Shown here piece after piece: positions 1 through 64,000 of a DNA stretch of 64,000 nucleotides. Origin of the DNA: an uncultured bacterium (lineage in GTDB: Bacteria; Cyanobacteriota; Vampirovibrionia; Gastranaerophilales; Gastranaerophilaceae); the NCBI GenBank assembly GCA_902775025.1, contig CACYKP010000004.1:1-64000 (forward strand), in the 5' to 3' direction. The notes below the pieces were generated by a model. It worked only from the letters and a program-made list of their open reading frames with translations, was not told where the DNA came from and did not search any database. The position numbers and the translations under genes are program-made. Numbering within the stretch: the stretch's first letter is position 1; each line of letters opens with the position of its first letter.

Positions 1-1
1 G

Positions 2-388
2 AAAAAATTTGAGACAATGATAAATACTGCAGACGAAAAGCTCGCTGAAGAATTGGTAGCGCCTGATGCGGTTTTTCATACTCCGGCAAGTCCTGAACCT
101 TTGCATGGCGGCAAAGGGTATTTGTCAGTTGTTCATTGGATGAGAAGCGGTTTTTCTGATGTTCAATGGAACTTGGAAGAAATGGTTGCAGATGACACCA
201 AAGTTGCTGTTAGATGGACAATGACAGGAACTCATGATGGAGATTTTTTAGGTGTAGCTCCAACGGGAAAGAAAATTTCTGTTTGTGTTATGAATTTTTA
301 TTACTTCAATGGAGAAGGTAAAGTTACAAATGACATAGCTGCAGAAGGAATGATTGGAATTCTCAGACCTCTCGGTTTGTGTAAATAA
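2..388 (+). CDS. SnoaL-like ester cyclase family protein (5' partial)
   Basis: The frame is open to the left edge of the window, and the residues before the first ATG (KKFET, then MINTADEKLAEEL at base 17) read like the usual SnoaL-like start, so the gene probably begins outside the window. The visible 128 residues have the compact alpha+beta cone pattern of the NTF2/SnoaL superfamily: the 'ELVAPDAVFH' segment, the 'VRWTMTGTHDG' strand and 'FLGVAPTGKKI'. Members are small hydrolases, isomerases or ligand-binding proteins, and the substrate cannot be read. It lies 51 bases before an FMN reductase gene on the same strand, at the start of a redox cluster. Confidence 0.75.
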   Translation, partial: KKFETMINTADEKLAEELVAPDAVFHTPASPEPLHGGKGYLSVVHWMRSGFSDVQWNLEEMVADDTKVAVRWTMTGTHDGDFLGVAPTGKKISVCVMNFYYFNGEGKVTNDIAAEGMIGILRPLGLCK

Positions 389-439
389 AATAAATGTTGT
401 CTATAAAATAATTCGAGAACTAAAAAAAGGGAGATAAAA

Positions 440-1078
440 ATGAAAGTATTATTATTTAACGGTTCACCACACAAAAACGGTTGTACTTATACAGCATTAG
501 ATGAGATTGCAAAAACTTTAAAAGAAGAAGGTATTGAATCAGAAATTTATCAAATAGGTATTAAATCTTTAACCCCTTGCAGAGCTTGTAATGCTTGTTC
601 TAAGCTCGGAAGATGTGTAATAACAGATGACGGTGTTAATGATTTTGTAGAGTATGCAAAAGATTTTGACGGGTTTATTTTTGGTTCACCTGTTCATTAT
701 GGTAGTGCTTGCGGAGGAATTACCGCATTTTTAGACAGGGTATTCTTTTCTGCTCTTTTATCAGGCAGAATGAACTATTTTAGACATAAACCCGGTTCTG
801 CAATAGTTAGCGCAAGACGTTCAGGTACAACTGCAACTTTAGACCAATTAAACAAGTATTTTACAATATCAGAAATGCCGATTATATCAGGAAGATATTG
901 GAATATGGTTCACGGTTTTACCGCAGAAGAAGTTAAGCAAGATTTAGAGGGGATGCAAAATATGAGAATTCTTGCACGCAATATGGCTTGGCATTTAAAA
1001 TGTCAAGAAGCAGGTAGAAAAGCAGGTGTTCCTATGCCCAAAGAAGAAGAAATTGTATATACAAATTTTATTAGATAA
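440..1078 (+). CDS. NAD(P)H-dependent FMN reductase / flavodoxin-fold oxidoreductase
   Basis: The 212-residue protein starts with the flavodoxin-fold phosphate-binding segment 'LLFNGSPHKNGCTY'. A central 'CRACNACSKLGRC' cluster follows, as in the iron-sulfur flavoprotein/WrbA-like FMN reductase group, and then 'GFIFGSPVHYGSACGGITAFLDR', the FMN-contacting loop. It is expected to bind FMN and pass electrons from NAD(P)H to a small acceptor in the cytoplasm. A good ribosome site (aaagggag) precedes the ATG. It sits between a SnoaL-like gene and a flavodoxin gene. The Cys cluster may bind metal or be redox active; this is inferred. Confidence 0.85.
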   Translation: MKVLLFNGSPHKNGCTYTALDEIAKTLKEEGIESEIYQIGIKSLTPCRACNACSKLGRCVITDDGVNDFVEYAKDFDGFIFGSPVHYGSACGGITAFLDRVFFSALLSGRMNYFRHKPGSAIVSARRSGTTATLDQLNKYFTISEMPIISGRYWNMVHGFTAEEVKQDLEGMQNMRILARNMAWHLKCQEAGRKAGVPMPKEEEIVYTNFIR

Positions 1079-1110
1079 ACTAAAATAACAGTAGGGTATA
1101 ACAAGAAGGG

Positions 1111-1394
1111 GATGTCCAAAAGTAAAAATTACTTATGAAACAGATGAACCTCGTAGGTTAGGTTAACCCTTCAATAATCGTTGTTTTAGGTGTATTATCG
1201 TAGAATGGCGGAGCCTGACCTACATAAAAAAAGTATTATTTGTTCAATATCAAACAGAAGATATTTTCATCCCTGTAGGTCAGGCTCTGCCTGACAAATA
1301 CTGACCTACTGTCTAAACTGTAAGGTTTAAAAACGAAGCTTTCTGTGCGTGGAGCAAATCCAAGAGAGCAAATTTTGACTTTTGGGACACCATC
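1111..1394. mobile_element. MITE-like element with terminal inverted repeats
   Basis: The ends at 1111-1130 (GATGTCCAAAAGTAAAAATT) and 1371-1394 are imperfect inverted copies; read on the minus strand the right end is GATGGTGTCCCAAAAGTC followed by AAAATT. Between them lie 240 bases with no convincing reading frame and a pair of REP-like hairpins. This is the layout of a non-autonomous insertion element (MITE). A solo copy of the same end occurs at 30350-30378. It fills most of the 353-base gap between the FMN reductase and flavodoxin genes. Confidence 0.55.
1203..1295. repeat. REPIN-like pair of GTAG hairpins
   Basis: A plus-strand hairpin at 1275-1295 reads GTAG, GTCAGGC, TCT, GCCTGAC. A degenerate minus-strand mate lies at 1203-1223 (CTAC preceded by GCCTGAC on plus). 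The GTAG ends face each other across about 50 bases that include TGTTCAATAT, a string also found between the paired hairpins at 13764-13856. Compared with the other copies the stem carries a paired change (GGT/ACC to GGC/GCC) that keeps base pairing. Confidence 0.65.
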
Positions 1395-1431
1395 ATAAAT
1401 CCAAGCCTGCAATAAAAGAAAGGAGATTATT

Positions 1432-1908
1432 ATGAAAACATTAATAGCGTATTTTTCAGCAAGCGGAATTACAAAAAAAGTCGCTCAAAACTTGGCATCA
1501 GCAATAAATGCTGATATATATGAAATTAAACCGTTAGTACCTTATACGGATGCAGACTTAAATTGGATGAATAAAAATGCAAGAAGTACCGTAGAGATGA
1601 AGGATTGGAACTCGAGACCTGAGATTAAGGACGATGATGCGCATATTGAAAATTACGATACCATTTTTATAGGTTTTCCGATTTGGTGGTATATTGCGCC
1701 TACTATTATTAATACTTTTTTAGAAAAATATGATTTTTCAAACAAACGAATTATTCTGTTTGCAACATCAGGCGGAAGCGGTTTCGGAAGAACTGTAGAA
1801 AATATTAAGCCGAGTGTTTCGGATTCAACAGAAATTATTGAAGGTAAAATTCTTAACCATAACCCATCAGTAGAAGAACTAAAAAAATGGGCTGAAAGTT
1901 TGGGATAA
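1432..1908 (+). CDS. flavodoxin
   Basis: The 158-residue single-domain protein has the flavodoxin start 'TLIAYFSASGITKKVAQNLA', whose Ser/Thr-rich loop binds the FMN phosphate. It also has 'YDTIFIGFPIWWYIAPTIINTFLEKYDF' (the aromatic FMN-stacking loop) and 'ILFATSGGSGFGRTVENI'. The length is usual for the flavodoxin_4 type found in gut bacteria. A strong ribosome site (aaaggag) precedes the ATG. It is probably an electron carrier for the adjacent reductases. The secreted CMD-cupin gene follows after 19 bases, so the two may be co-transcribed. Confidence 0.88.
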   Translation: MKTLIAYFSASGITKKVAQNLASAINADIYEIKPLVPYTDADLNWMNKNARSTVEMKDWNSRPEIKDDDAHIENYDTIFIGFPIWWYIAPTIINTFLEKYDFSNKRIILFATSGGSGFGRTVENIKPSVSDSTEIIEGKILNHNPSVEELKKWAESLG

Positions 1909-1927
1909 TTTTAGAAAGTGTATAAAT

Positions 1928-2956
1928 ATGCGATTTTTAAAAATTTTTATTTTCATATTAGCAATATTTATAGCGGGGAATAATGTTATGGCAAAAGAGA
2001 TTTTAACAAAAAAAGAGCAGAACATAGTTTTGATATCTTCATATACTGCAAGCGGCGATTTGGAGAATTTGGAACAAGCAACGAAAAAAGGGCTGGAAGA
2101 CGGCTTGACTGTTAACGAAGTAAAAGAAGTTATGGTTCAACTTTATGCTTATTGCGGTTTTCCAAAAAGTATAAATGCTGTTTCAACACTAATGAAGCTA
2201 ACAAAAAATGGTAACTATAAACAAGGAAAAGCTGGAACACCTCTAAAAAAAGATGCGGATAAAAATGCAATAGGAGAAAAAACTCAAACAAAACTTTGCG
2301 GAAGCCCAGTTAAGGGTGAACTCTTTGAGTTTGCTCCTGCGCTTGATGATTATTTAAAAGAACATTTATTTGGTGATATATTTGCTCGTGGTGTTTTAAC
2401 CGATAAAGAAAGAGAAATTGTAACCGTATCAGCGCTTGCAACTATAGGTAATGTCCAGCCGCAGCTTAATGCTCATATTCAAATTGCTAAAAATACAGGT
2501 GTAACACAGGAGCAGGCAGATGAGATAATCGATATTGTTAAAAACGCTCAATATAAACCAACCTTTGGGCTTGGAGAGAAAAATGATGCTTATGCAAAAT
2601 ATTTTATCGGTCAAAGTTATCTAAACCCGCTATCAAAAGAACAGGTACCGCTTTTTAATGTAACTTTTGAGCCAAAATGCAGAAATAATTGGCATATTCA
2701 TCACGCGGGAAAAGACGGAAATGGCGGACAAATTCTAATTGTTACTGACGGCAGAGGGTACTATCAAGAATGGGGTAAGCCTGCAAGAGAACTTCATAAA
2801 GGTGATGTGGTTAATATACCAGCAGGAGTAAAACACTGGCACGGTGCAGCTAAAGATTCTTGGTTCTCTCATATAGCAGTAGAAGTTCCTTCAGAAGGCT
2901 CTAAAAACGAATGGCTGGAACCTGTGAGTGATGAAGAATATAATAAATTAAAATAA
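1928..2956 (+). CDS. secreted carboxymuconolactone decarboxylase-cupin fusion
   Basis: Residues 1-22 form a hydrophobic signal peptide ending in VMA, so export is likely. Two AhpD/carboxymuconolactone decarboxylase (CMD)-like helical repeats follow (about residues 25-110 and 130-215; 'LTVNEVKEVMVQLYAYCGFP' and 'VTQEQADEIIDIV'). A cupin barrel lies at about 235-335, with 'CRNNWHIHHAGKDG' and 'GDVVNIPAGVKHWHGA' supplying candidate metal-binding histidines. The CMD-CMD-cupin architecture is known in bacteria, but the reaction is generally unassigned. The single Cys in the first repeat ('AYCGFP') is not part of a CxxC pair. The gene ends 4 bases from a convergent reductase gene. Confidence 0.82.
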   Translation: MRFLKIFIFILAIFIAGNNVMAKEILTKKEQNIVLISSYTASGDLENLEQATKKGLEDGLTVNEVKEVMVQLYAYCGFPKSINAVSTLMKLTKNGNYKQGKAGTPLKKDADKNAIGEKTQTKLCGSPVKGELFEFAPALDDYLKEHLFGDIFARGVLTDKEREIVTVSALATIGNVQPQLNAHIQIAKNTGVTQEQADEIIDIVKNAQYKPTFGLGEKNDAYAKYFIGQSYLNPLSKEQVPLFNVTFEPKCRNNWHIHHAGKDGNGGQILIVTDGRGYYQEWGKPARELHKGDVVNIPAGVKHWHGAAKDSWFSHIAVEVPSEGSKNEWLEPVSDEEYNKLK

Positions 2957-2960
2957 AAAT

Positions 2961-3629
2961 TTATTGATTAAATTCAACCAATCTTTTCCCTAAAGAGAAT
3001 GCATTTTCAAGATCTTTAGGGAATTGTTTTTCTCTTACTTCAGCTTTAACTTTTTCATCAAACAAATCACAGTTGTATTTTGAATAATCTGCAAATTGAT
3101 ATGTATCGTAAGAATATAATCCCTCTGCATATCCCATAATATGATTTAAACTCTTTATGTTTTCATCCAAAAGTATATTGTAATTAATTTTGTTAGCAAG
3201 TTCTTCAGGACAATTCATTGTAAAAATTACACCGGTTGGAATCGTCTTATCTAATTGTCTTTTTAAATTGCCTGTTTCTTTATCAACCATATAAGTATGA
3301 TTTGCAAACATTAATCTTTCTATGAAACTTCTGAAAACACCTGTAGGATAAGAAAAATAAACAGGTGTTCCCAAAATGATTGCATCTGCTTTAATACATT
3401 TTTCCAAAATAGGTTTGATATCATCTTTTATAGCGCAAACACCGTTTGTAGTACTTCCTTTTCTTTGACAGGCAAAGCAGCTTCTGCAGCCTAAAAAGTT
3501 ATAATCATACAAATTAAAAAACTCAACTCCTGCTCCTGCTGCTTCAGCGCCTCTTTGAGCTTCTTTAAGTAATTTAGCGGTGTTAAAGTTTTTTCTCGAA
3601 CTTGCGTTTAATATGATAACTTTTTTCAT
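2961..3629 (-). CDS. flavodoxin family NAD(P)H-dependent oxidoreductase
   Basis: The 222-residue flavodoxin-fold protein starts 'KKVIILNASSRKNFNTAKLLKEA'. It has a 'CRSCFACQRKGSTTNGVC' cluster matching the CxxCxxC-type FMN reductases, then 'DAIILGTPVYFSYPTGVFRSFIERL' for FMN contact. It is related to the 440-1078 protein but longer at the C-terminus. It lies 12 bases downstream of the acyl-ACP thioesterase gene on the same strand, so the two probably form an operon, although no shared pathway is evident. The ribosome site 'aggaga' precedes the ATG. Confidence 0.83.
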   Translation of the reverse strand: MKKVIILNASSRKNFNTAKLLKEAQRGAEAAGAGVEFFNLYDYNFLGCRSCFACQRKGSTTNGVCAIKDDIKPILEKCIKADAIILGTPVYFSYPTGVFRSFIERLMFANHTYMVDKETGNLKRQLDKTIPTGVIFTMNCPEELANKINYNILLDENIKSLNHIMGYAEGLYSYDTYQFADYSKYNCDLFDEKVKAEVREKQFPKDLENAFSLGKRLVEFNQ

Positions 3630-3641
3630 TTCATTCTCCTA

Positions 3642-4430
3642 TTAATGTTCACTTTTAATTTTCAAATCATAGTCAACAATTTTTGTATCATTTGTATTTT
3701 CTCTCCAAACAGTTGATATATCACAAACCGGAACACCTTCCTTTTCAATTTTGTGAGTGTATGTATTTGGAATATCTGTTCTGAAAGTAGAACAAGTTAA
3801 ACTATCACCTAAGAAGGTTTCTTTATTAAACCTGATATGCAATTCTTTTAGAGTGTGAGTTTCCTTAAATTCATCGGGAGCTGTCATTTCTGCAAGATTA
3901 ATATAACTTTTGTTGTTTACATGATTATTAAAATCTATATCCGATAAATTATTAGTATGAGTGATTTGTTTATAAAGCTCTTTTGAATCAGGAACTATAA
4001 ACTTTTTATGCTCGCCTAAAACAAGCTCTTCACAAACCTCAAATTTTTCTTTTAAAATGTCCGTTTTTGCAGGTCGTTTTGTTTCTTTATCTATCAAAAA
4101 CCATAAAGCATTACCTTTTGTAATAACTTTGTCTTTGTAATAAAGATTAAAGTCTATGTAAATTTTTAATTTAGAGATTTCTGAAAACCAAAGCTCAATT
4201 TTTAATTCTTCAGACCAAAAAGGTAAACTATCAACAAAATCCATGTTAAATTCAGCAACAACCCAATATAAATTTTTATCGAAAAGGTCGTAAGCAGCCA
4301 TTTTTTTTGTAGCGGTGAATCTTGCAAAAGCATCTTGCAGGTACATAATGGCAGCAATCGGTCTGAGCCTGTATCTGAACATATCCATGTTATCAAGGAT
4401 TACGTTATAAGTTTTTGTATATTTATTCAT
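3642..4430 (-). CDS. acyl-ACP thioesterase (FatA/FatB-like, double hotdog)
   Basis: The 262-residue length suits two tandem hotdog domains of bacterial acyl-ACP thioesterases. Domain 1 holds 'RPIAAIMYLQDAFARFT'. Domain 2 holds 'SDIDFNNHVNNKSYINLAEM', the conserved D-x-N-x-HVNN-x-x-Y catalytic segment of the family. It would hydrolyse fatty acyl-ACP to release free fatty acids in the cytoplasm. A good ribosome site (aaggaagaag) precedes the ATG. It is the first gene of a two-gene unit with the flavodoxin-family reductase. Confidence 0.85.
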   Translation of the reverse strand: MNKYTKTYNVILDNMDMFRYRLRPIAAIMYLQDAFARFTATKKMAAYDLFDKNLYWVVAEFNMDFVDSLPFWSEELKIELWFSEISKLKIYIDFNLYYKDKVITKGNALWFLIDKETKRPAKTDILKEKFEVCEELVLGEHKKFIVPDSKELYKQITHTNNLSDIDFNNHVNNKSYINLAEMTAPDEFKETHTLKELHIRFNKETFLGDSLTCSTFRTDIPNTYTHKIEKEGVPVCDISTVWRENTNDTKIVDYDLKIKSEH

Positions 4431-4553
4431 CTCTTCTTCCTTGTATATGTTAAATCATAACATGAAAATAGAGTGTCTTTTTTGAAAATTTGAATGACAA
4501 ATAAATAAAACCGAATTAAAATATATTTAAGAATAGATAAGGGGATATATTAA

Positions 4554-5774
4554 ATGAATGAACTACAATGCCCAAAGTGCGGTGAAAAGTTTCAAATAGA
4601 TGAAGCCGGATATGCAGCTATATTAAAACAAGTCAGAGATAAAGAATTTTTTCAAGAACTTCAAGGAAGAGAGCGACAATTTGAGTCAGAAAAAGAACAA
4701 GCTGTTCAGGTAGCAAAACTTGAAACGGAAAAGGATTTGAATACTGTTTTATCAAAAAAAGATACTGAAATAAATGAGCTTAAAAATAAACTTGCATCTT
4801 TTGAAAAGGACAAAAAAATAGAACTGGCAGAGTTGGAAACAAGGTTCAGTGCAAAACTGGCAGAACAAGAGATAAGTATATCAAAACTCAAAAGTGAACA
4901 AGCATTATCTGAAAAAGAATGCCAAATAAAAGAACAATCATTGAAAGAGCAATATGAAATACAATTAAGATTAAAAGATGAAACAATAGAGCAATATAAA
5001 GACTTTAAGGCAAAACTTTCTACAAAAATGATAGGCGAAAGTCTTGAACAGCACTGTGAACATGAGTTTAATAAATTAAGAGCTACAGCATTCCAAGGTG
5101 CATACTTTGAAAAAGATAACGACACAAAAACAGGGAGCAAAGGTGATTACATTTTCAGAGCTTATGATGAAGAAAAAAATGAATTTATATCAATCATGTT
5201 TGAGATGAAAAATGAATCAGATACAACATCAACAAAAAAGAAAAACGAAGATTTTTTTAAAGAACTTGATAAAGACAGAAATGAGAAGAAATGCGAATAT
5301 GCAGTTCTTGTGTCTTTACTGGAACCGGAGAATGATTTGTACAATGAAGGGATTGTGGATGTTTCTCACAGGTATGAAAAAATGTATGTAATTCGTCCCC
5401 AATTTTTTATCCCAATAATTACTCTGCTTAGAAATGCTTCATTAAAATCATTGGAATACAAAAAAGAGCTTAACAGGATAAAAATGCAAAATATTGACGT
5501 TTCAAACTTTGAAGCGGAAATGAATGAATTTAAGGACAAGTTTTTCAAGAATGTAAAAGATGCAAGTGCAAGATTTAATGAAGCAATAACGGGAATTGAT
5601 AAAGCTATAAAGAATTTGCAGAACATAAGAGAAGCGTTAGTTCTGTCAGAAAAACATCTTAATTCCGCTAACTCAAAAGTAGAAGATTTGAGTATTAAAA
5701 AACTTACAAAAAATAACCCCACAATGAAGGCAAAATTTGATGCACTAAACATAACGGATAAAAATGCCAAATAA
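4554..5774 (+). CDS. DUF2130 domain protein with N-terminal zinc finger and coiled coil
   Basis: The 406-residue protein starts with a short Cys pair ('CPKCGEKFQIDEAGYAAILKQVRDKEF'). A long charged coiled coil follows (about residues 40-145) and then the DUF2130 core ('MIGESLEQHCEHEFNKLRATAFQGAYFEKDND', 'GSKGDYIFRAYDEE', 'FEMKNESDTTSTKKKNEDFFKELDKDRNEKKCEYAVLVSLLE'). The core has a D-x-x-F-(E)-x-K pattern reminiscent of PD-(D/E)XK nuclease folds, but the family function is unknown. It is monocistronic as far as can be seen, with a ribosome site (aagggg) before the ATG. Confidence 0.85.
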   Translation: MNELQCPKCGEKFQIDEAGYAAILKQVRDKEFFQELQGRERQFESEKEQAVQVAKLETEKDLNTVLSKKDTEINELKNKLASFEKDKKIELAELETRFSAKLAEQEISISKLKSEQALSEKECQIKEQSLKEQYEIQLRLKDETIEQYKDFKAKLSTKMIGESLEQHCEHEFNKLRATAFQGAYFEKDNDTKTGSKGDYIFRAYDEEKNEFISIMFEMKNESDTTSTKKKNEDFFKELDKDRNEKKCEYAVLVSLLEPENDLYNEGIVDVSHRYEKMYVIRPQFFIPIITLLRNASLKSLEYKKELNRIKMQNIDVSNFEAEMNEFKDKFFKNVKDASARFNEAITGIDKAIKNLQNIREALVLSEKHLNSANSKVEDLSIKKLTKNNPTMKAKFDALNITDKNAK

Positions 5775-6267
5775 CAGTCGGTTTGTGAAGAAAGAACGGC
5801 AAAATTGATAATTATAAAAAGTCGCTTTTCATTAATATGCCAACAAAAATATTATTGTCGGTTTAGTAAAACTACAAACTTAAAGAGAGCAGAAAAGTTT
5901 TTTAAATAATTTGGTGTTATCCTATGACTTTCAAAATTTTAATCTTGCGGAGCCACCATATAATAATAAATTGTGTACTCTCTAGGCATTTTTAGCGCAT
6001 TATGTACAATAAATTTGTACTCAACAGGAAAAAGAATAGTGCAAAAAATGAGTAAAAAAGTGCAAGAAAATTTACTTTTAGAGTAGTTTTAGTCAACTTG
6101 TTTCCGACCTTTTATAATTAGTAAAAGGCTGGATTCTTTGGCACTTTGTACCTCAGAATAATGAAATATCTTTCGATCAAACTACTCAAAAAATACACAA
6201 ATGTCCTGAAAAAAGGTAACTCGTCTAACTACACAGAAAAATTACAAAAATACAAATACATAACAAA
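5775..6267. other. intergenic region, no recognised gene
   Basis: This is a 493-base AT-rich gap between the DUF2130 gene and the tRNA-Ser terminator. No convincing reading frame is present. A 9-base inverted pair, GAGTAGTTT (6081-6089) and AAACTACTC (6179-6187), could bracket a structured transcript, but nothing else supports an RNA gene. Confidence 0.4.
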
Positions 6268-6293
6268 AAAAGCCGCCAACTTGGCGGCTTTTT
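6268..6293 (-). terminator. intrinsic terminator of tRNA-Ser
   Basis: The arms AAGCCGCC and GGCGGCTT form a perfect GC-rich stem. On the minus strand it is followed by a T run just beyond the 3' end of tRNA-Ser. The structure also has a T run on the plus strand and could work in both directions. Confidence 0.8.
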
Positions 6294-6300
6294 AAATGGA

Positions 6301-6386
6301 GGAGGAATAGGGATTCGAACCCTAGGTACGCTCGCACGCACGACGGTTTTCAAGACCGCTCCAATCAACCACTCTGGCATTCCTCC
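6301..6386 (-). tRNA. tRNA-Ser (anticodon UGA)
   Basis: The minus strand folds into a class II tRNA. The acceptor GGAGGAA pairs with TTCCTCC. The anticodon stem GCGGT/ACCGT encloses the loop CTTGAAA with anticodon TGA. A long variable arm follows (GTGCGTGCGAGCGTAC region), and the T arm is GGGTTCGAATCCC. The acceptor is followed by TCCA, so a CCA end may be encoded, though the discriminator base would then be T instead of the usual G for serine tRNAs. It reads UCA codons. Confidence 0.93.
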
Positions 6387-6412
6387 ATAAAGTATAATTG
6401 GTTTACTTTTCT

Positions 6413-6441
6413 ATACTACATTAAACATTTTTTATTGTAAA
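6413..6441 (-). promoter_or_regulatory. candidate tRNA-Ser promoter
   Basis: On the minus strand a TTTACA box (6436-6441) and a TAGTAT box (6413-6418) are separated by exactly 17 bases and lie about 27 bases upstream of the mature tRNA 5' end. Both are near-consensus for the housekeeping sigma factor. The call rests on position and spacing only. Confidence 0.5.
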
Positions 6442-6526
6442 GCGATTAATTTAACAATCAATAAAAATACTGTGGTTTATATTAATCTTGTGATAAAATT
6501 TTATTACCAATAAATAGGATAAAGGC

Positions 6527-7336
6527 ATGGATACAGTTGAATCAAAGATGGTTAATCTTCTTTTGGAACTTAAAGAAAACTATCATATTTGCAGTATAAA
6601 ATCGGAATTTGAAGCAGAAGGTGCAACTTTTGAAGAAGTTTTATTTTTAAAAAAAATTGCTGATAATGCCGGCTTGGATTTTACTCTCAAACTTGGCGGT
6701 TGCGAAGCTCTCAGAGATATGTTTGATGCAAAAAATATTGGTGTAAATGCAATTGTTGCTCCTATGATTGAATCTGCTTATGCTCTAAATAAATATGTCA
6801 GAACTATTAATAAAGTTTTTTTTAAAAGTGAACAAGAAGATATTAAATTTTTTATAAATATAGAAACGAAAACGGGATTTGATAATGTTGACGAAATATT
6901 ATCTTCTAAAGATGCTGATAAAATATCCGGTATTGTTCTCGGAAGAACTGATTTTATTGGCTCGCTTGGTTTAAATCCGAATGATATAAATAATAATAAA
7001 ATCTATGAGTATGCAGAGAAGCTGGCTCTTAAATCTCTTAAATACGGTAAGGAATTTATAATCGGGGGCGGAGTTACATCAAACTCTTTTTCTTTTTTTA
7101 ATAAACTTATGAAATACTCGCTTTCTAAATTTGAAACACAAAAAGTTATTTTTAATGCTGAGATTTTGAATAGTGATAAAGCAAAAGAAGCGTTATTAAA
7201 AGCATTTGAGTTTGAACTAATGTGGGTAAAAAATAAAGAGATTTTGAATGGAAAACTTTCTGAAGATGATAAAAACAGAATTAAAATTTTAGAAACCAGA
7301 TATAATGAAAGTTTTTTAGCTTCGAATGTGATGTAA
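6527..7336 (+). CDS. HpcH/HpaI aldolase / citrate lyase beta-like protein
   Basis: The 269-residue protein has the TIM-barrel signatures of the HpcH/HpaI family: 'VNAIVAPMIESAYALNKYV', 'KFFINIETKTGFDNVDEIL' (Glu of the metal site) and 'ISGIVLGRTDFIGSLGL' (Arg/Asp motif). These enzymes use a divalent metal for retro-aldol or lyase reactions on 2-oxo acids or acyl-CoA esters. The N-terminus is diverged and the substrate cannot be read. The ribosome site 'ataaagg' lies close to the ATG. It stands alone between tRNA-Ser (opposite strand) and a repeat-bearing gap before nadD. Confidence 0.78.
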   Translation: MDTVESKMVNLLLELKENYHICSIKSEFEAEGATFEEVLFLKKIADNAGLDFTLKLGGCEALRDMFDAKNIGVNAIVAPMIESAYALNKYVRTINKVFFKSEQEDIKFFINIETKTGFDNVDEILSSKDADKISGIVLGRTDFIGSLGLNPNDINNNKIYEYAEKLALKSLKYGKEFIIGGGVTSNSFSFFNKLMKYSLSKFETQKVIFNAEILNSDKAKEALLKAFEFELMWVKNKEILNGKLSEDDKNRIKILETRYNESFLASNVM

Positions 7337-7382
7337 AATAAATTTACTTAATGAGTTTGCAGAAACTCTTTTGCTTTAATAT

Positions 7383-7484
7383 AGATTCTTAGCCCAAATT
7401 GATATACCGCTTAGAATGACATCTATATAGAACTTTTAACGTGCCGTCATTCTGAGGCAGTAGTAAATTATAGCCGAAGAATCT
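7383..7484. repeat. nested inverted repeat (GAATGAC / AAGAATC family)
   Basis: The outer arms AGATTCTT (7383-7390) and AAGAATCT (7477-7484) enclose inner arms AGAATGAC (7413-7420) and GTCATTCT (7446-7453), so the 102-base block can fold on itself. The words 'GTCATTCTGAGG' and 'GAAGAATCT' recur in the gap at 30562-30696, which suggests a dispersed family. It lies between the aldolase-like gene and nadD. Confidence 0.5.
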
Positions 7485-7531
7485 AAAAATTATGATTTCA
7501 TAAATTATAAATATCGCCAAATAATTAGGTT

Positions 7532-7540
7532 TGATATAAA
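7532..7540 (+). promoter_or_regulatory. extended -10 box of nadD
   Basis: The string TGATATAAA (extended -10, TG-N-TATAAA) ends 8 bases before the nadD ATG, and no Shine-Dalgarno is visible. Transcription from this box would start at or next to the start codon, giving a leaderless or nearly leaderless mRNA. Confidence 0.5.
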
Positions 7541-7548
7541 ATAACAGT

Positions 7549-8106
7549 ATGACTATCTGTATTTTTCCGGGTACATTCAATCCGATTCATATGGCTCATC
7601 TTATGATGGCGCAATTTGCGGTGAAAAAATTTGGGTTTGAAAAAGTTATTTTTATCCCTGCTTACATACCTCCGCATAAAGAAATTAATTCAAATCTTGC
7701 TCAACACAGATACAATATGGTAAAAATGGCGATTGAGAAAAACTTAAGATTCTCTATCTCTGATATAGAATATAAATCTGAAGGAAAGTCTTACACTCTT
7801 ATTACAGTAAAAAAAATCCGTGAATTATATAATGTAGATGGCAGACTTAATATGATAATCGGAACTGATGCTTTTAAGAAAATAAAAAGCTGGTACAAAG
7901 CTGATGAACTTAAGGATTTGGTTCATTTTATAGTATTCCCGAGAGGCGAAGACATTATTAATTCCTCTGATTTTGAAGGATACAGTTATGAACTTGTAGA
8001 TTGCGAAAAATTTGATATCTCATCTACAGAAATCAGACAAGAAAAAAAAGACGAATCAATAAAGGAAGTGAAGGACTATATTGTTAACAATGAATTGTAC
8101 AATTGA
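7549..8106 (+). CDS. nadD: nicotinate-nucleotide adenylyltransferase
   Basis: This 185-residue nucleotidyltransferase condenses nicotinate mononucleotide with ATP in NAD synthesis. It has 'CIFPGTFNPIHMAHLMMAQFA' (the GxFxPxHxGH-type ATP site, with MAH in place of GH), 'FIPAYIPPHKE', 'IIGTDAFKKIKSWY' and 'DISSTEIRQEKK' (the ISST-x-R signature). The length is normal. It overlaps yqeK by up to 26 bases, the common nadD-yqeK order. The start lacks a Shine-Dalgarno and sits 8 bases after an extended -10 box. Confidence 0.95.
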   Translation: MTICIFPGTFNPIHMAHLMMAQFAVKKFGFEKVIFIPAYIPPHKEINSNLAQHRYNMVKMAIEKNLRFSISDIEYKSEGKSYTLITVKKIRELYNVDGRLNMIIGTDAFKKIKSWYKADELKDLVHFIVFPRGEDIINSSDFEGYSYELVDCEKFDISSTEIRQEKKDESIKEVKDYIVNNELYN

Positions 8107-8665
8107 TTATATAAAAAATTGGCTTAAAGCGAATTTGACAGAAGAGAGATACGAACATTCTCTGGGTACCGCAGAATGTGCCAAAATGCTTGCTCAAAAA
8201 TACGGACTTGATGAAGAAAAAGCTTATTTTACAGGATTAATACACGACTGTGCAAAGTGCCTTCCTTCAATAGAAATGCAAAAAGCTTTAAGTGAGTGTG
8301 AGCTTGTTTGCGGTGAAGCGGATAATCCTAAAACACACCACGCACCTGCAGGTGTTGTAATTGCAAAAAAAGAATTTGGGGTAACAGATGAAGAAGTTTT
8401 GTCTGCAATAAGGTGGCATACGATTGGAAAACTCAATATGAGTCTGTTTGAAAAAATAATTTTTTTGGCTGATAAAATCGAAACAAGGACAAGACCTATA
8501 GAATACAGAGAACCGATTACAAAACTTTTAGACGAAGAAAACGGTTTGGATAAAGCGTTACTCTTATGCTACGAATGTACAATAAAAAGCCTTGTTGACA
8601 GAAAGCTAACAATCTGCACAGCAACGGTTGATATTTATAATGAATTGCTAAATAAAGTGAAATAA
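8081..8665 (+). CDS. yqeK: YqeK-type HD hydrolase (symmetrical Ap4A hydrolase)
   Basis: The 194-residue HD-domain protein has the first histidine in 'YEHSLGTAECAKMLA', the HD pair in 'FTGLIHDCAKCLP', 'HHAPAGVVIAKKEFGV' and 'IFLADKIETRTRPIEYRE', all typical of YqeK. This family cleaves diadenosine tetraphosphate to two ADP using metal. The frame starts with TTG at 8081; an ATG at 8090 is equally possible. Both lie inside the end of nadD, so the two are translationally coupled. An upstream 'aaggaagtgaagga' gives purine-rich ribosome sites for either start. Confidence 0.92.
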   Translation: MLTMNCTIDYIKNWLKANLTEERYEHSLGTAECAKMLAQKYGLDEEKAYFTGLIHDCAKCLPSIEMQKALSECELVCGEADNPKTHHAPAGVVIAKKEFGVTDEEVLSAIRWHTIGKLNMSLFEKIIFLADKIETRTRPIEYREPITKLLDEENGLDKALLLCYECTIKSLVDRKLTICTATVDIYNELLNKVK

Positions 8666-8709
8666 AAAATACAACAATCGATTTGTTTTTATTTTATTTC
8701 TTATTTTTT

Positions 8710-8718
8710 TGTTATAAT
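8710..8718 (+). promoter_or_regulatory. extended -10 box upstream of gatA
   Basis: TGTTATAAT at 8710-8718 matches an extended -10 element about 45 bases upstream of the gatA ATG. No -35 box is evident, which is usual for extended -10 promoters. Confidence 0.45.
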
Positions 8719-8762
8719 TTTTTTAAGGGGTGTTCGTATAATGTTTCCCCTAAGGAGAAGAT

Positions 8763-10226
8763 ATGCAAGAGATATTAAAAAAGAGTGCTATGGAGCAATT
8801 TAAGGCTCTTAAGAATAAAGAAGTTTCGGCAGTAGAACTTACTAAAGCATCTTTAGAAAGAATTAAATCAATAGATGAAAAATTAGGTGCATTTAATTCT
8901 TTAACTGAAGATACTGCGTTAGAAACAGCAAAGAAAGCTGATGAAAAGATTGCTGCATGTGAAGAACTACCGCTTTTAGCAGGTGTACCTTTGGCATTAA
9001 AAGATAATATGAACTTAATCGGTTCAAAGACAACCGCATCAAGCAAAATTTTGGAAAACTTTGTTTCACCGTATAATGCGACAGTAACTCAAAAGCTTTT
9101 GGACAATTTAATTCCGATAGTCGGTAAAGCTAATTTAGACGAATTTGCAATGGGTTCATCTAATGAAAACTCTGCATTTAAGAAGGTTCACAACCCTTGG
9201 AATTTGAATAAAGTCCCAGGAGGTTCATCAGGCGGTTCTGCTGCATCTGTTGCAGCTTGCGAATCAGCTTTAGCGTTAGGCTCTGATACTGGAGGAAGTA
9301 TAAGACTTCCTGCAAGCTTCTGCGGTATTGTCGGTATGAAACCGACTTACGGTAAAGTTTCAAGATATGGTTTAATAGCTTTTGCCTCATCTCTTGACCA
9401 AATCGGACCTTTTTCAAGAACTGTAGAAGATGCTGCAGCTTTATTAGAAGTAATCTCAGGGTATGATTATCACGATTCTACATCACTCAACCTTCCTGTA
9501 GAAAACTACAGAGAGTCTTTGAATAATGATATAAAAGGCTTAAAAGTCGGTGTGGTAAAAGAACTTATTGGTGAAGGACTAGCAGAGGATGTATCTAAGG
9601 CTATTCAAAACGCAATTGATACATATAAAGCTCAAGGTGCTGAAGTTGTTGAGATTTCACTACCTAATATCAGACATTCAATTGGTATTTATTATATTTT
9701 GGCAACTGCTGAATGCAGCTCTAATCTTGCAAGGTTTGATGGTGTGAGATACGGACACAGAACTCCTGATGCTAAGAACTTGCTTGAAATGTATTGTAAA
9801 TCAAGAGCAGAAGGCTTCGGTCCGGAAGTAAAACGTCGTATAATGCTTGGAACTTACGCTTTAAGCTCAGGCTATTATGATGCATATTATAAAAAAGCAC
9901 TTCAAATGAGAAGGGTTGTTCACGAAGACTTCTTGAAAGCATTTGAACAGGTTGACGTACTTATTGCTCCAACTTGCCCAAATACTGCGTTTGATTTGGG
10001 TTCTAAGACAGAAGATCCGCTTGCAATGTATTTAACTGATATTGCAACAATCGGTGCAAACCTTTCAGGTATTCCTGCAATATCAATACCTGCAGGTTTT
10101 GACAAAGATGGCATGCCAATCGGATTACAAATCATGGCTCCACAGCTTAAAGAAGCAAAATTGTTCAACTTTGCTTACAAATTTGAACAAGCACATGATT
10201 ATTACAAACAGTTAGCAAGTATTTAG
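8763..10226 (+). CDS. gatA: Asp/Glu-tRNA amidotransferase subunit A
   Basis: This 487-residue amidase-signature protein supplies the ammonia-releasing activity of the GatCAB complex, which makes Gln-tRNA and/or Asn-tRNA from the mischarged species. The Ser-cisSer-Lys triad is visible: Lys80 in 'VPLALKDN', Ser155 in 'PGGSSGGSAA' and Ser179 in 'SDTGGSIRLP'. The C-terminal 'IPAISIPAGFDKDGMPIGLQIMAP' is also typical. The ribosome site 'aaggag' is well placed. gatB and gatC are not in the window. A GTAG hairpin lies 36 bases past the stop. Confidence 0.97.
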   Translation: MQEILKKSAMEQFKALKNKEVSAVELTKASLERIKSIDEKLGAFNSLTEDTALETAKKADEKIAACEELPLLAGVPLALKDNMNLIGSKTTASSKILENFVSPYNATVTQKLLDNLIPIVGKANLDEFAMGSSNENSAFKKVHNPWNLNKVPGGSSGGSAASVAACESALALGSDTGGSIRLPASFCGIVGMKPTYGKVSRYGLIAFASSLDQIGPFSRTVEDAAALLEVISGYDYHDSTSLNLPVENYRESLNNDIKGLKVGVVKELIGEGLAEDVSKAIQNAIDTYKAQGAEVVEISLPNIRHSIGIYYILATAECSSNLARFDGVRYGHRTPDAKNLLEMYCKSRAEGFGPEVKRRIMLGTYALSSGYYDAYYKKALQMRRVVHEDFLKAFEQVDVLIAPTCPNTAFDLGSKTEDPLAMYLTDIATIGANLSGIPAISIPAGFDKDGMPIGLQIMAPQLKEAKLFNFAYKFEQAHDYYKQLASI

Positions 10227-10261
10227 CAAGTATATAAATTTACACAAATGTTTTTATAAAA

Positions 10262-10283
10262 GTAGGGTGGAGCTTGCTCCACC
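10262..10283 (+). repeat. REP-like hairpin, GTAG with 8-bp stem
   Basis: GTAG is followed directly by GGTGGAGC, a TT loop and GCTCCACC, a perfect 8-bp stem. No T run follows, so it is unlikely to be the gatA terminator. It has the same 5' tetranucleotide as the other REP-like hairpins but an unrelated stem sequence. Confidence 0.55.
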
Positions 10284-10329
10284 TTGCTTTGTTAAGAGCA
10301 AATTTTATTTTTACGGGTTTTATATTAGT

Positions 10330-10818
10330 ATGATACATTCAATAAAACAAAATATAGATATCCCTGTGCAAGTAACATCAAAAAGCGAAGTTATTGCAGG
10401 CATGGGTAATTTTATACGATATCAGGTTAAAGATAATCGTATTCCTGTAGGGTACGTCGATTTGCAAGATACACATAACGGCTGTTATGTTTTATATATA
10501 AAAAACCAAAATCCTGCTTTGTATAAGGGTTTTGGGAAAATTGCAGATCAAATAGAAGTAGAGCATTGTTTAAATAGAGGAATAAAAAATCCTGTAATAA
10601 AATCAGAGGCTAAATTTAATACACATATTATGCACTTTAAACGTGGAAAAAAATTTGTTGATAAAAGAGTTAATATATTTTTGCAGGAGCTTCTAAATAA
10701 TTTGCAAAAAGGGGAAAAAGTATTTACAAACTTTTTAGGTAAAAAAGAAATGTTCATGCCGCAAGAGCTGGTAAAAAAATATATAGAAATTATAAAAAGA
10801 AGTCCGCTTTTAAAATAA
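10330..10818 (+). CDS. hypothetical protein, 162 residues
   Basis: The frame could begin at 10267, but that stretch lies in a GTAG hairpin and encodes an odd Cys/Phe/Tyr-rich leader. The ATG at 10330 ('MIHSIKQNIDIPVQVTSK') is therefore preferred. The protein is basic, with a middle segment 'RYQVKDNRIPVGYVDLQDTHNGCYVLYIKNQNPALYKGFGKIADQIEVEHCL' that suggests a GNAT-like or other small alpha/beta fold, and a Lys-rich tail. I do not recognise the family. Codon use matches the neighbours. A convergent small gene abuts its stop. Confidence 0.65.
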   Translation: MIHSIKQNIDIPVQVTSKSEVIAGMGNFIRYQVKDNRIPVGYVDLQDTHNGCYVLYIKNQNPALYKGFGKIADQIEVEHCLNRGIKNPVIKSEAKFNTHIMHFKRGKKFVDKRVNIFLQELLNNLQKGEKVFTNFLGKKEMFMPQELVKKYIEIIKRSPLLK

Positions 10819-11136
10819 TTAATAGGTAAAATATTTATCAAAATCAACGTCATCAAAGTTGCAGAGAAGGTGGAATATTTCGTCATCATCGTCAAGACGT
10901 TGAAAATTGTATTCATCAAATAGCCAGTATTTAGGGTTTATTCCTTTTACTCTTACAATTTCTTTTTCTTTAAGAATATTTAGTTTTTTCTTAACAACTT
11001 CAATGGGAAGATTTACGAGTTTAGCCAGTTCAACAGCAGTAATGCCATCTTCATTACTGTATTTTTCGGGGGTAAGAAACATAAGCTCTAACCCTACCAT
11101 TTTTAGGGATATGTCTTCTTCTATGTTGTTTGCCAT
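10819..11136 (-). CDS. small winged-helix-like protein
   Basis: The 105-residue acidic protein has a likely winged helix-turn-helix in the middle ('GITAVELAKLVNLPIEVVKKKLNILKEKEIVRVKGINPKYWLFDEYNF', about residues 30-78). An Asp-rich tail follows ('RLDDDDEIFHLLCNFDDVDFDKYF'). It probably acts as a DNA-binding regulator or a wHTH adaptor; the target is unknown. It is divergent from the MFS exporter gene with 56 bases between starts, so it may control it; this is inference from position alone. Confidence 0.72.
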   Translation of the reverse strand: MANNIEEDISLKMVGLELMFLTPEKYSNEDGITAVELAKLVNLPIEVVKKKLNILKEKEIVRVKGINPKYWLFDEYNFQRLDDDDEIFHLLCNFDDVDFDKYFTY

Positions 11137-11180
11137 ACCCTTATTATAACTCTTATGCTGAAATATTGGAAGATTTGGGG

Positions 11181-11186
11181 TAGAAT
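11181..11186 (+). promoter_or_regulatory. -10 box of the MFS exporter gene
   Basis: TAGAAT ends 6 bases before the ATG at 11193, and no Shine-Dalgarno lies between. A transcript from this box would be leaderless. Confidence 0.42.
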
Positions 11187-11192
11187 ACTGTT

Positions 11193-12365
11193 ATGGAGAT
11201 AAGTGTAAAACAAACTAAAAAAGCTATTTTTTGGCTTTGTATGGCGCATATGACGTGTGATATATATACAGGATTTTTGAATCCTATTATGCCGTTTATA
11301 GCATCAAAACTTGGCTTTTCAATGGCAGTAGCAGCTGTTATAATAAGTATTTCTCATATCTGTTCAAGTATGCTTCAGCCTGTTTTTGGCTTTTTTGCAG
11401 ATAATATTCTGCACAGATTTTTTATCTTTTGGGGGTTAATTCTTGTTTCAACGTTTATTCCTTTGACACCAAATGCACCGAATATAGCGGTATTGCTAAT
11501 ATTTATGATACTTGGAAGCTTGGGCGGAAGTTTCTTTCATCCGCAATCAATGGGGTTTGTTAATAAGTTTTCAGAAGCCGGCGGATTAAATACTTCAAAT
11601 AATATGGGAACTTTTATAAGTATAGGTTCTCTGGGGTTTGCTTGCGGGCCTTTAATTGCGGCTTTAATTACACAAGTTTTGGGCTTAGGGGTTATATCTT
11701 GGACATCAATTATGGGGTTAACTCTTGCTGCAATGATGTTTTTATGTGTTCCAAAGCTTTCTCTTATAGAGAAGAAACCTGAACATAAAGAATTTCTCAA
11801 AACATTCAAAGAAATATTTAATTGCGGACAAATGAATTTATTGATGCTAATAGCTATGATGAAATCCCTTGTTACCAATAGCTGCAGTATTTTGCTTCCG
11901 TTTTTGTGGAAAGGAATGGGATATACTCCGTTTTATATTGGTTCTGCATTATTTTTATTTGTATTTGCAGGTGCAATAGGCTCATTTTTAAGCCCTAAAA
12001 TAGAAAAACTTGTTGGCTCAAAGCCTATAATATATTTTTCTATGTGGGCAACATTCCCTATGTTAGTTGGATTTGCACTAACATATAAAGCTCATCCTAT
12101 TTTATCTATGCTTATTTTTGCAACAGTCGGGTTTACTACAATGCTTGCTCAACCTGTAATTATGGTTTGGGCTCAAAAAACACTCCCTCATTACAAGAGC
12201 ATTGTTGCAGGATTTATTAACGGCTTTTGTTGGGGTACGGTTGCACTATGTATGTCTGTACTCGGTGCAGTAGCCCAAAAATTCGGTATTATAGCCGTAT
12301 TGGTTTCCTTGAGTGTTATTCCTGCTTTATGTTCGTATTATGTTAAAAACTTGAAGGAAAACTAA
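11193..12365 (+). CDS. MFS transporter (fosmidomycin-resistance Fsr-like)
   Basis: The 390-residue inner-membrane protein has about 12 hydrophobic helices. The start 'AIFWLCMAHMTCDIYTGFLNPIMPFIASKLGFS', followed by 'SSMLQPVFGFFADN' (MFS loop 2-3 motif), resembles Fsr-type exporters. 'GGSFFHPQSMGFVNK' is also typical of this subgroup. The natural substrate is unknown. The gene overlaps the convergent matrixin-like gene by 4 bases and appears to lack a Shine-Dalgarno. Confidence 0.88.
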   Translation: MEISVKQTKKAIFWLCMAHMTCDIYTGFLNPIMPFIASKLGFSMAVAAVIISISHICSSMLQPVFGFFADNILHRFFIFWGLILVSTFIPLTPNAPNIAVLLIFMILGSLGGSFFHPQSMGFVNKFSEAGGLNTSNNMGTFISIGSLGFACGPLIAALITQVLGLGVISWTSIMGLTLAAMMFLCVPKLSLIEKKPEHKEFLKTFKEIFNCGQMNLLMLIAMMKSLVTNSCSILLPFLWKGMGYTPFYIGSALFLFVFAGAIGSFLSPKIEKLVGSKPIIYFSMWATFPMLVGFALTYKAHPILSMLIFATVGFTTMLAQPVIMVWAQKTLPHYKSIVAGFINGFCWGTVALCMSVLGAVAQKFGIIAVLVSLSVIPALCSYYVKNLKEN

Positions 12366-13168
12366 TTATTGTTTCCGTCTTGTTCATCTTTGATACGGCT
12401 ATGCTTGAGATAATTATCAACATTTGAAGATATGGAAATATTTTGAAGCATCATTTTGTATTTTTTTAAATCGCCTATGTTTGCCGATTCTTCTAATAAA
12501 TCTCTGCGTGTTGAAAGCTGCATTTTTTCTACAACTTGTCTGTCAGGGTTATCTTTAGCATCAATTTTCCTTATTACCGCATCTAAATCTGTTGATGTTG
12601 CGACTCCATGCTGTGAGGCAAGCTTTTTGACAGGGGTTCCGGGAGTAATTCTATATAACCATTGGAGCGAGTATTTGTCGTTATCTGAAAGTGATGCGAT
12701 TCCGTATTGATGAGGTGTGTACATAATGTCTTGTTTATATGGGCTATGGCCTAGTCCGAGTGAGTGTCCGACTTCGTGCAAAATTGTGTGATAAACTTCC
12801 GTATCACTATCATATTTTTGGTGAATACGTCCGTCTGTCAAACCTATTGATACTTCAGCTCCATAAAGAATTTTGGTATTTGGTTCCCAATTGAATTGAC
12901 AATGCCCCAGAGCTTTTCTGTCAACTCTGCGCCATACAACATTTATATGCGAATCATAATAAGAATTAACTACATTAAACCTTAGTTTTCCTCCAGATGC
13001 CGCTATCCAAACAGAAAAAGCATCCATTACCATTTTTCTGTATTTATGGTCTTCACCGACTTTAGAATAAAAGTTCATAGGAGCTATATACACTTTTAGT
13101 GTGCTTGCACTCCATCGAGAAACTATTCCTTCTCTGATACTGTTATTAAGATACGTGTACTTCTGCAT
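12362..13168 (-). CDS. matrixin-like zinc metalloprotease without signal peptide
   Basis: The 268-residue protein carries the metzincin zinc site 'HEVGHSLGLGH' (about residues 131-141) and a downstream Met-turn ('QDIMYTPHQYG'), the signature of matrix-metalloprotease-like peptidases. The N-terminal domain (residues 15-125) fits a matrixin catalytic fold ('VYIAPMNFYSKVGEDHKYRKMVMDAFSVWIAASGGKLRF'). The C-terminal ~100 residues are charged and of unknown role. Matrixins are normally exported, but no signal peptide or membrane segment is present, so its location is unclear. The ATG lies 6 bases after an extended -10 box. Confidence 0.85.
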   Translation of the reverse strand: MQKYTYLNNSIREGIVSRWSASTLKVYIAPMNFYSKVGEDHKYRKMVMDAFSVWIAASGGKLRFNVVNSYYDSHINVVWRRVDRKALGHCQFNWEPNTKILYGAEVSIGLTDGRIHQKYDSDTEVYHTILHEVGHSLGLGHSPYKQDIMYTPHQYGIASLSDNDKYSLQWLYRITPGTPVKKLASQHGVATSTDLDAVIRKIDAKDNPDRQVVEKMQLSTRRDLLEESANIGDLKKYKMMLQNISISSNVDNYLKHSRIKDEQDGNNN

Positions 13169-13174
13169 AATTCA

Positions 13175-13183
13175 AGTATATCA
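13175..13183 (-). promoter_or_regulatory. extended -10 box of the matrixin-like gene
   Basis: On the minus strand TGATATACT ends 6 bases before the ATG at 13168. No Shine-Dalgarno is present, so the transcript would be leaderless. Confidence 0.5.
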
Positions 13184-13232
13184 TATTTTTTACAATTTGT
13201 GTTTACAAAACTTAATGATTAAAAACAAAAAA

Positions 13233-13265
13233 GGCAATTTTTTAAATAAGAAATACTTTATATAT
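13233..13265 (+). promoter_or_regulatory. shared promoter-like motif P1
   Basis: GGCAATTT (13233-13240), 13 bases, then TACTTTATATAT (13254-13265). The same two boxes with the same spacing lie upstream of the 36034 gene, and on the minus strand 5' of the 14111-14225 candidate RNA. A shorter-spaced form precedes the Cys-rich gene at 62925. The conserved boxes do not look like a standard -35, so an alternative sigma factor or activator site is possible. Confidence 0.55.
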
Positions 13266-13329
13266 ACATAAGAGATGTTTAAAGGTTTTAAAATCTCGCG
13301 GAATAGGAAAAACGGAGTATAAAGAGAAA

Positions 13330-13575
13330 ATGGCAGTCGGAGCAAGAGATTACATCGACAAATTGCTTGTCGAAAAGTATTCACAGGAAAAAGTTGATAA
13401 CCATGATGACAATGCATTAACATCTAAGGTTTCAGCAGATGATATGCTTGACGCTATGAATACTTCTGCAAATCATTATAAAAATATGCTGTTACTTAAT
13501 CAGCGTCTATCAATGGTTTGTTACGGTGTTGTTGCAAAATCGGCAAGATATGTGCCAAGTGATGATGCAGCATAA
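13330..13575 (+). CDS. small hypothetical protein, 81 residues
   Basis: A short helical, acidic-to-neutral protein ('VGARDYIDKLLVEKYSQEKVD', 'VSADDMLDAMNTSANHYKNMLLLNQRLSMVCYG') with no signal peptide or known motif. It has its own promoter-like motif (13233-13265), a ~60-base leader, a weak ribosome site (ggag/aaagag) and an intrinsic terminator just downstream, so it looks like a complete monocistronic gene. The function is unknown. The shared upstream motif links it to the LysM-like gene at 36034. Confidence 0.68.
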   Translation: MAVGARDYIDKLLVEKYSQEKVDNHDDNALTSKVSADDMLDAMNTSANHYKNMLLLNQRLSMVCYGVVAKSARYVPSDDAA

Positions 13576-13628
13576 AAGCAGTTTATACTACATAACTCTC
13601 TTATAATCTTACATCTTACTTAAAAGTT

Positions 13629-13665
13629 CAGCCTCAAGGTTTTTCTCCCCTTCGAGGCTTTTTTT
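13629..13665 (+). terminator. intrinsic terminator after the 81-residue gene
   Basis: The arms AGCCTC and GAGGCT (with further AAGG/CCTT pairing) enclose a pyrimidine loop and are followed by eight T residues. Confidence 0.8.
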
Positions 13666-13763
13666 TAAGCATTAGACTTGAGGTTTTCTGATTTTGCAAT
13701 AATGCCGGAAGATGAACTTAGTGAAAATTTTAAGTTGATCGAAGAATAGTCAAGGAAGTTATT

Positions 13764-13856
13764 GTCAGGTAGAACCTGACCTACATGAGTAAATGCATAA
13801 TCTGTTCAATATAGAGCATATTATATTTTTTCAAAGTAGGTCAGGTTTCACCTGAC
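13764..13856. repeat. REPIN-like pair of GTAG hairpins
   Basis: A minus-strand hairpin at 13764-13784 and a plus-strand hairpin at 13836-13856 both read GTAG, GTCAGGT, 3-base loop, ACCTGAC. They face each other across 51 bases that include TGTTCAATAT, as in the pair at 1203-1295. Beyond each stem the word AATAACTT is conserved, as also at 59720. Two inverted REPs around a short spacer is the REPIN layout. Confidence 0.72.
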
Positions 13857-13944
13857 AATAACTTTTAGTTCATCCTTGCTGGCAATAATTTTTTTACTAT
13901 TACTGCAATTTATATTTATCCCAGTTCACTATGTTCCGTGCGAG

Positions 13945-14107
13945 TTCGGCGTTTCGTTCACTGCCGTTCACTTCAGCCTACGCCTATATTGCATTTTGCT
14001 TCACACTCCGCAGTCGTTCACTATAATTTTCCTGACGGAAAATCTTCGTTCACTTTGCTTCGTGTTACTTCGGCGTTTCGTTCACTGCCGTTCACTTCAG
14101 CCTACGC
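13945..14107. repeat. two exact 39-bp direct repeats, period 124
   Basis: The segment starting TTCGGCGTTTCGTTCACTGC at 13945-13983 recurs exactly at 14069-14107, and looser 'cgttcact' words occur between. The repeat is GC-richer than the surroundings. Open frames run through it on the plus strand but look like by-products of the repeat. No gene is recognised between 13857 and 14110. Confidence 0.7.
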
Positions 14108-14110
14108 AAA

Positions 14111-14140
14111 ATGCAAAAAAAAAAGAGTCTTATCGACTCT
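14111..14140 (-). terminator. intrinsic terminator, minus strand
   Basis: On the minus strand AGAGTC, a 5-base loop and GACTCT are followed by about ten T residues. It could end the candidate small RNA starting near 14225, or long transcripts from spmA-spmB. Confidence 0.7.
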
Positions 14141-14225
14141 AAAAACCTTTAATGTGTGAAGTGTAGTATGTGTAATATATTTGTTTATTATTCTAAATCA
14201 GTTTTATCCCTAAAGTTTAAATATC
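14111..14225 (-). ncRNA. candidate small RNA (~110 nt)
   Basis: On the minus strand the promoter-like motif at 14231-14263 is followed after about 110 bases by a strong intrinsic terminator. The stretch between has no ATG, GTG or TTG on that strand, so it cannot encode even a short peptide by normal rules. The promoter plus terminator with nothing translatable between suggests a small RNA. The exact start is estimated as a few bases past the TATATA box. No known RNA family was recognised. Confidence 0.45.
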
Positions 14226-14230
14226 CTTAC

Positions 14231-14263
14231 TTATATAAAGTATTTGCGGTGTATGAAATTGAC
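14231..14263 (-). promoter_or_regulatory. shared promoter-like motif P4 (minus strand)
   Basis: Read on the minus strand: GTCAATTT (14256-14263), 13 bases, TACTTTATATAA (14231-14242). Boxes and spacing match the motifs before the genes at 13330 and 36034. Here it points into a gene-free region that ends in a terminator. Confidence 0.5.
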
Positions 14264-14335
14264 TTATTGTAAAGATATATTAAGGTAACATGACTTTTTT
14301 AAAAATTTTATTAAACAAAAATTAGTGAGGTAATT

Positions 14336-14737
14336 ATGAGTTTAGCTGATACATTGGTAAAATTAACAAGATTATTTCTACCTGATTTTGCGCTTAAATG
14401 CACGCATGATAAAATCAGACCTGATGTTGAACAGGGGTATTGTCCGGATTGTGGAAAGCTTGTTAAAAATGAGTGGTATATTACACGTTGTTCTTGCTGC
14501 GGTGTAAAAATGAAAGCGATGCTAAAAAGTGGCGAAGTTGTACCTCAGGAACATTTTTGTTCAAATTGCGGAGGTAAAGATTTCGCAGTTGAAAAGGTAG
14601 AAAAAATTAATTTTATTGATATAAATTTTGCAGCTCTTGTAAAAAAAGAGGTGCAAGAAGAGCGTTTCTGTAATACTGTTAAATGCTGGCAAGAAAGAAC
14701 AAGCGAGCAACCAAAATTGCTAGTACAATACCTGTGA
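14336..14737 (+). CDS. zinc-ribbon protein, 133 residues
   Basis: Cysteine pairs at 'CPDCG' (about residue 36), 'CSCCG' (52), 'CSNCGG' (75) and 'FCNTVKC' (near 110) suggest two zinc ribbons. There is no signal peptide, and the N-terminus is amphipathic ('LADTLVKLTRLFLPDFALKC'). The function is unknown; nucleic-acid or protein binding is likely for such folds. A ribosome site (gtgagg) precedes the ATG. Its last 59 bases lie inside the 3' end of the convergent spmB gene, so its C-terminal ~19 residues may be a recent extension. Confidence 0.75.
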   Translation: MSLADTLVKLTRLFLPDFALKCTHDKIRPDVEQGYCPDCGKLVKNEWYITRCSCCGVKMKAMLKSGEVVPQEHFCSNCGGKDFAVEKVEKINFIDINFAALVKKEVQEERFCNTVKCWQERTSEQPKLLVQYL

Positions 14738-15209
14738 CGTCAGCTATAATTCCTGTAAGAAGAGCGTATCGGTATTTTTTTACGCCTATAGAGCCAAAAT
14801 ATACCGCAAGAACATAGAATGTTGTTTCTGAGCTTCCAACCATTACCGCCGCAAGTTTTGAGATGTAACTGTCAGCACCGTGAGTTGTAACAATATCGGA
14901 AAATAACCCTAAAGTCGCCGAACCTGATAAAGAGCGGGTTATCATAATAGGTATGATGTCCGCAGGAATTAATAATTTTTCTAATACTGTTCCGCAGACT
15001 GATGTTATTAAATCAATTCCGCCTGAAGCTTTAAACATTGATATCCCGACTATTATCGCAACAAGATAAGGAATAATAGATATTGAAACTTTGAAGCCGT
15101 CTTTTGCACCTTCAACGAATTCTTCATAAACAGGAACTTTTTTTACTATTCCTGCCAGTAGAATTCCCAAAATCATTATCGGAAGAATGTATAGTGATAA
15201 ATTATTCAT
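14679..15209 (-). CDS. spmB: SpmB-like nucleoside recognition (Gate) domain membrane protein
   Basis: The 176-residue polytopic membrane protein has the SpmB pattern: 'VPVYEEFVEGAKDGFKVSISIIPYLVAIIVGISMFKASGGIDLI', 'SLSGSATLGLFSDIVTTHGADSYISKLAAVMVGSSETTFYVLAVYFGSIGV'. In Bacillus SpmA/SpmB take part in spore core dehydration, but the pair is widespread in non-sporulating bacteria, where its role (probably transport) is unknown. The start overlaps the spmA stop by 8 bases with a GGAGG ribosome site, so the two are coupled. Confidence 0.85.
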   Translation of the reverse strand: MNNLSLYILPIMILGILLAGIVKKVPVYEEFVEGAKDGFKVSISIIPYLVAIIVGISMFKASGGIDLITSVCGTVLEKLLIPADIIPIMITRSLSGSATLGLFSDIVTTHGADSYISKLAAVMVGSSETTFYVLAVYFGSIGVKKYRYALLTGIIADVTGIVLAILVARLFFLASI

Positions 15210-15786
15210 GCTCCCTCCAAATCTTTTTAAGAATTAAAGCTGTTATTATTGCCGTTAAAAAGGCAAGAGTTGTAACAATAAGCGTCGGAAGTATAATCTC
15301 TGTAGGATTTTTTGCTCCGGCTCCCACAAGTACTGCAATAACAGTAGCAGGTATTATTTGAAAACCTGCGGTGTTCATTCCCAAAAACATACACATAGAA
15401 TCTGTTGCACTATTTTTATTAGGGTTATCTTCTTGCAGCTCTTTCATGACTTTTAAGCCGATGGGAGTTGCAGCGTTAGTCAGACCGAGAGCATTAGCTG
15501 CAACGCTCATCGCGATATCACCTGTAACATTTTCATTTTTTCCTCTGTCTTTGAAAAGAATTTTTGCAATAGGTTCAATAATTTTTGCTAAAACTTTTAC
15601 TAAGCCTGCTTTTTCTGCAATTCTCATCATGCCGAGCCAAAAAGCCATTATTCCGATAAGAGAGAAAGCAATTTTTACGGCAGTATCACAAGATGAAAGC
15701 ATAGCTTGCGATACTTCATTAAGAGTTCCATTAAAAATACCTATTATCAGTGAACCTGCAATAAAAAATAAAAATATGTAATTCAT
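15202..15786 (-). CDS. spmA: SpmA-like nucleoside recognition (Gate) domain membrane protein
   Basis: The 194-residue membrane protein has 'GTLNEVSQAMLSSCDTAVKIAFSLIGIMAFWLGMMRIAEKAGLV', 'AMSVAANALGLTNAATPIGLKVMKELQ' and 'SMCMFLGMNTAGFQIIPATVIAVL', all typical of SpmA. It is the first gene of the spmA-spmB pair on the minus strand. No other sporulation genes are in the window, and a non-spore role is likely in this organism. Confidence 0.87.
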   Translation of the reverse strand: MNYIFLFFIAGSLIIGIFNGTLNEVSQAMLSSCDTAVKIAFSLIGIMAFWLGMMRIAEKAGLVKVLAKIIEPIAKILFKDRGKNENVTGDIAMSVAANALGLTNAATPIGLKVMKELQEDNPNKNSATDSMCMFLGMNTAGFQIIPATVIAVLVGAGAKNPTEIILPTLIVTTLAFLTAIITALILKKIWREHE

Positions 15787-15814
15787 AGCTTAATATTATT
15801 AAAAAAATTAATAT

Positions 15815-15843
15815 TTGTCACCATGTTTGTATTATAATATAAT
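15815..15843 (+). promoter_or_regulatory. candidate sigma-70-type promoter of the giant coiled-coil gene
   Basis: TTGTCA (15815-15820) and TATAAT (15838-15843) are separated by exactly 17 bases. They lie about 95 bases upstream of the start codon at 15939. Confidence 0.6.
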
Positions 15844-15938
15844 TGTAATATGGTAAATTGTGAATAAAAACAAATTTGCCGAAAAAAGGGGTAGTTTAGG
15901 GGCATATTTAAAGGTTAATGAAGGGATAAACTGGAGAG

Positions 15939-18900
15939 ATGGCAGATATAAATAATTTTTCTGATATAAATGAAAATTTTAATACCATTAAAACTTTGCT
16001 TAATTCAATAAGGGCGCAAGGCATCTTAAATACATCAGATGTTGATAAGATACTCGAAAATATTAACTCAAAACTAGAAAAGATTAATACCGGTGATGAT
16101 ATTGATTTAATCAAAGAATCCTTGTCAGAATTAAGGGGCAATCTTGAAGAAAGGCACGAGGTTTTAATATCTAAATTTGGCGCAATTGAAGCCCTTTTTT
16201 CCAACCTTCTTAAAAATAGCAATGACACAGTTAAATCTGAAGAATTGAAAGAATTATTTGATATTATTGCAACTAATTTATCTGTGTTCTCGAAAGAGGT
16301 TGTTTCCCAAAAAGAAACCTTGACTGATATTACTCTAAGACTTGATTCTATGCGTTCTGACGATTCCCAAAAGAAGGAGATTATTAAGAGTGTCCTAACC
16401 GTCAGAAATGATATCGAAAAACTGAATAATGGTTTTGATTCAATTGTAATAAGTCTTAACGAAAACTTTAAAACGGTATTAAAAACAATAGCTGAAGTTG
16501 ATCAGTCAGATGCTATAACAGGTTTTTCAAACCAATTTAATAACCTGATTGATACTTCAAATACTATTTTGTCTGCTATTCAGCTTATAGATAAGAAAAA
16601 TAATCAGTTTGAAAACTCATTTGAAGGACTTGCAACTCAAGATGATACTGCAAATATTCAGCGTAATTTAATAGAGTTATCGGCAAAAAGTCAGGAGATT
16701 TCTAATCTGGTCGATTCTCTAAACCAAAAATCATATAAAATGGACAGTCTTGCAGAAAAGATTGATGCATCCGTGAATATTGTTGCAGGATTAAAGGCAG
16801 AAATAGCAGAAAAAGATTCAGAAGTAAAAGATGCCGTTTTAGCTGAATTGGCAGGCTTGGAAAGAATATTAAAAGAAGCAACCTCTAATAAGGATTTTGA
16901 AGACTTCCGAAATTCTTTGGAAAATGTTTTAAACAATATATCTAATGGTTCAAAAGACTTAAAAGACTCTCTTGGCTCAGCTCTTAGGAATATCACAAAG
17001 CTTAATGACGATTTGAAAGCTATGGATATTAATGTAAATTTCCAAAGTGTATCATCAAACGTTGCGAGAATGGGTGAAGAGGTAAAAGAGAAGCTGGATT
17101 CGGAAATAGATAAATTATCTCAAATGTTAGATGTAAATATTACTAAAACATTAAATGAGATTGCATCAAATGCAGATGTTTTTAATGCAAGATTAAAAGA
17201 ATCTCATACAGCCCTTTCCGAACTTTGCGAAAAGAACTTTGCGGAAGTAACGGAAAGCATGACTTCGCTAAAAGATGTTGTTGCACAACTTGATGAAAAT
17301 AATGTTTCGGCTAATAATGCAATTTTTTCAAATATAACTGACAGGTTGGCAATCTTTGAAAACAGTTTAAAAACATCATTAGAAAAACAAGAGGACTTTG
17401 TTTCTTCTTCATCCTCAGGTGTTTTTGAACAGATTACTAACATGAAAAATATTACAGAGGGTATAGAATATAAACTCGATTCCTCAGCAATAGAATTAGG
17501 TAGTGCAAAAAGAGAATTTTCCGGTTTAAAAGAATCTGTAGATGCAATGTTAGCACTTGATTTTGTTAATGTAATAAAAGATATTAAAGTAGATTTATAT
17601 GCTGTAAAACAGGATTTAAACGATGCTATTGAGTCTTCTTCGGGAGAACTTGCAGAAAAATATACTAATGACTTATTTGGTAAATATGAGTTGTTAGTAA
17701 GCAAACTTGACAGTGTAGAAGATGAAATGAAGTATGCCCAAACAGATGTTCTAAATGATTTGCATACAACTTTATCAAATATATCTTCATCTATTGTTGA
17801 TATTTTATCTTATGTCAGTACAGCAAAAGAAGCTGATAATGCCGAATTGGAAGCAAAACTTCTCAACATAGCAAAAACAGTCAAAGACAGCAACTTAAAT
17901 TATGTAGAAAATGTAAGAGACATTGTAGATGTTATAAGAACTCAAGTTGAGGCAAGTTTAAAACAAATCAGCGAAGAGTCTGATGTGAGATTTGGGAAAA
18001 TAACATCTGCAATTGCGGAAAGTAATAATTCAATAAAAAATGATATAAAAACTTCATATAATAAAATTTTGGAAGTTCAAGAAAATATCGGCTCAATAAA
18101 TGAAATTTTAAATATAAAAAATGAAAATCTTTCTACTAATATTGAAGATATTTTATCATCTGCTGAAAGTTTAAAAGGCGAATTCGATTCTAAAATGAAC
18201 GCTTTAAAGAGCTCTTTACTTGGTATTGTTACTGAATTTAAGAATGATTTGTCTTGTGAAACAACAGATAAAATAAGTGAAGTTAAATTTAATTCGGAAA
18301 CGCTTCATTCCAGAGCTGTTCAACAATCGGTGGATTTAAAAAACGAGTTAAAATCTGAAATTGATGGCATAATAGAATCTTTAAGAAAAAATATTGCAGC
18401 TTTAAGCGAGCATGTTGCAAGTACGACATTGCAAATAGAAGGTGCTAATAAAGAGATTGTAGATTATATAAAAAATGATTTTACTCAAGATGTCAACAAT
18501 TCTGTTGATTCAATTAAGACAAATACCGCAGATATTCTTAATGAGATTGATACAAAGGTTTATGATGTAGTAAACAGTTTCAGTTCATTGGAAACATCCG
18601 TAAGTAATTTATCTTCTGATACAACGACTGCTTTATCAAACACATTAGGTAAAATATTAGACAATTTTGTTTCTCTCAGAAATTTGGTGACTAATATAGA
18701 TGAACAAAATACTGAAAGATTATATAAAAATGCAGAGATTCTCAAAGGCGAATATATTCAAATGCGGGACAAATTTGATAATTTGAGTTCATCAGTAGAC
18801 AGGCATCTTGATAATCAGGTAACGGTAATAGATTCTAATTATGCAGCTTTTGAAAATTTAATCAATTCTCTTGATAATTCAACTAAAGAGAATTTTATAT

Positions 18901-21900
18901 CTGCCGTAAGAGAATTAAAAGAAGATTTTGGGCTGCTAAAGAAACAATTGACTGAGTTGGATTCAGCCGTAGATCAGGATTTAGCACATCAAATATCAAT
19001 TATAGAAGGCAGTTTTGAGTCAATAAACCTTATGATGGTAGACGTTATGAATCAGGCAACCGATTCATTAGGTGAAAAAATAAAGAAGGAATTGAACGGT
19101 GCTGCTTCAATAATGAATGAAACGTTAGCGGTTGAACTAGAAAAATATAAATCACAAATAGAAGATTTATTTGATGATTTTAAAGATAAATCAAATGAAC
19201 AAGGCGATTTTATTAAAGGGTGTGCTATAGAATTGAACAATGTTTTGGGAACGACTCTTGCGCAACAAAATAGAGATGCATCTTTACAATTAGAGGAAGT
19301 AGGAACAAGATTAAAAGAAATTTTGGATAGTAATATAGAAGTTACATCTGCTGACTATGGTGATTTGAAAGCTAAGCTGGTTGAATTTTTAGATAAAGTC
19401 GAAAAACATAATATTGTACTGGTTGACAATATGCGTACTCAAATAGATGATATAACAAAATTTTTAGATTCTAATTTAGAAATTCAATCGCAAGAAGTAA
19501 ATTCATGTTTTGAAGAAATATCATCAGGTATTCAAAAGATAATGTCAACAGTTCGTGAAGTAAATAATGAGCTTGGACCGCAAATATCTGCTGTACAAAC
19601 TGCTGCTGATGAATTAAAGGCTTCTGTCGATGGTGAAAGCTCCAATATAATCAGTACTCTTGACACTGCAGTAAAAGCTGCTGCAGAAGGTTCAAATCAA
19701 TTAATAACTGCGAAAATGGATAATGTAAGAGAGCTTTTAGAAACTGCATCAAACGCTACTCAAATAAGAATTGGTACAAAAGTTAACGAAATTTTAAATG
19801 AGTTAGACGGAATAAAAAATTCTTATGATGAACAGAAAACATACATAAATCAAATTCTTGATAATGAGTTGAAGCCTGAGCTTATGACATTGGGTGATAA
19901 AATTAATAATATATTAGAAGAAAATTCCATAAAATACGCAACAAAACTTGATGCAACAAGTGCAAAGCTTTCAGATGATTTATCATCAGGTATAAGCAAC
20001 TTTATATTATCAATTGCAAATTTAAACGACAGATTGGATAAAGATGAACTTGCAAGAATGAATGTTTATCAAACTCAAATAGATGAGTTGAATACAACAT
20101 TTAATGAATTGACAGATGAGGCGAAAGAAAGTATCAAAGCTCAGCTTCTGACTATTTCAGATACTTTGATTCAATCAAATAATGAAAAATATGATGAAGC
20201 AGCTCAATCACTTGAAAATTATGTACAAAAAATCGGAGAACAGATAGATAGTGTAAAACAAAATTCATTATTATGTAAAGATTTAATTGGCGGGTTGTTG
20301 CAAGAACATCTTAATATTATATCAAAGGATATAGAAAAAGAAACTGATGTTATAGTAAGTGATATACTTGAGCAATTCAGTATTTTAAAAGATGTTCAAA
20401 AAGATGAGTTATCATCTCTTACAACTGCTATTGAAGACTCAGTTGCCGGATATGTAATTGATGCTGTTAATGATTTAAAATCATATATGGATGTTAAAAC
20501 CGATTCTTCCGTATTGAACGGAAAACTGGATACTTTAAGAATAGAGTTGGAAAAATCTGTAGATGAAACTACTGAAAATATAAATAAACTCCTGGAAGTT
20601 AGTGTATTTACAGATGCAATTACAGATTTGAAAGCAACAAATCAAGTGCTTGTTACTTCAATGACTGATAAATTAAATAGTCAAATTCAAACATTTATTA
20701 ATGAAAATGTTTCAAAAAATATAGAAGACAAAGTAAATTTGTTAGATAAGAAGTTTATAGAAACAGTCGTAGATAAGTATGAAGAGGTAAAACTTTTATC
20801 AAATGAACATGCTAAATCATTGCAGTCTGTTTCCGAGTCTATAGAAGAAGTAGCTGGAAAACTTAATGATACAAAAGTAGAGTTTAATTCCAACTTAAAA
20901 GTTTTGTTGGGTGGAATAAATCAGTCAGTTGATGAATTAAAGGCTGATTTTGCTGATTTGAAGGCTCAAATTTTAAATAAATCATTTGATGAGGCTTTTC
21001 ATGCATCTGTTCATAATCAGATATCAGGAATTGAAAAATTAATAAATGAGCAAATGGGCTATATAGAAGATATTAGTGAACTTTGCTGTTCGAATTTGCC
21101 GGAACTTTCAGAGATGAATACAATTGTAAAATTTGGTATTCAAAATTCACTCTCTGATTTAAGTACGAAAGTTGATGAGCAAAAAAACGATATAAGAAGT
21201 CAAATATCTGACTTGAACGGAAAACTGGAAGAGCAAAAAAGCGATATAAGAAGTCAAATATCTGATTTGAACGGAAAAATTGGCGGTCAAGAAATTAGTA
21301 TTTCTGATGAAATAAAAGAACTTAAGTCAGGAATTCATCATTCTGTATCTGATTTAACCGAAAAATTGCAAAGCCAGAATATAAACATAACATCAGAGAT
21401 AACAAAAGAATTAGATGAATTAAAGACAGATATTATTACTCAGTTTATTAATGTATTTAACCAAATCTCTTTTGTGGCTGAGCAAGACGAGATTTTGGAA
21501 TTTATACAAGAAAAGCATTCTGAATTAATTACAATTTTAAGTCATATAGTAACAACATCTGACGGAATAGAAACAGTAAAAGATAATGTTGCTGTGTTAG
21601 ATAATAAGTTTGATTCTTTAAAAGAGGATATTGACCTAATAAATGAAAAAATTACATCAATAATGTCATCAGAAGGTGATATAGATTATGTATACAGTCT
21701 GCAGGACTTGGAATCTGATATTGCGAATTTAAGACTTGTTCTTAATGATATGAAGGCTGATAATAAGTCCAAAGAGTTTGAAGAATTAATTAATTCAACA
21801 AATAATATTTACCAAATCGTTGAAACAATAAAAGCAGAAATTCCAAAGTTTGAAGCGGAAGAATTTAAGAAAGATTTTAATGACTTAGCAGAAGATATTG

Positions 21901-22625
21901 TAAGTATCAGTACTAGAACAAATAAATTACTTTTGACCTCAGACGAGTCATATAAGACTTTACAAGACAATCTTCAAGATTTCAGAATGGTAATAAATGA
22001 CTTGGATGAAAGAACAAGAAATTTTGTTCACGATTCAGGTATAGATAAGCTTGATAATAAATTAAGTTCAATTAATACAATGATTCAAAATGGGGCAAAA
22101 ACAAACCAAGTATTCAATCAAGTTTTTGAATATTTGGCTGAATGGGTTGATAAAGCCGGTGAACAAATTACGACAATTTCCGACAAGGTTGAAACATTAG
22201 ATGATATCGGACAAATAAAACTTATGTTGGAGGACTTAAGGGCTGACTCACAGGACAATACAGAAAGTCAAGAACTAATTGATGCTCTTACAAATGTATT
22301 TGATAAACAGGCAAAACGTATCGCATCATTAGAGGCAAAACTTGACAGAATAATTGTAGATTCTAAAATAAATAATAAGAAAAATACTATAGATATGAAG
22401 CCTTTAGAGGATACGTTAAACAGATTTTTGGTTACATTAGAAGATAGAATTTCTTCTCAACATGACAAAATCAATTCTTTGGAAACAAAACTGGAAGAAG
22501 TTGTATCTTTGGTAGATAATAAAGATACCGCACAACTTACAAAAAAAGTCGGCGGTATGGACAGGCAGCTTGCAAAATTAAACAAGAGTATCGAAAAAAT
22601 AGCATCAAATGTTGTTGAAAAGTAG
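15939..22625 (+). CDS. giant coiled-coil protein, 2228 residues
   Basis: The whole protein is predicted from reading to be alpha-helical, with heptad-like spacing of Leu/Ile/Val and many Lys, Glu, Asp, Asn and Ser. It has no signal peptide, no membrane segment and few Cys. Recurring phrases such as 'IxxxLxxKxDxLKxDL' and 'xISDLNGKLEEQ' run along its length, and an 18-residue unit is duplicated near residues 1747-1782. A cytoplasmic scaffold, filament or cell-shape role would fit such a rod, but nothing proves it, and no homologue is recognised. The start ATG follows ggag closely. The downstream oxidase gene overlaps its stop by 17 bases. Confidence 0.8.
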   Translation: MADINNFSDINENFNTIKTLLNSIRAQGILNTSDVDKILENINSKLEKINTGDDIDLIKESLSELRGNLEERHEVLISKFGAIEALFSNLLKNSNDTVKSEELKELFDIIATNLSVFSKEVVSQKETLTDITLRLDSMRSDDSQKKEIIKSVLTVRNDIEKLNNGFDSIVISLNENFKTVLKTIAEVDQSDAITGFSNQFNNLIDTSNTILSAIQLIDKKNNQFENSFEGLATQDDTANIQRNLIELSAKSQEISNLVDSLNQKSYKMDSLAEKIDASVNIVAGLKAEIAEKDSEVKDAVLAELAGLERILKEATSNKDFEDFRNSLENVLNNISNGSKDLKDSLGSALRNITKLNDDLKAMDINVNFQSVSSNVARMGEEVKEKLDSEIDKLSQMLDVNITKTLNEIASNADVFNARLKESHTALSELCEKNFAEVTESMTSLKDVVAQLDENNVSANNAIFSNITDRLAIFENSLKTSLEKQEDFVSSSSSGVFEQITNMKNITEGIEYKLDSSAIELGSAKREFSGLKESVDAMLALDFVNVIKDIKVDLYAVKQDLNDAIESSSGELAEKYTNDLFGKYELLVSKLDSVEDEMKYAQTDVLNDLHTTLSNISSSIVDILSYVSTAKEADNAELEAKLLNIAKTVKDSNLNYVENVRDIVDVIRTQVEASLKQISEESDVRFGKITSAIAESNNSIKNDIKTSYNKILEVQENIGSINEILNIKNENLSTNIEDILSSAESLKGEFDSKMNALKSSLLGIVTEFKNDLSCETTDKISEVKFNSETLHSRAVQQSVDLKNELKSEIDGIIESLRKNIAALSEHVASTTLQIEGANKEIVDYIKNDFTQDVNNSVDSIKTNTADILNEIDTKVYDVVNSFSSLETSVSNLSSDTTTALSNTLGKILDNFVSLRNLVTNIDEQNTERLYKNAEILKGEYIQMRDKFDNLSSSVDRHLDNQVTVIDSNYAAFENLINSLDNSTKENFISAVRELKEDFGLLKKQLTELDSAVDQDLAHQISIIEGSFESINLMMVDVMNQATDSLGEKIKKELNGAASIMNETLAVELEKYKSQIEDLFDDFKDKSNEQGDFIKGCAIELNNVLGTTLAQQNRDASLQLEEVGTRLKEILDSNIEVTSADYGDLKAKLVEFLDKVEKHNIVLVDNMRTQIDDITKFLDSNLEIQSQEVNSCFEEISSGIQKIMSTVREVNNELGPQISAVQTAADELKASVDGESSNIISTLDTAVKAAAEGSNQLITAKMDNVRELLETASNATQIRIGTKVNEILNELDGIKNSYDEQKTYINQILDNELKPELMTLGDKINNILEENSIKYATKLDATSAKLSDDLSSGISNFILSIANLNDRLDKDELARMNVYQTQIDELNTTFNELTDEAKESIKAQLLTISDTLIQSNNEKYDEAAQSLENYVQKIGEQIDSVKQNSLLCKDLIGGLLQEHLNIISKDIEKETDVIVSDILEQFSILKDVQKDELSSLTTAIEDSVAGYVIDAVNDLKSYMDVKTDSSVLNGKLDTLRIELEKSVDETTENINKLLEVSVFTDAITDLKATNQVLVTSMTDKLNSQIQTFINENVSKNIEDKVNLLDKKFIETVVDKYEEVKLLSNEHAKSLQSVSESIEEVAGKLNDTKVEFNSNLKVLLGGINQSVDELKADFADLKAQILNKSFDEAFHASVHNQISGIEKLINEQMGYIEDISELCCSNLPELSEMNTIVKFGIQNSLSDLSTKVDEQKNDIRSQISDLNGKLEEQKSDIRSQISDLNGKIGGQEISISDEIKELKSGIHHSVSDLTEKLQSQNINITSEITKELDELKTDIITQFINVFNQISFVAEQDEILEFIQEKHSELITILSHIVTTSDGIETVKDNVAVLDNKFDSLKEDIDLINEKITSIMSSEGDIDYVYSLQDLESDIANLRLVLNDMKADNKSKEFEELINSTNNIYQIVETIKAEIPKFEAEEFKKDFNDLAEDIVSISTRTNKLLLTSDESYKTLQDNLQDFRMVINDLDERTRNFVHDSGIDKLDNKLSSINTMIQNGAKTNQVFNQVFEYLAEWVDKAGEQITTISDKVETLDDIGQIKLMLEDLRADSQDNTESQELIDALTNVFDKQAKRIASLEAKLDRIIVDSKINNKKNTIDMKPLEDTLNRFLVTLEDRISSQHDKINSLETKLEEVVSLVDNKDTAQLTKKVGGMDRQLAKLNKSIEKIASNVVEK
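21177..21284 (+). repeat. 54-bp tandem duplication inside the coiled-coil gene
   Basis: Two consecutive 54-base units (21177-21230, 21231-21284) are nearly identical and encode 18-residue copies containing 'DIRSQISDLNGK'. The low divergence points to a recent in-frame duplication. Confidence 0.8.
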
Positions 22626-23997
22626 CATAAATGATTTAAAGAAAGTATTGAAAAAAGAAAATCTGCTCTTCCAAGAAGAGGAGAGATATTGTTATGCTCA
22701 GGATTCTGCAAATCTGAAAGACAAAAGTAATTTACCTGATATTGTTGTTTTTGTCGAAAGTATAGAAGAAGTTCAAAAGGTTATGAGATATGCAAATACT
22801 CATAATATTCCAGTTGTATCCAGAGGAGCAGGTACAAATACTGTAGGAGCTTGTACTTGTACAAAAGGCGGTATAGTTTTAAATTTTTCTAAAATGAATA
22901 AAATACTGAATTTTAATCCGGATGACATGACTATGCGTGTCGAACCCGGTGTTATTTTGGGAGATATAAAATCTCTTGCTGAGAGTGTGGGTTTATTTTA
23001 TCCTCCCGACCCTTCCAATTTTAAAGTTTCTACAATCGGAGGAAGTATTGCACAATCTTCAGGCGGAGCAAAATCTTTTAAATACGGAACAACAAAAGAT
23101 TACATTTTAAGTTTAAAGGTAGTAATGGCAGATGGGACATTGATGCGGCTTGGTTCCGGTACAATTAAAGATGCGGTCGGATATCATCTAAATCAGCTTA
23201 TCATTGGAAGCGAAGGGACTCTTGCAATAGTTGTAGAGGCAGAATTAAAGTTAATCCCTTTGCCTGAATCAAATGCAATGATTACTGCATATTTTGACAG
23301 TTTTGAGGATGCAACGGCGGGTGTTAACGGAATAATAAGAGAAAGAATATTTCCGGCAACTATAGATTTTATGGACAGAAATTCTATAACTACAGTAGAA
23401 AATTTTTATCCAAGCGATTTGAAAACGGATAAAGAATGTATGCTTTTAATAGAGGTAGATGGTTTTGAAGTATCTATGGATACTCAGTTAGAGCGTGTGA
23501 AAAAAGCACTGTTATCTAATAAAGCATCGGATATTGTTTTACTTAGAGATAAAGAAGCAATGGAGGCTGTATGGACAGCACGCAGGGCAAGTTATGGTGC
23601 AGCGGCAAAACTTGCGCCGGATGTTGTTACTGATGATATTATTGTTCCACGTTCGGCTCTGTCTAAAATGGTGTGTGGCTGCAAAGAAATTTGCAGAAAG
23701 CATAATTTGCAAGTTTGTATCGTAGGTCATGTTGGGGATGGTAATGTACATCCTCAAATAGCGCTTAATTTAGATAACGATGAAGAATTTAAGCATCTTA
23801 CAGATGCTAAAAGTGAGATTTATTCCTTAGCGATTTCTTTAGGAGGTACTATATCGGCGGAACATGGTATTGGAATAGAAAAACTATCACATGTTGATAA
23901 AATAATTGACGAAGAAGTATTAAATTCAATGCGTAAGATTAAAAAACTTTTTGATGTTGGGAATATATTAAATCCCGGAAAAATTTTTAAGATGTAA
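22609..23997 (+). CDS. FAD-linked oxidase, glycolate oxidase GlcD-like / D-lactate dehydrogenase
   Basis: The 462-residue flavoprotein has a PCMH-type FAD domain: 'VVSRGAGTNTVGACTCTKGGIVLNFSKM', 'PPDPSNFKVSTIGGSIAQSSGGAKSFKYG' and 'IIGSEGTLAIVVEAEL'. The C-terminal oxidase signatures 'IVGHVGDGNVHPQI' and 'GGTISAEHGIGIEK' follow. It should oxidise a 2-hydroxy acid such as glycolate or D-lactate and pass electrons to a partner; no GlcE/GlcF genes are adjacent. The start lies inside the end of the coiled-coil gene, so translation may be coupled, with cutA 12 bases downstream. Confidence 0.9.
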   Translation: MLLKSSINDLKKVLKKENLLFQEEERYCYAQDSANLKDKSNLPDIVVFVESIEEVQKVMRYANTHNIPVVSRGAGTNTVGACTCTKGGIVLNFSKMNKILNFNPDDMTMRVEPGVILGDIKSLAESVGLFYPPDPSNFKVSTIGGSIAQSSGGAKSFKYGTTKDYILSLKVVMADGTLMRLGSGTIKDAVGYHLNQLIIGSEGTLAIVVEAELKLIPLPESNAMITAYFDSFEDATAGVNGIIRERIFPATIDFMDRNSITTVENFYPSDLKTDKECMLLIEVDGFEVSMDTQLERVKKALLSNKASDIVLLRDKEAMEAVWTARRASYGAAAKLAPDVVTDDIIVPRSALSKMVCGCKEICRKHNLQVCIVGHVGDGNVHPQIALNLDNDEEFKHLTDAKSEIYSLAISLGGTISAEHGIGIEKLSHVDKIIDEEVLNSMRKIKKLFDVGNILNPGKIFKM

Positions 23998-24009
23998 AAA
24001 GGAGTAGTT

Positions 24010-24327
24010 ATGGATATAATAGTTATTTATTGTACAGTTCCTGATAAGAAGCTTGCAAAAGATATTACTAAAGTTTTGATGAAACATAAATTGGCTGCAT
24101 GTGTAAGCCGTATAGAAAATGTTCGTTCAACTTTTTCTTGGGAAGGAGAAGTTAATGAGGAAAAAGAAATTCTTCTTATGATAAAAACCAGAAGAGCCAA
24201 TTACGGTAAGATAAAACTTGTTATTGAGGATATGCATTCATATAATGTCCCTGAGATTATAGCGCTCCCTGTAGTAGATTGTAGTGAAGATTATTTAAAA
24301 TGGTTGGTGAAAGAAACAGAATCCTAG
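24010..24327 (+). CDS. cutA: divalent-cation tolerance protein CutA
   Basis: The 105-residue protein has the CutA1 trimer signatures: 'AACVSRIENVRSTFSWEGEVNEEKEILLMIKTRRANY' and 'HSYNVPEIIALPVVDCSEDYLKWL'. These form the ferredoxin-like fold with the invariant W-x-G-x-(V/I). The cellular role is uncertain across bacteria (copper tolerance was proposed in E. coli). The ribosome site 'aaggag' is well placed. The following HExxH gene overlaps it by 28 bases. Confidence 0.95.
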   Translation: MDIIVIYCTVPDKKLAKDITKVLMKHKLAACVSRIENVRSTFSWEGEVNEEKEILLMIKTRRANYGKIKLVIEDMHSYNVPEIIALPVVDCSEDYLKWLVKETES

Positions 24328-25079
24328 AACTAAAAGAATATTTGTCGAAATTAGGTATTAGTGTAAATATAGGGAAGACAAAAGCAAGAGGGCATAAAGG
24401 TATTTTTATGCATTCTTTCAATGATTGCAGGATAGATATTTCCAAGAATGTTAGTGATGTTGAGGTATTATCAATATTGCTGCATGAATTTGCGCATTAT
24501 ATTCATTATTCTTATGACAAATCATTAAAAAACTTGGATTTTGTATTTGGTGATTATAGTGATGATATAAGAGAAGAACTGATACGAGTTACTGTTAGTA
24601 ATGTTCCGAAGGAGTTTGCTGCGAATTTATTTAATGCAAAATTACAAATAAATAATGATATTAAATTTTTAACTAATAATATAAAATCTGTGGATAAAAA
24701 TTTTAAACTATCAGAAAAAAATAACAATATAGAACAATCCTTGCCGTTGCCATACAAGTATTTATTAAAATATGATAAAGTAAAATATTTCAATGATATA
24801 TTTTCGGCGGACAAAATTGATGAAAATTTAAGATTAAATGATGTTCAAAAAGCTTATATAAAACTAAAATCAAAACAAAGAGCATTAAGGCGTGTAAATT
24901 GCAGAATAAGCAGATTAAATAAATACTATAACAATCCGACAGAACTTTTTGCAAGATTTATAGATGCGTATTATACAAAACCTGAAATGACTCAAAAACT
25001 TGCTCCTGAGTCTTGTTTAAAACTCAAAAACTCAAATATAGAATTTTTAAAAAAAGTAAATGATATATTTTATAAATAA
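24300..25079 (+). CDS. HExxH-motif putative metallopeptidase
   Basis: The 259-residue protein has 'LLHEFAHYIHYSYDKS' (HExxH at about residues 63-67). A later 'NPTELFARFIDAYY' (about 216-229) could give the third, acidic zinc ligand, a gluzincin-like arrangement. The middle is Lys/Asn-rich. It has no signal peptide. No substrate can be inferred. The start lies 28 bases inside cutA without a clear ribosome site, so translation may depend on cutA. Confidence 0.7.
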   Translation: MVGERNRILELKEYLSKLGISVNIGKTKARGHKGIFMHSFNDCRIDISKNVSDVEVLSILLHEFAHYIHYSYDKSLKNLDFVFGDYSDDIREELIRVTVSNVPKEFAANLFNAKLQINNDIKFLTNNIKSVDKNFKLSEKNNNIEQSLPLPYKYLLKYDKVKYFNDIFSADKIDENLRLNDVQKAYIKLKSKQRALRRVNCRISRLNKYYNNPTELFARFIDAYYTKPEMTQKLAPESCLKLKNSNIEFLKKVNDIFYK

Positions 25080-25149
25080 TCTTTACTTGTGTTTAAGAGT
25101 AAATTGAGATAATATGTTATTGTAATGAATTGAATAAAAGGATGAATAT

Positions 25150-25935
25150 ATGGCATCTGTGCTGGATAAGAAAGTTGTAAAAGATGATAGAAAATTTTTA
25201 GGTTTTATTATATTTTTAATAATAGTAAATATTTGGTTTTTCACTGCCCCGTCAAGAAGGATGACTCAAATAGGACTTTTATGTAACTCGATAAAATACA
25301 AACAAGCACAACTATCTAATGATAATTCTTTGCAGGAATATATGTATCATAGAAATAATGCTGCATATTTAGTCAAACTTAACAATAAACGCAGAACTCT
25401 TCATGCAATAAAAGAGATGGATATGGCTATAAATACCGTTCCTGAGTATGTATCACCGGAAGTTGTACAAGGATTATATAAAGATAGAGCATATATAAAG
25501 TTATTTGCAGGTGATAAAAAAGGAGCTTTAGATGATTTATTATTATCCGGTAATTTGGATATTAATGACAACATGAAGGCAGCAGCGTTGTTAATAGATC
25601 GTCAAGCATATAGTTTAGCTAGAAAACATTGTATGAATATTATAAATGAGAATAATGCCGCTATTGCCGGATATGTATGTTTATCGCGTGTTTATGAACA
25701 AGCCGGAAAGCTTAATTCAGCAAGAAAAATTTATGATTATGCGATAGAAACGAAAAAACCGGCAAACCCAAAATTGTATGCAGAAAGAGCTTTGTTCAGG
25801 CATAGAACTAACGATTTTAAAGGATATGATGAAGATGTTGCGATTGCAAAAAAATTATCTTCAAGCGTAAACCTTGAAATTTCAATGATGGAAGATGCTA
25901 TAAATCCAAAAGAAATAAACTTAGTTCTTCAATAA
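25150..25935 (+). CDS. membrane-anchored TPR-like protein
   Basis: The 261-residue protein has one N-terminal membrane helix ('FLGFIIFLIIVNIWFFTAP', residues 17-35). A helical-hairpin region of TPR type follows (e.g. 'AAIAGYVCLSRVYEQAGKLNSARKIYDYAIETKKPANPKLYAERALFRHRTNDFKGYDEDVAIA'). It probably faces the periplasm and mediates protein contacts. The partner is unknown. The ribosome site is 'aaagga'. It is convergent with the large AsmA-like gene, 4 bases apart. Confidence 0.75.
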   Translation: MASVLDKKVVKDDRKFLGFIIFLIIVNIWFFTAPSRRMTQIGLLCNSIKYKQAQLSNDNSLQEYMYHRNNAAYLVKLNNKRRTLHAIKEMDMAINTVPEYVSPEVVQGLYKDRAYIKLFAGDKKGALDDLLLSGNLDINDNMKAAALLIDRQAYSLARKHCMNIINENNAAIAGYVCLSRVYEQAGKLNSARKIYDYAIETKKPANPKLYAERALFRHRTNDFKGYDEDVAIAKKLSSSVNLEISMMEDAINPKEINLVLQ

Positions 25936-25939
25936 AAAA

Positions 25940-28900
25940 TCAATTAATCCATTTAAAGCTTTTCACATAATTATCACTATTAATATTGCCGTTAATAATT
26001 GCAATGAATTTCCTGAAAGCTTTTTCGTTAAGTTCTATACCGGGGATTTTGTTAATATTATCAATAATTATGGAATCTTTTGATAGGTCTACTCCGGGAA
26101 TGACGTTAAACAGTGTGTTTATAGAGACATTTCCGATAGGACCGAACATTGTTGAGATTTTTTTAGACAAAAGGCCCAGAACTTCCATTTCTGCGTTTGA
26201 TGTTGAGAAATTGTATTTTCCAGTAATAAACAAATTCAAATCTTTTCCTTTTGAGGATATTTCAACATTATTTGTGATGCCGTCTGTTATATCCATACTA
26301 CCGTAAATATCAGAAAAATTTCCTGTTTTTAGCGGGGTTAAAATATCAACTACGCTGTTAATCGATATACCTGTAATTCCTCCTTTAAGTAGATTTCCGG
26401 CTTTTAACAGATATTCAAGAGAACCAAGTTTTGGCATTTTTCCGTCTTTGACGTTAAATTTTGCGGAACCGTTTAGGGTTTCCATACATTTATTGAATTC
26501 TGAACCGTTGCAAGATAATTTCAAATTCCCTGTTAAATCTCCATAAATTTGGTTATTTAAGTCGAATAGTGCAATTGATATGTCATTTGCATTTATATTT
26601 TCAGCTTTAATATTAAGTCCTGTATTGTTGTTTAGTACATTATATAAAAAACTTCCATTAATTTCCCCATTGGCTATAATAAAACTAAAGTTTTCAATGT
26701 ATAATTCTTTTTTTTCGGAGAAAGAAGCTGTTGCTTCAATATTTTCAGCTGTTAAATTTCTTATTTTTATTTGATTTGCTTTTAATTTTAATTTTTTAAT
26801 AACAGTATTTTTAACATCAAATATACCTAAATTTTCAAATGAATTATTATCATTTACTTGTGCGGACTTAAGCTTGTTTGTAATATAATTAAAGTCAAGA
26901 ATTTTAGTATAAAGCTCTGCATTTTCTATATAATAAGGCGGTGTGAGTTTATTTCTAAGAGTACCTTTGAATTTAATATCATTACCCAATACTTCTCCGA
27001 CTGACGAAAGTTCGATATTTTTGTCTTTAAATACAAAAGAAAGTGTTTTCATATTAGTATCTAAGAATGGTATATTTGTTTCAACAATTCTAAAAGTTCC
27101 TGTCGGGTGCAGGTTGGACATTGTACCATTTAACCTCAAGTCTGATGTGAATTGTCCTTGTTTAATGTTAGGTTTTTTAAACAAAATGTTAAAGATTCTT
27201 GCGTCTGTGGGGTTGTTTGTTTTAACTTTTAAGTTATTTAATTTTACATCATTTTTAAGTATATCAAGTCCGCCGTTAGCTTTTAGCATATTTAGTCGGG
27301 TAGTTCTTTTCCCTTGAGATGCTATAAGTTTGTCATAAGAAAATTCATTTATGTTTATGATGTTTTGTTTTTTTACATCTGCATTTAGGTTTAATATAAT
27401 AGCGTTTTCCAAATCCCCGACAGTTGCACCAAAGTAATATATATTGGATTCTTTTGCCATGTTTACTTCAGAATTTATATTGAAGTTATCTTTAACACCT
27501 TTCAGTTTTAAATTGTAAACTATATCCCCTTTGACTTTTAACGGGTAAATTCTGTTATTGTTAAAATATTTATCAATAAAATTTTGTTTGGGTTTTGAGT
27601 TAAAATACAGATTGAAGTCTTGTTTGGAGAAAATATTGTTTACATAGCCATCAATAAGAATTGGCATATTATCAGCCATAATGTTGATTTTATTTAAACC
27701 TAAATTATTTTTTCTTGTATAAATGCTTCCATTAATAATTTTGACAGGAAGATTAATCGGAGTATATGTAAATTCAATTCCTCCAATGTCGGTAGATGCA
27801 TTTATGTTATTGTCGGATATTTTTGCATTCAGGTTAATTTTACCTTTATCAAAATGAATTTGTTTTATGATGTCTTGGATTTGCGTAGGAATAATATCAT
27901 ATTCTGCAAAAGAATTTAATAAATACAATTCAAAATCTTTTAGTTTAATACCCCCGCTGATAATAGGATTAGAAGCTATGTTATCAGCATTTAAGTTAAT
28001 ATTAAAAGAGCTATTAGTATCTTTAAATACACCATTAAGGTTTTTTATATCAAGTTTGTTATTTTTTAAGTTTATGCTGCCGTTAGAGAGTTTTAGTTTA
28101 TTGTTTTTTGAAACTTCAAGAATATTTGCAGAAAAGTTGATTTTATCGTACTCAATATTATCAGTATTTCCTTTGTATGTTGCATTTACGGATACAAATA
28201 TATTTGCAATTTCTTGAAGATATTTATCAGTCTTATTAATAACATCTTTTAAATTCAATTTTGGAATTGATATGTCTGCATCGGCAAATTTATCTTTTAT
28301 AGATGCTTTTAAAGTTAGGGGTGAACTTCCTATAATTGCATGTAAATCAATATTTGCATTTGTATTATCAAAGTTTATTATACCGCTTGTTTTTTTCAAT
28401 TGTATATCATTCATTCTGACAACACCTTCAAAAAGGTTAATATTACCTTTTACAAAGAAGTTTTTATTATATTTAATTAAGTCTATATCTTTAATATTTC
28501 CGTAAACTTTAAGCTTTAGATTTGCAAAACCTTGTGTAATATTTAAAACCGGAATCATATTTTTTAATTCATCAATTATAGTTGAAGTTTTCATTGTTTG
28601 ATATAATTTTGCCAAATTTTGTTTTTCGGTTTTTACATCAAAATCGAATTTTCCTGATAGATTACAGGTTCCGTCAATGCTAATTTTTTCTCCGTTAACA
28701 CTTCCTTTTTTTAGATTAAAAACAGCATTTTCATCTGTAAAATTGAGTATAGCTTCACCGTTATTAAGAATTAAATCAGGAATTCCGAGAAAATATGTTT
28801 TGACGTTGTAGAAGTTTAATCCGCCCCAAACGTGAGGATTTTTTCTGTTTCCTTTGATTGTAATATCAATATTTCCTGTTCCTTTAATATCCATAATCGG

Positions 28901-30280
28901 AACAGGACCTATTACAAAGTTTAGTATTTCATGAATTGGAACAACTTTTTCTTCGGCTGTTGCAAGGTCGACTTTTTTTGTACTCCAAACACGCATATTT
29001 GCGTACTTAATGTTATATAATTCAACATCCCCTTTAACCCATACTTTTTCAGAACCGCCAGCAGGAACAAAGACGTCATAATCTAATGTTTTGCCTTTAA
29101 AGTCTAATTTAACAGTTGCACCTTTGGCGTTTGGTATGGGTTTTGTTAAAATACCTTCATCAACAAATATGCTGCCGGTTAAAGATGGTTCAGGAAGCTC
29201 TCCATTTATGTTAATATTTCCTAGAATATTTCCGTAAAATTTATATTTTTTAAGCTTGTACATGTCAATATCTTCAGTTTTAAATGAAGGACTCATGCTT
29301 ATAAAATCTTCTATAGCGGATTTATTTATTCGTATATTCAAGTTGAGTTCCGGTGTTAATTTTGTAAAATCCGAAATTGCACCGTTTATTACGGTATTAA
29401 TTCCGGTGGACATTATTTCAGCATCTTTTATTGATAAAGTTTTTCTTGAAAGATTAAATCCTGAATTAATTTTTAATTCATCAGGAAAAATTAAAGATTT
29501 AGCATCATCCTTCATAAGGATTTTTAAATTACTAAATTTAGCTGCAATATTATCTTTGTCAACGTCAATATTTATAAGCCCTTTTGCTATAATTAAATCT
29601 TTCGGTAAATAATTTTTCAGGTAGCTTGAAAGCGGTTCAATATCAAAATCTTTTATGTGCATATCAAAAACGGTTTTAGATACATCATTATTCCCCGGAA
29701 GGTATAGATTTGCATTTGCGTGAGAGGTCTTACCATTTATATTTATATTGCTGTTGAATGCAAGTTTTATGTACTTTCCGTTTGTTTTAAAGAAAATATC
29801 TTTACCTGAATAAACTGCTGTTTGTTTGGATTCTGTTTGATTAATGCTAAGCAGAAAATTATCTATTTTTGTTCCGTTGCATCTAACTTTTGTTTTATTT
29901 AGATTAGATATAAAGTTTTTATCTAATTCTGCGTTTTTATTTAAGATAGTTTTTATGTCAATGTTAGAGGCTTCAATGTTGTTAATATGAATTCTGCCTG
30001 ATAAGAGAGGAAGTATTCGGAGTTTAAGTTTAAAATTTTCTATTTTTATCTTGTCATTTGTAGTTTTAGAGGTAATGCTAATATTTTTTGCTTTTATTGT
30101 TGCATTAGGAATGATATTTAGGTAAAGCTGCGGTTTTTCTATGGAGATATTGTATGAGGTATTGTATGACAAATTCTCGCAGATTACCGGCACCGCTTTT
30201 GTAAAAAGAAACGGTATTCCTAAAAGCCAAACTGCTAATATCCCCAAGACTAATATATATTTATGGTAATTACGCTTCAT
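25940..30280 (-). CDS. AsmA/TamB/YhdP-like large membrane-anchored protein
   Basis: The protein is about 1446 residues with one N-terminal membrane anchor ('YILVLGILAVWLLGIPFLFTKAVPVIC'). A very long beta-rich repeat region follows ('INGxx', 'LKxxxLxGxxNIxxxIKGN' patterns), and the C-terminal third has AsmA-like segments ('NANDISIALFDLNNQIYGDLTGNLKLSCNGSEFNKCMETLNGSAKFNVKDG'). Such proteins form periplasmic beta-grooves bridging inner and outer membranes for phospholipid transport. ATGs at 30280 and 30289 and an in-frame TTG at 30307 are possible starts; none has a clear ribosome site. Its presence supports a two-membrane envelope. Confidence 0.8.
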   Translation of the reverse strand: MKRNYHKYILVLGILAVWLLGIPFLFTKAVPVICENLSYNTSYNISIEKPQLYLNIIPNATIKAKNISITSKTTNDKIKIENFKLKLRILPLLSGRIHINNIEASNIDIKTILNKNAELDKNFISNLNKTKVRCNGTKIDNFLLSINQTESKQTAVYSGKDIFFKTNGKYIKLAFNSNININGKTSHANANLYLPGNNDVSKTVFDMHIKDFDIEPLSSYLKNYLPKDLIIAKGLINIDVDKDNIAAKFSNLKILMKDDAKSLIFPDELKINSGFNLSRKTLSIKDAEIMSTGINTVINGAISDFTKLTPELNLNIRINKSAIEDFISMSPSFKTEDIDMYKLKKYKFYGNILGNININGELPEPSLTGSIFVDEGILTKPIPNAKGATVKLDFKGKTLDYDVFVPAGGSEKVWVKGDVELYNIKYANMRVWSTKKVDLATAEEKVVPIHEILNFVIGPVPIMDIKGTGNIDITIKGNRKNPHVWGGLNFYNVKTYFLGIPDLILNNGEAILNFTDENAVFNLKKGSVNGEKISIDGTCNLSGKFDFDVKTEKQNLAKLYQTMKTSTIIDELKNMIPVLNITQGFANLKLKVYGNIKDIDLIKYNKNFFVKGNINLFEGVVRMNDIQLKKTSGIINFDNTNANIDLHAIIGSSPLTLKASIKDKFADADISIPKLNLKDVINKTDKYLQEIANIFVSVNATYKGNTDNIEYDKINFSANILEVSKNNKLKLSNGSINLKNNKLDIKNLNGVFKDTNSSFNINLNADNIASNPIISGGIKLKDFELYLLNSFAEYDIIPTQIQDIIKQIHFDKGKINLNAKISDNNINASTDIGGIEFTYTPINLPVKIINGSIYTRKNNLGLNKINIMADNMPILIDGYVNNIFSKQDFNLYFNSKPKQNFIDKYFNNNRIYPLKVKGDIVYNLKLKGVKDNFNINSEVNMAKESNIYYFGATVGDLENAIILNLNADVKKQNIININEFSYDKLIASQGKRTTRLNMLKANGGLDILKNDVKLNNLKVKTNNPTDARIFNILFKKPNIKQGQFTSDLRLNGTMSNLHPTGTFRIVETNIPFLDTNMKTLSFVFKDKNIELSSVGEVLGNDIKFKGTLRNKLTPPYYIENAELYTKILDFNYITNKLKSAQVNDNNSFENLGIFDVKNTVIKKLKLKANQIKIRNLTAENIEATASFSEKKELYIENFSFIIANGEINGSFLYNVLNNNTGLNIKAENINANDISIALFDLNNQIYGDLTGNLKLSCNGSEFNKCMETLNGSAKFNVKDGKMPKLGSLEYLLKAGNLLKGGITGISINSVVDILTPLKTGNFSDIYGSMDITDGITNNVEISSKGKDLNLFITGKYNFSTSNAEMEVLGLLSKKISTMFGPIGNVSINTLFNVIPGVDLSKDSIIIDNINKIPGIELNEKAFRKFIAIINGNINSDNYVKSFKWIN

Positions 30281-30349
30281 TTTATACATATATGATACCA
30301 ATAACAAGGGTAAATGTATAGTGCAAATTTACTAATAATATGTCTATAA

Positions 30350-30378
30350 GATGGTGTTCCAAAAGTCAAAATTATTTA
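30350..30378 (+). repeat. solo copy of the MITE end
   Basis: GATGGTGTTCCAAAAGTCAA and the following AATTATTTA match the inverted right end of the element at 1111-1394. No opposite end was found in the next 700 bases, so this is a remnant or one side of a diverged element. Confidence 0.5.
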
Positions 30379-30423
30379 TAAAAAATGAATACCGCAAGGG
30401 TGTGTTAAGCTTCCAATAGCTAT

Positions 30424-30459
30424 GTAGGTTGTTGTAAATTGTAAAATTTACCGCAACAA
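30424..30459 (+). repeat. REP-like GTAG hairpin (long, bulged stem)
   Basis: GTAG is followed by a stem in which TTGTTG pairs with CAACAA and TAAATT pairs with AATTTA, with a CCG bulge and a GTAA loop. It has the same 5' tetranucleotide as the other hairpins. Confidence 0.4.
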
Positions 30460-30561
30460 TACAAAACTAGTTTTTGTTTCGGTAATCAAAGATTACCAAA
30501 AACTATGGTCTATAACGTTTATAGGTAAAAACTGCGTATTCCGAGAAATGTCACGTCCATC

Positions 30562-30696
30562 CGTCATTCAGAGGGGAAATAACCATTTAGCCCCGATGAA
30601 TCGCCATAATTTTTGTTTATAAAAACAGTTTAAGAGATTCTTCGGACTTCGTGAAGGAAAACGTTTAAACTTGCAAACCACGTCCTCTGAATGACG
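30562..30696. repeat. 135-bp block with 13-bp perfect inverted ends
   Basis: CGTCATTCAGAGG (30562-30574) and CCTCTGAATGACG (30684-30696) are perfect inverted copies. The inside carries 'AGATTCTTCGGACTTCGTGA', related to the block at 7383-7484. It is probably another copy of the same dispersed family. Confidence 0.55.
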
Positions 30697-30794
30697 ATTA
30701 TTTCAAGCTTTTACGTTTATGAGTAAATATAATTTGCGTTTTTCGTGAAATATCATACTCAACCGTTATTCAGTATGTTTATTATTCTGATAAA

Positions 30795-30915
30795 CCCTCA
30801 CCCGAATTTCTAACATTCGAGCAATGCTCTCATGTTGAAATTCTACCCTCTCCAATTGGAGAGGGTGCAGTTGTGTTTGAGAACGAGAGTTCGAAAACTA
30901 CAAATGCGGGTGAGG
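30795..30915. repeat. palindromic repeat, CCTCACCCG family
   Basis: The outer arms CCTCACCCG and CGGGTGAGG bound a 121-base block that also has GAATTTC/GAAATTC arms and a perfect inner hairpin CCCTCTCC-AATT-GGAGAGGG. A second, shorter copy lies at 60500-60571. Together with the other repeats listed here it fills the 787-base gap between the AsmA-like gene and flgF. Confidence 0.65.
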
Positions 30916-31043
30916 TTCAAACCTATATTCAGGTTACACAATTTGTTATCCTGAATATATTTACCCCTGAATATATTTACTCCTTGACTTTAATTAATTC
31001 ATCATTAAGACTACACTAAACAGATGATTTTGCGAGTAAAAAG

Positions 31044-31071
31044 TAAAGCATTTATCTGATTTATCCGATAA
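31044..31071 (+). promoter_or_regulatory. sigma-28 (FliA/SigD)-like promoter of the flagellar operon
   Basis: TAAAGCAT (31044-31051) and TCCGATAA (31064-31071) resemble the flagellar sigma-28 consensus TAAAGTTT / GCCGATAA. The gap is 12 bases instead of the usual 11. It lies about 23 bases upstream of the flgF ATG and before its AAAGAGG ribosome site. Confidence 0.6.
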
Positions 31072-31094
31072 AACTAATAAAAAGAGGTATAACT

Positions 31095-31793
31095 ATGCAA
31101 ATCAATGGTGGTGTCAGATTTTGTGAACACGGTATGAGGGCTTCAATAAGAGCCATGCACGTTCAAACGGAATTATTAGGAATGATTAATGAGAACGTAG
31201 CAGGGTTTGATAAAGTCGGATATCAGAGAAAAGAGGCAGTCGTTTCTTCTATGACGGAATATCTTGGAGTACACGGACTTTCGACAACAATTGATGATCA
31301 AGTCGGGCGTATTATGGTTTCAAATAATCCGCTTGATATTGCTATCGCGAATAAAGGATATTTTCAAATCCAAACTCCCAACGGTGTTAAACTTACTCGT
31401 GACGGAAGATTTAAACTTGATAAAGACGGGAATTTGTTATCCTTAGAAGATTTTCCTGTTTTGTCAGATGCGGGTGTTCCTATTAAACTGCCCGTAATTC
31501 CTGATAATATTGATAAGGTTGTAGTTGATTCAAAAGGAAAAGTCAGCGTATATGATAAATCAACAAATAAACTTTCAGAAGCAGGAATTTTGGGAGTTGT
31601 TGATGCTAACGGAATGGCTGTAATGAATCCCGACATTAAACAAGGGTATAACGAATATTCAAATGTTGCTTTACAAAACGAATTTTTAAGAATTAAACCT
31701 GTTGTTAACAATTTTGAAGCAAACAGACAAATATTCTTAATTGAAAGTAATAATTTACAAAAAGTAATCAGCCAATTAGGTTCGGTAAGCTAG
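31095..31793 (+). CDS. flgF: flagellar basal-body rod protein, FlgF-like
   Basis: The 232-residue protein of the FlgE/F/G family starts with the N-terminal rod helix ('GMRASIRAMHVQTELLGMINENVAGFDKVGYQRK', a diverged form of the usual N-x-AN-x-x-T-x-GY motif). It has 'NPLDIAIANKGYFQIQTPNGVKLTRDGRFKLDKDGNLLS', the hallmark of the family, and a C-terminal helical tail ('NNFEANRQIFLIESNNLQKVISQLGS'). It is shorter than typical FlgF/FlgG. It is the first gene of a four-gene rod operon. The FlgF assignment relative to FlgG is by order and similarity and could be swapped. Confidence 0.85.
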   Translation: MQINGGVRFCEHGMRASIRAMHVQTELLGMINENVAGFDKVGYQRKEAVVSSMTEYLGVHGLSTTIDDQVGRIMVSNNPLDIAIANKGYFQIQTPNGVKLTRDGRFKLDKDGNLLSLEDFPVLSDAGVPIKLPVIPDNIDKVVVDSKGKVSVYDKSTNKLSEAGILGVVDANGMAVMNPDIKQGYNEYSNVALQNEFLRIKPVVNNFEANRQIFLIESNNLQKVISQLGSVS

Positions 31794-31806
31794 GAGGTGA
31801 GTTGAT

Positions 31807-32523
31807 ATGGTAATGTACAATATGCAAGCGGTTACGCACAGATGTATAAATAACGCTACAATGCAATTTGATAAATTAGGATATATAGCAACAAACCTTG
31901 CTAACTATTCAACAGTTGGTTATAAAGGAGTTGCGTTCGAACAATTCCTTAGAGAAGACGGTTATGTTGATGGTGCAATAAGAAAAAATACTCTTCAAGG
32001 TTCAATCAGAGTAAGCAGCAATCCTTATGATATTGCAATCGATGGTGAAGGATATATTCCTGTTGTATCACAAGATGGTGAAGTTCAATATACCAGAGAC
32101 GGTTCACTAAAAATCGGTGCCGGCGGTTATCTTGTAACAGTAGATGATTGGATGGTAGGCGATGGTATAAAAATTCCGCCTAATTCATACAGAATTGAAA
32201 TTAAGCCGAACGGTGACGTAATGAACTATGATAAGGCAGGTTCTTTACCTGAAAAAATAGGAACAATTCCTGTTGTTCAATTTGATAATCCTGAGGCTTT
32301 AGAGCAGGGACATAATAACAAAGTTGTATTTAACAGTGAAACAGGCGAACCAAGACTTGTTAAAGATGATTTAATAAAACAAAATGCAGTTGAAGTTTCA
32401 AACGTTAATATTTACGATGAATTAAATACAATGATGAGACTGAATGCTTCAATGATAGCAAGTTTGAATCTTATGAAGGTCGCAAATGATATGTACACAA
32501 AAGGTATAAATCTTCAACAATAG
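31807..32523 (+). CDS. flgG: flagellar basal-body rod protein, FlgG-like
   Basis: The 238-residue FlgE/F/G-family protein has 'KLGYIATNLANYSTVGYKGVAFEQFL' (canonical N-terminal rod motif), 'NPYDIAIDGEGYIPVVSQDGEVQYTRDGSLKIGAGGYLVT' and the C-terminal 'VEVSNVNIYDELNTMMRLNASMIASLNLMKVANDMY'. It probably forms the distal rod. It starts 13 bases after flgF with a strong 'aggaggtgag' ribosome site. flgB follows after 14 bases. Confidence 0.87.
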   Translation: MVMYNMQAVTHRCINNATMQFDKLGYIATNLANYSTVGYKGVAFEQFLREDGYVDGAIRKNTLQGSIRVSSNPYDIAIDGEGYIPVVSQDGEVQYTRDGSLKIGAGGYLVTVDDWMVGDGIKIPPNSYRIEIKPNGDVMNYDKAGSLPEKIGTIPVVQFDNPEALEQGHNNKVVFNSETGEPRLVKDDLIKQNAVEVSNVNIYDELNTMMRLNASMIASLNLMKVANDMYTKGINLQQ

Positions 32524-32537
32524 GAAGGTGATATAAA

Positions 32538-32888
32538 ATGAGTTACACAGGATTAGATGCTTTAGGAAAAACAAGCTTGATGTTGGACTTAATCTCTCAA
32601 AGACAGAGAGCGTTAGGTTCAAATGTAGCAAATGTCGATACCCCTGGATATGTAAGACGTGATATTGATTTTTCCACGTATTTAGGTACGATGAACAGTC
32701 CGCTGGAAACTCAATTATCAGAAAAGCTGGGACCTTCTGCAATTATGGAAGACAGAACAAGAGGTGAGATTGATATAGCGGAAGAATTTGCTGAAATTCA
32801 AAAGAACTCGCTTATGTACACAATGGCAACAAGAAGAATGTCGAACATTATTACCCAGATGAAAACAGTTATAAATGTCGGTAAGTAG
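32538..32888 (+). CDS. flgB: flagellar basal-body rod protein FlgB
   Basis: The 116-residue protein has 'ISQRQRALGSNVANVDTPGYVRRDIDF', the rod-protein N-terminal motif, and a C-terminal helix ('EEFAEIQKNSLMYTMATRRMSNIITQMKTVINVG'), as in FlgB. It forms part of the proximal rod. The ribosome site is 'aggaaggtga'. A 144-base gap with a GTAG hairpin separates it from flgC. Confidence 0.92.
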   Translation: MSYTGLDALGKTSLMLDLISQRQRALGSNVANVDTPGYVRRDIDFSTYLGTMNSPLETQLSEKLGPSAIMEDRTRGEIDIAEEFAEIQKNSLMYTMATRRMSNIITQMKTVINVGK

Positions 32889-32978
32889 GGCAGGGGTAAA
32901 TATATTTGACTAAATTGCATTCTTCACATAACGAAAGAATATAGGTCTGGCTTTAACCCGAAAAAAAAATAAGTAATA

Positions 32979-32999
32979 GTAGGTTGGGTGAAACTCAAC
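32979..32999 (+). repeat. REP-like GTAG hairpin between flgB and flgC
   Basis: GTAG is followed by GTTGGGT, a GAA loop and ACTCAAC. All seven pairs form if one G-T wobble is allowed on this strand. It could affect the stability or expression of the flgC part of the operon mRNA. Confidence 0.5.
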
Positions 33000-33032
33000 A
33001 AAAACAAAAATATAACCGAAAGGAAGATAATT

Positions 33033-33476
33033 ATGAGTATAATGGAATCAATAAACATCGGTGCAAACGCTCTTAAGACACACGGCTTAAGATTGGATAT
33101 CCACGCAAAAAATATTGCTAACGTAGATACTCCTAATTACGTAAGAAAAATTCCTGTATTAAATGCAACAGAGGATATATCTTTTCAGGGTGTCATGAAC
33201 GCTATGAAGAATGATGTATTCGGAACCGGAACTCTTCCTTATCTTCAAGGCGGGGTTGTGTTTAACGGTTGTGTTGAGGATCCTACCGTTGGTGAAAGAA
33301 TTTATGCTCCGGGGCATCCTGATGCTGATGCAAACGGTTATATTCGTTCTTCAAACGTTAATGCAATGGTAGATATGGCAGATGCAATAATGGCACAAAG
33401 AGCTTATGAAGCTAACCTTGCACTTGTTAACATTTCTCGCTCAATGGCAGCAAAAGCAGTAGAAATCGGACGTTAA
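33033..33476 (+). CDS. flgC: flagellar basal-body rod protein FlgC
   Basis: The 147-residue protein has the N-terminal 'GLRLDIHAKNIANVDTPNYVRKIP'. The C-terminal 'GYIRSSNVNAMVDMADAIMAQRAYEANLALVNISRSMAAKAVEIGR' contains the V-N-x-x-x-E/D-M-x-x-x-I-x-A-x-R-x-Y-E-A-N pattern of FlgC. An upstream in-frame ATG at 32988 lies in the GTAG hairpin. The ATG at 33033 has a good ribosome site (aaaggaag) and is chosen. It is the last gene of the rod operon; fliE is not in the window. It overlaps the convergent AlkD-like gene by 4 bases. Confidence 0.93.
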   Translation: MSIMESINIGANALKTHGLRLDIHAKNIANVDTPNYVRKIPVLNATEDISFQGVMNAMKNDVFGTGTLPYLQGGVVFNGCVEDPTVGERIYAPGHPDADANGYIRSSNVNAMVDMADAIMAQRAYEANLALVNISRSMAAKAVEIGR

Positions 33477-34111
33477 TACGTTTTTATAAAAATTTTTATC
33501 TCATCCGACACTCTATACGATTCTCTGATTTTTTGTTTTGTGCGTTTGAGTGTAATCTCATTTAAGTGGCAGTCTTTTGATTTTAGGTAAGCTAAACATT
33601 TATCAGGATACTTACCCATTACTGTTGCTAATGCCCAAGCAACACCCATTTGTGAGTAATAATCATCTGTGTTTAGTTTATCTAAAACATCAATTACTCT
33701 ATCGATGTAATTATCATTAAGATAGTGGGATAAAAGTACAACAGAGATAATTCTGCTTTCAAATTCTTTTTTTGAATTTTTGTATTTCATAAGAAAATCC
33801 CAAACTTCTTTTTGATATTTTCTTGAAATTCTAAAATTCTGACAGAGTGAATCATTTACTGCCCAATCGTTAACTTGCGGCATAAATGCTTTAAAGTATT
33901 TTAGTATTGTTTTAATGTCATCTTTAACGTACCCGATAACAAATGCGTGCAGAAGTTTAAGTTCAAAAGATGAATAATCATCGTTTTCTAAAAAATATTT
34001 GTAATTTTCTTTTGCTACTATTTGGGCAAATTTTCTTAACTCGGGTATTGATATGCCAAAAGTTGTACGTTTAATTTTATCCAGTTCTTTTTTTATATCT
34101 GATAAATTCAT
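33473..34111 (-). CDS. AlkD-like DNA alkylation repair protein
   Basis: The 212-residue helical-repeat protein has the DNA_alkylation (HEAT-like) family features: 'GISIPELRKFAQIVAKENYKYFLENDDYSSFELKLLHAFVIGYVK', 'VNDWAVNDSLCQNF' (conserved W-x-x-x-D) and 'YSQMGVAWALATVMGKYP'. Related proteins excise alkylated bases without base flipping. Whether this short form is an active glycosylase is unknown. Its ATG overlaps the radical SAM stop by one base, so it is coupled to the PadR-radical SAM unit. Confidence 0.85.
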   Translation of the reverse strand: MNLSDIKKELDKIKRTTFGISIPELRKFAQIVAKENYKYFLENDDYSSFELKLLHAFVIGYVKDDIKTILKYFKAFMPQVNDWAVNDSLCQNFRISRKYQKEVWDFLMKYKNSKKEFESRIISVVLLSHYLNDNYIDRVIDVLDKLNTDDYYSQMGVAWALATVMGKYPDKCLAYLKSKDCHLNEITLKRTKQKIRESYRVSDEIKIFIKTY

Positions 34112-35367
34112 TAAAGTAACTCCAAAACTTCCGCTACAGAATAATTATCTTCAAATACGACTATATTTTTCCCTGTTTTTTCTTTGACATAATCTAATGA
34201 ATTTCCGTCTAAAAACAGGTTTGTATAGGGTTTAAGCATAATAGAGGGAACAATTATATAATCCGCTTCAACATTTTTTATAGAATTAATCAAGTCTTCG
34301 GAGGTTATAAGTCCGGCTACTGTAATATTTTTGCCCCAATAAGTTGATTTTACGGGATTAACAATGCAGGTTAAATTTTCAATTTTGTTAAGCCCCTCTG
34401 AGATATATTCAAAAGCCGTTTTAGCTGCAACAGAGCAGGCAAAACAAATTGTTAGGTGGTTATCAATTTTTTTTGGCAGTTCAAGACAGTCAAAATCGTC
34501 CATTATAGTTCTGAGTGAACCCACTCCGTCATCAAGCTGCGAAAAGTTACCGTAATATTTGCTATCGGGAATACTTTTACCTGCTAACAAGAAAAATTCA
34601 TCTGAACAACAGACTTTTTTGTATTTTGTCGCTATTTTTAGAGTTTCTATCGCAACTTTTTTATCAACCGTTTTTAGTTCATCACTTCTGAATTGAGTAA
34701 CACCAACAGGAACAATTGCAACAGAAAGCAGACAATCTCCGAGTGTAGAAAGGTCTGATAATGTTCTTTCAAGTTCTTTCCCGTCATTATAATCGGGGCA
34801 GAGTACAATTTGAATATGGAATGGGATGTCATTATCAGCAAACCATTGAAGGTTCTCCATTATTTTACCCGCATTTGGATTTTTGAGCATTTTTACTCTT
34901 AATTCGGGGTTAGTTGTATGAACCGAGATATAAAACGGTCCAAGGTGAAGCTTAGATATTCTTTCTTTATCCTTGTCAGTTAAATTCGTTGTAGTTATAT
35001 AAGTTCCCTGCAGGTATGAGAGCCTGTAGTCATCGTCTTTTACATAGAGTGTATCTCTTAATCCCTCAGGCTGCTGAGCAACAAAGCAAAAGATGCAATT
35101 ATTCAGACATGGTTTAACTTTATCAAAAACAGCACTTTCAAAGACAATTCCCAAATCTTCATCAAAGTCTTTTTCAAGTTCAATCTCTTCAATCTCACCG
35201 TTAGTTTTTTGTATTTCGATTGTAACAAGTTCGTTTTTGCATAAGAACTTATAATCAATCATATCCTGCATTTTTTCACCGTCAATAGAGAGGATAATGT
35301 CTCCTTTTGAGATTTCAAGTTCTTGTGCAATAGAGCCTTCAAGAACATCACTAACGAGAGCCGGCAT
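34111..35367 (-). CDS. DUF512 radical SAM protein with N-terminal PDZ domain
   Basis: About 418 residues. The N-terminal PDZ-like segment ('LVSDVLEGSIAQELEISKGDIILSIDGEKMQDMIDYKF') is followed by the radical SAM cluster CLNNCIFC (CX3CX2C, about residue 90), then 'FVAQQPEGLRDTLYVKDDDYRLSYLQGTYITTTNL' and the DUF512 C-terminus with a conserved Cys in 'LTICFACSVAAKTAFEYI'. The family is conserved in cyanobacteria and Firmicutes, with an unknown reaction. The ATG at 35367 is chosen over an in-frame TTG at 35373 because AAGGA is correctly spaced for it. It overlaps padR by 17 bases. Confidence 0.88.
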   Translation of the reverse strand: MPALVSDVLEGSIAQELEISKGDIILSIDGEKMQDMIDYKFLCKNELVTIEIQKTNGEIEEIELEKDFDEDLGIVFESAVFDKVKPCLNNCIFCFVAQQPEGLRDTLYVKDDDYRLSYLQGTYITTTNLTDKDKERISKLHLGPFYISVHTTNPELRVKMLKNPNAGKIMENLQWFADNDIPFHIQIVLCPDYNDGKELERTLSDLSTLGDCLLSVAIVPVGVTQFRSDELKTVDKKVAIETLKIATKYKKVCCSDEFFLLAGKSIPDSKYYGNFSQLDDGVGSLRTIMDDFDCLELPKKIDNHLTICFACSVAAKTAFEYISEGLNKIENLTCIVNPVKSTYWGKNITVAGLITSEDLINSIKNVEADYIIVPSIMLKPYTNLFLDGNSLDYVKEKTGKNIVVFEDNYSVAEVLELL

Positions 35368-35863
35368 TTTCAAATCCTTCCAAAAGCGATATAAAGTTTT
35401 TGTATTCGCAAATCAGATTATCAAAAACCATTTTGGGATAAAAAGATAAATCTTTAAATGTCATAATATTTTTTGCATCAATAATAATGCTTTCCGCTTT
35501 GAGTTTGAGTGCAGCAATCATTTTTAGCTGTTCATCTTTATCTAAAATATCAGCACAAGCAAGTTTAACTCTTGCCATAGGTAAAAATTGAATAGGGTTT
35601 TCAAGCGGTTCTTCCATAATAAGCCGTTTTAACTCATCAACTCCTTCTTTTGTAATAGAATAGTACGTTGAAGGACGTCCGCCTTCAGATATGGATTTCT
35701 GAGTTTTTACAAACCCTGAGTTTTCAAGCCTTCTAAGCGCAGGTTTAATTGTTCCGTAACTCGGAGTCGTAAGTACGGAAAAATCCCCTCTTATCTCTTT
35801 TGATACTCCGTACATTGTCAAAACTGTTTTATTAAGCTCAAATAAAATTAAAAGTTCTATCAT
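35351..35863 (-). CDS. PadR-family transcriptional regulator
   Basis: The 170-residue protein has the PadR winged helix ('LLILFELNKTVLTMYGVSKEIRGDFSVLTTPSYGTIKPALRRLENSGFVKTQKSISEGGRPSTYYSITKEGVDELKRLI') and a C-terminal helical dimerisation region. It is the first gene of a unit with the DUF512 radical SAM and AlkD-like genes. The upstream gap holds repeated CGATACATTTT words and ATGTAT/ATACAT inverted repeats that could be its operators. The ATG lies 9 bases after an extended -10 box with no Shine-Dalgarno. Confidence 0.9.
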   Translation of the reverse strand: MIELLILFELNKTVLTMYGVSKEIRGDFSVLTTPSYGTIKPALRRLENSGFVKTQKSISEGGRPSTYYSITKEGVDELKRLIMEEPLENPIQFLPMARVKLACADILDKDEQLKMIAALKLKAESIIIDAKNIMTFKDLSFYPKMVFDNLICEYKNFISLLEGFENAGSR

Positions 35864-35872
35864 AATATAACG

Positions 35873-35881
35873 ATTATATCA
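35873..35881 (-). promoter_or_regulatory. extended -10 box of the PadR gene
   Basis: On the minus strand TGATATAAT ends 9 bases before the ATG at 35863. The untranslated leader would be about 0-3 bases. Confidence 0.5.
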
Positions 35882-35889
35882 CATATTTA

Positions 35890-35966
35890 CCCCTCGATAC
35901 ATTTTTTAACAAATATAAAGCGATAAAAAAATCGAGTATGTATTTATCCCCGATACATTTTGTTAC
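35890..35966. promoter_or_regulatory. candidate PadR operator region
   Basis: Two direct copies of CCCC(T)CGATACATTTT lie at 35890-35906 and 35948-35961. Between them ATGTAT at 35938-35943 pairs with ATACAT at 35953-35958 as an inverted repeat with a 9-base spacer. PadR proteins typically bind ATGT/ACAT dyads. The block lies between the padR promoter and the divergent P2 promoter, so both genes could be controlled. Confidence 0.5.
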
Positions 35967-35971
35967 AAAGA

Positions 35972-36004
35972 GGCAATTTCTTTTATAAAAAATACTTTAT
36001 ATAT
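35972..36004 (+). promoter_or_regulatory. shared promoter-like motif P2
   Basis: GGCAATTT (35972-35979), 13 bases, TACTTTATATAT (35993-36004), 29 bases before the 36034 start. It matches P1 at 13233-13265 in both boxes and in spacing. Confidence 0.55.
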
Positions 36005-36033
36005 TTAATAAATAAAACTTTGAGGATAAAATT

Positions 36034-36453
36034 ATGACATTAAGAGTTGAAAGCAATACTGCTGTTGGCTATGCTAACTATTCTAATAATAATTCAGGCA
36101 GAGTTAATGAACGCTTAATTTTTGATTATCAACAAGATGAGAATGCTGAAAAAAGAGCAAAAACAGCACGTGCAAGATATAAAGCAATGCAAGACAAGAA
36201 TCTTGTTTTTTATCCTGAAAAAACAGATACAACATATATACTGTTTTTTATAAAACAGGTAAATCATCATCGTGCATATTATGAATATACTGCAAATGGT
36301 AAAGAGACAGTATATCAAATAAAACAAAGATTTGGCATCCAAGACCATGCTCTTGAAAAATTCAACAATTTCTATAAAGAAAATGAAGATACAGATGCTT
36401 GTATTCCTTCAGCCGGCACAAAGCTGAGATTTTATGCAACAGACGTAGAATAA
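36034..36453 (+). CDS. LysM-like small protein, 139 residues
   Basis: The N-terminal half is polar, Asn- and Lys-rich ('GYANYSNNNSGRVNERLIFDYQQDENAEKRAKTARARYKAMQDKN'). The C-terminal ~50 residues ('YYEYTANGKETVYQIKQRFGIQDHALEKFNNFYKENEDTDACIPSAGTKLRFYA') follow the LysM pattern (ET-V-Y-Q-I-x-x-x-F-G-I ... N ... I-x-x-G-T-x-L). LysM domains bind glycan such as peptidoglycan. No signal peptide is visible. It has a good ribosome site (gagga) and its own promoter-like motif, shared with the 13330 gene. Confidence 0.68.
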   Translation: MTLRVESNTAVGYANYSNNNSGRVNERLIFDYQQDENAEKRAKTARARYKAMQDKNLVFYPEKTDTTYILFFIKQVNHHRAYYEYTANGKETVYQIKQRFGIQDHALEKFNNFYKENEDTDACIPSAGTKLRFYATDVE

Positions 36454-36454
36454 A

Positions 36455-38347
36455 TTAATCTAAGTCATTTTTGACTATAGATATAAATTCACTTGCAAGT
36501 TTTTCGCTCCATTTGGAGTTAATCTCTCCCATCATAATTTTAATTGCGGTTTCTTTTGTATTTGCATTACGGTAAGGACGTTTTTCAAGTAGTGCAAAAT
36601 ATGAGTCTATAATTAGAATTATTTGAGATTCTATTGGAATTTCTTCTCCTGAGATTTGGTTGGGATATCCTGAACCGTTCCAATTTTCGTGGTGTTTTTC
36701 AATAATAGGAATAATATCTGTAATATTTGATATTGGTTTTAAAATATCTCTTGCTGCAATAAGTGGGTGCTGCTTGATGGATTCCTTATCCTCATCGCTT
36801 AGGGGTTCTGTTTTGTTTAATAACTCTTTTGGTAACATTGTGTTACCGATATCATACAAAAGGACTGCTACTTTAAGCTTATCAATCTGTTCTTTAGAGA
36901 GGTCAAATCTTTTAGCAAGAAGAGTGGCAAGTTGTACTTTTTGCTTAACACTTCCGTCATTATGGTCGGGATTGTATGTTGACACAAGTGTATCAGCGAC
37001 TTGGTATAATCTTTCATTGTTAAAGTTTGTTGATTGCAGCTTTTCTGTTAACAGCTTTGCAATCTTTTCATCAACAGGAATGCGGTGCTTAGTTAGAATG
37101 TCAATGTATGTTTTAATAGCCACATCCTGCCAAGAGGTTTCGTGAGCAGGCTTAGCGAGTGTAACTCTGTTTCTGCCTTTTCTTTTAGATTCATACATTG
37201 CCTGATCGGTAAGCTCTAACAACTCATCAAGGTCGTCAGAGTGTTCAAGATATGTTGCAACACCAACGCTTGCAGTAATATGACCTATTTTATCAAGTTC
37301 AACGCCTTCTATTGCTTTTCTTATACGTTCTGCAGCAACAAGTCCGCCGGCAGAATCTACCCCCGGAAGTATGAGGTTAAATTCTTCACCGCCCATTCTT
37401 GCTGCAATATCAATTGAACGAGCATTGTTTTTAAGAACTTCTGCTATAGCTTTTATTGCAATATCTCCGTAATTGTGCCCGTAAACATCATTTATCTGTT
37501 TTAAGTGGTCAAGGTCTAAGCCTATAACCGTAAAATGTTGATTTTGACGTTCTGCACGAATAGCTTCTTTTTTTATAAATTCTTCAAAGTATCTTCTGTT
37601 AAACAGTCCTGTCATACTGTCTGTTACAGCTTGCTCTTTGACCGCTTGAAACAGGTCTGCAATTGTTATAGCAAGTTCAATTTGTTTAGCAAATAAACTT
37701 AAAAAGTTTAATTCATTACTGCTAACTTTTTCTCTTGATGAAAATACAATTAATGAACCGAAATGAATATCCTTTGACATTAGAGGAACGAGGATATAAG
37801 ACTTCATTCCTGCTTCCTTAAAGAATTTTTCCAATCTTTCTTTATCAAGGTTAGGAATAAAACCGCTGATAAGTTCAACAATATTCGGAGATTGGTATAT
37901 AGTATTGTTCATTACAGCATCTTTAAGTCCTTCTATTCCTGGGTAAACCATTTTGTAGTCTGATAGTTTACAATGAAAATATTTTGCAAATTTATCAGAA
38001 AAATCTTGTCTGGAAGCGGCGGCAACTTGTATAAAACTTTCTCCGTCTTTAATTTGTGGCTTTATAATGAAACTGTAAACGTATCCTAATTCACCTTGAA
38101 GGCTGTTTACTATTGCGTTGAGGACGTTTGATAAAGGCTCGGAAGAGTTCATCATATTCCAAATATGCTGCAGAGTGAGCATTTGTTTATTTGCTCTATC
38201 GAGTTCTTTTGTTCTTTGTTCAATCTCAGCTTCAAGCTTTGCGTTTCTTTCATAAACTTCAAGCAAAGTCTTACTGCCGTAGTAAATAGAAGAATCAACG
38301 GCATCCAGCTGGGATTTGTATTTTTTAAAACTGTCAAAGAAGCCCAC
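36455..38347 (-). CDS. GAF-GGDEF-HD protein (diguanylate cyclase with degenerate HD-GYP)
   Basis: The 630-residue protein has an N-terminal coiled coil (residues 20-60) and a GAF-like sensor domain (70-225). The GGDEF domain is 'RMGGEEFNLILPG', with an RxxD inhibitory site five residues upstream (RSID). The C-terminal HD-GYP-type domain (about 400-620) keeps 'HHENWNGSGYP', but the HD pair is 'LLYDIGNTML', so the metal-binding His is Tyr. It is expected to make c-di-GMP with feedback control, while the HD part is probably inactive or regulatory. The start is GTG with a gagg ribosome site. No membrane segment is present. Confidence 0.88.
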   Translation of the reverse strand: MGFFDSFKKYKSQLDAVDSSIYYGSKTLLEVYERNAKLEAEIEQRTKELDRANKQMLTLQHIWNMMNSSEPLSNVLNAIVNSLQGELGYVYSFIIKPQIKDGESFIQVAAASRQDFSDKFAKYFHCKLSDYKMVYPGIEGLKDAVMNNTIYQSPNIVELISGFIPNLDKERLEKFFKEAGMKSYILVPLMSKDIHFGSLIVFSSREKVSSNELNFLSLFAKQIELAITIADLFQAVKEQAVTDSMTGLFNRRYFEEFIKKEAIRAERQNQHFTVIGLDLDHLKQINDVYGHNYGDIAIKAIAEVLKNNARSIDIAARMGGEEFNLILPGVDSAGGLVAAERIRKAIEGVELDKIGHITASVGVATYLEHSDDLDELLELTDQAMYESKRKGRNRVTLAKPAHETSWQDVAIKTYIDILTKHRIPVDEKIAKLLTEKLQSTNFNNERLYQVADTLVSTYNPDHNDGSVKQKVQLATLLAKRFDLSKEQIDKLKVAVLLYDIGNTMLPKELLNKTEPLSDEDKESIKQHPLIAARDILKPISNITDIIPIIEKHHENWNGSGYPNQISGEEIPIESQIILIIDSYFALLEKRPYRNANTKETAIKIMMGEINSKWSEKLASEFISIVKNDLD

Positions 38348-38421
38348 TAACTTAACCTCAATTTGTCAATACAAATGGTATTATAGCATATTATTCAAAC
38401 CCCGTAAACCCTTTTACAGAT

Positions 38422-39030
38422 TTAATCTTTGGGAGTATCTGATATGCTTTTTATTCTTAATTTAATACTATCGCCTTCATGTTTTTTGCAGTTGATACCG
38501 TGTGTTAGTTTACCCATTGTTTCACCAAAAAGATAACTTGTAGGACCTACTATTATTAGCCCTGCAATAGATATTGTTTCTACAATGATAACACATGCTC
38601 CTGCTGCGCCTACAATAACAGCAACGGGTAATGAAATAATTCCTTTTGCAACATTTCCGACAGCTGAGCCTTTAAGAACATGCCTTTTAGTTGTTCCTTT
38701 GACGTTGTATGTTTCGCCTGTCGGTAAAATCATTTCGTCTATAACAATACGGACTTTTGCTCTTCTGTATGCCCAGCGTCCTTTTTTGAAAGCTTTAATT
38801 TTGCCGGAAAAAATAGTTCCTGCAGGAATGTCAAAACCATTAATGCTGCATTCTTCAGTTGATTTGAACTGAACTATTTGTCCTTTTGATGCCTTGTTGA
38901 CGTTTAAATCTGTTGCAAAATCAGCTTTTACTATGTGATTTCCGCTATGTCCTTCTTCGTTCGCATAAGCCGGCAAGAACATAAAATTTAATATACAAGA
39001 TGTTAATATAACCGATAATAATTTTTTCAT
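38422..39030 (-). CDS. secreted hypothetical protein, 202 residues
   Basis: A clear signal peptide ('LLSVILTSCILNFMFLPAYA', cut after about residue 23) is followed by a beta-rich domain ('GFDIPAGTIFSGKIKAFKKGRWAYRRAKVRIVIDEMILPTGETYNVKG'). A Gly/Ala/Ile hydrophobic stretch follows that could insert in a membrane (about residues 125-165). I do not recognise the family. The 'GTIFSG...R...V.I.IDEMILPTGE' pattern is like surface-export or stress-related beta domains, but this is weak. The ribosome site is 'aagga'. Confidence 0.7.
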   Translation of the reverse strand: MKKLLSVILTSCILNFMFLPAYANEEGHSGNHIVKADFATDLNVNKASKGQIVQFKSTEECSINGFDIPAGTIFSGKIKAFKKGRWAYRRAKVRIVIDEMILPTGETYNVKGTTKRHVLKGSAVGNVAKGIISLPVAVIVGAAGACVIIVETISIAGLIIVGPTSYLFGETMGKLTHGINCKKHEGDSIKLRIKSISDTPKD

Positions 39031-39097
39031 TGTCCTTAATTCCTTTAATAGTATTATAACGTATTTTTGTTTTTTATTAAATAAATATATTAAAAAC

Positions 39098-39170
39098 CCC
39101 CTTGGCGGGAGTCGAACCCGCGACCTTCGGCTTCGGAAACCGACACTCTATCCGACTGAGCTACAAGGAG
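39098..39170 (-). tRNA. tRNA-Arg (anticodon CCG)
   Basis: The minus strand folds as a 73-nt tRNA. The acceptor CTCCTTG pairs with CAAGGGG (one G-T pair). The D arm contains AGCTCAGTCGGATAGAG. The anticodon stem TCGGT/GCCGA encloses TTCCGAA with anticodon CCG, and the T arm is GCGGGTTCGACTCCCGC. The CCA end is not encoded. It reads CGG codons. Confidence 0.95.
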
Positions 39171-39187
39171 ATTTTGTTTTGTTTTTT

Positions 39188-39246
39188 GTGCAATACGCCG
39201 CACTCTACTATAATTATCTTTTGGTGCATCAAACGACGCACCCTAC
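39188..39246 (-). repeat. two tandem REP-like GTAG hairpins
   Basis: On the minus strand the first (39223-39246) reads GTAG, GGTGCGTC, GTTT, GATGCACC with one G-T wobble. The second (39188-39208) reads GTAG, A, GTGCGG, CGTA, TTGCAC with two wobbles. The imperfect pairs are G-T only on the GTAG strand (A-C on the other), so that strand is the folding one. Confidence 0.55.
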
Positions 39247-39295
39247 TGATTTACATCTACAGAATTACCCTTTGATTTACCCCTTTGATTTACCC

Positions 39296-40000
39296 CTATT
39301 TACCAAAACGGCGATTTCTTCTTTTGTATTCAAGCACGCATTCTGCCAGTTTTTCTTTATCAAATTCAGGCCAAAATTCAGGAATAACAATAAACTCAGA
39401 ATATGCTATCTGCCAAAGAAGATAATTTGAAACTCTCATTTCTCCGCCTGTTCTTATCAGTAAATCAGGATCAGGAATATCTTTTGTGTAAAGATGTTTT
39501 GAGATTACTTCTTCTGTGATATCTGTAATTCCTTCTTTGATAATATTTTGTACTGCGTGAACAAGTTCATCTCTTGAACCGTAGTTGAAGGCAATTTGAA
39601 GATTTACGCCTGTGTTATTTTTTGTTGTTTCTACTGCATTTTTTAGAATTTCTTGAAGTTTATCACTAAGTTTTGTTGTATCACCGATAAAGGATATAAC
39701 TACGTTGTTCTCATTCATTTCGTTTAATTCGTTTTTAAGTGTTTGAGCGAGCAAATCCATTAAGAAGTTTACTTCTTCCGGTTTTCTGTTCCAGTTTTCA
39801 GTAGAAAAAGCATAAACAGTAAGGTATTTAATCCCGAAATCATCACAAGCTCTCATAGTTGCTTTTAAAGCTTCAACACCTTTTTTATGTCCGACCATAG
39901 ATGGCAGGTTTTTTGCTTTTGCCCATCGTCTATTTCCGTCCATAATTACGGCAATATGCTTTAAATTACATTCTTCTACAATCTTTTTAATATCTTCCAT
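39296..40000 (-). CDS. uppS: isoprenyl (undecaprenyl diphosphate) synthase
   Basis: This 234-residue cis-prenyltransferase makes the C55 lipid carrier for cell-wall synthesis. It has 'HIAVIMDGNRRWAKAKNLPSMVGHKKGVEAL' (catalytic Asp and diphosphate-binding residues), 'LTVYAFSTENWNRKPEEVNFLM' and 'DLLIRTGGEMRVSNYLLWQIAYSEF' (R-x-x-x-x-x-R-x-SNY). It is the last gene of a minus-strand unit with the M14- and M16-like genes, 9 bases after the former. Confidence 0.96.
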   Translation of the reverse strand: MEDIKKIVEECNLKHIAVIMDGNRRWAKAKNLPSMVGHKKGVEALKATMRACDDFGIKYLTVYAFSTENWNRKPEEVNFLMDLLAQTLKNELNEMNENNVVISFIGDTTKLSDKLQEILKNAVETTKNNTGVNLQIAFNYGSRDELVHAVQNIIKEGITDITEEVISKHLYTKDIPDPDLLIRTGGEMRVSNYLLWQIAYSEFIVIPEFWPEFDKEKLAECVLEYKRRNRRFGK

Positions 40001-40009
40001 AGTTTTTCC

Positions 40010-40591
40010 TTAATATTTTTCCAGCATTTCAAAAATTTTAAATACAGGTTCAACAAGTTCTTTTATATCACATTCTTCATCCAGTTCCAGTGTTATAGTT
40101 GGAATTTTTCGTTCGATTCCTGCCCAAGTTCCGAAGCTTCCGGGAGTTGGGTACCCGATAGATTCTTCAACCGGATATTTAATAATTTTTGAGATTTGTT
40201 CTGATACCTCTTTTGCCGGCCCGTCGTAGTTTACGACTTTGTATGGGGCGTGAAGAGTCAGAATTAATTTAGGTTTATTTGTTTCTATTATATCAATAAC
40301 AAATTTTGTTTCTTTTTCACTAGCCGGTTCTATTCCGCCGTAAAAATTGTCTTTTTCGCTTAGAACCCAATTTTTTGTAGGAAAATTACGGTTCAAATCA
40401 ACTCCGTTAGAATTTGTTCTAATGTTATGTTCAAATCCATATTCATTCAGGCAAGGTATAAAACACAAATTTGTATCAGGTTTTGTTTTTAAATACTCTT
40501 CTATTAAGTATTTTCCTTGAGGCTCATCGCCGTGAAAACAACCAATGATAAGAATAGATGATGTAATATTTCCAACTGTTTTTATATTCAA
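40010..40591 (-). CDS. M14-family zinc carboxypeptidase / MpaA-like amidase
   Basis: The 193-residue compact M14 domain has 'GCFHGDEPQGKYLIEEYL' (HxxE zinc ligands), 'NGVDLNRNFPTKNW' (substrate-binding NRNF), 'LTLHAPYKVVNYDGP' (third zinc His) and 'IPTITLELDEECD' (catalytic Glu). MpaA-type enzymes cleave the gamma-D-Glu-mesoDAP bond of murein tripeptides. That substrate is plausible but not proven. The start is TTG with a gagg ribosome site. It sits between the M16-like and uppS genes, and the uppS link suggests an envelope role. Confidence 0.82.
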   Translation of the reverse strand: MNIKTVGNITSSILIIGCFHGDEPQGKYLIEEYLKTKPDTNLCFIPCLNEYGFEHNIRTNSNGVDLNRNFPTKNWVLSEKDNFYGGIEPASEKETKFVIDIIETNKPKLILTLHAPYKVVNYDGPAKEVSEQISKIIKYPVEESIGYPTPGSFGTWAGIERKIPTITLELDEECDIKELVEPVFKIFEMLEKY

Positions 40592-40630
40592 AAAAACCTC
40601 ACTTAAAATTGAGATATATTTATAAAAGCA

Positions 40631-41830
40631 CTATGGCTTTATTATTGCTAATACATAATCATCCGTGAAGTATTTATTAGCACAAGCCTGAATATCTTCC
40701 GATGTAACCTGTTTTATTTGTTCTATAACTGTATTTCTGTAATCAAAACTTTTGCCCATGATTGAATAATAAGCCATAATATTCGCCTGTTGAGAGTTAG
40801 TTTCGGATAAGAACTGTTGTTTCCCAATCAGGTTATTTTTCGCATTATGCAATTCTTCTTCTCCGACAGGAATTGTTTTAATTTTTTCAATTTCTTCTTT
40901 AAACCCTTCAATTGAAGTTTGAATATTTCCTGGTTCAGTTCCTATGTATATACTGAATACAGCGGATTTAAGGTGAGCTTCATAAGAAGTTCTTACTGTA
41001 TAAGCTAAGCCTTTCTTTTCCCTAAGCTCTAAAAATAGTCTTGAACTAAGTCCGCTTGCGCCAAGAATGATGTTTAAAAGCATAAGAACGGGATATTCTT
41101 TATCACCAATCGTGCCGACTCTCCAACCCTGAAGTATTTGAGCCTGATTAGCATCCTCTTTTATAATTTCTGCGTAATCTTTTTTGAGTTTATTTGGCTC
41201 TGTTATATCGGAGTTGTTTTCTGTGGCTTTGGGTAATATTCCCAAGTACTTTTCCAACAGTCCTTTTTCTTCAATATCTCCAACAAGTGCAAGAGATTTT
41301 CTTCCTGTTTGTAAAATCTTTTTGTAAGAATTTATTACTTCTTCTTTAGTAATTTTATCAACTTCTTCCAAGATTTTTGTATAACTGTGCCCGTAAAAAT
41401 GGTCTTTGTATATAGTTTTTGAGAATAAGTCCGACACTTTTACTTTAGCAGAATCAAGTTCTGCCATAAGTTCACCTTTGAGTTTTCCGACCTCTTTATC
41501 AAATTCTTCAAAAGTAGAATTGAGAATGATATCACTCATCAGAGAAAGTGCTTTTTCAAAATCTTCATTCAGGCAGGTAAATCTGAACCGCAAATAGTCA
41601 GATTTCATTTCCGTTATCAGTTCTATTGCATTTTCGTCTAAAACTGTTGCAAGTTCTTCTGATGAATAGTTTGTTGTGCCTTTCAGTAATAGACGGTTCA
41701 TCAAAGAGTATTCACCTGCGTGATATTCTTCTTCATTAATTGAAATGTTAAGAGTCAGGGCGACTCTTGGTGTGTTTTTGTTTTGCTTTATACAAGCTTT
41801 AATTCCGTTTTTTAAAATAAATTCTCTCAT
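40631..41830 (-). CDS. M16-family peptidase homologue, probably inactive
   Basis: The 399-residue protein has two M16 half-domains. The C-terminal half has 'LRKKGLAYTVRTSYEAH'-type family segments ('LELREKKGLAYTVRTSYEAHLKSAVFSIYIG'). At the place of the zinc motif HxxEH (normally before 'LFKGT') it reads 'GEYSLMNRLLLKGT', so both His and the Glu are missing. It is likely the non-catalytic partner of an active M16 subunit encoded elsewhere. The ATG lies 6 bases after an extended -10 box with no Shine-Dalgarno. First gene of the unit with the M14-like gene and uppS. Confidence 0.85.
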   Translation of the reverse strand: MREFILKNGIKACIKQNKNTPRVALTLNISINEEEYHAGEYSLMNRLLLKGTTNYSSEELATVLDENAIELITEMKSDYLRFRFTCLNEDFEKALSLMSDIILNSTFEEFDKEVGKLKGELMAELDSAKVKVSDLFSKTIYKDHFYGHSYTKILEEVDKITKEEVINSYKKILQTGRKSLALVGDIEEKGLLEKYLGILPKATENNSDITEPNKLKKDYAEIIKEDANQAQILQGWRVGTIGDKEYPVLMLLNIILGASGLSSRLFLELREKKGLAYTVRTSYEAHLKSAVFSIYIGTEPGNIQTSIEGFKEEIEKIKTIPVGEEELHNAKNNLIGKQQFLSETNSQQANIMAYYSIMGKSFDYRNTVIEQIKQVTSEDIQACANKYFTDDYVLAIIKP

Positions 41831-41836
41831 AATGTG

Positions 41837-41845
41837 ATTGTATCA
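41837..41845 (-). promoter_or_regulatory. extended -10 box of the M16-like gene
   Basis: On the minus strand TGATACAAT ends 6 bases before the ATG at 41830 and no ribosome site is present, so the transcript should be leaderless. Confidence 0.5.
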
Positions 41846-41946
41846 TAAAAAATATATTTTCTTTTATTTTTCAAATTGTAAATTTTAACGTAAATTTATG
41901 TAAAAAAATAAGCATGTTCATGGTATTATCTTTTTGAGGATATCTG

Positions 41947-44703
41947 ATGAAGATTATAGAAGCAAGAGATGGTTTTATAAATTTTGAGGCTGATGAAAGT
42001 ATTTACCTGTCCTCTTTTATCCAAGCAGCAGGCATGGATAAAACTTATGTTGCTCAGGTAAATCAAATGAAAAAATTCGGCAAAATTTTGATAGCAAGTG
42101 CAAGAATACTTTTCTTGTACAACGGAACAGAGCTTGTTGAATATGACAGAACGCTTCCTGCCAGAGACTCAGAATTAAGCATCTTCCCGCTTAATATTAT
42201 ACAAAATTCAGTAAAAGCAAAGCAGCCTATAGTAGTCGGAAAAACTCTTGATAATTCAAATAATATTTTTATGGATTTATCAGCGTTTAACAAAAGAACC
42301 CTTATCAGTGTTGATGATACCAACGCTCACAATACATTGGTATCAAATTTAAGCAAGCAGTTTAAACATTCAGGTAAAAAAATAATTCTGGTAGATACTT
42401 TGGGTGTTATCAAGGGAGATAAAAAATATTTTGCAGCAAAAGATTTTAAACTTCCTCTTGATACATCAACACTGGAATTTATGTATAAATCATGCTTAAA
42501 TGATGCGACAGAGGATAGTAAAGCAACTATTGCCGAAGTGTTTAGTGATTTATCCGAGTATTCTAAAACGGTTCCATTTGTTCCTTTTGGAGTACTAAAA
42601 TCTATTGTTGATGAAATGGTTGATAAACAGCATATTTTCAGGCTGTTTGTTTTAAAAAACCGATTGGCAAATTTTGAAAAGCTTGGGTATTTTGCAAGCG
42701 ATAAGAGTGAAGCAGATAAACTGGAAAAAATTCTTGCATCTGAAAGTGCTATAATAGATTTATCTAAACTTAATCCTCTATTCCAAAATAAATTTTTAGA
42801 ATTTATATATTCAAAAATTGATGCAAAAAATACTCAGGTTATATTAGAACTTTCAAATACAGTGTCGAAAAAGAATTTAAAAACTGTGATTGTTGATTCC
42901 GAACTTCCGACACTGGTTATGACTCATTCTAAATATCAGTATTTGAATGATATAAAAGATATGTTTAAAAACTTCATTATAGAACCCTCTTTTGTTAATA
43001 ATGAAGTATTCAGGAACTATATTACGTTCTTATCTTCTATGAAAAACGGGATGTATTTAACAGCAGGTGAAGATGTAAACTATGTTCCAATGGTTTCGGT
43101 ATTCCAAAATATTGATGAATTTGTAGAAGTAAGTGAAAAAACAATTTCTGAAACAGAAAATGAAGAATCTCAATTACAAGATGAAGAAAATATTGATACT
43201 TTAGAAGATTTAACAAATAATCAAGATAAAGAAATAATTACTGTAGAAGAATCTGCAGATAAAATTGATACCTCTGACGATCAGGAAAAATACGATGAGT
43301 ATGAAGGACCGACACAGGAGGAAATAATTGCTGAAATAGAAGAAAAATCAAATGGCATTATAGATTCTATATCTAAGGAGTTAGAAGAACCTGCAGAGAT
43401 AGATTTATTTGGCGGAGAGTCCGATGAAGAGGAAACAGGTACTCAATCTGAAGTTATAGAAGATGAACTTCAGGAAAAAGATAGTATAGATGAAATAAGT
43501 GAAGAATCAGAGCAAACTGAAGATGTTATAGAACCTGAATATGAAGAGGCTATAGAGCAAACAGAGCCTGAAATCGATGAAGATGATATATCCGATTCTC
43601 TAGCGGAAGAACTGCCTGTTATAGAAGAAGAACAAACAACAGAACAGCAAGAGGAAGAGGAACAACTTATACAGCCGGCAGGTCAGGAAGATGTTCTTAT
43701 TGAAGAAACAGAGCTTATTGATGAAGATTTGGCTCAGAATTATGCTTTGAATGAAGACAGTAACAGTGATGAAGAGGCAGAACCTGAGGAAATATTGTTG
43801 GAAGATAATTCTGATGATGCTTTGGATAATATAGCCGAATACGATGATAATGCATCGATAGAACTGCCTAATGGCTCTGAAGATGAAGGTATGTTCGCAG
43901 AAGGTGAAAATACTAATGATGTGTTATCTGAAGAAGAAGATATTTCAATAGAGCTAAGCGGAGATGAAGAATTATTCATAGAAGAAATGGAAGAAACCGA
44001 GCCGGTCAGTGAAGCTCCCGAGTTAAGCGAAAAAGATAAGTCAAGTTTTATAGAGCCTTCTATTATTCCGTTAGATGGTGAAGAATATAATCAAAATTAC
44101 GATGATGAACCTAAGGAAGAGTTTGTAAGCGAAAATGACGTTAAAGAAGATGATATTATTATTGATATGACTGATGAAAATGGTGTTTCCGGTATTGATG
44201 AAGATGTAGACAGACAAATAGTGGAAGATGTTGACAAAGTATTTACTACAATTAAAACCGAAGAAGAACTTGAAGAGATTTCTGACTCTGATTTGGATTT
44301 GATTGATGCGTTAAATGGTGATGATGAAGAATTGGAAGAGTACCAAGGAGAGTTGGAAGAAGTTTCTTCTGACGTTCAAGTTGATGAAGGGATTTTAGAG
44401 CAGCCTTCCGAAGGGATAGTTCCTCCAAGACAACACTCTCAATTATCTGAAAATAACGAGATTTTGGAAAAGAAAGAGTCTAACACTCCGATTGTTCCTG
44501 TGTATGATGCTGACATTCCTCAAGAGGATATGGTTGTAAGTGATACTATACAGCAAGGCGATTCTGTAGTACATGCTAAATACGGAAATGGTGTCGTAGA
44601 AAAAATGATTAAATACGGCACAAAGACATTGTTCTCAATAAACTTTGAAAATGTAGGACGCAGACTTTTAGATCCGACGTTAACAGAGATTAAGAAGTTG
44701 TAA
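41947..44703 (+). CDS. 918-residue acidic protein with C-terminal SH3-like domain
   Basis: The N-terminal ~390 residues look like a folded alpha/beta domain. 'RTLISVDDTNAHNTLVSNLSKQFKHSGKKIILVDTLGVI' and 'ESAIIDLSKLNPLFQNKFLEFIYSKI' resemble the nucleotide-binding and Walker B regions of HerA-like ATPases, but the P-loop Gly/Lys are absent. Residues ~400-860 are a Glu/Asp-rich, low-complexity, probably disordered linker. The last ~45 residues ('GDSVVHAKYGNGVVEKMIKYGTKTLFSINFENVGRRLLDPTLTEIKKL') match the Tudor/SH3-like tail of UvrD/PcrA helicases, which contacts RNA polymerase. The ribosome site is 'gagga'. Function unknown; a nucleic-acid-linked adaptor is one reading. Confidence 0.75.
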   Translation: MKIIEARDGFINFEADESIYLSSFIQAAGMDKTYVAQVNQMKKFGKILIASARILFLYNGTELVEYDRTLPARDSELSIFPLNIIQNSVKAKQPIVVGKTLDNSNNIFMDLSAFNKRTLISVDDTNAHNTLVSNLSKQFKHSGKKIILVDTLGVIKGDKKYFAAKDFKLPLDTSTLEFMYKSCLNDATEDSKATIAEVFSDLSEYSKTVPFVPFGVLKSIVDEMVDKQHIFRLFVLKNRLANFEKLGYFASDKSEADKLEKILASESAIIDLSKLNPLFQNKFLEFIYSKIDAKNTQVILELSNTVSKKNLKTVIVDSELPTLVMTHSKYQYLNDIKDMFKNFIIEPSFVNNEVFRNYITFLSSMKNGMYLTAGEDVNYVPMVSVFQNIDEFVEVSEKTISETENEESQLQDEENIDTLEDLTNNQDKEIITVEESADKIDTSDDQEKYDEYEGPTQEEIIAEIEEKSNGIIDSISKELEEPAEIDLFGGESDEEETGTQSEVIEDELQEKDSIDEISEESEQTEDVIEPEYEEAIEQTEPEIDEDDISDSLAEELPVIEEEQTTEQQEEEEQLIQPAGQEDVLIEETELIDEDLAQNYALNEDSNSDEEAEPEEILLEDNSDDALDNIAEYDDNASIELPNGSEDEGMFAEGENTNDVLSEEEDISIELSGDEELFIEEMEETEPVSEAPELSEKDKSSFIEPSIIPLDGEEYNQNYDDEPKEEFVSENDVKEDDIIIDMTDENGVSGIDEDVDRQIVEDVDKVFTTIKTEEELEEISDSDLDLIDALNGDDEELEEYQGELEEVSSDVQVDEGILEQPSEGIVPPRQHSQLSENNEILEKKESNTPIVPVYDADIPQEDMVVSDTIQQGDSVVHAKYGNGVVEKMIKYGTKTLFSINFENVGRRLLDPTLTEIKKL

Positions 44704-44794
44704 TACTTGAAATTAAAAAATCAGCATTATAGAATGAATTAGGTCGAAATATTTAATCAAGTTTGGAATCTTGAGAAAAGAAAGAAGGTAAATA

Positions 44795-44995
44795 ATGAAA
44801 GACGGTTTACACCCAGATTATAAAAAAACTGTTATCAAATGTGTTTGCGGAAATGAAATTGAAACAGGTTCAGTTGTTGATAATCTAACAGTTGAAATTT
44901 GTTCAAACTGCCACCCGTTCTATACAGGTCAACAAAAAATTCTTGACTCAGAAGGACGTGTTGAAAGATTCAAAAAACGTTACGGTCAAAAATAA
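44795..44995 (+). CDS. rpmE: 50S ribosomal protein L31
   Basis: The 66-residue protein has the L31 type A zinc site ('[14 protein letters not shown]', '[31 protein letters not shown]'). It binds the central protuberance of the 50S subunit and bridges to 30S. Retained cysteines suggest the zinc-dependent form. The ribosome site is 'agaagg'. A terminator follows. Confidence 0.97.
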
Positions 44996-45016
44996 CGGTT
45001 TGTTTAGAAATTATAA

Positions 45017-45053
45017 AAAAGAGGTTCTGTTTTTTCAGAACCTCTTTTTTTTT
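45017..45053. terminator. bidirectional terminator between rpmE and manC
   Basis: The arms AAAGAGGTTCTG and CAGAACCTCTTT form a 12-bp stem with a T loop. A T run follows on plus and an A run precedes it, so it can end both convergent genes. Confidence 0.88.
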
Positions 45054-45065
45054 ATATTTTGTTTA

Positions 45066-46442
45066 TTAAACTCTGCCGTACATGTCCTCATAGCGAACGA
45101 TGTCTTCTTCTATGAGTAAATCGCCCTTTTGAACTTCAATAATTTTTAATACATCTTTATATGGGTTTTGAAGAGAGTGAATTTCTTTAACATCTATATC
45201 AATACTGTGTCCGGGGCTTAAAATATGTTCTTTCCCTTCAAGAAGAACTTTTGCCATGCCTTCTAAAACAACCCAATGCTCGCTTCGGTGGTTATGTGAT
45301 TGAACAGAAAGCTTTTGTCCCGGGTTTACTTGAATCATTTTTGTTAAGAAACCCTTGCCTTCTGCTAAAACTGTGTAATATCCCCAAGGTCTGTAAACGG
45401 TTTTATGTACAAGATGCGTATTATCGTTTTGTTTTTTTAATGTTTCAAAAACTTTTTTAACATCTTGAGTTTTATCTGCTTTACAAGCCAAAATTGCATC
45501 TTCTGTTTCTACAATAACCGTATCTTCAAGTCCTATTGTAGCAACAAGTTTTGATGATGAGTACATAAGAGAATTCTTTGAACCTTCATCAAGAATGTGC
45601 CCAATCTTAACATTCCCGTCCGAATCCTTGGGACTTACATCATATATTGATTTCCAACTTCCTAAATCATTCCAGTCGCTTTCGAGCTTTACTAGTGCAA
45701 TTTTATCTGATTTTTCCATAACCGCATAATCTATTGATATAGATGGCATTCTTTCAAATTCAATATAAGGAATTTCATCAGAGGATGTAAAGTCAAAGTT
45801 CTTCAGTAATGAATAAATCTCCGGCGAGCATGTTTTTAATTCGTTCAAAAGAGTGGAAGCTTTGAACATAAATATGCCGCTATTCCAATAATAATTTCCA
45901 TCAGCAATATATTTTTCTGCTAGCTCTTGATTTGGCTTTTCGACAAATTTATTAACTTTGACACCGTTTTCAATTTTATTATCTGTAACATTAATATATC
46001 CATATCCTGTTTCAGGATAAGAAGGTTTGATACCAAAGGTTACAATATAACCTTGATTTGCTATTTTCTCACCTTCTTTTACTGTAGAAGAAAAAGCTTT
46101 AATATCTTTTATCAGATGATCTGACGGTACAACTAAAATAACAGGATCTTCTTTTGATTTTATGCTGATGTATTGTGCTGCTATTGCTATAGCCGGAGCT
46201 GTATTTTTTGAGATAGGTTCAGATAGAACGATAGGATTGTCTGCTATTTTTGATAATTGATATTTAACATTAGAAACGTGTTTAACACCGGTCATACTGA
46301 TGATTTTGTCAGTTAATCTTTCAAATGTTGCTTGTAATAAACTTTCAGTATTTTGAATGTTTAACAATTGTTTTGGATATAGCTCCCTTGATAAAGGCCA
46401 TAAACGGCTTCCTGAACCTCCTGCTAATATTAATCCGTACAT
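45066..46442 (-). CDS. manC: mannose-1-phosphate guanylyltransferase / mannose-6-phosphate isomerase
   Basis: This 458-residue bifunctional type II enzyme has an N-terminal nucleotidyltransferase ('GLILAGGSGSRLWPLSRELYPKQLLNI') and 'VEKPNQELAEKYIADGNYYWNSGIFMF', which make GDP-mannose. The C-terminal cupin ('RPWGYYTVLAEGKGFLTKMIQVNPGQKLSVQSHNHRSEHWVVLEGMAKVLLEG') is the phosphomannose isomerase domain. GDP-mannose feeds capsule, O-antigen or glycoprotein glycans. The ribosome site is 'taggaga'. It is alone; no other glycan genes are adjacent, although a flagellin gene lies divergently upstream. Confidence 0.95.
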   Translation of the reverse strand: MYGLILAGGSGSRLWPLSRELYPKQLLNIQNTESLLQATFERLTDKIISMTGVKHVSNVKYQLSKIADNPIVLSEPISKNTAPAIAIAAQYISIKSKEDPVILVVPSDHLIKDIKAFSSTVKEGEKIANQGYIVTFGIKPSYPETGYGYINVTDNKIENGVKVNKFVEKPNQELAEKYIADGNYYWNSGIFMFKASTLLNELKTCSPEIYSLLKNFDFTSSDEIPYIEFERMPSISIDYAVMEKSDKIALVKLESDWNDLGSWKSIYDVSPKDSDGNVKIGHILDEGSKNSLMYSSSKLVATIGLEDTVIVETEDAILACKADKTQDVKKVFETLKKQNDNTHLVHKTVYRPWGYYTVLAEGKGFLTKMIQVNPGQKLSVQSHNHRSEHWVVLEGMAKVLLEGKEHILSPGHSIDIDVKEIHSLQNPYKDVLKIIEVQKGDLLIEEDIVRYEDMYGRV

Positions 46443-46790
46443 ATTACTCTCCTATAACAATACTCGAATATTATAACATAAAATTTTACTTGTTATAAAT
46501 ATAGCAAAATGTGGAATAGATAAATAGTTGTGATATAATCAGTAAAGGAATACTTGATGATATCGTTGAATAAGAAGGACAAACTGTTTAGAGCAGATAT
46601 GACTATCACAAACTCGCTTCCCTATTGTATTTGCGGGGGGTAGCTTATAACGCCCTTCTTTTATTGCTTTTCAACGATTTTTACAAAAAATATATTTGTC
46701 TTATTCAACGAAATTCAACCAAAATCCGCCCCTTAAGTAAGGAGCGAAGTCCGGTATTCAGGGGCGGACAGTTACCCCACGATTACGGAG
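46443..46790. promoter_or_regulatory. manC-flagellin intergenic region with inverted repeat and leader hairpin
   Basis: An extended -10 (TGATATAAT, 46531-46539) points toward the flagellin gene. A perfect 12-base inverted pair, TCGTTGAATAAG (46563-46574) and its complement (46700-46711), brackets 125 bases. A perfect 9-bp hairpin stem, TCCGCCCCT (46725-46733) with AGGGGCGGA (46760-46768), lies just before the ribosome site. No clear sigma-28 box is seen. If transcription starts after 46539 the leader is about 250 bases and structured. Confidence 0.5.
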
Positions 46791-46800
46791 GGAGGTGCGT

Positions 46801-49038
46801 ATGGCTCTCACCATAAACACCAACCTTTCATCGATGCTTGTGCAGATGAACCTTGCTCAATCGACGTTTGACCTAAATAAAGCGATTGAGCGTATGACAA
46901 CGGGATATAAGCTCAACCATGCAAGCGATAATGCCGCAAATTATTCTATTGCTCAGAATATGGTGAGCTGGCTCTCGAGTTATGATATAGCATCTGAGAA
47001 TATATCAATGGGTACAGACCTTGTTCAGACAGCATCGGATAGTATAGCTTTAATGCAGCAGCATGCGGAACGAATCCATAATCTAGTAACTCAGGCAATG
47101 AACGGAACTTATGGCGAAGATTCCCAAAAAGCAATCTCAAGTGAGATTAATGCACGAATTGCAGAGATTGACAGACTTTATCAAACGACCGAGTATAACG
47201 GCATCTCTCTTTTTAATAACCAAAAAATTGATATTTCTGAGGGGGCAATACAGCCGGGTGAGAGTGGTTTTATTGATGAGAACGCACTATCAGGGCCTGT
47301 TATGGTGAAAGAAACGGGATTTATACGTGCACTTTCGTCAGGAACGGTAGACGGAATAAAGGATAGTTATACCGATGCAGAGATTGCAGCTATGACCAAG
47401 GTTAAGAATTTAACAAAGTTTAGTTCAGGTCAAACCTATGCTATAACAGATGTTGAAGACCTCCAAAAACTTGCAGAACTTCATAATGCAGGAAAGAGTA
47501 TTGCCAATGTTACCTTTGTTCTCGGAGCTGACCTTGATCTTTCGGGTGTTGATTGGACTCCGATAGGTGACAACACCACCACCTCTAATGCAACCCGTTT
47601 TAGAGGTACATTTAACGGCAACGGACATACAATCTCTAATCTTACGGTTAATAATCCTGATGCTAAATGTCAGGGCTTGTTTGGGTATGTAAACGGCGGA
47701 AAAATCAGGAATCTAGGACTAGAAAATGCAGAGATATCAGGAGATATCTGCTGCGGGGCATTAGCGGGATACACGTCAAGTGCTAAAATTGATAATTGCT
47801 TTGCCGAATCTACAGTAAGCGGGAAATCTTATATCGGCGGTCTGATAGGAAGGGCAAGTAATACAAGCAGTATAAAAAACAGTTATTCATCTTCTAGTGT
47901 TAGTGGACAAGGTTCTAATGTTGGCGGGCTTGTCGGGCATTGTAATAGCAGCAGTGTAGAAAACAGTTATTCATCTTCTACGGTTAGTGGACTAGGTGCT
48001 GATGTTGGCGGACTTGTCGGGCAATGTGTTAGCAGCAGTGTAGAAAACAGTTATTCATTTTCTACGGTTAGTGGACTAGCTGCTAATGTTGGCGGGCTAG
48101 TCGGTCTAATATCTAGTTGTAGTGTATCCAATAGTTATTCAAATGCTAATGTTAATTCTGCAAGTATACATGTTGGAGTATTTGCAGGTGGAAGTATCGG
48201 TGATACTACAATAGATACGTGTTATTCTTCCGGAAGCGTATCAGGGAACTCTCTTGTCGGAGGTTTTATTGGTACTGCCGGTGCCGGTGATACTACAGCA
48301 GGTACGACAACAATAGCCAATTCTTCATCATATTGTACAAATATTTTTGGAGGACAATATGTAGGAAGTTTTATTGGCGGGTACAGAACTCAGTCATATT
48401 ATCCTGACGATTTTATTAGTGACCATGGTGACCAATTTATATATAACGGAGGTTTATCCTTAACAAATTGTGAATCTGCAACCCTTGATGATACCGATAT
48501 GATAGGTGGAGCATTTATAAAACAATTTACAGATGAAGGATATACAGACCCTGAAACGGGAGATTGGGTAAGTGCAAAATCACATGTCTATATAAAAGAT
48601 GAATCTTGTGACCTGACTCCTTTATTAGCTCAAATAGAAGGGCTTGATGTTGCATCCAACCCGACTGATTTGCAAGTCGGAATAAACGGATATGATTCAA
48701 GCAGAATAAGTTTTGATACAAACTTTGTGTATAACCTCTCATCAATCACCGTAGGAGGAAAAGTCAATAAAAATGCTTATACTATAATTGATAACTTTAT
48801 AAACAAGTTATCTGCAAAAGCAACCTCTCTCGGTGCAGTATCAAACAGGCTAGATAGTGCATTAGAAAGTACAACGGTTGCAATGCAGAACCTTACATCA
48901 TCACTGTCGACTATTCGTGATGCCGATGTTGCCAAAGAATCCTCTGCATACATAAAAGCTCAAATATTGCAGCAAGCATCCGCAACACTTCTCGCTACTG
49001 CAAACCAATCCCCAAGTGTAGCTCTACAGTTGTTGTAA
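46801..49038 (+). CDS. flagellin with GLUG-repeat beta-helix insertion
   Basis: About 745 residues. The N-terminal D0/D1 ('ALTINTNLSSMLVQMNLAQSTFDLNKAIERMTTGYKLNHASDNAANYSIAQNM') and C-terminal D1/D0 ('LSAKATSLGAVSNRLDSALESTTVAMQNLTSSLSTIRDADVAKESSAYIKAQILQQASATLLATANQ') are classic flagellin. Between them (about residues 200-550) sits a Ser/Gly-rich repeat region with units such as 'NVGGLVGHCNSSSVENSYSSSTVSG', which match the GLUG motif known from IgA-protease-type surface proteins. The insertion should project from the filament surface. The ATG at 46801, 5 bases after GGAGG, is preferred to GTG at 46795. It is not near the rod operon. Confidence 0.9.
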   Translation: MALTINTNLSSMLVQMNLAQSTFDLNKAIERMTTGYKLNHASDNAANYSIAQNMVSWLSSYDIASENISMGTDLVQTASDSIALMQQHAERIHNLVTQAMNGTYGEDSQKAISSEINARIAEIDRLYQTTEYNGISLFNNQKIDISEGAIQPGESGFIDENALSGPVMVKETGFIRALSSGTVDGIKDSYTDAEIAAMTKVKNLTKFSSGQTYAITDVEDLQKLAELHNAGKSIANVTFVLGADLDLSGVDWTPIGDNTTTSNATRFRGTFNGNGHTISNLTVNNPDAKCQGLFGYVNGGKIRNLGLENAEISGDICCGALAGYTSSAKIDNCFAESTVSGKSYIGGLIGRASNTSSIKNSYSSSSVSGQGSNVGGLVGHCNSSSVENSYSSSTVSGLGADVGGLVGQCVSSSVENSYSFSTVSGLAANVGGLVGLISSCSVSNSYSNANVNSASIHVGVFAGGSIGDTTIDTCYSSGSVSGNSLVGGFIGTAGAGDTTAGTTTIANSSSYCTNIFGGQYVGSFIGGYRTQSYYPDDFISDHGDQFIYNGGLSLTNCESATLDDTDMIGGAFIKQFTDEGYTDPETGDWVSAKSHVYIKDESCDLTPLLAQIEGLDVASNPTDLQVGINGYDSSRISFDTNFVYNLSSITVGGKVNKNAYTIIDNFINKLSAKATSLGAVSNRLDSALESTTVAMQNLTSSLSTIRDADVAKESSAYIKAQILQQASATLLATANQSPSVALQLL
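47872..48115 (+). repeat. 84-bp tandem repeats in the flagellin GLUG region
   Basis: The word AACAGTTATTCAT starts at 47878, 47962 and 48046, exactly 84 bases (28 codons) apart, and the flanking sequence is nearly identical between the last two units. In-frame gain or loss of units by recombination is possible. Confidence 0.8.
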
Positions 49039-49089
49039 TTCAAAATTTTTGATATAATTGGTGTGTTGAAAAACCACTAATGATTCAGA

Positions 49090-49890
49090 ATGAAAATATA
49101 CTATAAGGCGACATATACATATAAACTGCTAAAAGGATTTATGCAAACTGCTGAGAGTTTAATTTCGACGCTCGGCAGTATTGTAATGTTTGGAATAGAG
49201 TTTATAAAAGGATTAAGAGATAAACCTACAACAATAAAAGAACTTATGTATCAATGCTATCGGTTTGGTGTAACGTCTTTACCCATAACACTCTCAATTG
49301 TCGGCATGACATCTGTAATTGTTGCAATGCAAGTAGCAGGAGAAATGGTAAAACAAGGTGGCGGGAATTATGTCGGAATGCTTGTCGCAATTCTTATGGT
49401 TAGAGAAGAAGCTGTTATCATGGCAGGATTTGCTATCATCTCAATGATAGGTTCTTCTCTGGCATCAGAAATTGCTACTATGAAAGTTACGGAGCAAGTT
49501 GATGCGATTCAGGTTTTAAAAGTTAATCCTGTTCATTATCTTTTCACGCCCAGAGTTCTTGCCGGAACGCTTATGATGCCGATAGTTGTAATAATATCTG
49601 CTTTAATTGGTATTTTAGGCGGTGGTGTTGCATCTAATCTTGTGTCAGGCTTGTCTTATAAGGCATATTTTGATTCTGTTTGGTTTGGATTAAATACGCA
49701 CGATTTAAATGTATGTATAATGAAATCTTTTGCATTTGGTTTTGTAATTTCTCTTATAAGTTGTTCGTGCGGTATGGATGCGAAAGACGGTGCGAAAGGC
49801 GTAGGACTTGCTACGACAAAAGCTGTAGTTTGGTCATTTGTTGCAATTGTCATAGTGGATTTGATATTTGCAGCAGCATGTTTCTATTAA
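49090..49890 (+). CDS. mlaE: MlaE-type ABC transporter permease
   Basis: The 266-residue inner-membrane permease has the MlaE signatures 'SLPITLSIVGMTSVIVAMQVAGEM', 'REEAVIMAGFAIISMIGSSLASEIATMKVTEQVDAIQVLKVNPVHYLFTPRVLAGTLMMPIVVI' and 'KSFAFGFVISLISCSCGMDAKDGAKGVGLATTKAVV'. It works with the next two genes to move phospholipids between the membranes. The ribosome site is weak. mlaF starts 27 bases after its stop. Confidence 0.92.
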   Translation: MKIYYKATYTYKLLKGFMQTAESLISTLGSIVMFGIEFIKGLRDKPTTIKELMYQCYRFGVTSLPITLSIVGMTSVIVAMQVAGEMVKQGGGNYVGMLVAILMVREEAVIMAGFAIISMIGSSLASEIATMKVTEQVDAIQVLKVNPVHYLFTPRVLAGTLMMPIVVIISALIGILGGGVASNLVSGLSYKAYFDSVWFGLNTHDLNVCIMKSFAFGFVISLISCSCGMDAKDGAKGVGLATTKAVVWSFVAIVIVDLIFAAACFY

Positions 49891-49918
49891 TGGAAAATTG
49901 AAAATGGAAAATGGAAAA
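49891..49918 (+). repeat. 7-bp tandem repeat ending at the mlaF start codon
   Basis: Four 7-base units (TGGAAAA, TTGAAAA, TGGAAAA, TGGAAAA) fill the gap between mlaE and mlaF, the last one including the A of the mlaF ATG. The purine-rich units double as the ribosome site. Confidence 0.7.
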
Positions 49919-50634
49919 TGAGTATTGAAGTAAAGAATTTAGTAAAATCATTTGATAAGAAAGTAATATTAGATAATATATCATTTAAGGTAGATGATGG
50001 AAAGATATTATCAATAGTAGGTTTTAGCGGTTCCGGAAAGAGTACGGTTTTGAAGCTTATAAGCGGTTTGATTGAAAAGGATTCCGGTGAGGTTATTACA
50101 ACAGGCGGCGACATAGCGATGGTATTTCAATACTCTGCACTTTTTGATTCTTTGAATGTATTTGATAATATCTCGTTTGCACTTCAGGAAAGAAAAGATT
50201 TACGAGGCAAATATACAAGAAAAGAATTGGAGAAAATCGTTGCGGAAAAACTTGAACTTGTTGGACTTTCAGGAATTGAGGATAAGTTTCCATCAGAGTT
50301 ATCTGGAGGTATGCAAAAACGTGTAAGTTTCGCACGTGCTATTGTTACAGAACCTAAGATTATTCTGTATGACGAACCTACTGCTGGTTTGGATCCAATA
50401 TCATCAACGCTAATAGAGGATTATATTGTTAGATTAAAAAACGAAACAAATGCGGCTTCAATAGTTGTTACTCACCAAATGTCAACTATTCGAAGGACTG
50501 CTGATTCTGTGTTAATGTTGTATAATGGACATGCAGTTTTTGAAGGTTCTCCTGATGAATTATGCAGAGAAGAAACACCTTATACAAGGCAGTTTGTTGA
50601 GGCAACATTAGACGGACCTATGAAAATGAATTAA
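49918..50634 (+). CDS. mlaF: MlaF-type ABC transporter ATPase
   Basis: The 238-residue ATPase has Walker A 'GFSGSGKSTVLK', Q-loop 'VFQYSALFDSLNVFDNI', signature 'LSGGMQKRVSFARA', Walker B 'IILYDEPTAGLDP' and the H-loop 'VVTHQM'. The 'SALFDSLNVFDNISFAL' segment is typical of MlaF. It powers the MlaE permease for phospholipid transport at the inner membrane. It lies between mlaE and mlaD in one operon. Confidence 0.94.
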   Translation: MSIEVKNLVKSFDKKVILDNISFKVDDGKILSIVGFSGSGKSTVLKLISGLIEKDSGEVITTGGDIAMVFQYSALFDSLNVFDNISFALQERKDLRGKYTRKELEKIVAEKLELVGLSGIEDKFPSELSGGMQKRVSFARAIVTEPKIILYDEPTAGLDPISSTLIEDYIVRLKNETNAASIVVTHQMSTIRRTADSVLMLYNGHAVFEGSPDELCREETPYTRQFVEATLDGPMKMN

Positions 50635-50649
50635 AGAGGAATATGAAAA

Positions 50650-52005
50650 ATGAAAATATCACCTGCACTAAAAGTCGGTATTTTGACTATAATATCCATA
50701 ACAATTCTTTTGTTTACAATTTTGTGGATAAAGGGGCGTTCTTTTTCTTCAGCGGAAAGAATAGAAGTTCAGTTTAAGGATGTAAACGGAATGCGTCCCG
50801 GCTCCGGCGTACAAATGATGGGTATGAGAGTCGGGCAAGTGGAGGAAATTACTCCGGTAGTTGATGGTGAATCAAGCTATGTAAAGATGAAATTTGTAAT
50901 TACCCAACCGGGAATTGAGATTCCGAAAGCTTCAACTCTTTCTATTCAGCAGTCAGGGTTGATAGGTGAACAATTCTTGGAAATTACCCCGCCAAAACTG
51001 AGAACAGTTTATCTTCCGGTAATAAAACAAGATTTAGTAGTTAATGGCGCGCCTGTTGAAATAAGATTAGACGATAAATTATATGATGTAGGACATGTTA
51101 AAAAGTCTCAGATAATGACTTCTAAACTTGTTCCTGTAGAACTTTCAGATTTAATAAAAACTCCGTATACCTATAAAGTTGACTATGTGGTGAACCTTCC
51201 TGGATTAAGATTACCTCATTTTATGAAAGGTGAAATTGTTACGGTAGAAGGTGAAAAGAAACTTAGAATTCAACCTTTAGATAATTCTGCGTTGCCGTAT
51301 CCTCAGCAAACTTCACCCTATACTATACTTGAACCTTTGAGGATAGCGGATTTTATGGATTTACAGTATCAGGCTGCTGAGTCTTTGACAGAGATGAGCA
51401 AAATGGTTAATGATTTAATGAATGATAAGATGATAGCTGAAATCAGGCAATCTGTTACCAACTTTAAAGATTTGACTGCACAAGCAACTACAACATTACA
51501 AAAAACCGAAAAACTTATTGATACTTCCAGAAATGATATTGATACAATTCTTTGGATGATGAGTGATGTAGCTAACAGCTTTAATAAACTCGCAACAAAT
51601 GTAAACGGTATCATAGGTGATGAGAAATTTAAACCTACAATGTATAAAACGGCAGAGTCGTTCTCAAAGTTAGCAGATGCTCTTTCTCCGATAATAGGCT
51701 CTGTTGATGCTCAAGCATTTGCAGAAGATTTGAATGCTATTATGAAAAATATGAATGAGATTTCTACTTCTGTTAATAAGATGACAAAAGATGAAAAATT
51801 AAAAACTAAAATTACAACTTCTATTGATAATTTGAATACAACAATGTACGAAGTAACAACTACTCTGGAAACAATAAACGGAGAAAAAGGCGATAAAGAA
51901 GGTTTGAAACAAATTATGAAAGATGCATCAGTAACTGTTTCAAATCTGAAAAAATTCTCAGAAAAATTAAATAAGAGATTTTTGTTATTCAGGTTATTGT
52001 TTTAG
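50650..52005 (+). CDS. mlaD: MlaD/MCE-family periplasmic lipid-binding protein
   Basis: The 451-residue protein has one N-terminal membrane anchor ('VGILTIISITILLFTILWIKG'). The MCE domain follows ('RIEVQFKDVNGMRPGSGVQMMGMRVGQVEEITPV', 'STLSIQQSGLIGEQFLEITPP'), then a long helical C-terminus (about 240-450) that would extend the hydrophobic tunnel. It is longer than E. coli MlaD (about 180 residues). This is the third gene of the mlaE-mlaF-mlaD operon; mlaC and mlaB are absent. Confidence 0.9.
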   Translation: MKISPALKVGILTIISITILLFTILWIKGRSFSSAERIEVQFKDVNGMRPGSGVQMMGMRVGQVEEITPVVDGESSYVKMKFVITQPGIEIPKASTLSIQQSGLIGEQFLEITPPKLRTVYLPVIKQDLVVNGAPVEIRLDDKLYDVGHVKKSQIMTSKLVPVELSDLIKTPYTYKVDYVVNLPGLRLPHFMKGEIVTVEGEKKLRIQPLDNSALPYPQQTSPYTILEPLRIADFMDLQYQAAESLTEMSKMVNDLMNDKMIAEIRQSVTNFKDLTAQATTTLQKTEKLIDTSRNDIDTILWMMSDVANSFNKLATNVNGIIGDEKFKPTMYKTAESFSKLADALSPIIGSVDAQAFAEDLNAIMKNMNEISTSVNKMTKDEKLKTKITTSIDNLNTTMYEVTTTLETINGEKGDKEGLKQIMKDASVTVSNLKKFSEKLNKRFLLFRLLF

Positions 52006-52196
52006 TTAAAAAATTAAAAGTATTTAAATAAATAATTATGGCGGGTTGGATAAAAATCCGCCATAATTATGTAACAGGTTCTGTTACGGGATTTTTAAAT
52101 TAATACTAAAGTATGATTGACAAATATTTTGTAAAGAGTTATATTTACAAAGTACCGAGATATAAAGAAGAAAATAGAAGGAAAGGAGTGTGTGTT

Positions 52197-52466
52197 ATGA
52201 GAATAAGCTCCATTAGTGTTGCACAACCCAGAAATGTAAATTACAATTTGAAATCAAGATGCAGTCAGAATCCTAACTTTCAAGGTAAAGGCGGTTTGTT
52301 TGGTCTTGTAGGCGGAACGGCAGTCGGTTTAGGTTTGACATTTATTTCAGGCGGCGCCTTAGCTTGGACTATACCTTTGTTTGGTGGCGCAGCAGGTATT
52401 GGCGGTGATATGTATGAAAAGAAAGATAAGCCGTCAACTGATCAATACGGCAGACCTTTATACTAA
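52197..52466 (+). CDS. small glycine-rich protein with NPNFQGK tag
   Basis: 89 residues from the ATG at 52197, which has a strong 'aaggag' site; an in-frame ATG at 52113 lacks one. The N-terminus is polar and ends in 'QNPNFQGKG'. A Gly-rich hydrophobic stretch follows ('GGLFGLVGGTAVGLGLTFISGGALAWTIPLFGGAAGIGG') that may insert in a membrane, then a polar tail. A similar N-terminal N-P-N/S-F-x-G tag is common among Gastranaerophilales hypothetical proteins (from memory, not searched). The function is unknown. A terminator follows. Confidence 0.7.
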   Translation: MRISSISVAQPRNVNYNLKSRCSQNPNFQGKGGLFGLVGGTAVGLGLTFISGGALAWTIPLFGGAAGIGGDMYEKKDKPSTDQYGRPLY

Positions 52467-52488
52467 AAATTTTATTATATAGTTTTGT

Positions 52489-52524
52489 AAAAAATCCCTG
52501 TATATGTATGTACAGGGATTTTTT
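52489..52524 (+). terminator. intrinsic terminator
   Basis: The arms AAAATCCCTGTA and TACAGGGATTTT enclose an 8-base loop, followed by Ts. It separates the Gly-rich gene from the purine nucleoside phosphorylase gene. Confidence 0.85.
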
Positions 52525-52564
52525 AGTGGTGTAAAATACTCTTTGTGAGTTTATAGGGGATAGT

Positions 52565-53368
52565 ATGATAGAAGAAACAGTAGAATATATAAAAAGCAAA
52601 ATAGGTAATTTTAAGCCGCAAATTGGTATTATATTGGGTTCAGGATTAGGAGAACTTGCTGATGAATATTGTGAAACAGCTTTAAATTATTCGGATATAG
52701 AAGGTTTTGAAGCTTCGACAATATCAGGTCATAAAGGAAGATTGGTTTTTGCAAATATTAACGGTAAAAATGTTGTTATGATGCAAGGCAGATACCATTT
52801 CTATGAAGGACATTCAATACAGAAGGTAGTTTTTCCTATTAAGGTTATGAAAAAACTTGGTGTTGAAACTGTTATTTTAACCAATGCTGCAGGAGGTGTA
52901 AATCCTGCTTTCAATCCATCTGATTTAATGATAATAACGGATCATATTAATTTTATGGGAGTAAATCCTTTAATTGGTGAAAATGACGATAATATGGGGT
53001 TAAGGTTTCCCGACATGAGCGAAGTTTATACTCCTGAATATGTCGAACTTGTTAAAAAAGTCGGTGATAGTATCGGAGTAGATTTGCAAGAGGGAGTTTA
53101 TATGGCACTAACAGGGCCATCTTATGAAACTCCGGCAGAAGTTAAAATGGCAAGGGTTTTAGGTGCTGATGCAGTTGGGATGTCAACTGCTCCGGAGGCA
53201 ATTGTTGCTGCTTGGGCAGGGATGAAGGTTATTGGTATAAGCTGCATTTGTAATTCAGCTGCAGGAGTAAGTACGGTAGGTTTGTCGCATGAAGATGTTA
53301 TTCATGCCGCAAATGTTGCAAAAAACAGGTTTAAAAAATTAGTTACTGAGGTGATAAGCAAACTTTAA
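52565..53368 (+). CDS. purine nucleoside phosphorylase (trimeric, PNP-I type)
   Basis: The 267-residue protein has 'IGIILGSGLGELADEY' (phosphate loop), 'TISGHKGRLVFANINGKNVVMMQGRYHFYEGHS', 'TNAAGGVNPAFNPSDLMIITDHINFMGVNPL' and 'MALTGPSYETPAEVKMARVLGADAVGMSTAPEAIVA'. It splits inosine/guanosine-type nucleosides with phosphate for purine salvage. It overlaps the S4-domain gene by one base. Confidence 0.94.
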   Translation: MIEETVEYIKSKIGNFKPQIGIILGSGLGELADEYCETALNYSDIEGFEASTISGHKGRLVFANINGKNVVMMQGRYHFYEGHSIQKVVFPIKVMKKLGVETVILTNAAGGVNPAFNPSDLMIITDHINFMGVNPLIGENDDNMGLRFPDMSEVYTPEYVELVKKVGDSIGVDLQEGVYMALTGPSYETPAEVKMARVLGADAVGMSTAPEAIVAAWAGMKVIGISCICNSAAGVSTVGLSHEDVIHAANVAKNRFKKLVTEVISKL

Positions 53369-53613
53369 TGAGATTAGATAAATTTTTAAAAGTATCAAGA
53401 CTTATAAAAAGAAGAACTGTCGCAAACACCGTTTCAGAGATGGGACGTGTACTTGTTAACGGAAATCCGGCGAAACCTGCTAAGCAATTAAAAGCTGGCG
53501 ATATAATTGAGATTGAGTATGCGAACAGAATTGAAAAGTTTGAGGTTTTGATTGTACCTGAGGGGAATGTCAGTGTTCAGGATGCATCGACTTTATATAA
53601 GAGTATTAAATAA
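53368..53613 (+). CDS. S4-domain RNA-binding protein (RqcP/YabO/Hsp15-like)
   Basis: The 81-residue S4 domain reads 'MRLDKFLKVSRLIKRRTVANTVSEMGRVLVNGNPAKPAKQLKAGDIIEIEYA'. It resembles RqcP (YabO), which stabilises peptidyl-tRNA on obstructed 50S subunits during ribosome quality control. The start overlaps the preceding stop (TAATG), so it is coupled to the phosphorylase gene. Confidence 0.88.
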   Translation: MRLDKFLKVSRLIKRRTVANTVSEMGRVLVNGNPAKPAKQLKAGDIIEIEYANRIEKFEVLIVPEGNVSVQDASTLYKSIK

Positions 53614-53627
53614 AAGGAAGTATATTA

Positions 53628-54284
53628 ATGCACGAATTAATTTTAAATATTAGTAATTTGTTTCAATCATTAGGTTTGCAAGGGTTAGCGATTAATGCAG
53701 GAATAGAGAGTTGCCTTCCCGGTTTTCCTCTTCCGCCGGATTTTCTATTAATTGCAATGGATTTGGCAACTCCTCATAAAGCGTTATTGTTTGCACTTGT
53801 TTGTACAATAGGTTCTGTTTCAGGCGGTGCATTAGGTTATGCAATAGGAAAATTTGGCGGAAGACCTTTGTTTAACAAACTTTTTGCTAAAAAAACGGAT
53901 AAATTTCAAGCTGTAGAAAAATTATATGAACAGTATGGTTCTTTGGCAGTTTTCTTTTCTGCTTTTTCACCTATTCCGTATAATATCTTTACTATAGCAA
54001 GCGGAATATTAAAGATGAATTTCTTAAAATTTACAGGTGTCAGCATTCTTGGCAGAGGCGGAAGATTTTTTCTGGTAAGTACGGTTTTGATGTTGTTTGG
54101 TGAAACAATAAAACAATATTTGAACTATGTAATAATAGCAGTTAGTATTGTACTTGTAATATTCTTTGTAGTTGTATATAAAAAAAGACATTCAATTATA
54201 AAAAGCGAAAAGCCGGAACATTCTATAGTTGAAAATAAATTATCAAAAGAACAAGAAAAAACGGAGCAAGAGGTATGCCAATAA
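53628..54284 (+). CDS. VTT-domain (DedA/YqaA-like) membrane protein
   Basis: The 218-residue membrane protein has 'NAGIESCLPGFPLPPDFLLIAMDLATPHKALLFALVCTIGSVSGGALGYAIGKFGGRPL'. The VTT-family segment 'EKLYEQYGSLAVFFSAFSPIPYNIFTIASGILKMNFLKFTGVSILGRGGRFFLV' has a conserved P-x-P and G-R, and the tail is charged and cytoplasmic. Related proteins flip phospholipids or undecaprenyl phosphate. The ribosome site is 'aaggaag'. It overlaps the YjbQ gene by 10 bases. Confidence 0.87.
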   Translation: MHELILNISNLFQSLGLQGLAINAGIESCLPGFPLPPDFLLIAMDLATPHKALLFALVCTIGSVSGGALGYAIGKFGGRPLFNKLFAKKTDKFQAVEKLYEQYGSLAVFFSAFSPIPYNIFTIASGILKMNFLKFTGVSILGRGGRFFLVSTVLMLFGETIKQYLNYVIIAVSIVLVIFFVVVYKKRHSIIKSEKPEHSIVENKLSKEQEKTEQEVCQ

Positions 54285-54691
54285 TAAATGAGCATTTTAT
54301 AATGCACACAAAAGGAAACAATGATATTATCAATATAACAAAGCATGTTCAGAACTGTGTCTATAAACACGAATTAAAAGATGCTCTTGTTTGTGTATCA
54401 ATACAAGGGAGTACTTCAGCGGTTACTACTATAGAATATGAAGAAGGTTTGGTAAAAGATTTAAAAGAAGCATTGGATAGGATTGCACCATCAGGTGCGG
54501 AATATCATCATGATGAAATTTGGCATGACGGTAACGGATATGCTCATGTACGCTCTGCATTAGTCGGAAGTTCCGTAAATATTGCACTGGTTGATGGATT
54601 ATTGAATTTGGGTACTTGGCAGCAAGTTATTCTCATTGATTTTGATAATAAAGAACGTTCCAGAAATATTACTGTTCAAATTGTTTATTAA
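54275..54691 (+). CDS. YjbQ / UPF0047 family protein
   Basis: The 138-residue protein has the family motif 'EYHHDEIWHDGNGYAHVRSALVGSSVNIALVDGLLNLGTWQQVILIDFDN'. Family members have weak thiamine-phosphate synthase activity when overproduced; the true role is unknown. The first ATG (54275) lies inside the VTT gene; an ATG at 54302 is a possible alternative. Confidence 0.92.
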   Translation: MPIINEHFIMHTKGNNDIINITKHVQNCVYKHELKDALVCVSIQGSTSAVTTIEYEEGLVKDLKEALDRIAPSGAEYHHDEIWHDGNGYAHVRSALVGSSVNIALVDGLLNLGTWQQVILIDFDNKERSRNITVQIVY

Positions 54692-54754
54692 AAACTAGCA
54701 AAAAATTTTTTCAGCGGTTTTATAACAGATAAGTAATTTATCAAAGGGTAAAAC

Positions 54755-56557
54755 ATGCGCATAAGTACAAATTACAATCAAATATCACATAAAAGGCTTT
54801 CACCTGCTATTTTTAATAAGGGTGGTTCAAAGTTATCTGCGAAGGATTTGAAAAGCTCTTGTGAATATATAGGTCATCTTTTGAATCAAACTCCTGCAAG
54901 CGTCGAAAAGGTTATAGAAGATGCTGATGTATCAAGGGTTCGGTTGCTAAAGGAATTAGCAAGAAAATATAATATGCGTAATGTCGAGCTTCCTATTGCA
55001 AAACGTGAAAGTAAAGATTGTTTATTTCAAATATATAATGAAATTATAAATCCGCAACCTGAACATTTTGATGTGCTGCGAAGAGTACAGGAGGGTTTTG
55101 ATAGCATAAGAACAATTTTTTCTTTGGCAACAGATGAAAAGAGTTTAGATTTTGTATCAAAATTACAGAGAGATATTTTAATCAATCAAAAAAATCAGTC
55201 AAACACTATAATAGGGTTGCTTAATTCAAAACATAAAACAATGTTTATGGAGGACATTAATAAGTATAAATCATATTTAAAACTTAATGCCGGCAATTCA
55301 AAAGCTGTAGATGAATTGGATAAAATTATAGATAACAGTCGTTTTGACGGGAAAAAATATGATTCAAAGATTGCAATAAAAAGATTTATGAAGTTTAAAT
55401 CTTTTAGGGATTTTATAAAGCCGTTTGAAACGGTGTTGGTAAAAAATTACAATTCGGATAACGGTCGTTTTTTATGGCAATTAACAAACAATATGTGGCA
55501 TAGAAATGTGAAGCCGTTTAGTGTTGAGAAAAAAGATATTTTAGGTGTGTATAAAACTACGAACAAGGATAATGTTGATTTAAGACTTGCGGTATTAAAT
55601 AGTTTTAATCGTTACTCAAAAAGGAATAATAAATCTGAAGCCGAAGAAATGAATAAGCTTTTTGATAACATAGAAAAAAATAATGATGTAAAGCAATTTG
55701 TAATAAATTCTGTTGAGCAAGGATTGGCTGTTGATACTATTGGCGAACTTAATTCGATAATAAATAGTACAAACCTTAAAAAAGCGAATTATTTCTTCGA
55801 AAATGTGAGAAGGATTGTGGCTCTTTCTGACGGTGAAGAAAGACAACACGCTCTAATAAGTGAACTTGATAATCCGTTTTTTACTCCCAAACAGCCAAGA
55901 ACAACGAGAGTGTATGGTATTCGTGATGAAGTTCGTGATTATGGTGTTTTTGGTAAAGCTCAAAGATATTTGGTAAATAAATTTAAAGTATTTTTATATA
56001 ATCATTTTAGTACAAATGAAAGCGCTTCTGCTCAAGAAGAGCAAAAGACAATAAAAAGATTAAAGATTAAAAAGCTTGCTCAAGAAAATAAGATTAAGCT
56101 TACTAATGATGTTAATGAAATTATAAAAAATAAACTCGGCAGCCGTGTTTATAATGAGCAAGAAGATTTATTCAGATTAAAGGCAACAAAAATAAGATTA
56201 AGCTTATTGCCTGAAATTTTTGATTCAATAAAAATTACAAGGGCGCAATATCGCAAACAAGGCATTGAGCCAAACGTTTCAAACAAAAATGCTGCAAGAC
56301 TTTATGAATTAATTAATGGCTCAAACAGAAAAATTATAAGATATATGTTAAAAATATCCGATAAAGAAGGCAATCGAATTTTCAATGTTAATCAAATTAT
56401 TGAATTTATAGAAAAAGCAAACAAAGACATTTGTGATGCAAAATCTATGAAACCTGATTACAAAGCTTCTGATACAAAGGCATATTATAACAATTTGTTT
56501 GATGAATTAAATAAAAAATACGGTAAATTAAAACGAGATAGCAAAACAAAAAAATAA
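54755..56557 (+). CDS. hypothetical helical protein, 600 residues
   Basis: A large, basic, mostly alpha-helical protein without signal peptide or membrane segment. The N-terminus ('MRISTNYNQISHKRLSPAIFNKGGSK') is polar, like the tags on other lineage-specific proteins. The middle is repetitive in Lys, Asn and Asp, and the C-terminus has 'ENKIKLTNDVNEIIKNKLGSRVYNEQEDLFRLKATKIRLSLLPEIFDSIKITRAQYRKQG'. I do not recognise any domain. A ribosome-like 'aaaggg' precedes the ATG. It is monocistronic by position. Confidence 0.78.
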   Translation: MRISTNYNQISHKRLSPAIFNKGGSKLSAKDLKSSCEYIGHLLNQTPASVEKVIEDADVSRVRLLKELARKYNMRNVELPIAKRESKDCLFQIYNEIINPQPEHFDVLRRVQEGFDSIRTIFSLATDEKSLDFVSKLQRDILINQKNQSNTIIGLLNSKHKTMFMEDINKYKSYLKLNAGNSKAVDELDKIIDNSRFDGKKYDSKIAIKRFMKFKSFRDFIKPFETVLVKNYNSDNGRFLWQLTNNMWHRNVKPFSVEKKDILGVYKTTNKDNVDLRLAVLNSFNRYSKRNNKSEAEEMNKLFDNIEKNNDVKQFVINSVEQGLAVDTIGELNSIINSTNLKKANYFFENVRRIVALSDGEERQHALISELDNPFFTPKQPRTTRVYGIRDEVRDYGVFGKAQRYLVNKFKVFLYNHFSTNESASAQEEQKTIKRLKIKKLAQENKIKLTNDVNEIIKNKLGSRVYNEQEDLFRLKATKIRLSLLPEIFDSIKITRAQYRKQGIEPNVSNKNAARLYELINGSNRKIIRYMLKISDKEGNRIFNVNQIIEFIEKANKDICDAKSMKPDYKASDTKAYYNNLFDELNKKYGKLKRDSKTKK

Positions 56558-56622
56558 ACTCTGTATTTCTTTGTTTATGGTAATATGAATATATAATTTT
56601 ACACTAAATGAGGAAATATTTT

Positions 56623-59283
56623 ATGACAGATACAATGACTAGGATAGAAGATTTACCTACCGTTTATGATGCGAGAACTGTAGAAGAAAAAATGTATAAG
56701 TTCTGGGAAGACGGTGAATATTTTAAAGCAAACGCTAAATCAAACAAACCTCCGTTTACAATTGTAATTCCTCCGCCAAATGTTACAGGTGTCCTTCATA
56801 TGGGGCACGCGTTAGATGAAACTCTGCAGGATATTCTAACTCGTTATCACAGAATGAGCGGATACGAAGCTCTTTGGATTCCCGGAACCGATCACGCAGG
56901 TCTTGCAACACAAAACGTAGTTGAAAAGCAGCTTGCAAAAGAAGGTCTTACCCGTCATGATTTGGGCAGAGAAAAATTCCTCGAAAAAACTTGGGAATGG
57001 ACAAATGAGCATAAAAGCAGAATTTTAGACCAAATGAAAAAACTTGGTGCTTCTTTTGACCGTTCAAGAGAAAGATTTACTTTTGACAAAGGCTGCTCTG
57101 AAGCAGTTAAAGAAGTTTTTGTTACTCTTTATAACAAAGGCTTAATCTACAAAGGTGCATATATTGTTAACTGGTGTCCTCGCTGCCAATCAGCTATTTC
57201 TGATATTGAAACAGAATACGAAACAGAACAAGGACATTTGTGGGAAATCTCTTATCCGCTTGTTAACGAACCGGGGGCTATAATAGTTGACACAACTCGT
57301 CCGGAAACAATGTTTGGCGATGTTGCAATAGCAGTTCATCCATCAGATAAAAAATATTCTGAATTAATCGGCAAAAATGTTCTTATACCTCTTACAAACA
57401 GAGTTATACCTATTATTGCAGATGAGTACGTTGATAAATCATTCGGTACAGGTGCAGTTAAGATTACACCGGCTCACGACCCTAACGACTTTGAAGTAGG
57501 AAACAGACACGGGTTTAAACCGATTTGGGTAATAGATGAGGAAGGCAAAATGAAATCTTGTGCAGAAGTTCCGCCTGAATACCAAGGTTTAGACAGATAT
57601 GAAGCAAGAAAGAAAGTTGTTGAAATGTTATCTTATAACAATTTCTTGCTCAGAGTAAAAGACCACGAACACAATGTTGGTAAATGCCAAAGATGTAATA
57701 CGACTATCGAACCGCTTCTTTCGGAACAATGGTTCGTAAAAATGGCACCGCTTGCAAAAGAAGCAATTGCGGCAGTAAAAGACGGCAGAATCAACTTTAT
57801 ACCTGAACGCTGGACTAAAAACTATTTAGGCTGGATGGAAAATATCAGAGATTGGTGTATTTCTCGTCAAATATGGTGGGGACACCAAATTCCTGCATAT
57901 TATCATAAGCAAACCGGTGAAATGGTAGTTGCAAAAGAAAATCCTGATCCAGAAAATTACGTTCAAGAATCAGATTGCCTTGATACTTGGTTTTCATCAG
58001 GCTTGTGGCCATTCTCTACTATGGGATTCCCAAATTCTGAAACAGACGATTTTAAGAAATTCTACCCGACTTCAGTTCTTGTAACAGGATTTGATATTAT
58101 TTTCTTCTGGGTTGCAAGAATGATTACTATGGGGTTAGAGTTTACAGGAAAAGCTCCGTTTAAAGATGTTTATATTCACGGTCTTATCCGTGATGAAAAA
58201 GGTCAAAAAATGTCTAAATCTAAAGGCAACACTATTGACCCTGTTGAAATTATCGAAAAATACGGTTGTGATGCTTTAAGATTCACCATGACATCACTTT
58301 GTACTTATGGCGGTCAGGATATCAAAATCTCTGATGAAAGATTTGAATATGGAAGAAACTTTGCTAATAAACTTTGGAATGCATCAAGATTTGTGTTAAT
58401 GAACCTTGACGGGGTTGATGATAAACCGATTGATAAGAGTAAACTAACTTTAGTTGATAAGTGGATTCTTAACCAATTAAACGAAACCGCAAAACTTGTT
58501 AATGAAAATATGAAAGATTATAGAATCGGTGAAATTGCTCACGTGCTTTATGATTTCTTCCGTTCAGAGTATTGCGACTGGTACGTTGAAATTGCAAAAA
58601 TTCAACTTCAGGATAGTGAACTTAAACTTAATACTCAAAGGGTTTTAAGATATGTTCTTGATATGTCTTTAAGACTTCTTCACCCAATTATGCCGCATAT
58701 TACTGAATATGTTTGGGGATTAATTCCGGGGGGTAAATCAGTAAAAGAAACTTCTGCTTTAATTATTGCAGAATATCCGACTTATAAAACAGAATTGTCT
58801 TATCCTACAGAAGCTGAAGAGATGAAAATGGTATTCGATACAATTACATCACTCCGTAACGTAAGACAAAGTTTTAACATACCGACTTCTGCAACCGTTG
58901 ATGTTGAAATCAGAAGTGAAGGCAGAGAAAAAGAGATATTTAATTCTATTGAGTCTTATATTCACAGACTTGCAAAAGTTAATAATATCTCTTATGCAGA
59001 GTTGAATGCTCCTGTCCCTCCAAAGAGCGCAACAGCAGTTGTTTCAACATCTAAATTGATTGTTCCGCTTGCAGATTTGATTGATTTAGATGCAGAAGTT
59101 AAAAGACAAGAAAAGAAGCTTGCAAAACTTACAAATGAAAAAAATTCTTTGATGGGCAGAATGAAAAATGAAAAGTTTGTTGCAAACGCACCTAAAGAAC
59201 TTGTTGAACAAACAAATGCTCGTATTGAAGAAATAACTTCTCAAGAAAAAGTAATTAAGGATTTAATCGAATCCTTAAAATAG
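56623..59283 (+). CDS. valS: valyl-tRNA synthetase
   Basis: This 886-residue class I synthetase has the HIGH motif as 'PPPNVTGVLHMGHALDE', an editing domain with 'TTRPETMFGDVAIAVHPSD', the KMSKS loop 'GQKMSKSKGNTIDP', an anticodon-binding helical domain and the ValRS C-terminal coiled coil ('DLDAEVKRQEKKLAKLTNEKNSLMGRMKNEKFVANAPKELVEQTNARIEE'). The ATG at 56623 is preferred to 56608 because TGAGGAA lies 7-8 bases before it. The frame ends one base into an upstream in-frame candidate start of the next gene. Confidence 0.97.
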   Translation: MTDTMTRIEDLPTVYDARTVEEKMYKFWEDGEYFKANAKSNKPPFTIVIPPPNVTGVLHMGHALDETLQDILTRYHRMSGYEALWIPGTDHAGLATQNVVEKQLAKEGLTRHDLGREKFLEKTWEWTNEHKSRILDQMKKLGASFDRSRERFTFDKGCSEAVKEVFVTLYNKGLIYKGAYIVNWCPRCQSAISDIETEYETEQGHLWEISYPLVNEPGAIIVDTTRPETMFGDVAIAVHPSDKKYSELIGKNVLIPLTNRVIPIIADEYVDKSFGTGAVKITPAHDPNDFEVGNRHGFKPIWVIDEEGKMKSCAEVPPEYQGLDRYEARKKVVEMLSYNNFLLRVKDHEHNVGKCQRCNTTIEPLLSEQWFVKMAPLAKEAIAAVKDGRINFIPERWTKNYLGWMENIRDWCISRQIWWGHQIPAYYHKQTGEMVVAKENPDPENYVQESDCLDTWFSSGLWPFSTMGFPNSETDDFKKFYPTSVLVTGFDIIFFWVARMITMGLEFTGKAPFKDVYIHGLIRDEKGQKMSKSKGNTIDPVEIIEKYGCDALRFTMTSLCTYGGQDIKISDERFEYGRNFANKLWNASRFVLMNLDGVDDKPIDKSKLTLVDKWILNQLNETAKLVNENMKDYRIGEIAHVLYDFFRSEYCDWYVEIAKIQLQDSELKLNTQRVLRYVLDMSLRLLHPIMPHITEYVWGLIPGGKSVKETSALIIAEYPTYKTELSYPTEAEEMKMVFDTITSLRNVRQSFNIPTSATVDVEIRSEGREKEIFNSIESYIHRLAKVNNISYAELNAPVPPKSATAVVSTSKLIVPLADLIDLDAEVKRQEKKLAKLTNEKNSLMGRMKNEKFVANAPKELVEQTNARIEEITSQEKVIKDLIESLK

Positions 59284-59348
59284 TGGTAAATGTAAATTTA
59301 AGCAGGGTGTATTATACTGCACTCTTGCTTAAATTAAAAAGGAAGAAT

Positions 59349-59723
59349 ATGAAAGTAGATATCATAAAACAATCAATAGTAAACCGTTTTGAAGCTATTT
59401 CAAAAAAATCAAAAGTAAAACCTGAAAAGGAAAACATAATCCAAACTTGGGGCATGATTTATAAAAACAAAGGAACAAAAGGATTTGTTAATGAGTTAGG
59501 AACAATTCAAAGAAACAGAGCTAAAATAGATATTGTTAAAGGAGAAATAAGGCAAGTTAAAAAGCCATTTTATAAAACTTGGAAACAAACTCTTAGAAGC
59601 TTTGATGATATGCTGGCTCAGATAGAAGAAAATCTTGATAATAAAGATATAATAGAAAAGAGAACTGTTAATTTACTTTGTTTTCCTTGCAAACAACCCG
59701 CTCTGAATAACAGAACTATGTAG
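59349..59723 (+). CDS. hypothetical basic protein, 124 residues
   Basis: The ATG at 59349 has a good 'aaggaag' site; the frame also opens at 59283 but without one. The protein is Lys-rich and helical ('DIIKQSIVNRFEAISKKSKVKPEKENIIQTWGMIYKNKGTKGFVNELGTIQRNRAKIDIVKG'). It has no known motif. The TAG stop codon is formed by the GTAG of a REP-like hairpin, so the native C-terminus may have been altered by insertion of that repeat. Confidence 0.65.
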   Translation: MKVDIIKQSIVNRFEAISKKSKVKPEKENIIQTWGMIYKNKGTKGFVNELGTIQRNRAKIDIVKGEIRQVKKPFYKTWKQTLRSFDDMLAQIEENLDNKDIIEKRTVNLLCFPCKQPALNNRTM

Positions 59724-59740
59724 GTCAGGTTTTACCTGAC
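59720..59740 (+). repeat. REP-like GTAG hairpin
   Basis: GTAG, GTCAGGT, TTT, ACCTGAC, followed by AATAACTTTT as in the copies near 13760-13860. Its GTAG provides the stop codon of the 59349 gene. Confidence 0.7.
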
Positions 59741-59770
59741 AATAACTTTTAATATATGCTTTTTATATAT

Positions 59771-60493
59771 TTAATAAGCTTTATTGATTAACGAATCGTG
59801 TGCATTGTTTTCAATTGTATCATCAAGCGTTTCAAGCTTTTCTCCGAGAGCGAGCTCTAAAAGATAATCTGCAAATTTGGGATTTTTGGGTAAAAAAGAA
59901 CCATGCATATAAGTTCCGAATACATTTTTATATCTTGCGCCTTCGGTTTTATCTACTCCGTTATTTCCGTTTCCTACAACAACAGTGCCGATTGGTTTTG
60001 TATCACCTTGAAGGTATGTTAATCCGCTATGATTTTCAAACCCGACCAAAAAGTTTTTGTCAGGTGAAACCTGACCTACATTAGATTGGATTGTAACATT
60101 TCCGATGAATCGTTTATTACCTGCAACTGTATAAGCATCTAAAAGACTAATTCCCATAAGTTTATCACCATCATGCGGTTGATAATAATGTCCAAGAAGC
60201 TGATACCCTCCGCAAATACCCAAAAAAACTGCTCCTCTATCACGTTCAGAAGTCATAAATTCTTTATGACGGTTTAATTCATAAGAGACTTCTATTTGTT
60301 GTGTGTCTTGTCCACCGCCTATAAAATAAATATCATGTTCACCAAGCCAAACATCTCCTGAGTTGATTTCGTGAACTTCAACATCAATACCTCTCCATTC
60401 GGCACGTTTTTGTAAGGTAATAATGTTACCCTTATCACCATAAATATTTAAAAGTTTCGGATACAAATGACCAATTCTTAGTGTTTTTTTCAT
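59771..60493 (-). CDS. gatD: lipid II isoglutaminyl synthase, glutaminase subunit GatD
   Basis: The 240-residue class I glutamine amidotransferase supplies ammonia to MurT for amidating D-Glu of lipid II. The nucleophile Cys is in 'FLGICGGYQLLGHYYQ' and the catalytic His in 'VFGTYMHGSFLPKNP'. The start 'KKTLRIGHLYPKLLNIYGDKGNIITLQKRAEWRGI' is typical of GatD. The ATG at 60493 is chosen; the open frame up to 60526 lies in a palindromic repeat. A REP-like hairpin at 60059-60079 is read in frame as 'NVGQVSPDKN'. murT is not adjacent. Confidence 0.92.
   Translation of the reverse strand: MKKTLRIGHLYPKLLNIYGDKGNIITLQKRAEWRGIDVEVHEINSGDVWLGEHDIYFIGGGQDTQQIEVSYELNRHKEFMTSERDRGAVFLGICGGYQLLGHYYQPHDGDKLMGISLLDAYTVAGNKRFIGNVTIQSNVGQVSPDKNFLVGFENHSGLTYLQGDTKPIGTVVVGNGNNGVDKTEGARYKNVFGTYMHGSFLPKNPKFADYLLELALGEKLETLDDTIENNAHDSLINKAY
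60059..60079 (-). repeat. REP-like GTAG hairpin inside gatD
   Basis: On the minus strand: GTAG, GTCAGGT, TTC, ACCTGAC, followed by AAAAACTTTT, which differs from the copy at 13836 by one base through the flank. It lies wholly within the gatD reading frame and adds about ten codons. Confidence 0.75.
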
Positions 60494-60499
60494 ATATTG

Positions 60500-60571
60500 C
60501 CCCTCACCCCGAATTTCTAAATTCACTTCGTTTATTAAGAAATTCTACCCCTCTCCCGCAAGGGGCGAGGG
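60500..60571. repeat. palindromic repeat, CCTCACCC family (second copy)
   Basis: Like 30795-30915: CCCTCACCCC, then GAATTTCT...AGAAATTC arms and a CCCCTCTCCC/GGGGCGAGGG hairpin. It fills most of the gap between recO and gatD and sits right next to the gatD start. Confidence 0.6.
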
Positions 60572-60581
60572 AAAGTATACT

Positions 60582-61349
60582 CTATGCCAAAATAGCCTCT
60601 CTAATCATTTTTACTGACTTTTGGCGTTTGTTAGTGTGCGTTTTTATATATTCGTCCAGTAAATCAAAACATACCTGACAGACTTTTTCAGTTGCTTTTT
60701 TGTCGTATTCACTTTCATAATCAAAGTCAAATTGAAGCATTGCTTGCATAAAATCTCTTATTTTATGATGCATTTTTAATTTAACACCTAATGGTTCGCA
60801 GCATTCTTTGCAAACAACTCCGCCCATTTTTGTAGAAAAGTACATATCCTCATCTAAAATTCTTTCACCACAACATAGGCATGTATCAAGCTCTACACAA
60901 AAACCCATAATCAAAAGCATTTTTAGTTGGAATTTTATTGAGGCAATAAGCATGTCTTTCTTTGTTTCTGAATCGGATATTTTGTTAAGAGCCTTATATA
61001 AAAGATCATAAATATCTTTAGATGCACTTTCTGATCCTTCGCCAAAGTTCATCACTACTTCGGAAACGTAAGAAGATAACATTAATTTGTCATAATCCTC
61101 TCTGGTTTTTCTGAAATGATTAACAGTTTGTGCTTGAAGAATAGTATCCATAGAACGACCTTTTAGTAATTGCAAAGAATTAGCAACCAACAAATCCATT
61201 CTTGCGCCAAGCTTGCTTTTTGGTTTTTTTATTCCTTTAGCAACCCCTTTTATTAAGCCGTTTTCTTTTGAATACATTACAATAATTTTGTCTGCATCGT
61301 TTAGGTTGTATGATTTTAAATTAATAGCTTCCGTAACATAATTATTCAT
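60582..61349 (-). CDS. recO: DNA repair protein RecO
   Basis: The 255-residue protein has the N-terminal OB-fold ('VTEAINLKSYNLNDADKIIVMYSKENGLIKGVAKGIKKPKSKLGARMDLL') and a helical C-terminal domain with a zinc site ('CVELDTCLCCGERILDEDMYFSTKMGGVVCKECCE'). It loads RecA onto SSB-coated DNA with RecR. It starts 8 bases inside the end of the pilT-like gene, so the two are coupled. Confidence 0.94.
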   Translation of the reverse strand: MNNYVTEAINLKSYNLNDADKIIVMYSKENGLIKGVAKGIKKPKSKLGARMDLLVANSLQLLKGRSMDTILQAQTVNHFRKTREDYDKLMLSSYVSEVVMNFGEGSESASKDIYDLLYKALNKISDSETKKDMLIASIKFQLKMLLIMGFCVELDTCLCCGERILDEDMYFSTKMGGVVCKECCEPLGVKLKMHHKIRDFMQAMLQFDFDYESEYDKKATEKVCQVCFDLLDEYIKTHTNKRQKSVKMIREAILA

Positions 61350-62442
61350 AATAAGCCTTTGTTCCCTGATAAACTCCTCTGAACATTTTCTCTAATTCTG
61401 CCTCATCATTTGAGCTTCCTAATGCTTCTTCTTCAGAAATACAGCCTCTGTCAGTTAAGAGTGCAAGTGATGTGTTCATTGAAATCATGTTGTCCACAGT
61501 ATTATCTCTTAATAGTTCATAAATTTCTTCCGTGCAGTCTTTTGTAATGTAATCTTTAATAGTTGAAGTAACAACCATAATCTCACAAGCCGGAAAACGT
61601 TTTTTTTCTGCTTCCGAATACACAAGCTTTTGGGCAATTGTAGCTCTAAGAGTTTCTGATAGCTGTTTTCTTATTAAAAATCTGTTAGACTCATCAAACA
61701 TGTTAACGATTCTGTTAATTGTTTGAACCGCATCGTTTGTGTGCAAAGTGGAAAGAACTAAGTGCCCCGTTTCCGATGCTTTTAGAGCTGCTTCCATGGT
61801 TTCTTTATCTCTGATCTCTCCAATAAATATTACGTCAGGGTCTTGTCTTAAGGCATATTTTATACCATCTGAAAAACTTTTTGTATCAACTCCAACCTGC
61901 CTTTGAGACACAATACTTTTTTTGCTTGAATAAATATATTCAATCGGATCCTCAATAGTAATAATATGCTTCGGTGAATTAATATTAATCTGATTAATCA
62001 ATGAAGCAATAGTTGTAGATTTACCGCTTCCGGTTGGCCCTGTAACAAGAATTATACCGTTTTGATATTCGACAAATGTGTGCAATATATCAGGAAGAGA
62101 TAATTCATGTAGTTTAGGGATATTATAAGTAATATTTCTTATGACCATTGCCGGTTGTCCGAGTTGTCTGTTGTAATTAACACGAAATCTTGAGCAGCCT
62201 TTTATTTCAAACATAAAGTCCAAATCACACAAAGACAAAATACTGTCTTTAACAGCGTGCGGAGCAACTTCTATAACAGCTTTATCCAAAGCTTCTTTTG
62301 TGAGTTCAGGCAAGTTTGTTCTTTTTATAAACCCGTTTTTTCTAATATAAGGTGCATACCCAACTTTTAAGTGTTCGTCTGATGCTCCTGTTGCAACAGC
62401 ACTTTTTAGAAATTGAATAATATTAAACTCTTCTTCTGTCAT
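61342..62442 (-). CDS. pilT: PilT-like type IV pilus retraction ATPase
   Basis: The 366-residue secretion ATPase has Walker A 'GPTGSGKST' (about 135-143), an Asp box 'IITIEDPIEYIYSSKKSIVSQRQVG', Walker B 'VIFIGEIRDKETMEAALKASETGHLVLSTLHTNDA' and the PilT-type 'RKQLSETLRATIAQKLV' region. It powers pilus retraction at the inner membrane. No pilin genes are in the window. It is the first gene of a unit with recO. Confidence 0.93.
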   Translation of the reverse strand: MTEEEFNIIQFLKSAVATGASDEHLKVGYAPYIRKNGFIKRTNLPELTKEALDKAVIEVAPHAVKDSILSLCDLDFMFEIKGCSRFRVNYNRQLGQPAMVIRNITYNIPKLHELSLPDILHTFVEYQNGIILVTGPTGSGKSTTIASLINQININSPKHIITIEDPIEYIYSSKKSIVSQRQVGVDTKSFSDGIKYALRQDPDVIFIGEIRDKETMEAALKASETGHLVLSTLHTNDAVQTINRIVNMFDESNRFLIRKQLSETLRATIAQKLVYSEAEKKRFPACEIMVVTSTIKDYITKDCTEEIYELLRDNTVDNMISMNTSLALLTDRGCISEEEALGSSNDEAELEKMFRGVYQGTKAYYE

Positions 62443-62530
62443 TAAAAAATCTCCTATATCCCTGATTTAATGGTAACATTTACGCAAATTTTTGACAAGA
62501 ATATAAACAGATATTAAGTCATGACAAAAT

Positions 62531-62566
62531 AAAAAAGCCGGAGACAATATTGTCTTCGGCTTTTTT
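62531..62566. terminator. intrinsic terminator after the Cys-rich gene
   Basis: AAAAAAGCCGGAGACAA and TTGTCTTCGGCTTTTTT form a long stem with A/T runs on both sides. On the minus strand it ends the Cys-rich gene; it could also stop plus-strand transcripts. Confidence 0.85.
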
Positions 62567-62583
62567 ATTTTATTCAAAAATTA

Positions 62584-62925
62584 TTAACAAGCGTAATTGC
62601 AGCCGCCTCCGCAAGAAACACTTCCGCCGCCGGAGAAAGCAACAGAACCGCAAGATTCACCAACACCGGAGTAAGCTACCGAACCACATGATTCACCCAT
62701 TTCAGAGAAAGCAACAGAACCGCAAGATTCACTGCTTTCGCCAAATGCAAAAATTGTAGAATCACTTGGGCCTGAGTAAAAACTGCAAGTATCATATCCT
62801 TCACCTTCAGGTGTTGCGAGTAATGATGTTGTACTTGATATTAAACCGCCTTCACTTTTTTTATTTCCTGTTAAACCTAAAAGCTTTGCGCAACTTGATT
62901 CTTCACTTGTTGTAACTGTTAACAT
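62584..62925 (-). CDS. Cys/Gly/Ser-rich repeat protein, 113 residues
   Basis: The ATG at 62925 ('MLTVTTSEESSCAKLLG') has a good 'aagga' site; an upstream frame start at 62970 lies in the promoter. The C-terminal half holds three copies of 'ESCGSVAFS/ESCGSVAYS' and ends in 'SCGGGCNYAC'. The N-terminal ~40 residues are polar. There is no signal peptide. The leader-plus-Cys-repeat layout resembles a RiPP precursor or metal-binding protein, but no maturase is adjacent. It has its own promoter motif (P3) and terminator. Confidence 0.72.
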   Translation of the reverse strand: MLTVTTSEESSCAKLLGLTGNKKSEGGLISSTTSLLATPEGEGYDTCSFYSGPSDSTIFAFGESSESCGSVAFSEMGESCGSVAYSGVGESCGSVAFSGGGSVSCGGGCNYAC

Positions 62926-62953
62926 ATTGTTGTCCTTATACCAATGCTTACAT

Positions 62954-62979
62954 ATATATAAAGTATTCAAAAATTTGCC
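62954..62979 (-). promoter_or_regulatory. shared promoter-like motif P3 (short spacing)
   Basis: On the minus strand GGCAAATTT (62971-62979), 5 bases, TACTTTATATAT (62954-62965). The TACTTTATATAT box is identical to P1 and P2, but the upstream box is closer. It lies 28 bases before the Cys-rich gene. Confidence 0.5.
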
Positions 62980-63079
62980 GATTTCACAGCTTATAATATT
63001 CGTTACAAAACTTTACAAAATAAGGTCAAAAAATAGTAGTTTTTCCGAAGCCTAATAACAAAAAGTGTAATAAAATAGC

Positions 63080-64000
63080 TTAATCATCAACTTCTTTATT
63101 GTTTTCATAATCATATATTCCGGGGAATGCATCTACACCTGTTGTTTTGCGAGTTACATAATATTGGAACTTAGGTATAAGAGTTGATAAGAATAGTGCA
63201 GAAACACCAAAACCGGTTAGGAAGTTTATTCCGCTAAACATAATATTTTTATTTTTTACTTTATCTAAGAGTTTTTTGTCAATTTTTCCGTCTTTTGCTG
63301 TTTTACAAATAGTTTCAACGTATTGCTCCATTTGAGATTTAAGTTTGTATAATTTTTTATTTGAAACGTATCTGTATTCATCGTTGTATTTGCCGCCGGT
63401 AAATTCAAATTCAGACCGGATAGGTTTTCCTTTAGTATCTTTGCCTATCTCAACACCTTTTCCTCCCGTGAATTCAGAGAATGTATTGTGAAGAAGTTTT
63501 GGATTGTTAATTTCAGCTTTATTAAAAGCATCAAATACCTGTTGTTTTGTTAAATATTTTTCGCCCATTTTTTCCGGTTGGAGTGTAGCAAGTTCTCTTG
63601 CTCTTTTAAGAACGTCAGACGGTATATTTTCAGCTTTTTCAAGTTCACTTAGCTTAATTACTTCAAGTGGTTTTGAACCAAATATTTTTGACAAACCGCT
63701 AGACTGTTGTATTTCGTAATTAAAATCAGGGAGTTTAATTTCGTTAGGTTTACCTAAAACAGCTTCTCTGAATTCTTTTACTCCCATTTCTTTATCTCCA
63801 ATATAGTCTTGAAGATGCTTATCTAAAATTTTTGCAGTATTAGGATTAAGTCTTGTCGCTTTTCCGCTTTCAGCAAGATTCATCAGGTTTCCTACATGAC
63901 CGCTTGCCCACATGTAGAAATATATGGAGCCGACATCACGAATAGCAATTTCCCTACGCTCTTCCGGCCTTCTTGCATTATATGTTCTGCCTGCAAGAAT
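63080..64000 (-). CDS. hypothetical membrane protein (5' partial)
   Basis: The frame is open from 63080 to the right edge of the window. The residues before the first internal Met ('RTYNARRPEERREIAIRDV...YMWASGHVGNLMNL') are coherent with the rest, so the real start is outside and the visible 306 residues are the C-terminal part. One or two membrane segments lie near the end ('FSGINFLTGFGVSALFLSTLIPKFQYYVT'). The rest is charged and helical. I recall similar proteins in Gastranaerophilales but know no function. Confidence 0.72.
   Translation of the reverse strand: MLAGRTYNARRPEERREIAIRDVGSIYFYMWASGHVGNLMNLAESGKATRLNPNTAKILDKHLQDYIGDKEMGVKEFREAVLGKPNEIKLPDFNYEIQQSSGLSKIFGSKPLEVIKLSELEKAENIPSDVLKRARELATLQPEKMGEKYLTKQQVFDAFNKAEINNPKLLHNTFSEFTGGKGVEIGKDTKGKPIRSEFEFTGGKYNDEYRYVSNKKLYKLKSQMEQYVETICKTAKDGKIDKKLLDKVKNKNIMFSGINFLTGFGVSALFLSTLIPKFQYYVTRKTTGVDAFPGIYDYENNKEVDD

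Follow-up and report, generated by a model that had tools for sequence, protein, structure and literature searches.

A flagellin gene of uncultured Gastranaerophilales with a predicted GLUG-repeat beta-solenoid insert, and the fast-evolving inserts of its relatives

A flagellin gene that carries a GLUG-repeat domain raises the question of what a filament built from its product would present to the outside, and of how such a gene evolves. The gene in question lies on the + strand at 46801..49038 of the window, by which we mean the whole stretch of 64,000 nucleotides analysed from an uncultured member of the Gastranaerophilaceae. It encodes 745 aa, and GGAGGGAGG, just 5' of the ATG at 46801, would make a good ribosome site. 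The flagellin N core (D0/D1, residues 5-141, 46813..47223, +) was recognised by Pfam PF00669 with E 4e-27 (95.4 bits against a cut-off of 26.6), and the C core (residues 661-745, 48781..49035, +) by PF00700 with E 6e-18 (65.5 bits against 23); the C-terminal QILQQA region is present and intact. GLUG (PF07581) was found in six stretches, with 46.6 bits for a cut-off of 20.5 (E 2.8e-12). This HMM search bears out an earlier note on the same DNA, which had proposed two intact flagellin ends around a GLUG-repeat insert. The note had also placed the gene away from the rod operon, and rightly so: rod/hook-type genes were found at 31095-33476, and the flagellin gene therefore stands apart from them, its neighbours being a ManC-type gene and MlaE/ABC/MlaD genes. 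Elsewhere in the window, the region 15939-22625 holds an ORF of 2228 aa with apolipoprotein-like repeats, probably a coiled coil.

The Gastranaerophilales are non-photosynthetic relatives of the cyanobacteria, and the window comes from a gut bacterium among them. Members of Candidatus Gastranaerophilales are flagellated (PMC3787301), and the genome from which the window is taken, a draft assembly of 88 contigs, encodes FliD and FlhA-family genes (flagellar cap, export). Its 11 Flagellin_N matches include only one with GLUG, the gene at 46801-49038, the other ten being free of it. Contigs C21, C15 and C24 of this genome (G000) hold two complete FlhA-family genes and a partial one, perhaps a sign of two flagellar systems.

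The place of the insert could be read from the 'LQVG' hairpin of D1. In ordinary flagellins of the same genomes, this motif lies 14-26 residues past the N core and 49-143 before the C core, whereas in GLUG flagellins, for the copies in which it was matched, the gap from the N core is 305-559 residues and that to the C core 44-50. This shift in spacing places the insert in a D1 loop N-terminal to the hairpin, and shows the usual D2/D3 site to be nearly absent. In the window gene, the displaced hairpin follows the insert C-terminally, at residues 621-660 (48661..48780, +). The earlier claim that about 350 residues replace the variable middle must thus be amended: a GLUG insert is there, but it sits in another loop, that of D1, and consists of a solenoid of ~310 aa within an insert of ~480 aa. 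A paralog of 275 aa (L009) resembles the insert-free form. In the same genome, an 1801-aa giant flagellin (L044:2954-8356) carries a repetitive insert at the same D1-loop site. A D1 loop may be a second place in flagellin that naturally accepts inserted domains.

AlphaFold2, run on 36 aligned sequences, predicted a beta-solenoid for the insert, as the earlier note had anticipated in speaking of a beta-helix. Block pLDDT was mostly 82-97 over residues ~191-440; a gap in confidence follows at 440-465, and the rungs up to ~515 are less certain. A model of the insert folded alone, without alignment, was poor (pLDDT 55.6) and was not used. Taking the AlphaFold2 model, fold match and profile together, a cap and the solenoid with its GLUG rungs would occupy residues ~205-515 (47413..48345, +). 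The flanks are low-confidence linkers (~141-190 and ~520-620): on the N side, the linker and insert start span residues 142-204 (47224..47412, +), mostly of low pLDDT up to ~185, and on the C side residues 516-620 (48346..48660, +) are likewise of low pLDDT. Within the solenoid, three 84-bp tandem copies with 88% matches, corresponding to 28-aa rungs, occupy 47852..48104 (+) and show a rung duplication inside the gene.

What is this solenoid related to? Searched by sequence against solved structures, the insert alone gave no match. Its best fold match, however, was 3n6z (Bacteroides ovatus BACOVA_03286, Z 30.5), and residues 773-1081 of the Streptococcus pneumoniae IgA1 protease (6xjb) matched with Z 28.0; a profile built from 20 inserts found both 3n6z (E 5e-29) and NTD2 of the IgA1 protease (E 8e-24). 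In that protease, the beta-helix NTD2 (782-1100) shifts to let IgA1 in and turns a conserved surface toward the Fab; the zinc site is not part of it but lies where MD and CTD meet (PMC9637739). Judged from profile and fold, the insert is homologous to the beta-helix domain NTD2 found in M26 IgA1 proteases, and the kinship with IgA proteases suspected in the earlier note is upheld.

This kinship could suggest an enzymatic flagellin, whose insert would be an M26 peptidase or a beta-helix polysaccharide lyase acting on mucin or IgA. Pfam Peptidase_M26_N does touch the insert (residues 225-332, E 2e-5, under its cut-off), 17 flagellins with Peptidase_M26 domains have been listed and discussed as enzymatic (Eckhard et al. 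2017, PMC5595980), and the alginate lyase 6kfn aligns to the insert model with Z 17.8. The lyase match has only 12% identity, however, and the part homologous to the protease is the non-catalytic NTD2, which does not hold the zinc site; no HExxH was found in the window gene or in 58 distinct full-length GLUG flagellin copies. The window flagellin is not a member of the M26 IgA1 protease family: MD/CTD and the zinc site were not found in it, and its C-terminus is a flagellin C core. We regard an enzymatic role as very improbable. By the same token, the listed flagellins with 'Peptidase_M26' domains may hold only the non-catalytic NTD2-type part.

The fusion is not confined to one genome. The survey of related flagellins that the earlier note had advised revealed GLUG flagellins in many species of the Gastranaerophilaceae, across several genera, and, in a class-wide sample, in a single genome from another family of the order; the 58 full-length copies have 3 to 13 rungs. 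A scan of named genomes with a single sequence gave no match. On a tree made from the cores only, the 33 GLUG rows require 2 label changes, which implies one or a few origins. The GLUG flagellins are an old and widespread lineage within the Gastranaerophilales. One might fear an assembly chimera or a decayed gene, the genome being a draft in 88 contigs. Such an accident is hardly credible, since the same architecture and insertion site recur in many independent assemblies from several genera, the cores of the relatives are under purifying selection, and the ribosome site is good. A GLUG flagellin was also met in an assembly labelled Clostridia (L177:3545-5296), which may be mislabelled. Two further families with GLUG-like repeats, with proteins starting 'MGMSASQARLL' or 'MTxVSINGxxSQDLYNIWQEKL', were seen at L043, L193-L195 and L200.

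Giant FliD-like proteins with FliD_N and GLUG and/or M26_N, incomplete at the locus ends, were encountered in relatives at L163:590-8614 and L197:251-9601. The presence of GLUG/M26_N in such proteins lends some credit to the idea that the flagellin is an adhesin, secreted through flagellar export or located at the cap, and is not built into filaments. We consider this improbable, as both D0/D1 ends, QILQQA included, are intact and under strong constraint. The preferred reading is that of a filament subunit, and the D0/D1 ends, to go by their integrity, should polymerise normally.

Core and insert evolve at very different rates. Over eight pairs of relatives, dN/dS was 0.02-0.13 for the core and 0.26-0.70 for the insert; this fast divergence of the insert is compatible with relaxed constraint as well. 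In one genome (G154), paralogs had a core dS of about 0.05 and an insert dS of 0.6-0.9, which would fit either an exchange of inserts or a homogenisation of cores.

A second trait of the relatives is the presence of long G or C runs at these genes. In genus g33, runs of 8-13 are located at the junction between core and insert, and in the same context the G11 copies (L155, L158) are in frame while the G12 copies (L150, L171) are out of frame. In other genera, promoter regions contain runs of 8-18, and these frequently adjoin TATAAT and follow a TGCAA-N4-TTGCA-like element; two promoters that are identical at 192 of 196 positions have G13 and G9, respectively. In G059, which belongs to the genus of the window, only three G runs of at least 9 exist in 1.8 Mb, and all three are upstream of GLUG flagellins. 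All genomes are draft assemblies, in which homopolymer lengths may be miscalled.

For a count, runs of at least 8 were scored in the 250 bp preceding the gene and at the junction, loci from the poly-G search being left out and L056, L068 and L104 counted as GLUG flagellins. Such runs were present in 21 of 52 GLUG flagellins and in 0 of 36 ordinary ones (p 2e-6, an optimistic value since related sequences are not independent), after L171, L184, L253 and L257, N-only frames labelled ordinary, had been excluded manually as not being complete short flagellins. With these four counted as ordinary, the proportions become 25 of 57 and 4 of 40 (p 3e-4). More than half of the surveyed GLUG flagellins are without a run of at least 8. 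Read from sequence, the tracts in the relatives have the layout expected of slipped-strand phase variation, which falls short of demonstrating it. Poly-G/C runs were also seen at L252, L256 and L264, at genes that by inspection lie beside or resemble surface-polysaccharide acyltransferases.

No such tract lies within the reading frame of the window gene, and the longest G run upstream of it is a G6 at -166 (46635..46640, +); no G/C run of at least 8 was found in the whole 64-kb window. Relatives' GLUG flagellins have G7 (-169, -166) or C12 (-165) near this distance, and a relation of the G6 to these runs is suggestive only. With only a G6, switching is not claimed for the window gene. By sequence inspection, TATAAC (46646..46651, +), 5 nt past the G6, is a candidate -10 element; a search for a sigma-28-type promoter upstream of the genome's own flagellins yielded nothing convincing. 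The leader also contains a predicted stem-loop (46725..46768, +; z -2.4 for the 151-nt leader), of which no second copy was found in the genome.

If the solenoid served structure alone, as an outer domain that gives filaments stiffness or spacing and binds nothing, its variation would be drift. Flagellin outer regions do vary widely in general (PMC7018530), and the linkers of the insert are long and flexible. Selection for surface change fits better than drift, however, with poly-G tracts confined to GLUG flagellins, and with one genome's near-identical cores carrying very different inserts. A purely structural domain is in our opinion unlikely. With moderate confidence, we hold a diversifying, adhesive or antigenic flagellar coat, phase-variable in many relatives, to be the most likely explanation. 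The GLUG flagellin would then be a filament flagellin of flagellated Gastranaerophilales species, in which flexible linkers from the D1 loop would hold an NTD2/GLUG-type solenoid, without the protease part, outside the filament. Across the lineage the solenoid would grow, shrink and be swapped on cores that remain fixed; in many members elsewhere in the order, tracts at the promoter or junction are expected to switch the gene by slipped-strand mispairing, giving a changeable binding and antigenic coat in the gut. The earlier note had seen the surface as probably facing glycans or mucin; the analysis found no evidence for a ligand. More tentatively, one may imagine a Gastranaerophilales contingency system, in which sets of paralogous flagellins, many of them poly-G switched, carry interchangeable beta-helices of the IgA-protease type and change the face of the filament, possibly binding mucosal IgA or glycans or acting as decoys for them. 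If the coat reading holds, the flagella of an uncultured gut lineage bear a large and variable protein coat, maybe switched on and off, built on the scaffold with which IgA1 proteases contact IgA1. A search of a single library, which is weak evidence of novelty, found no literature linking the GLUG motif to flagellins and no description of phase variation in Melainabacteria.

Among known systems, bacterial flagellin FliC (PF00669/PF00700) shares with the window protein the D0/D1 ends, the C-terminal QILQQA region and the LQVG hairpin; the window protein differs in its large beta-solenoid before the hairpin and in the near absence of the D2/D3 site. With NTD2 of the M26 IgA1 metalloproteases (S. 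pneumoniae 6xjb, Gemella haemolysans 7uvk) it has the homologous beta-helix in common, but here the helix is carried by a flagellin, without MD/CTD and zinc site. B. ovatus BACOVA_03286 (3n6z), annotated 'putative IgA1 protease', is the best match of the insert in both fold and profile, and is not a flagellin. In Campylobacter and Neisseria, poly-G contingency loci likewise have long homopolymer runs at surface genes (PMC4965091, PMC5084427), whereas the tracts described here are at flagellin genes of uncultured Gastranaerophilales and are known from sequence. Flagellinolysin is also a flagellin with a foreign domain, one whose display on the filament has been demonstrated (Eckhard 2017, PMC5595980); its insert is a catalytic gluzincin peptidase, while that of the window flagellin is a non-catalytic solenoid.
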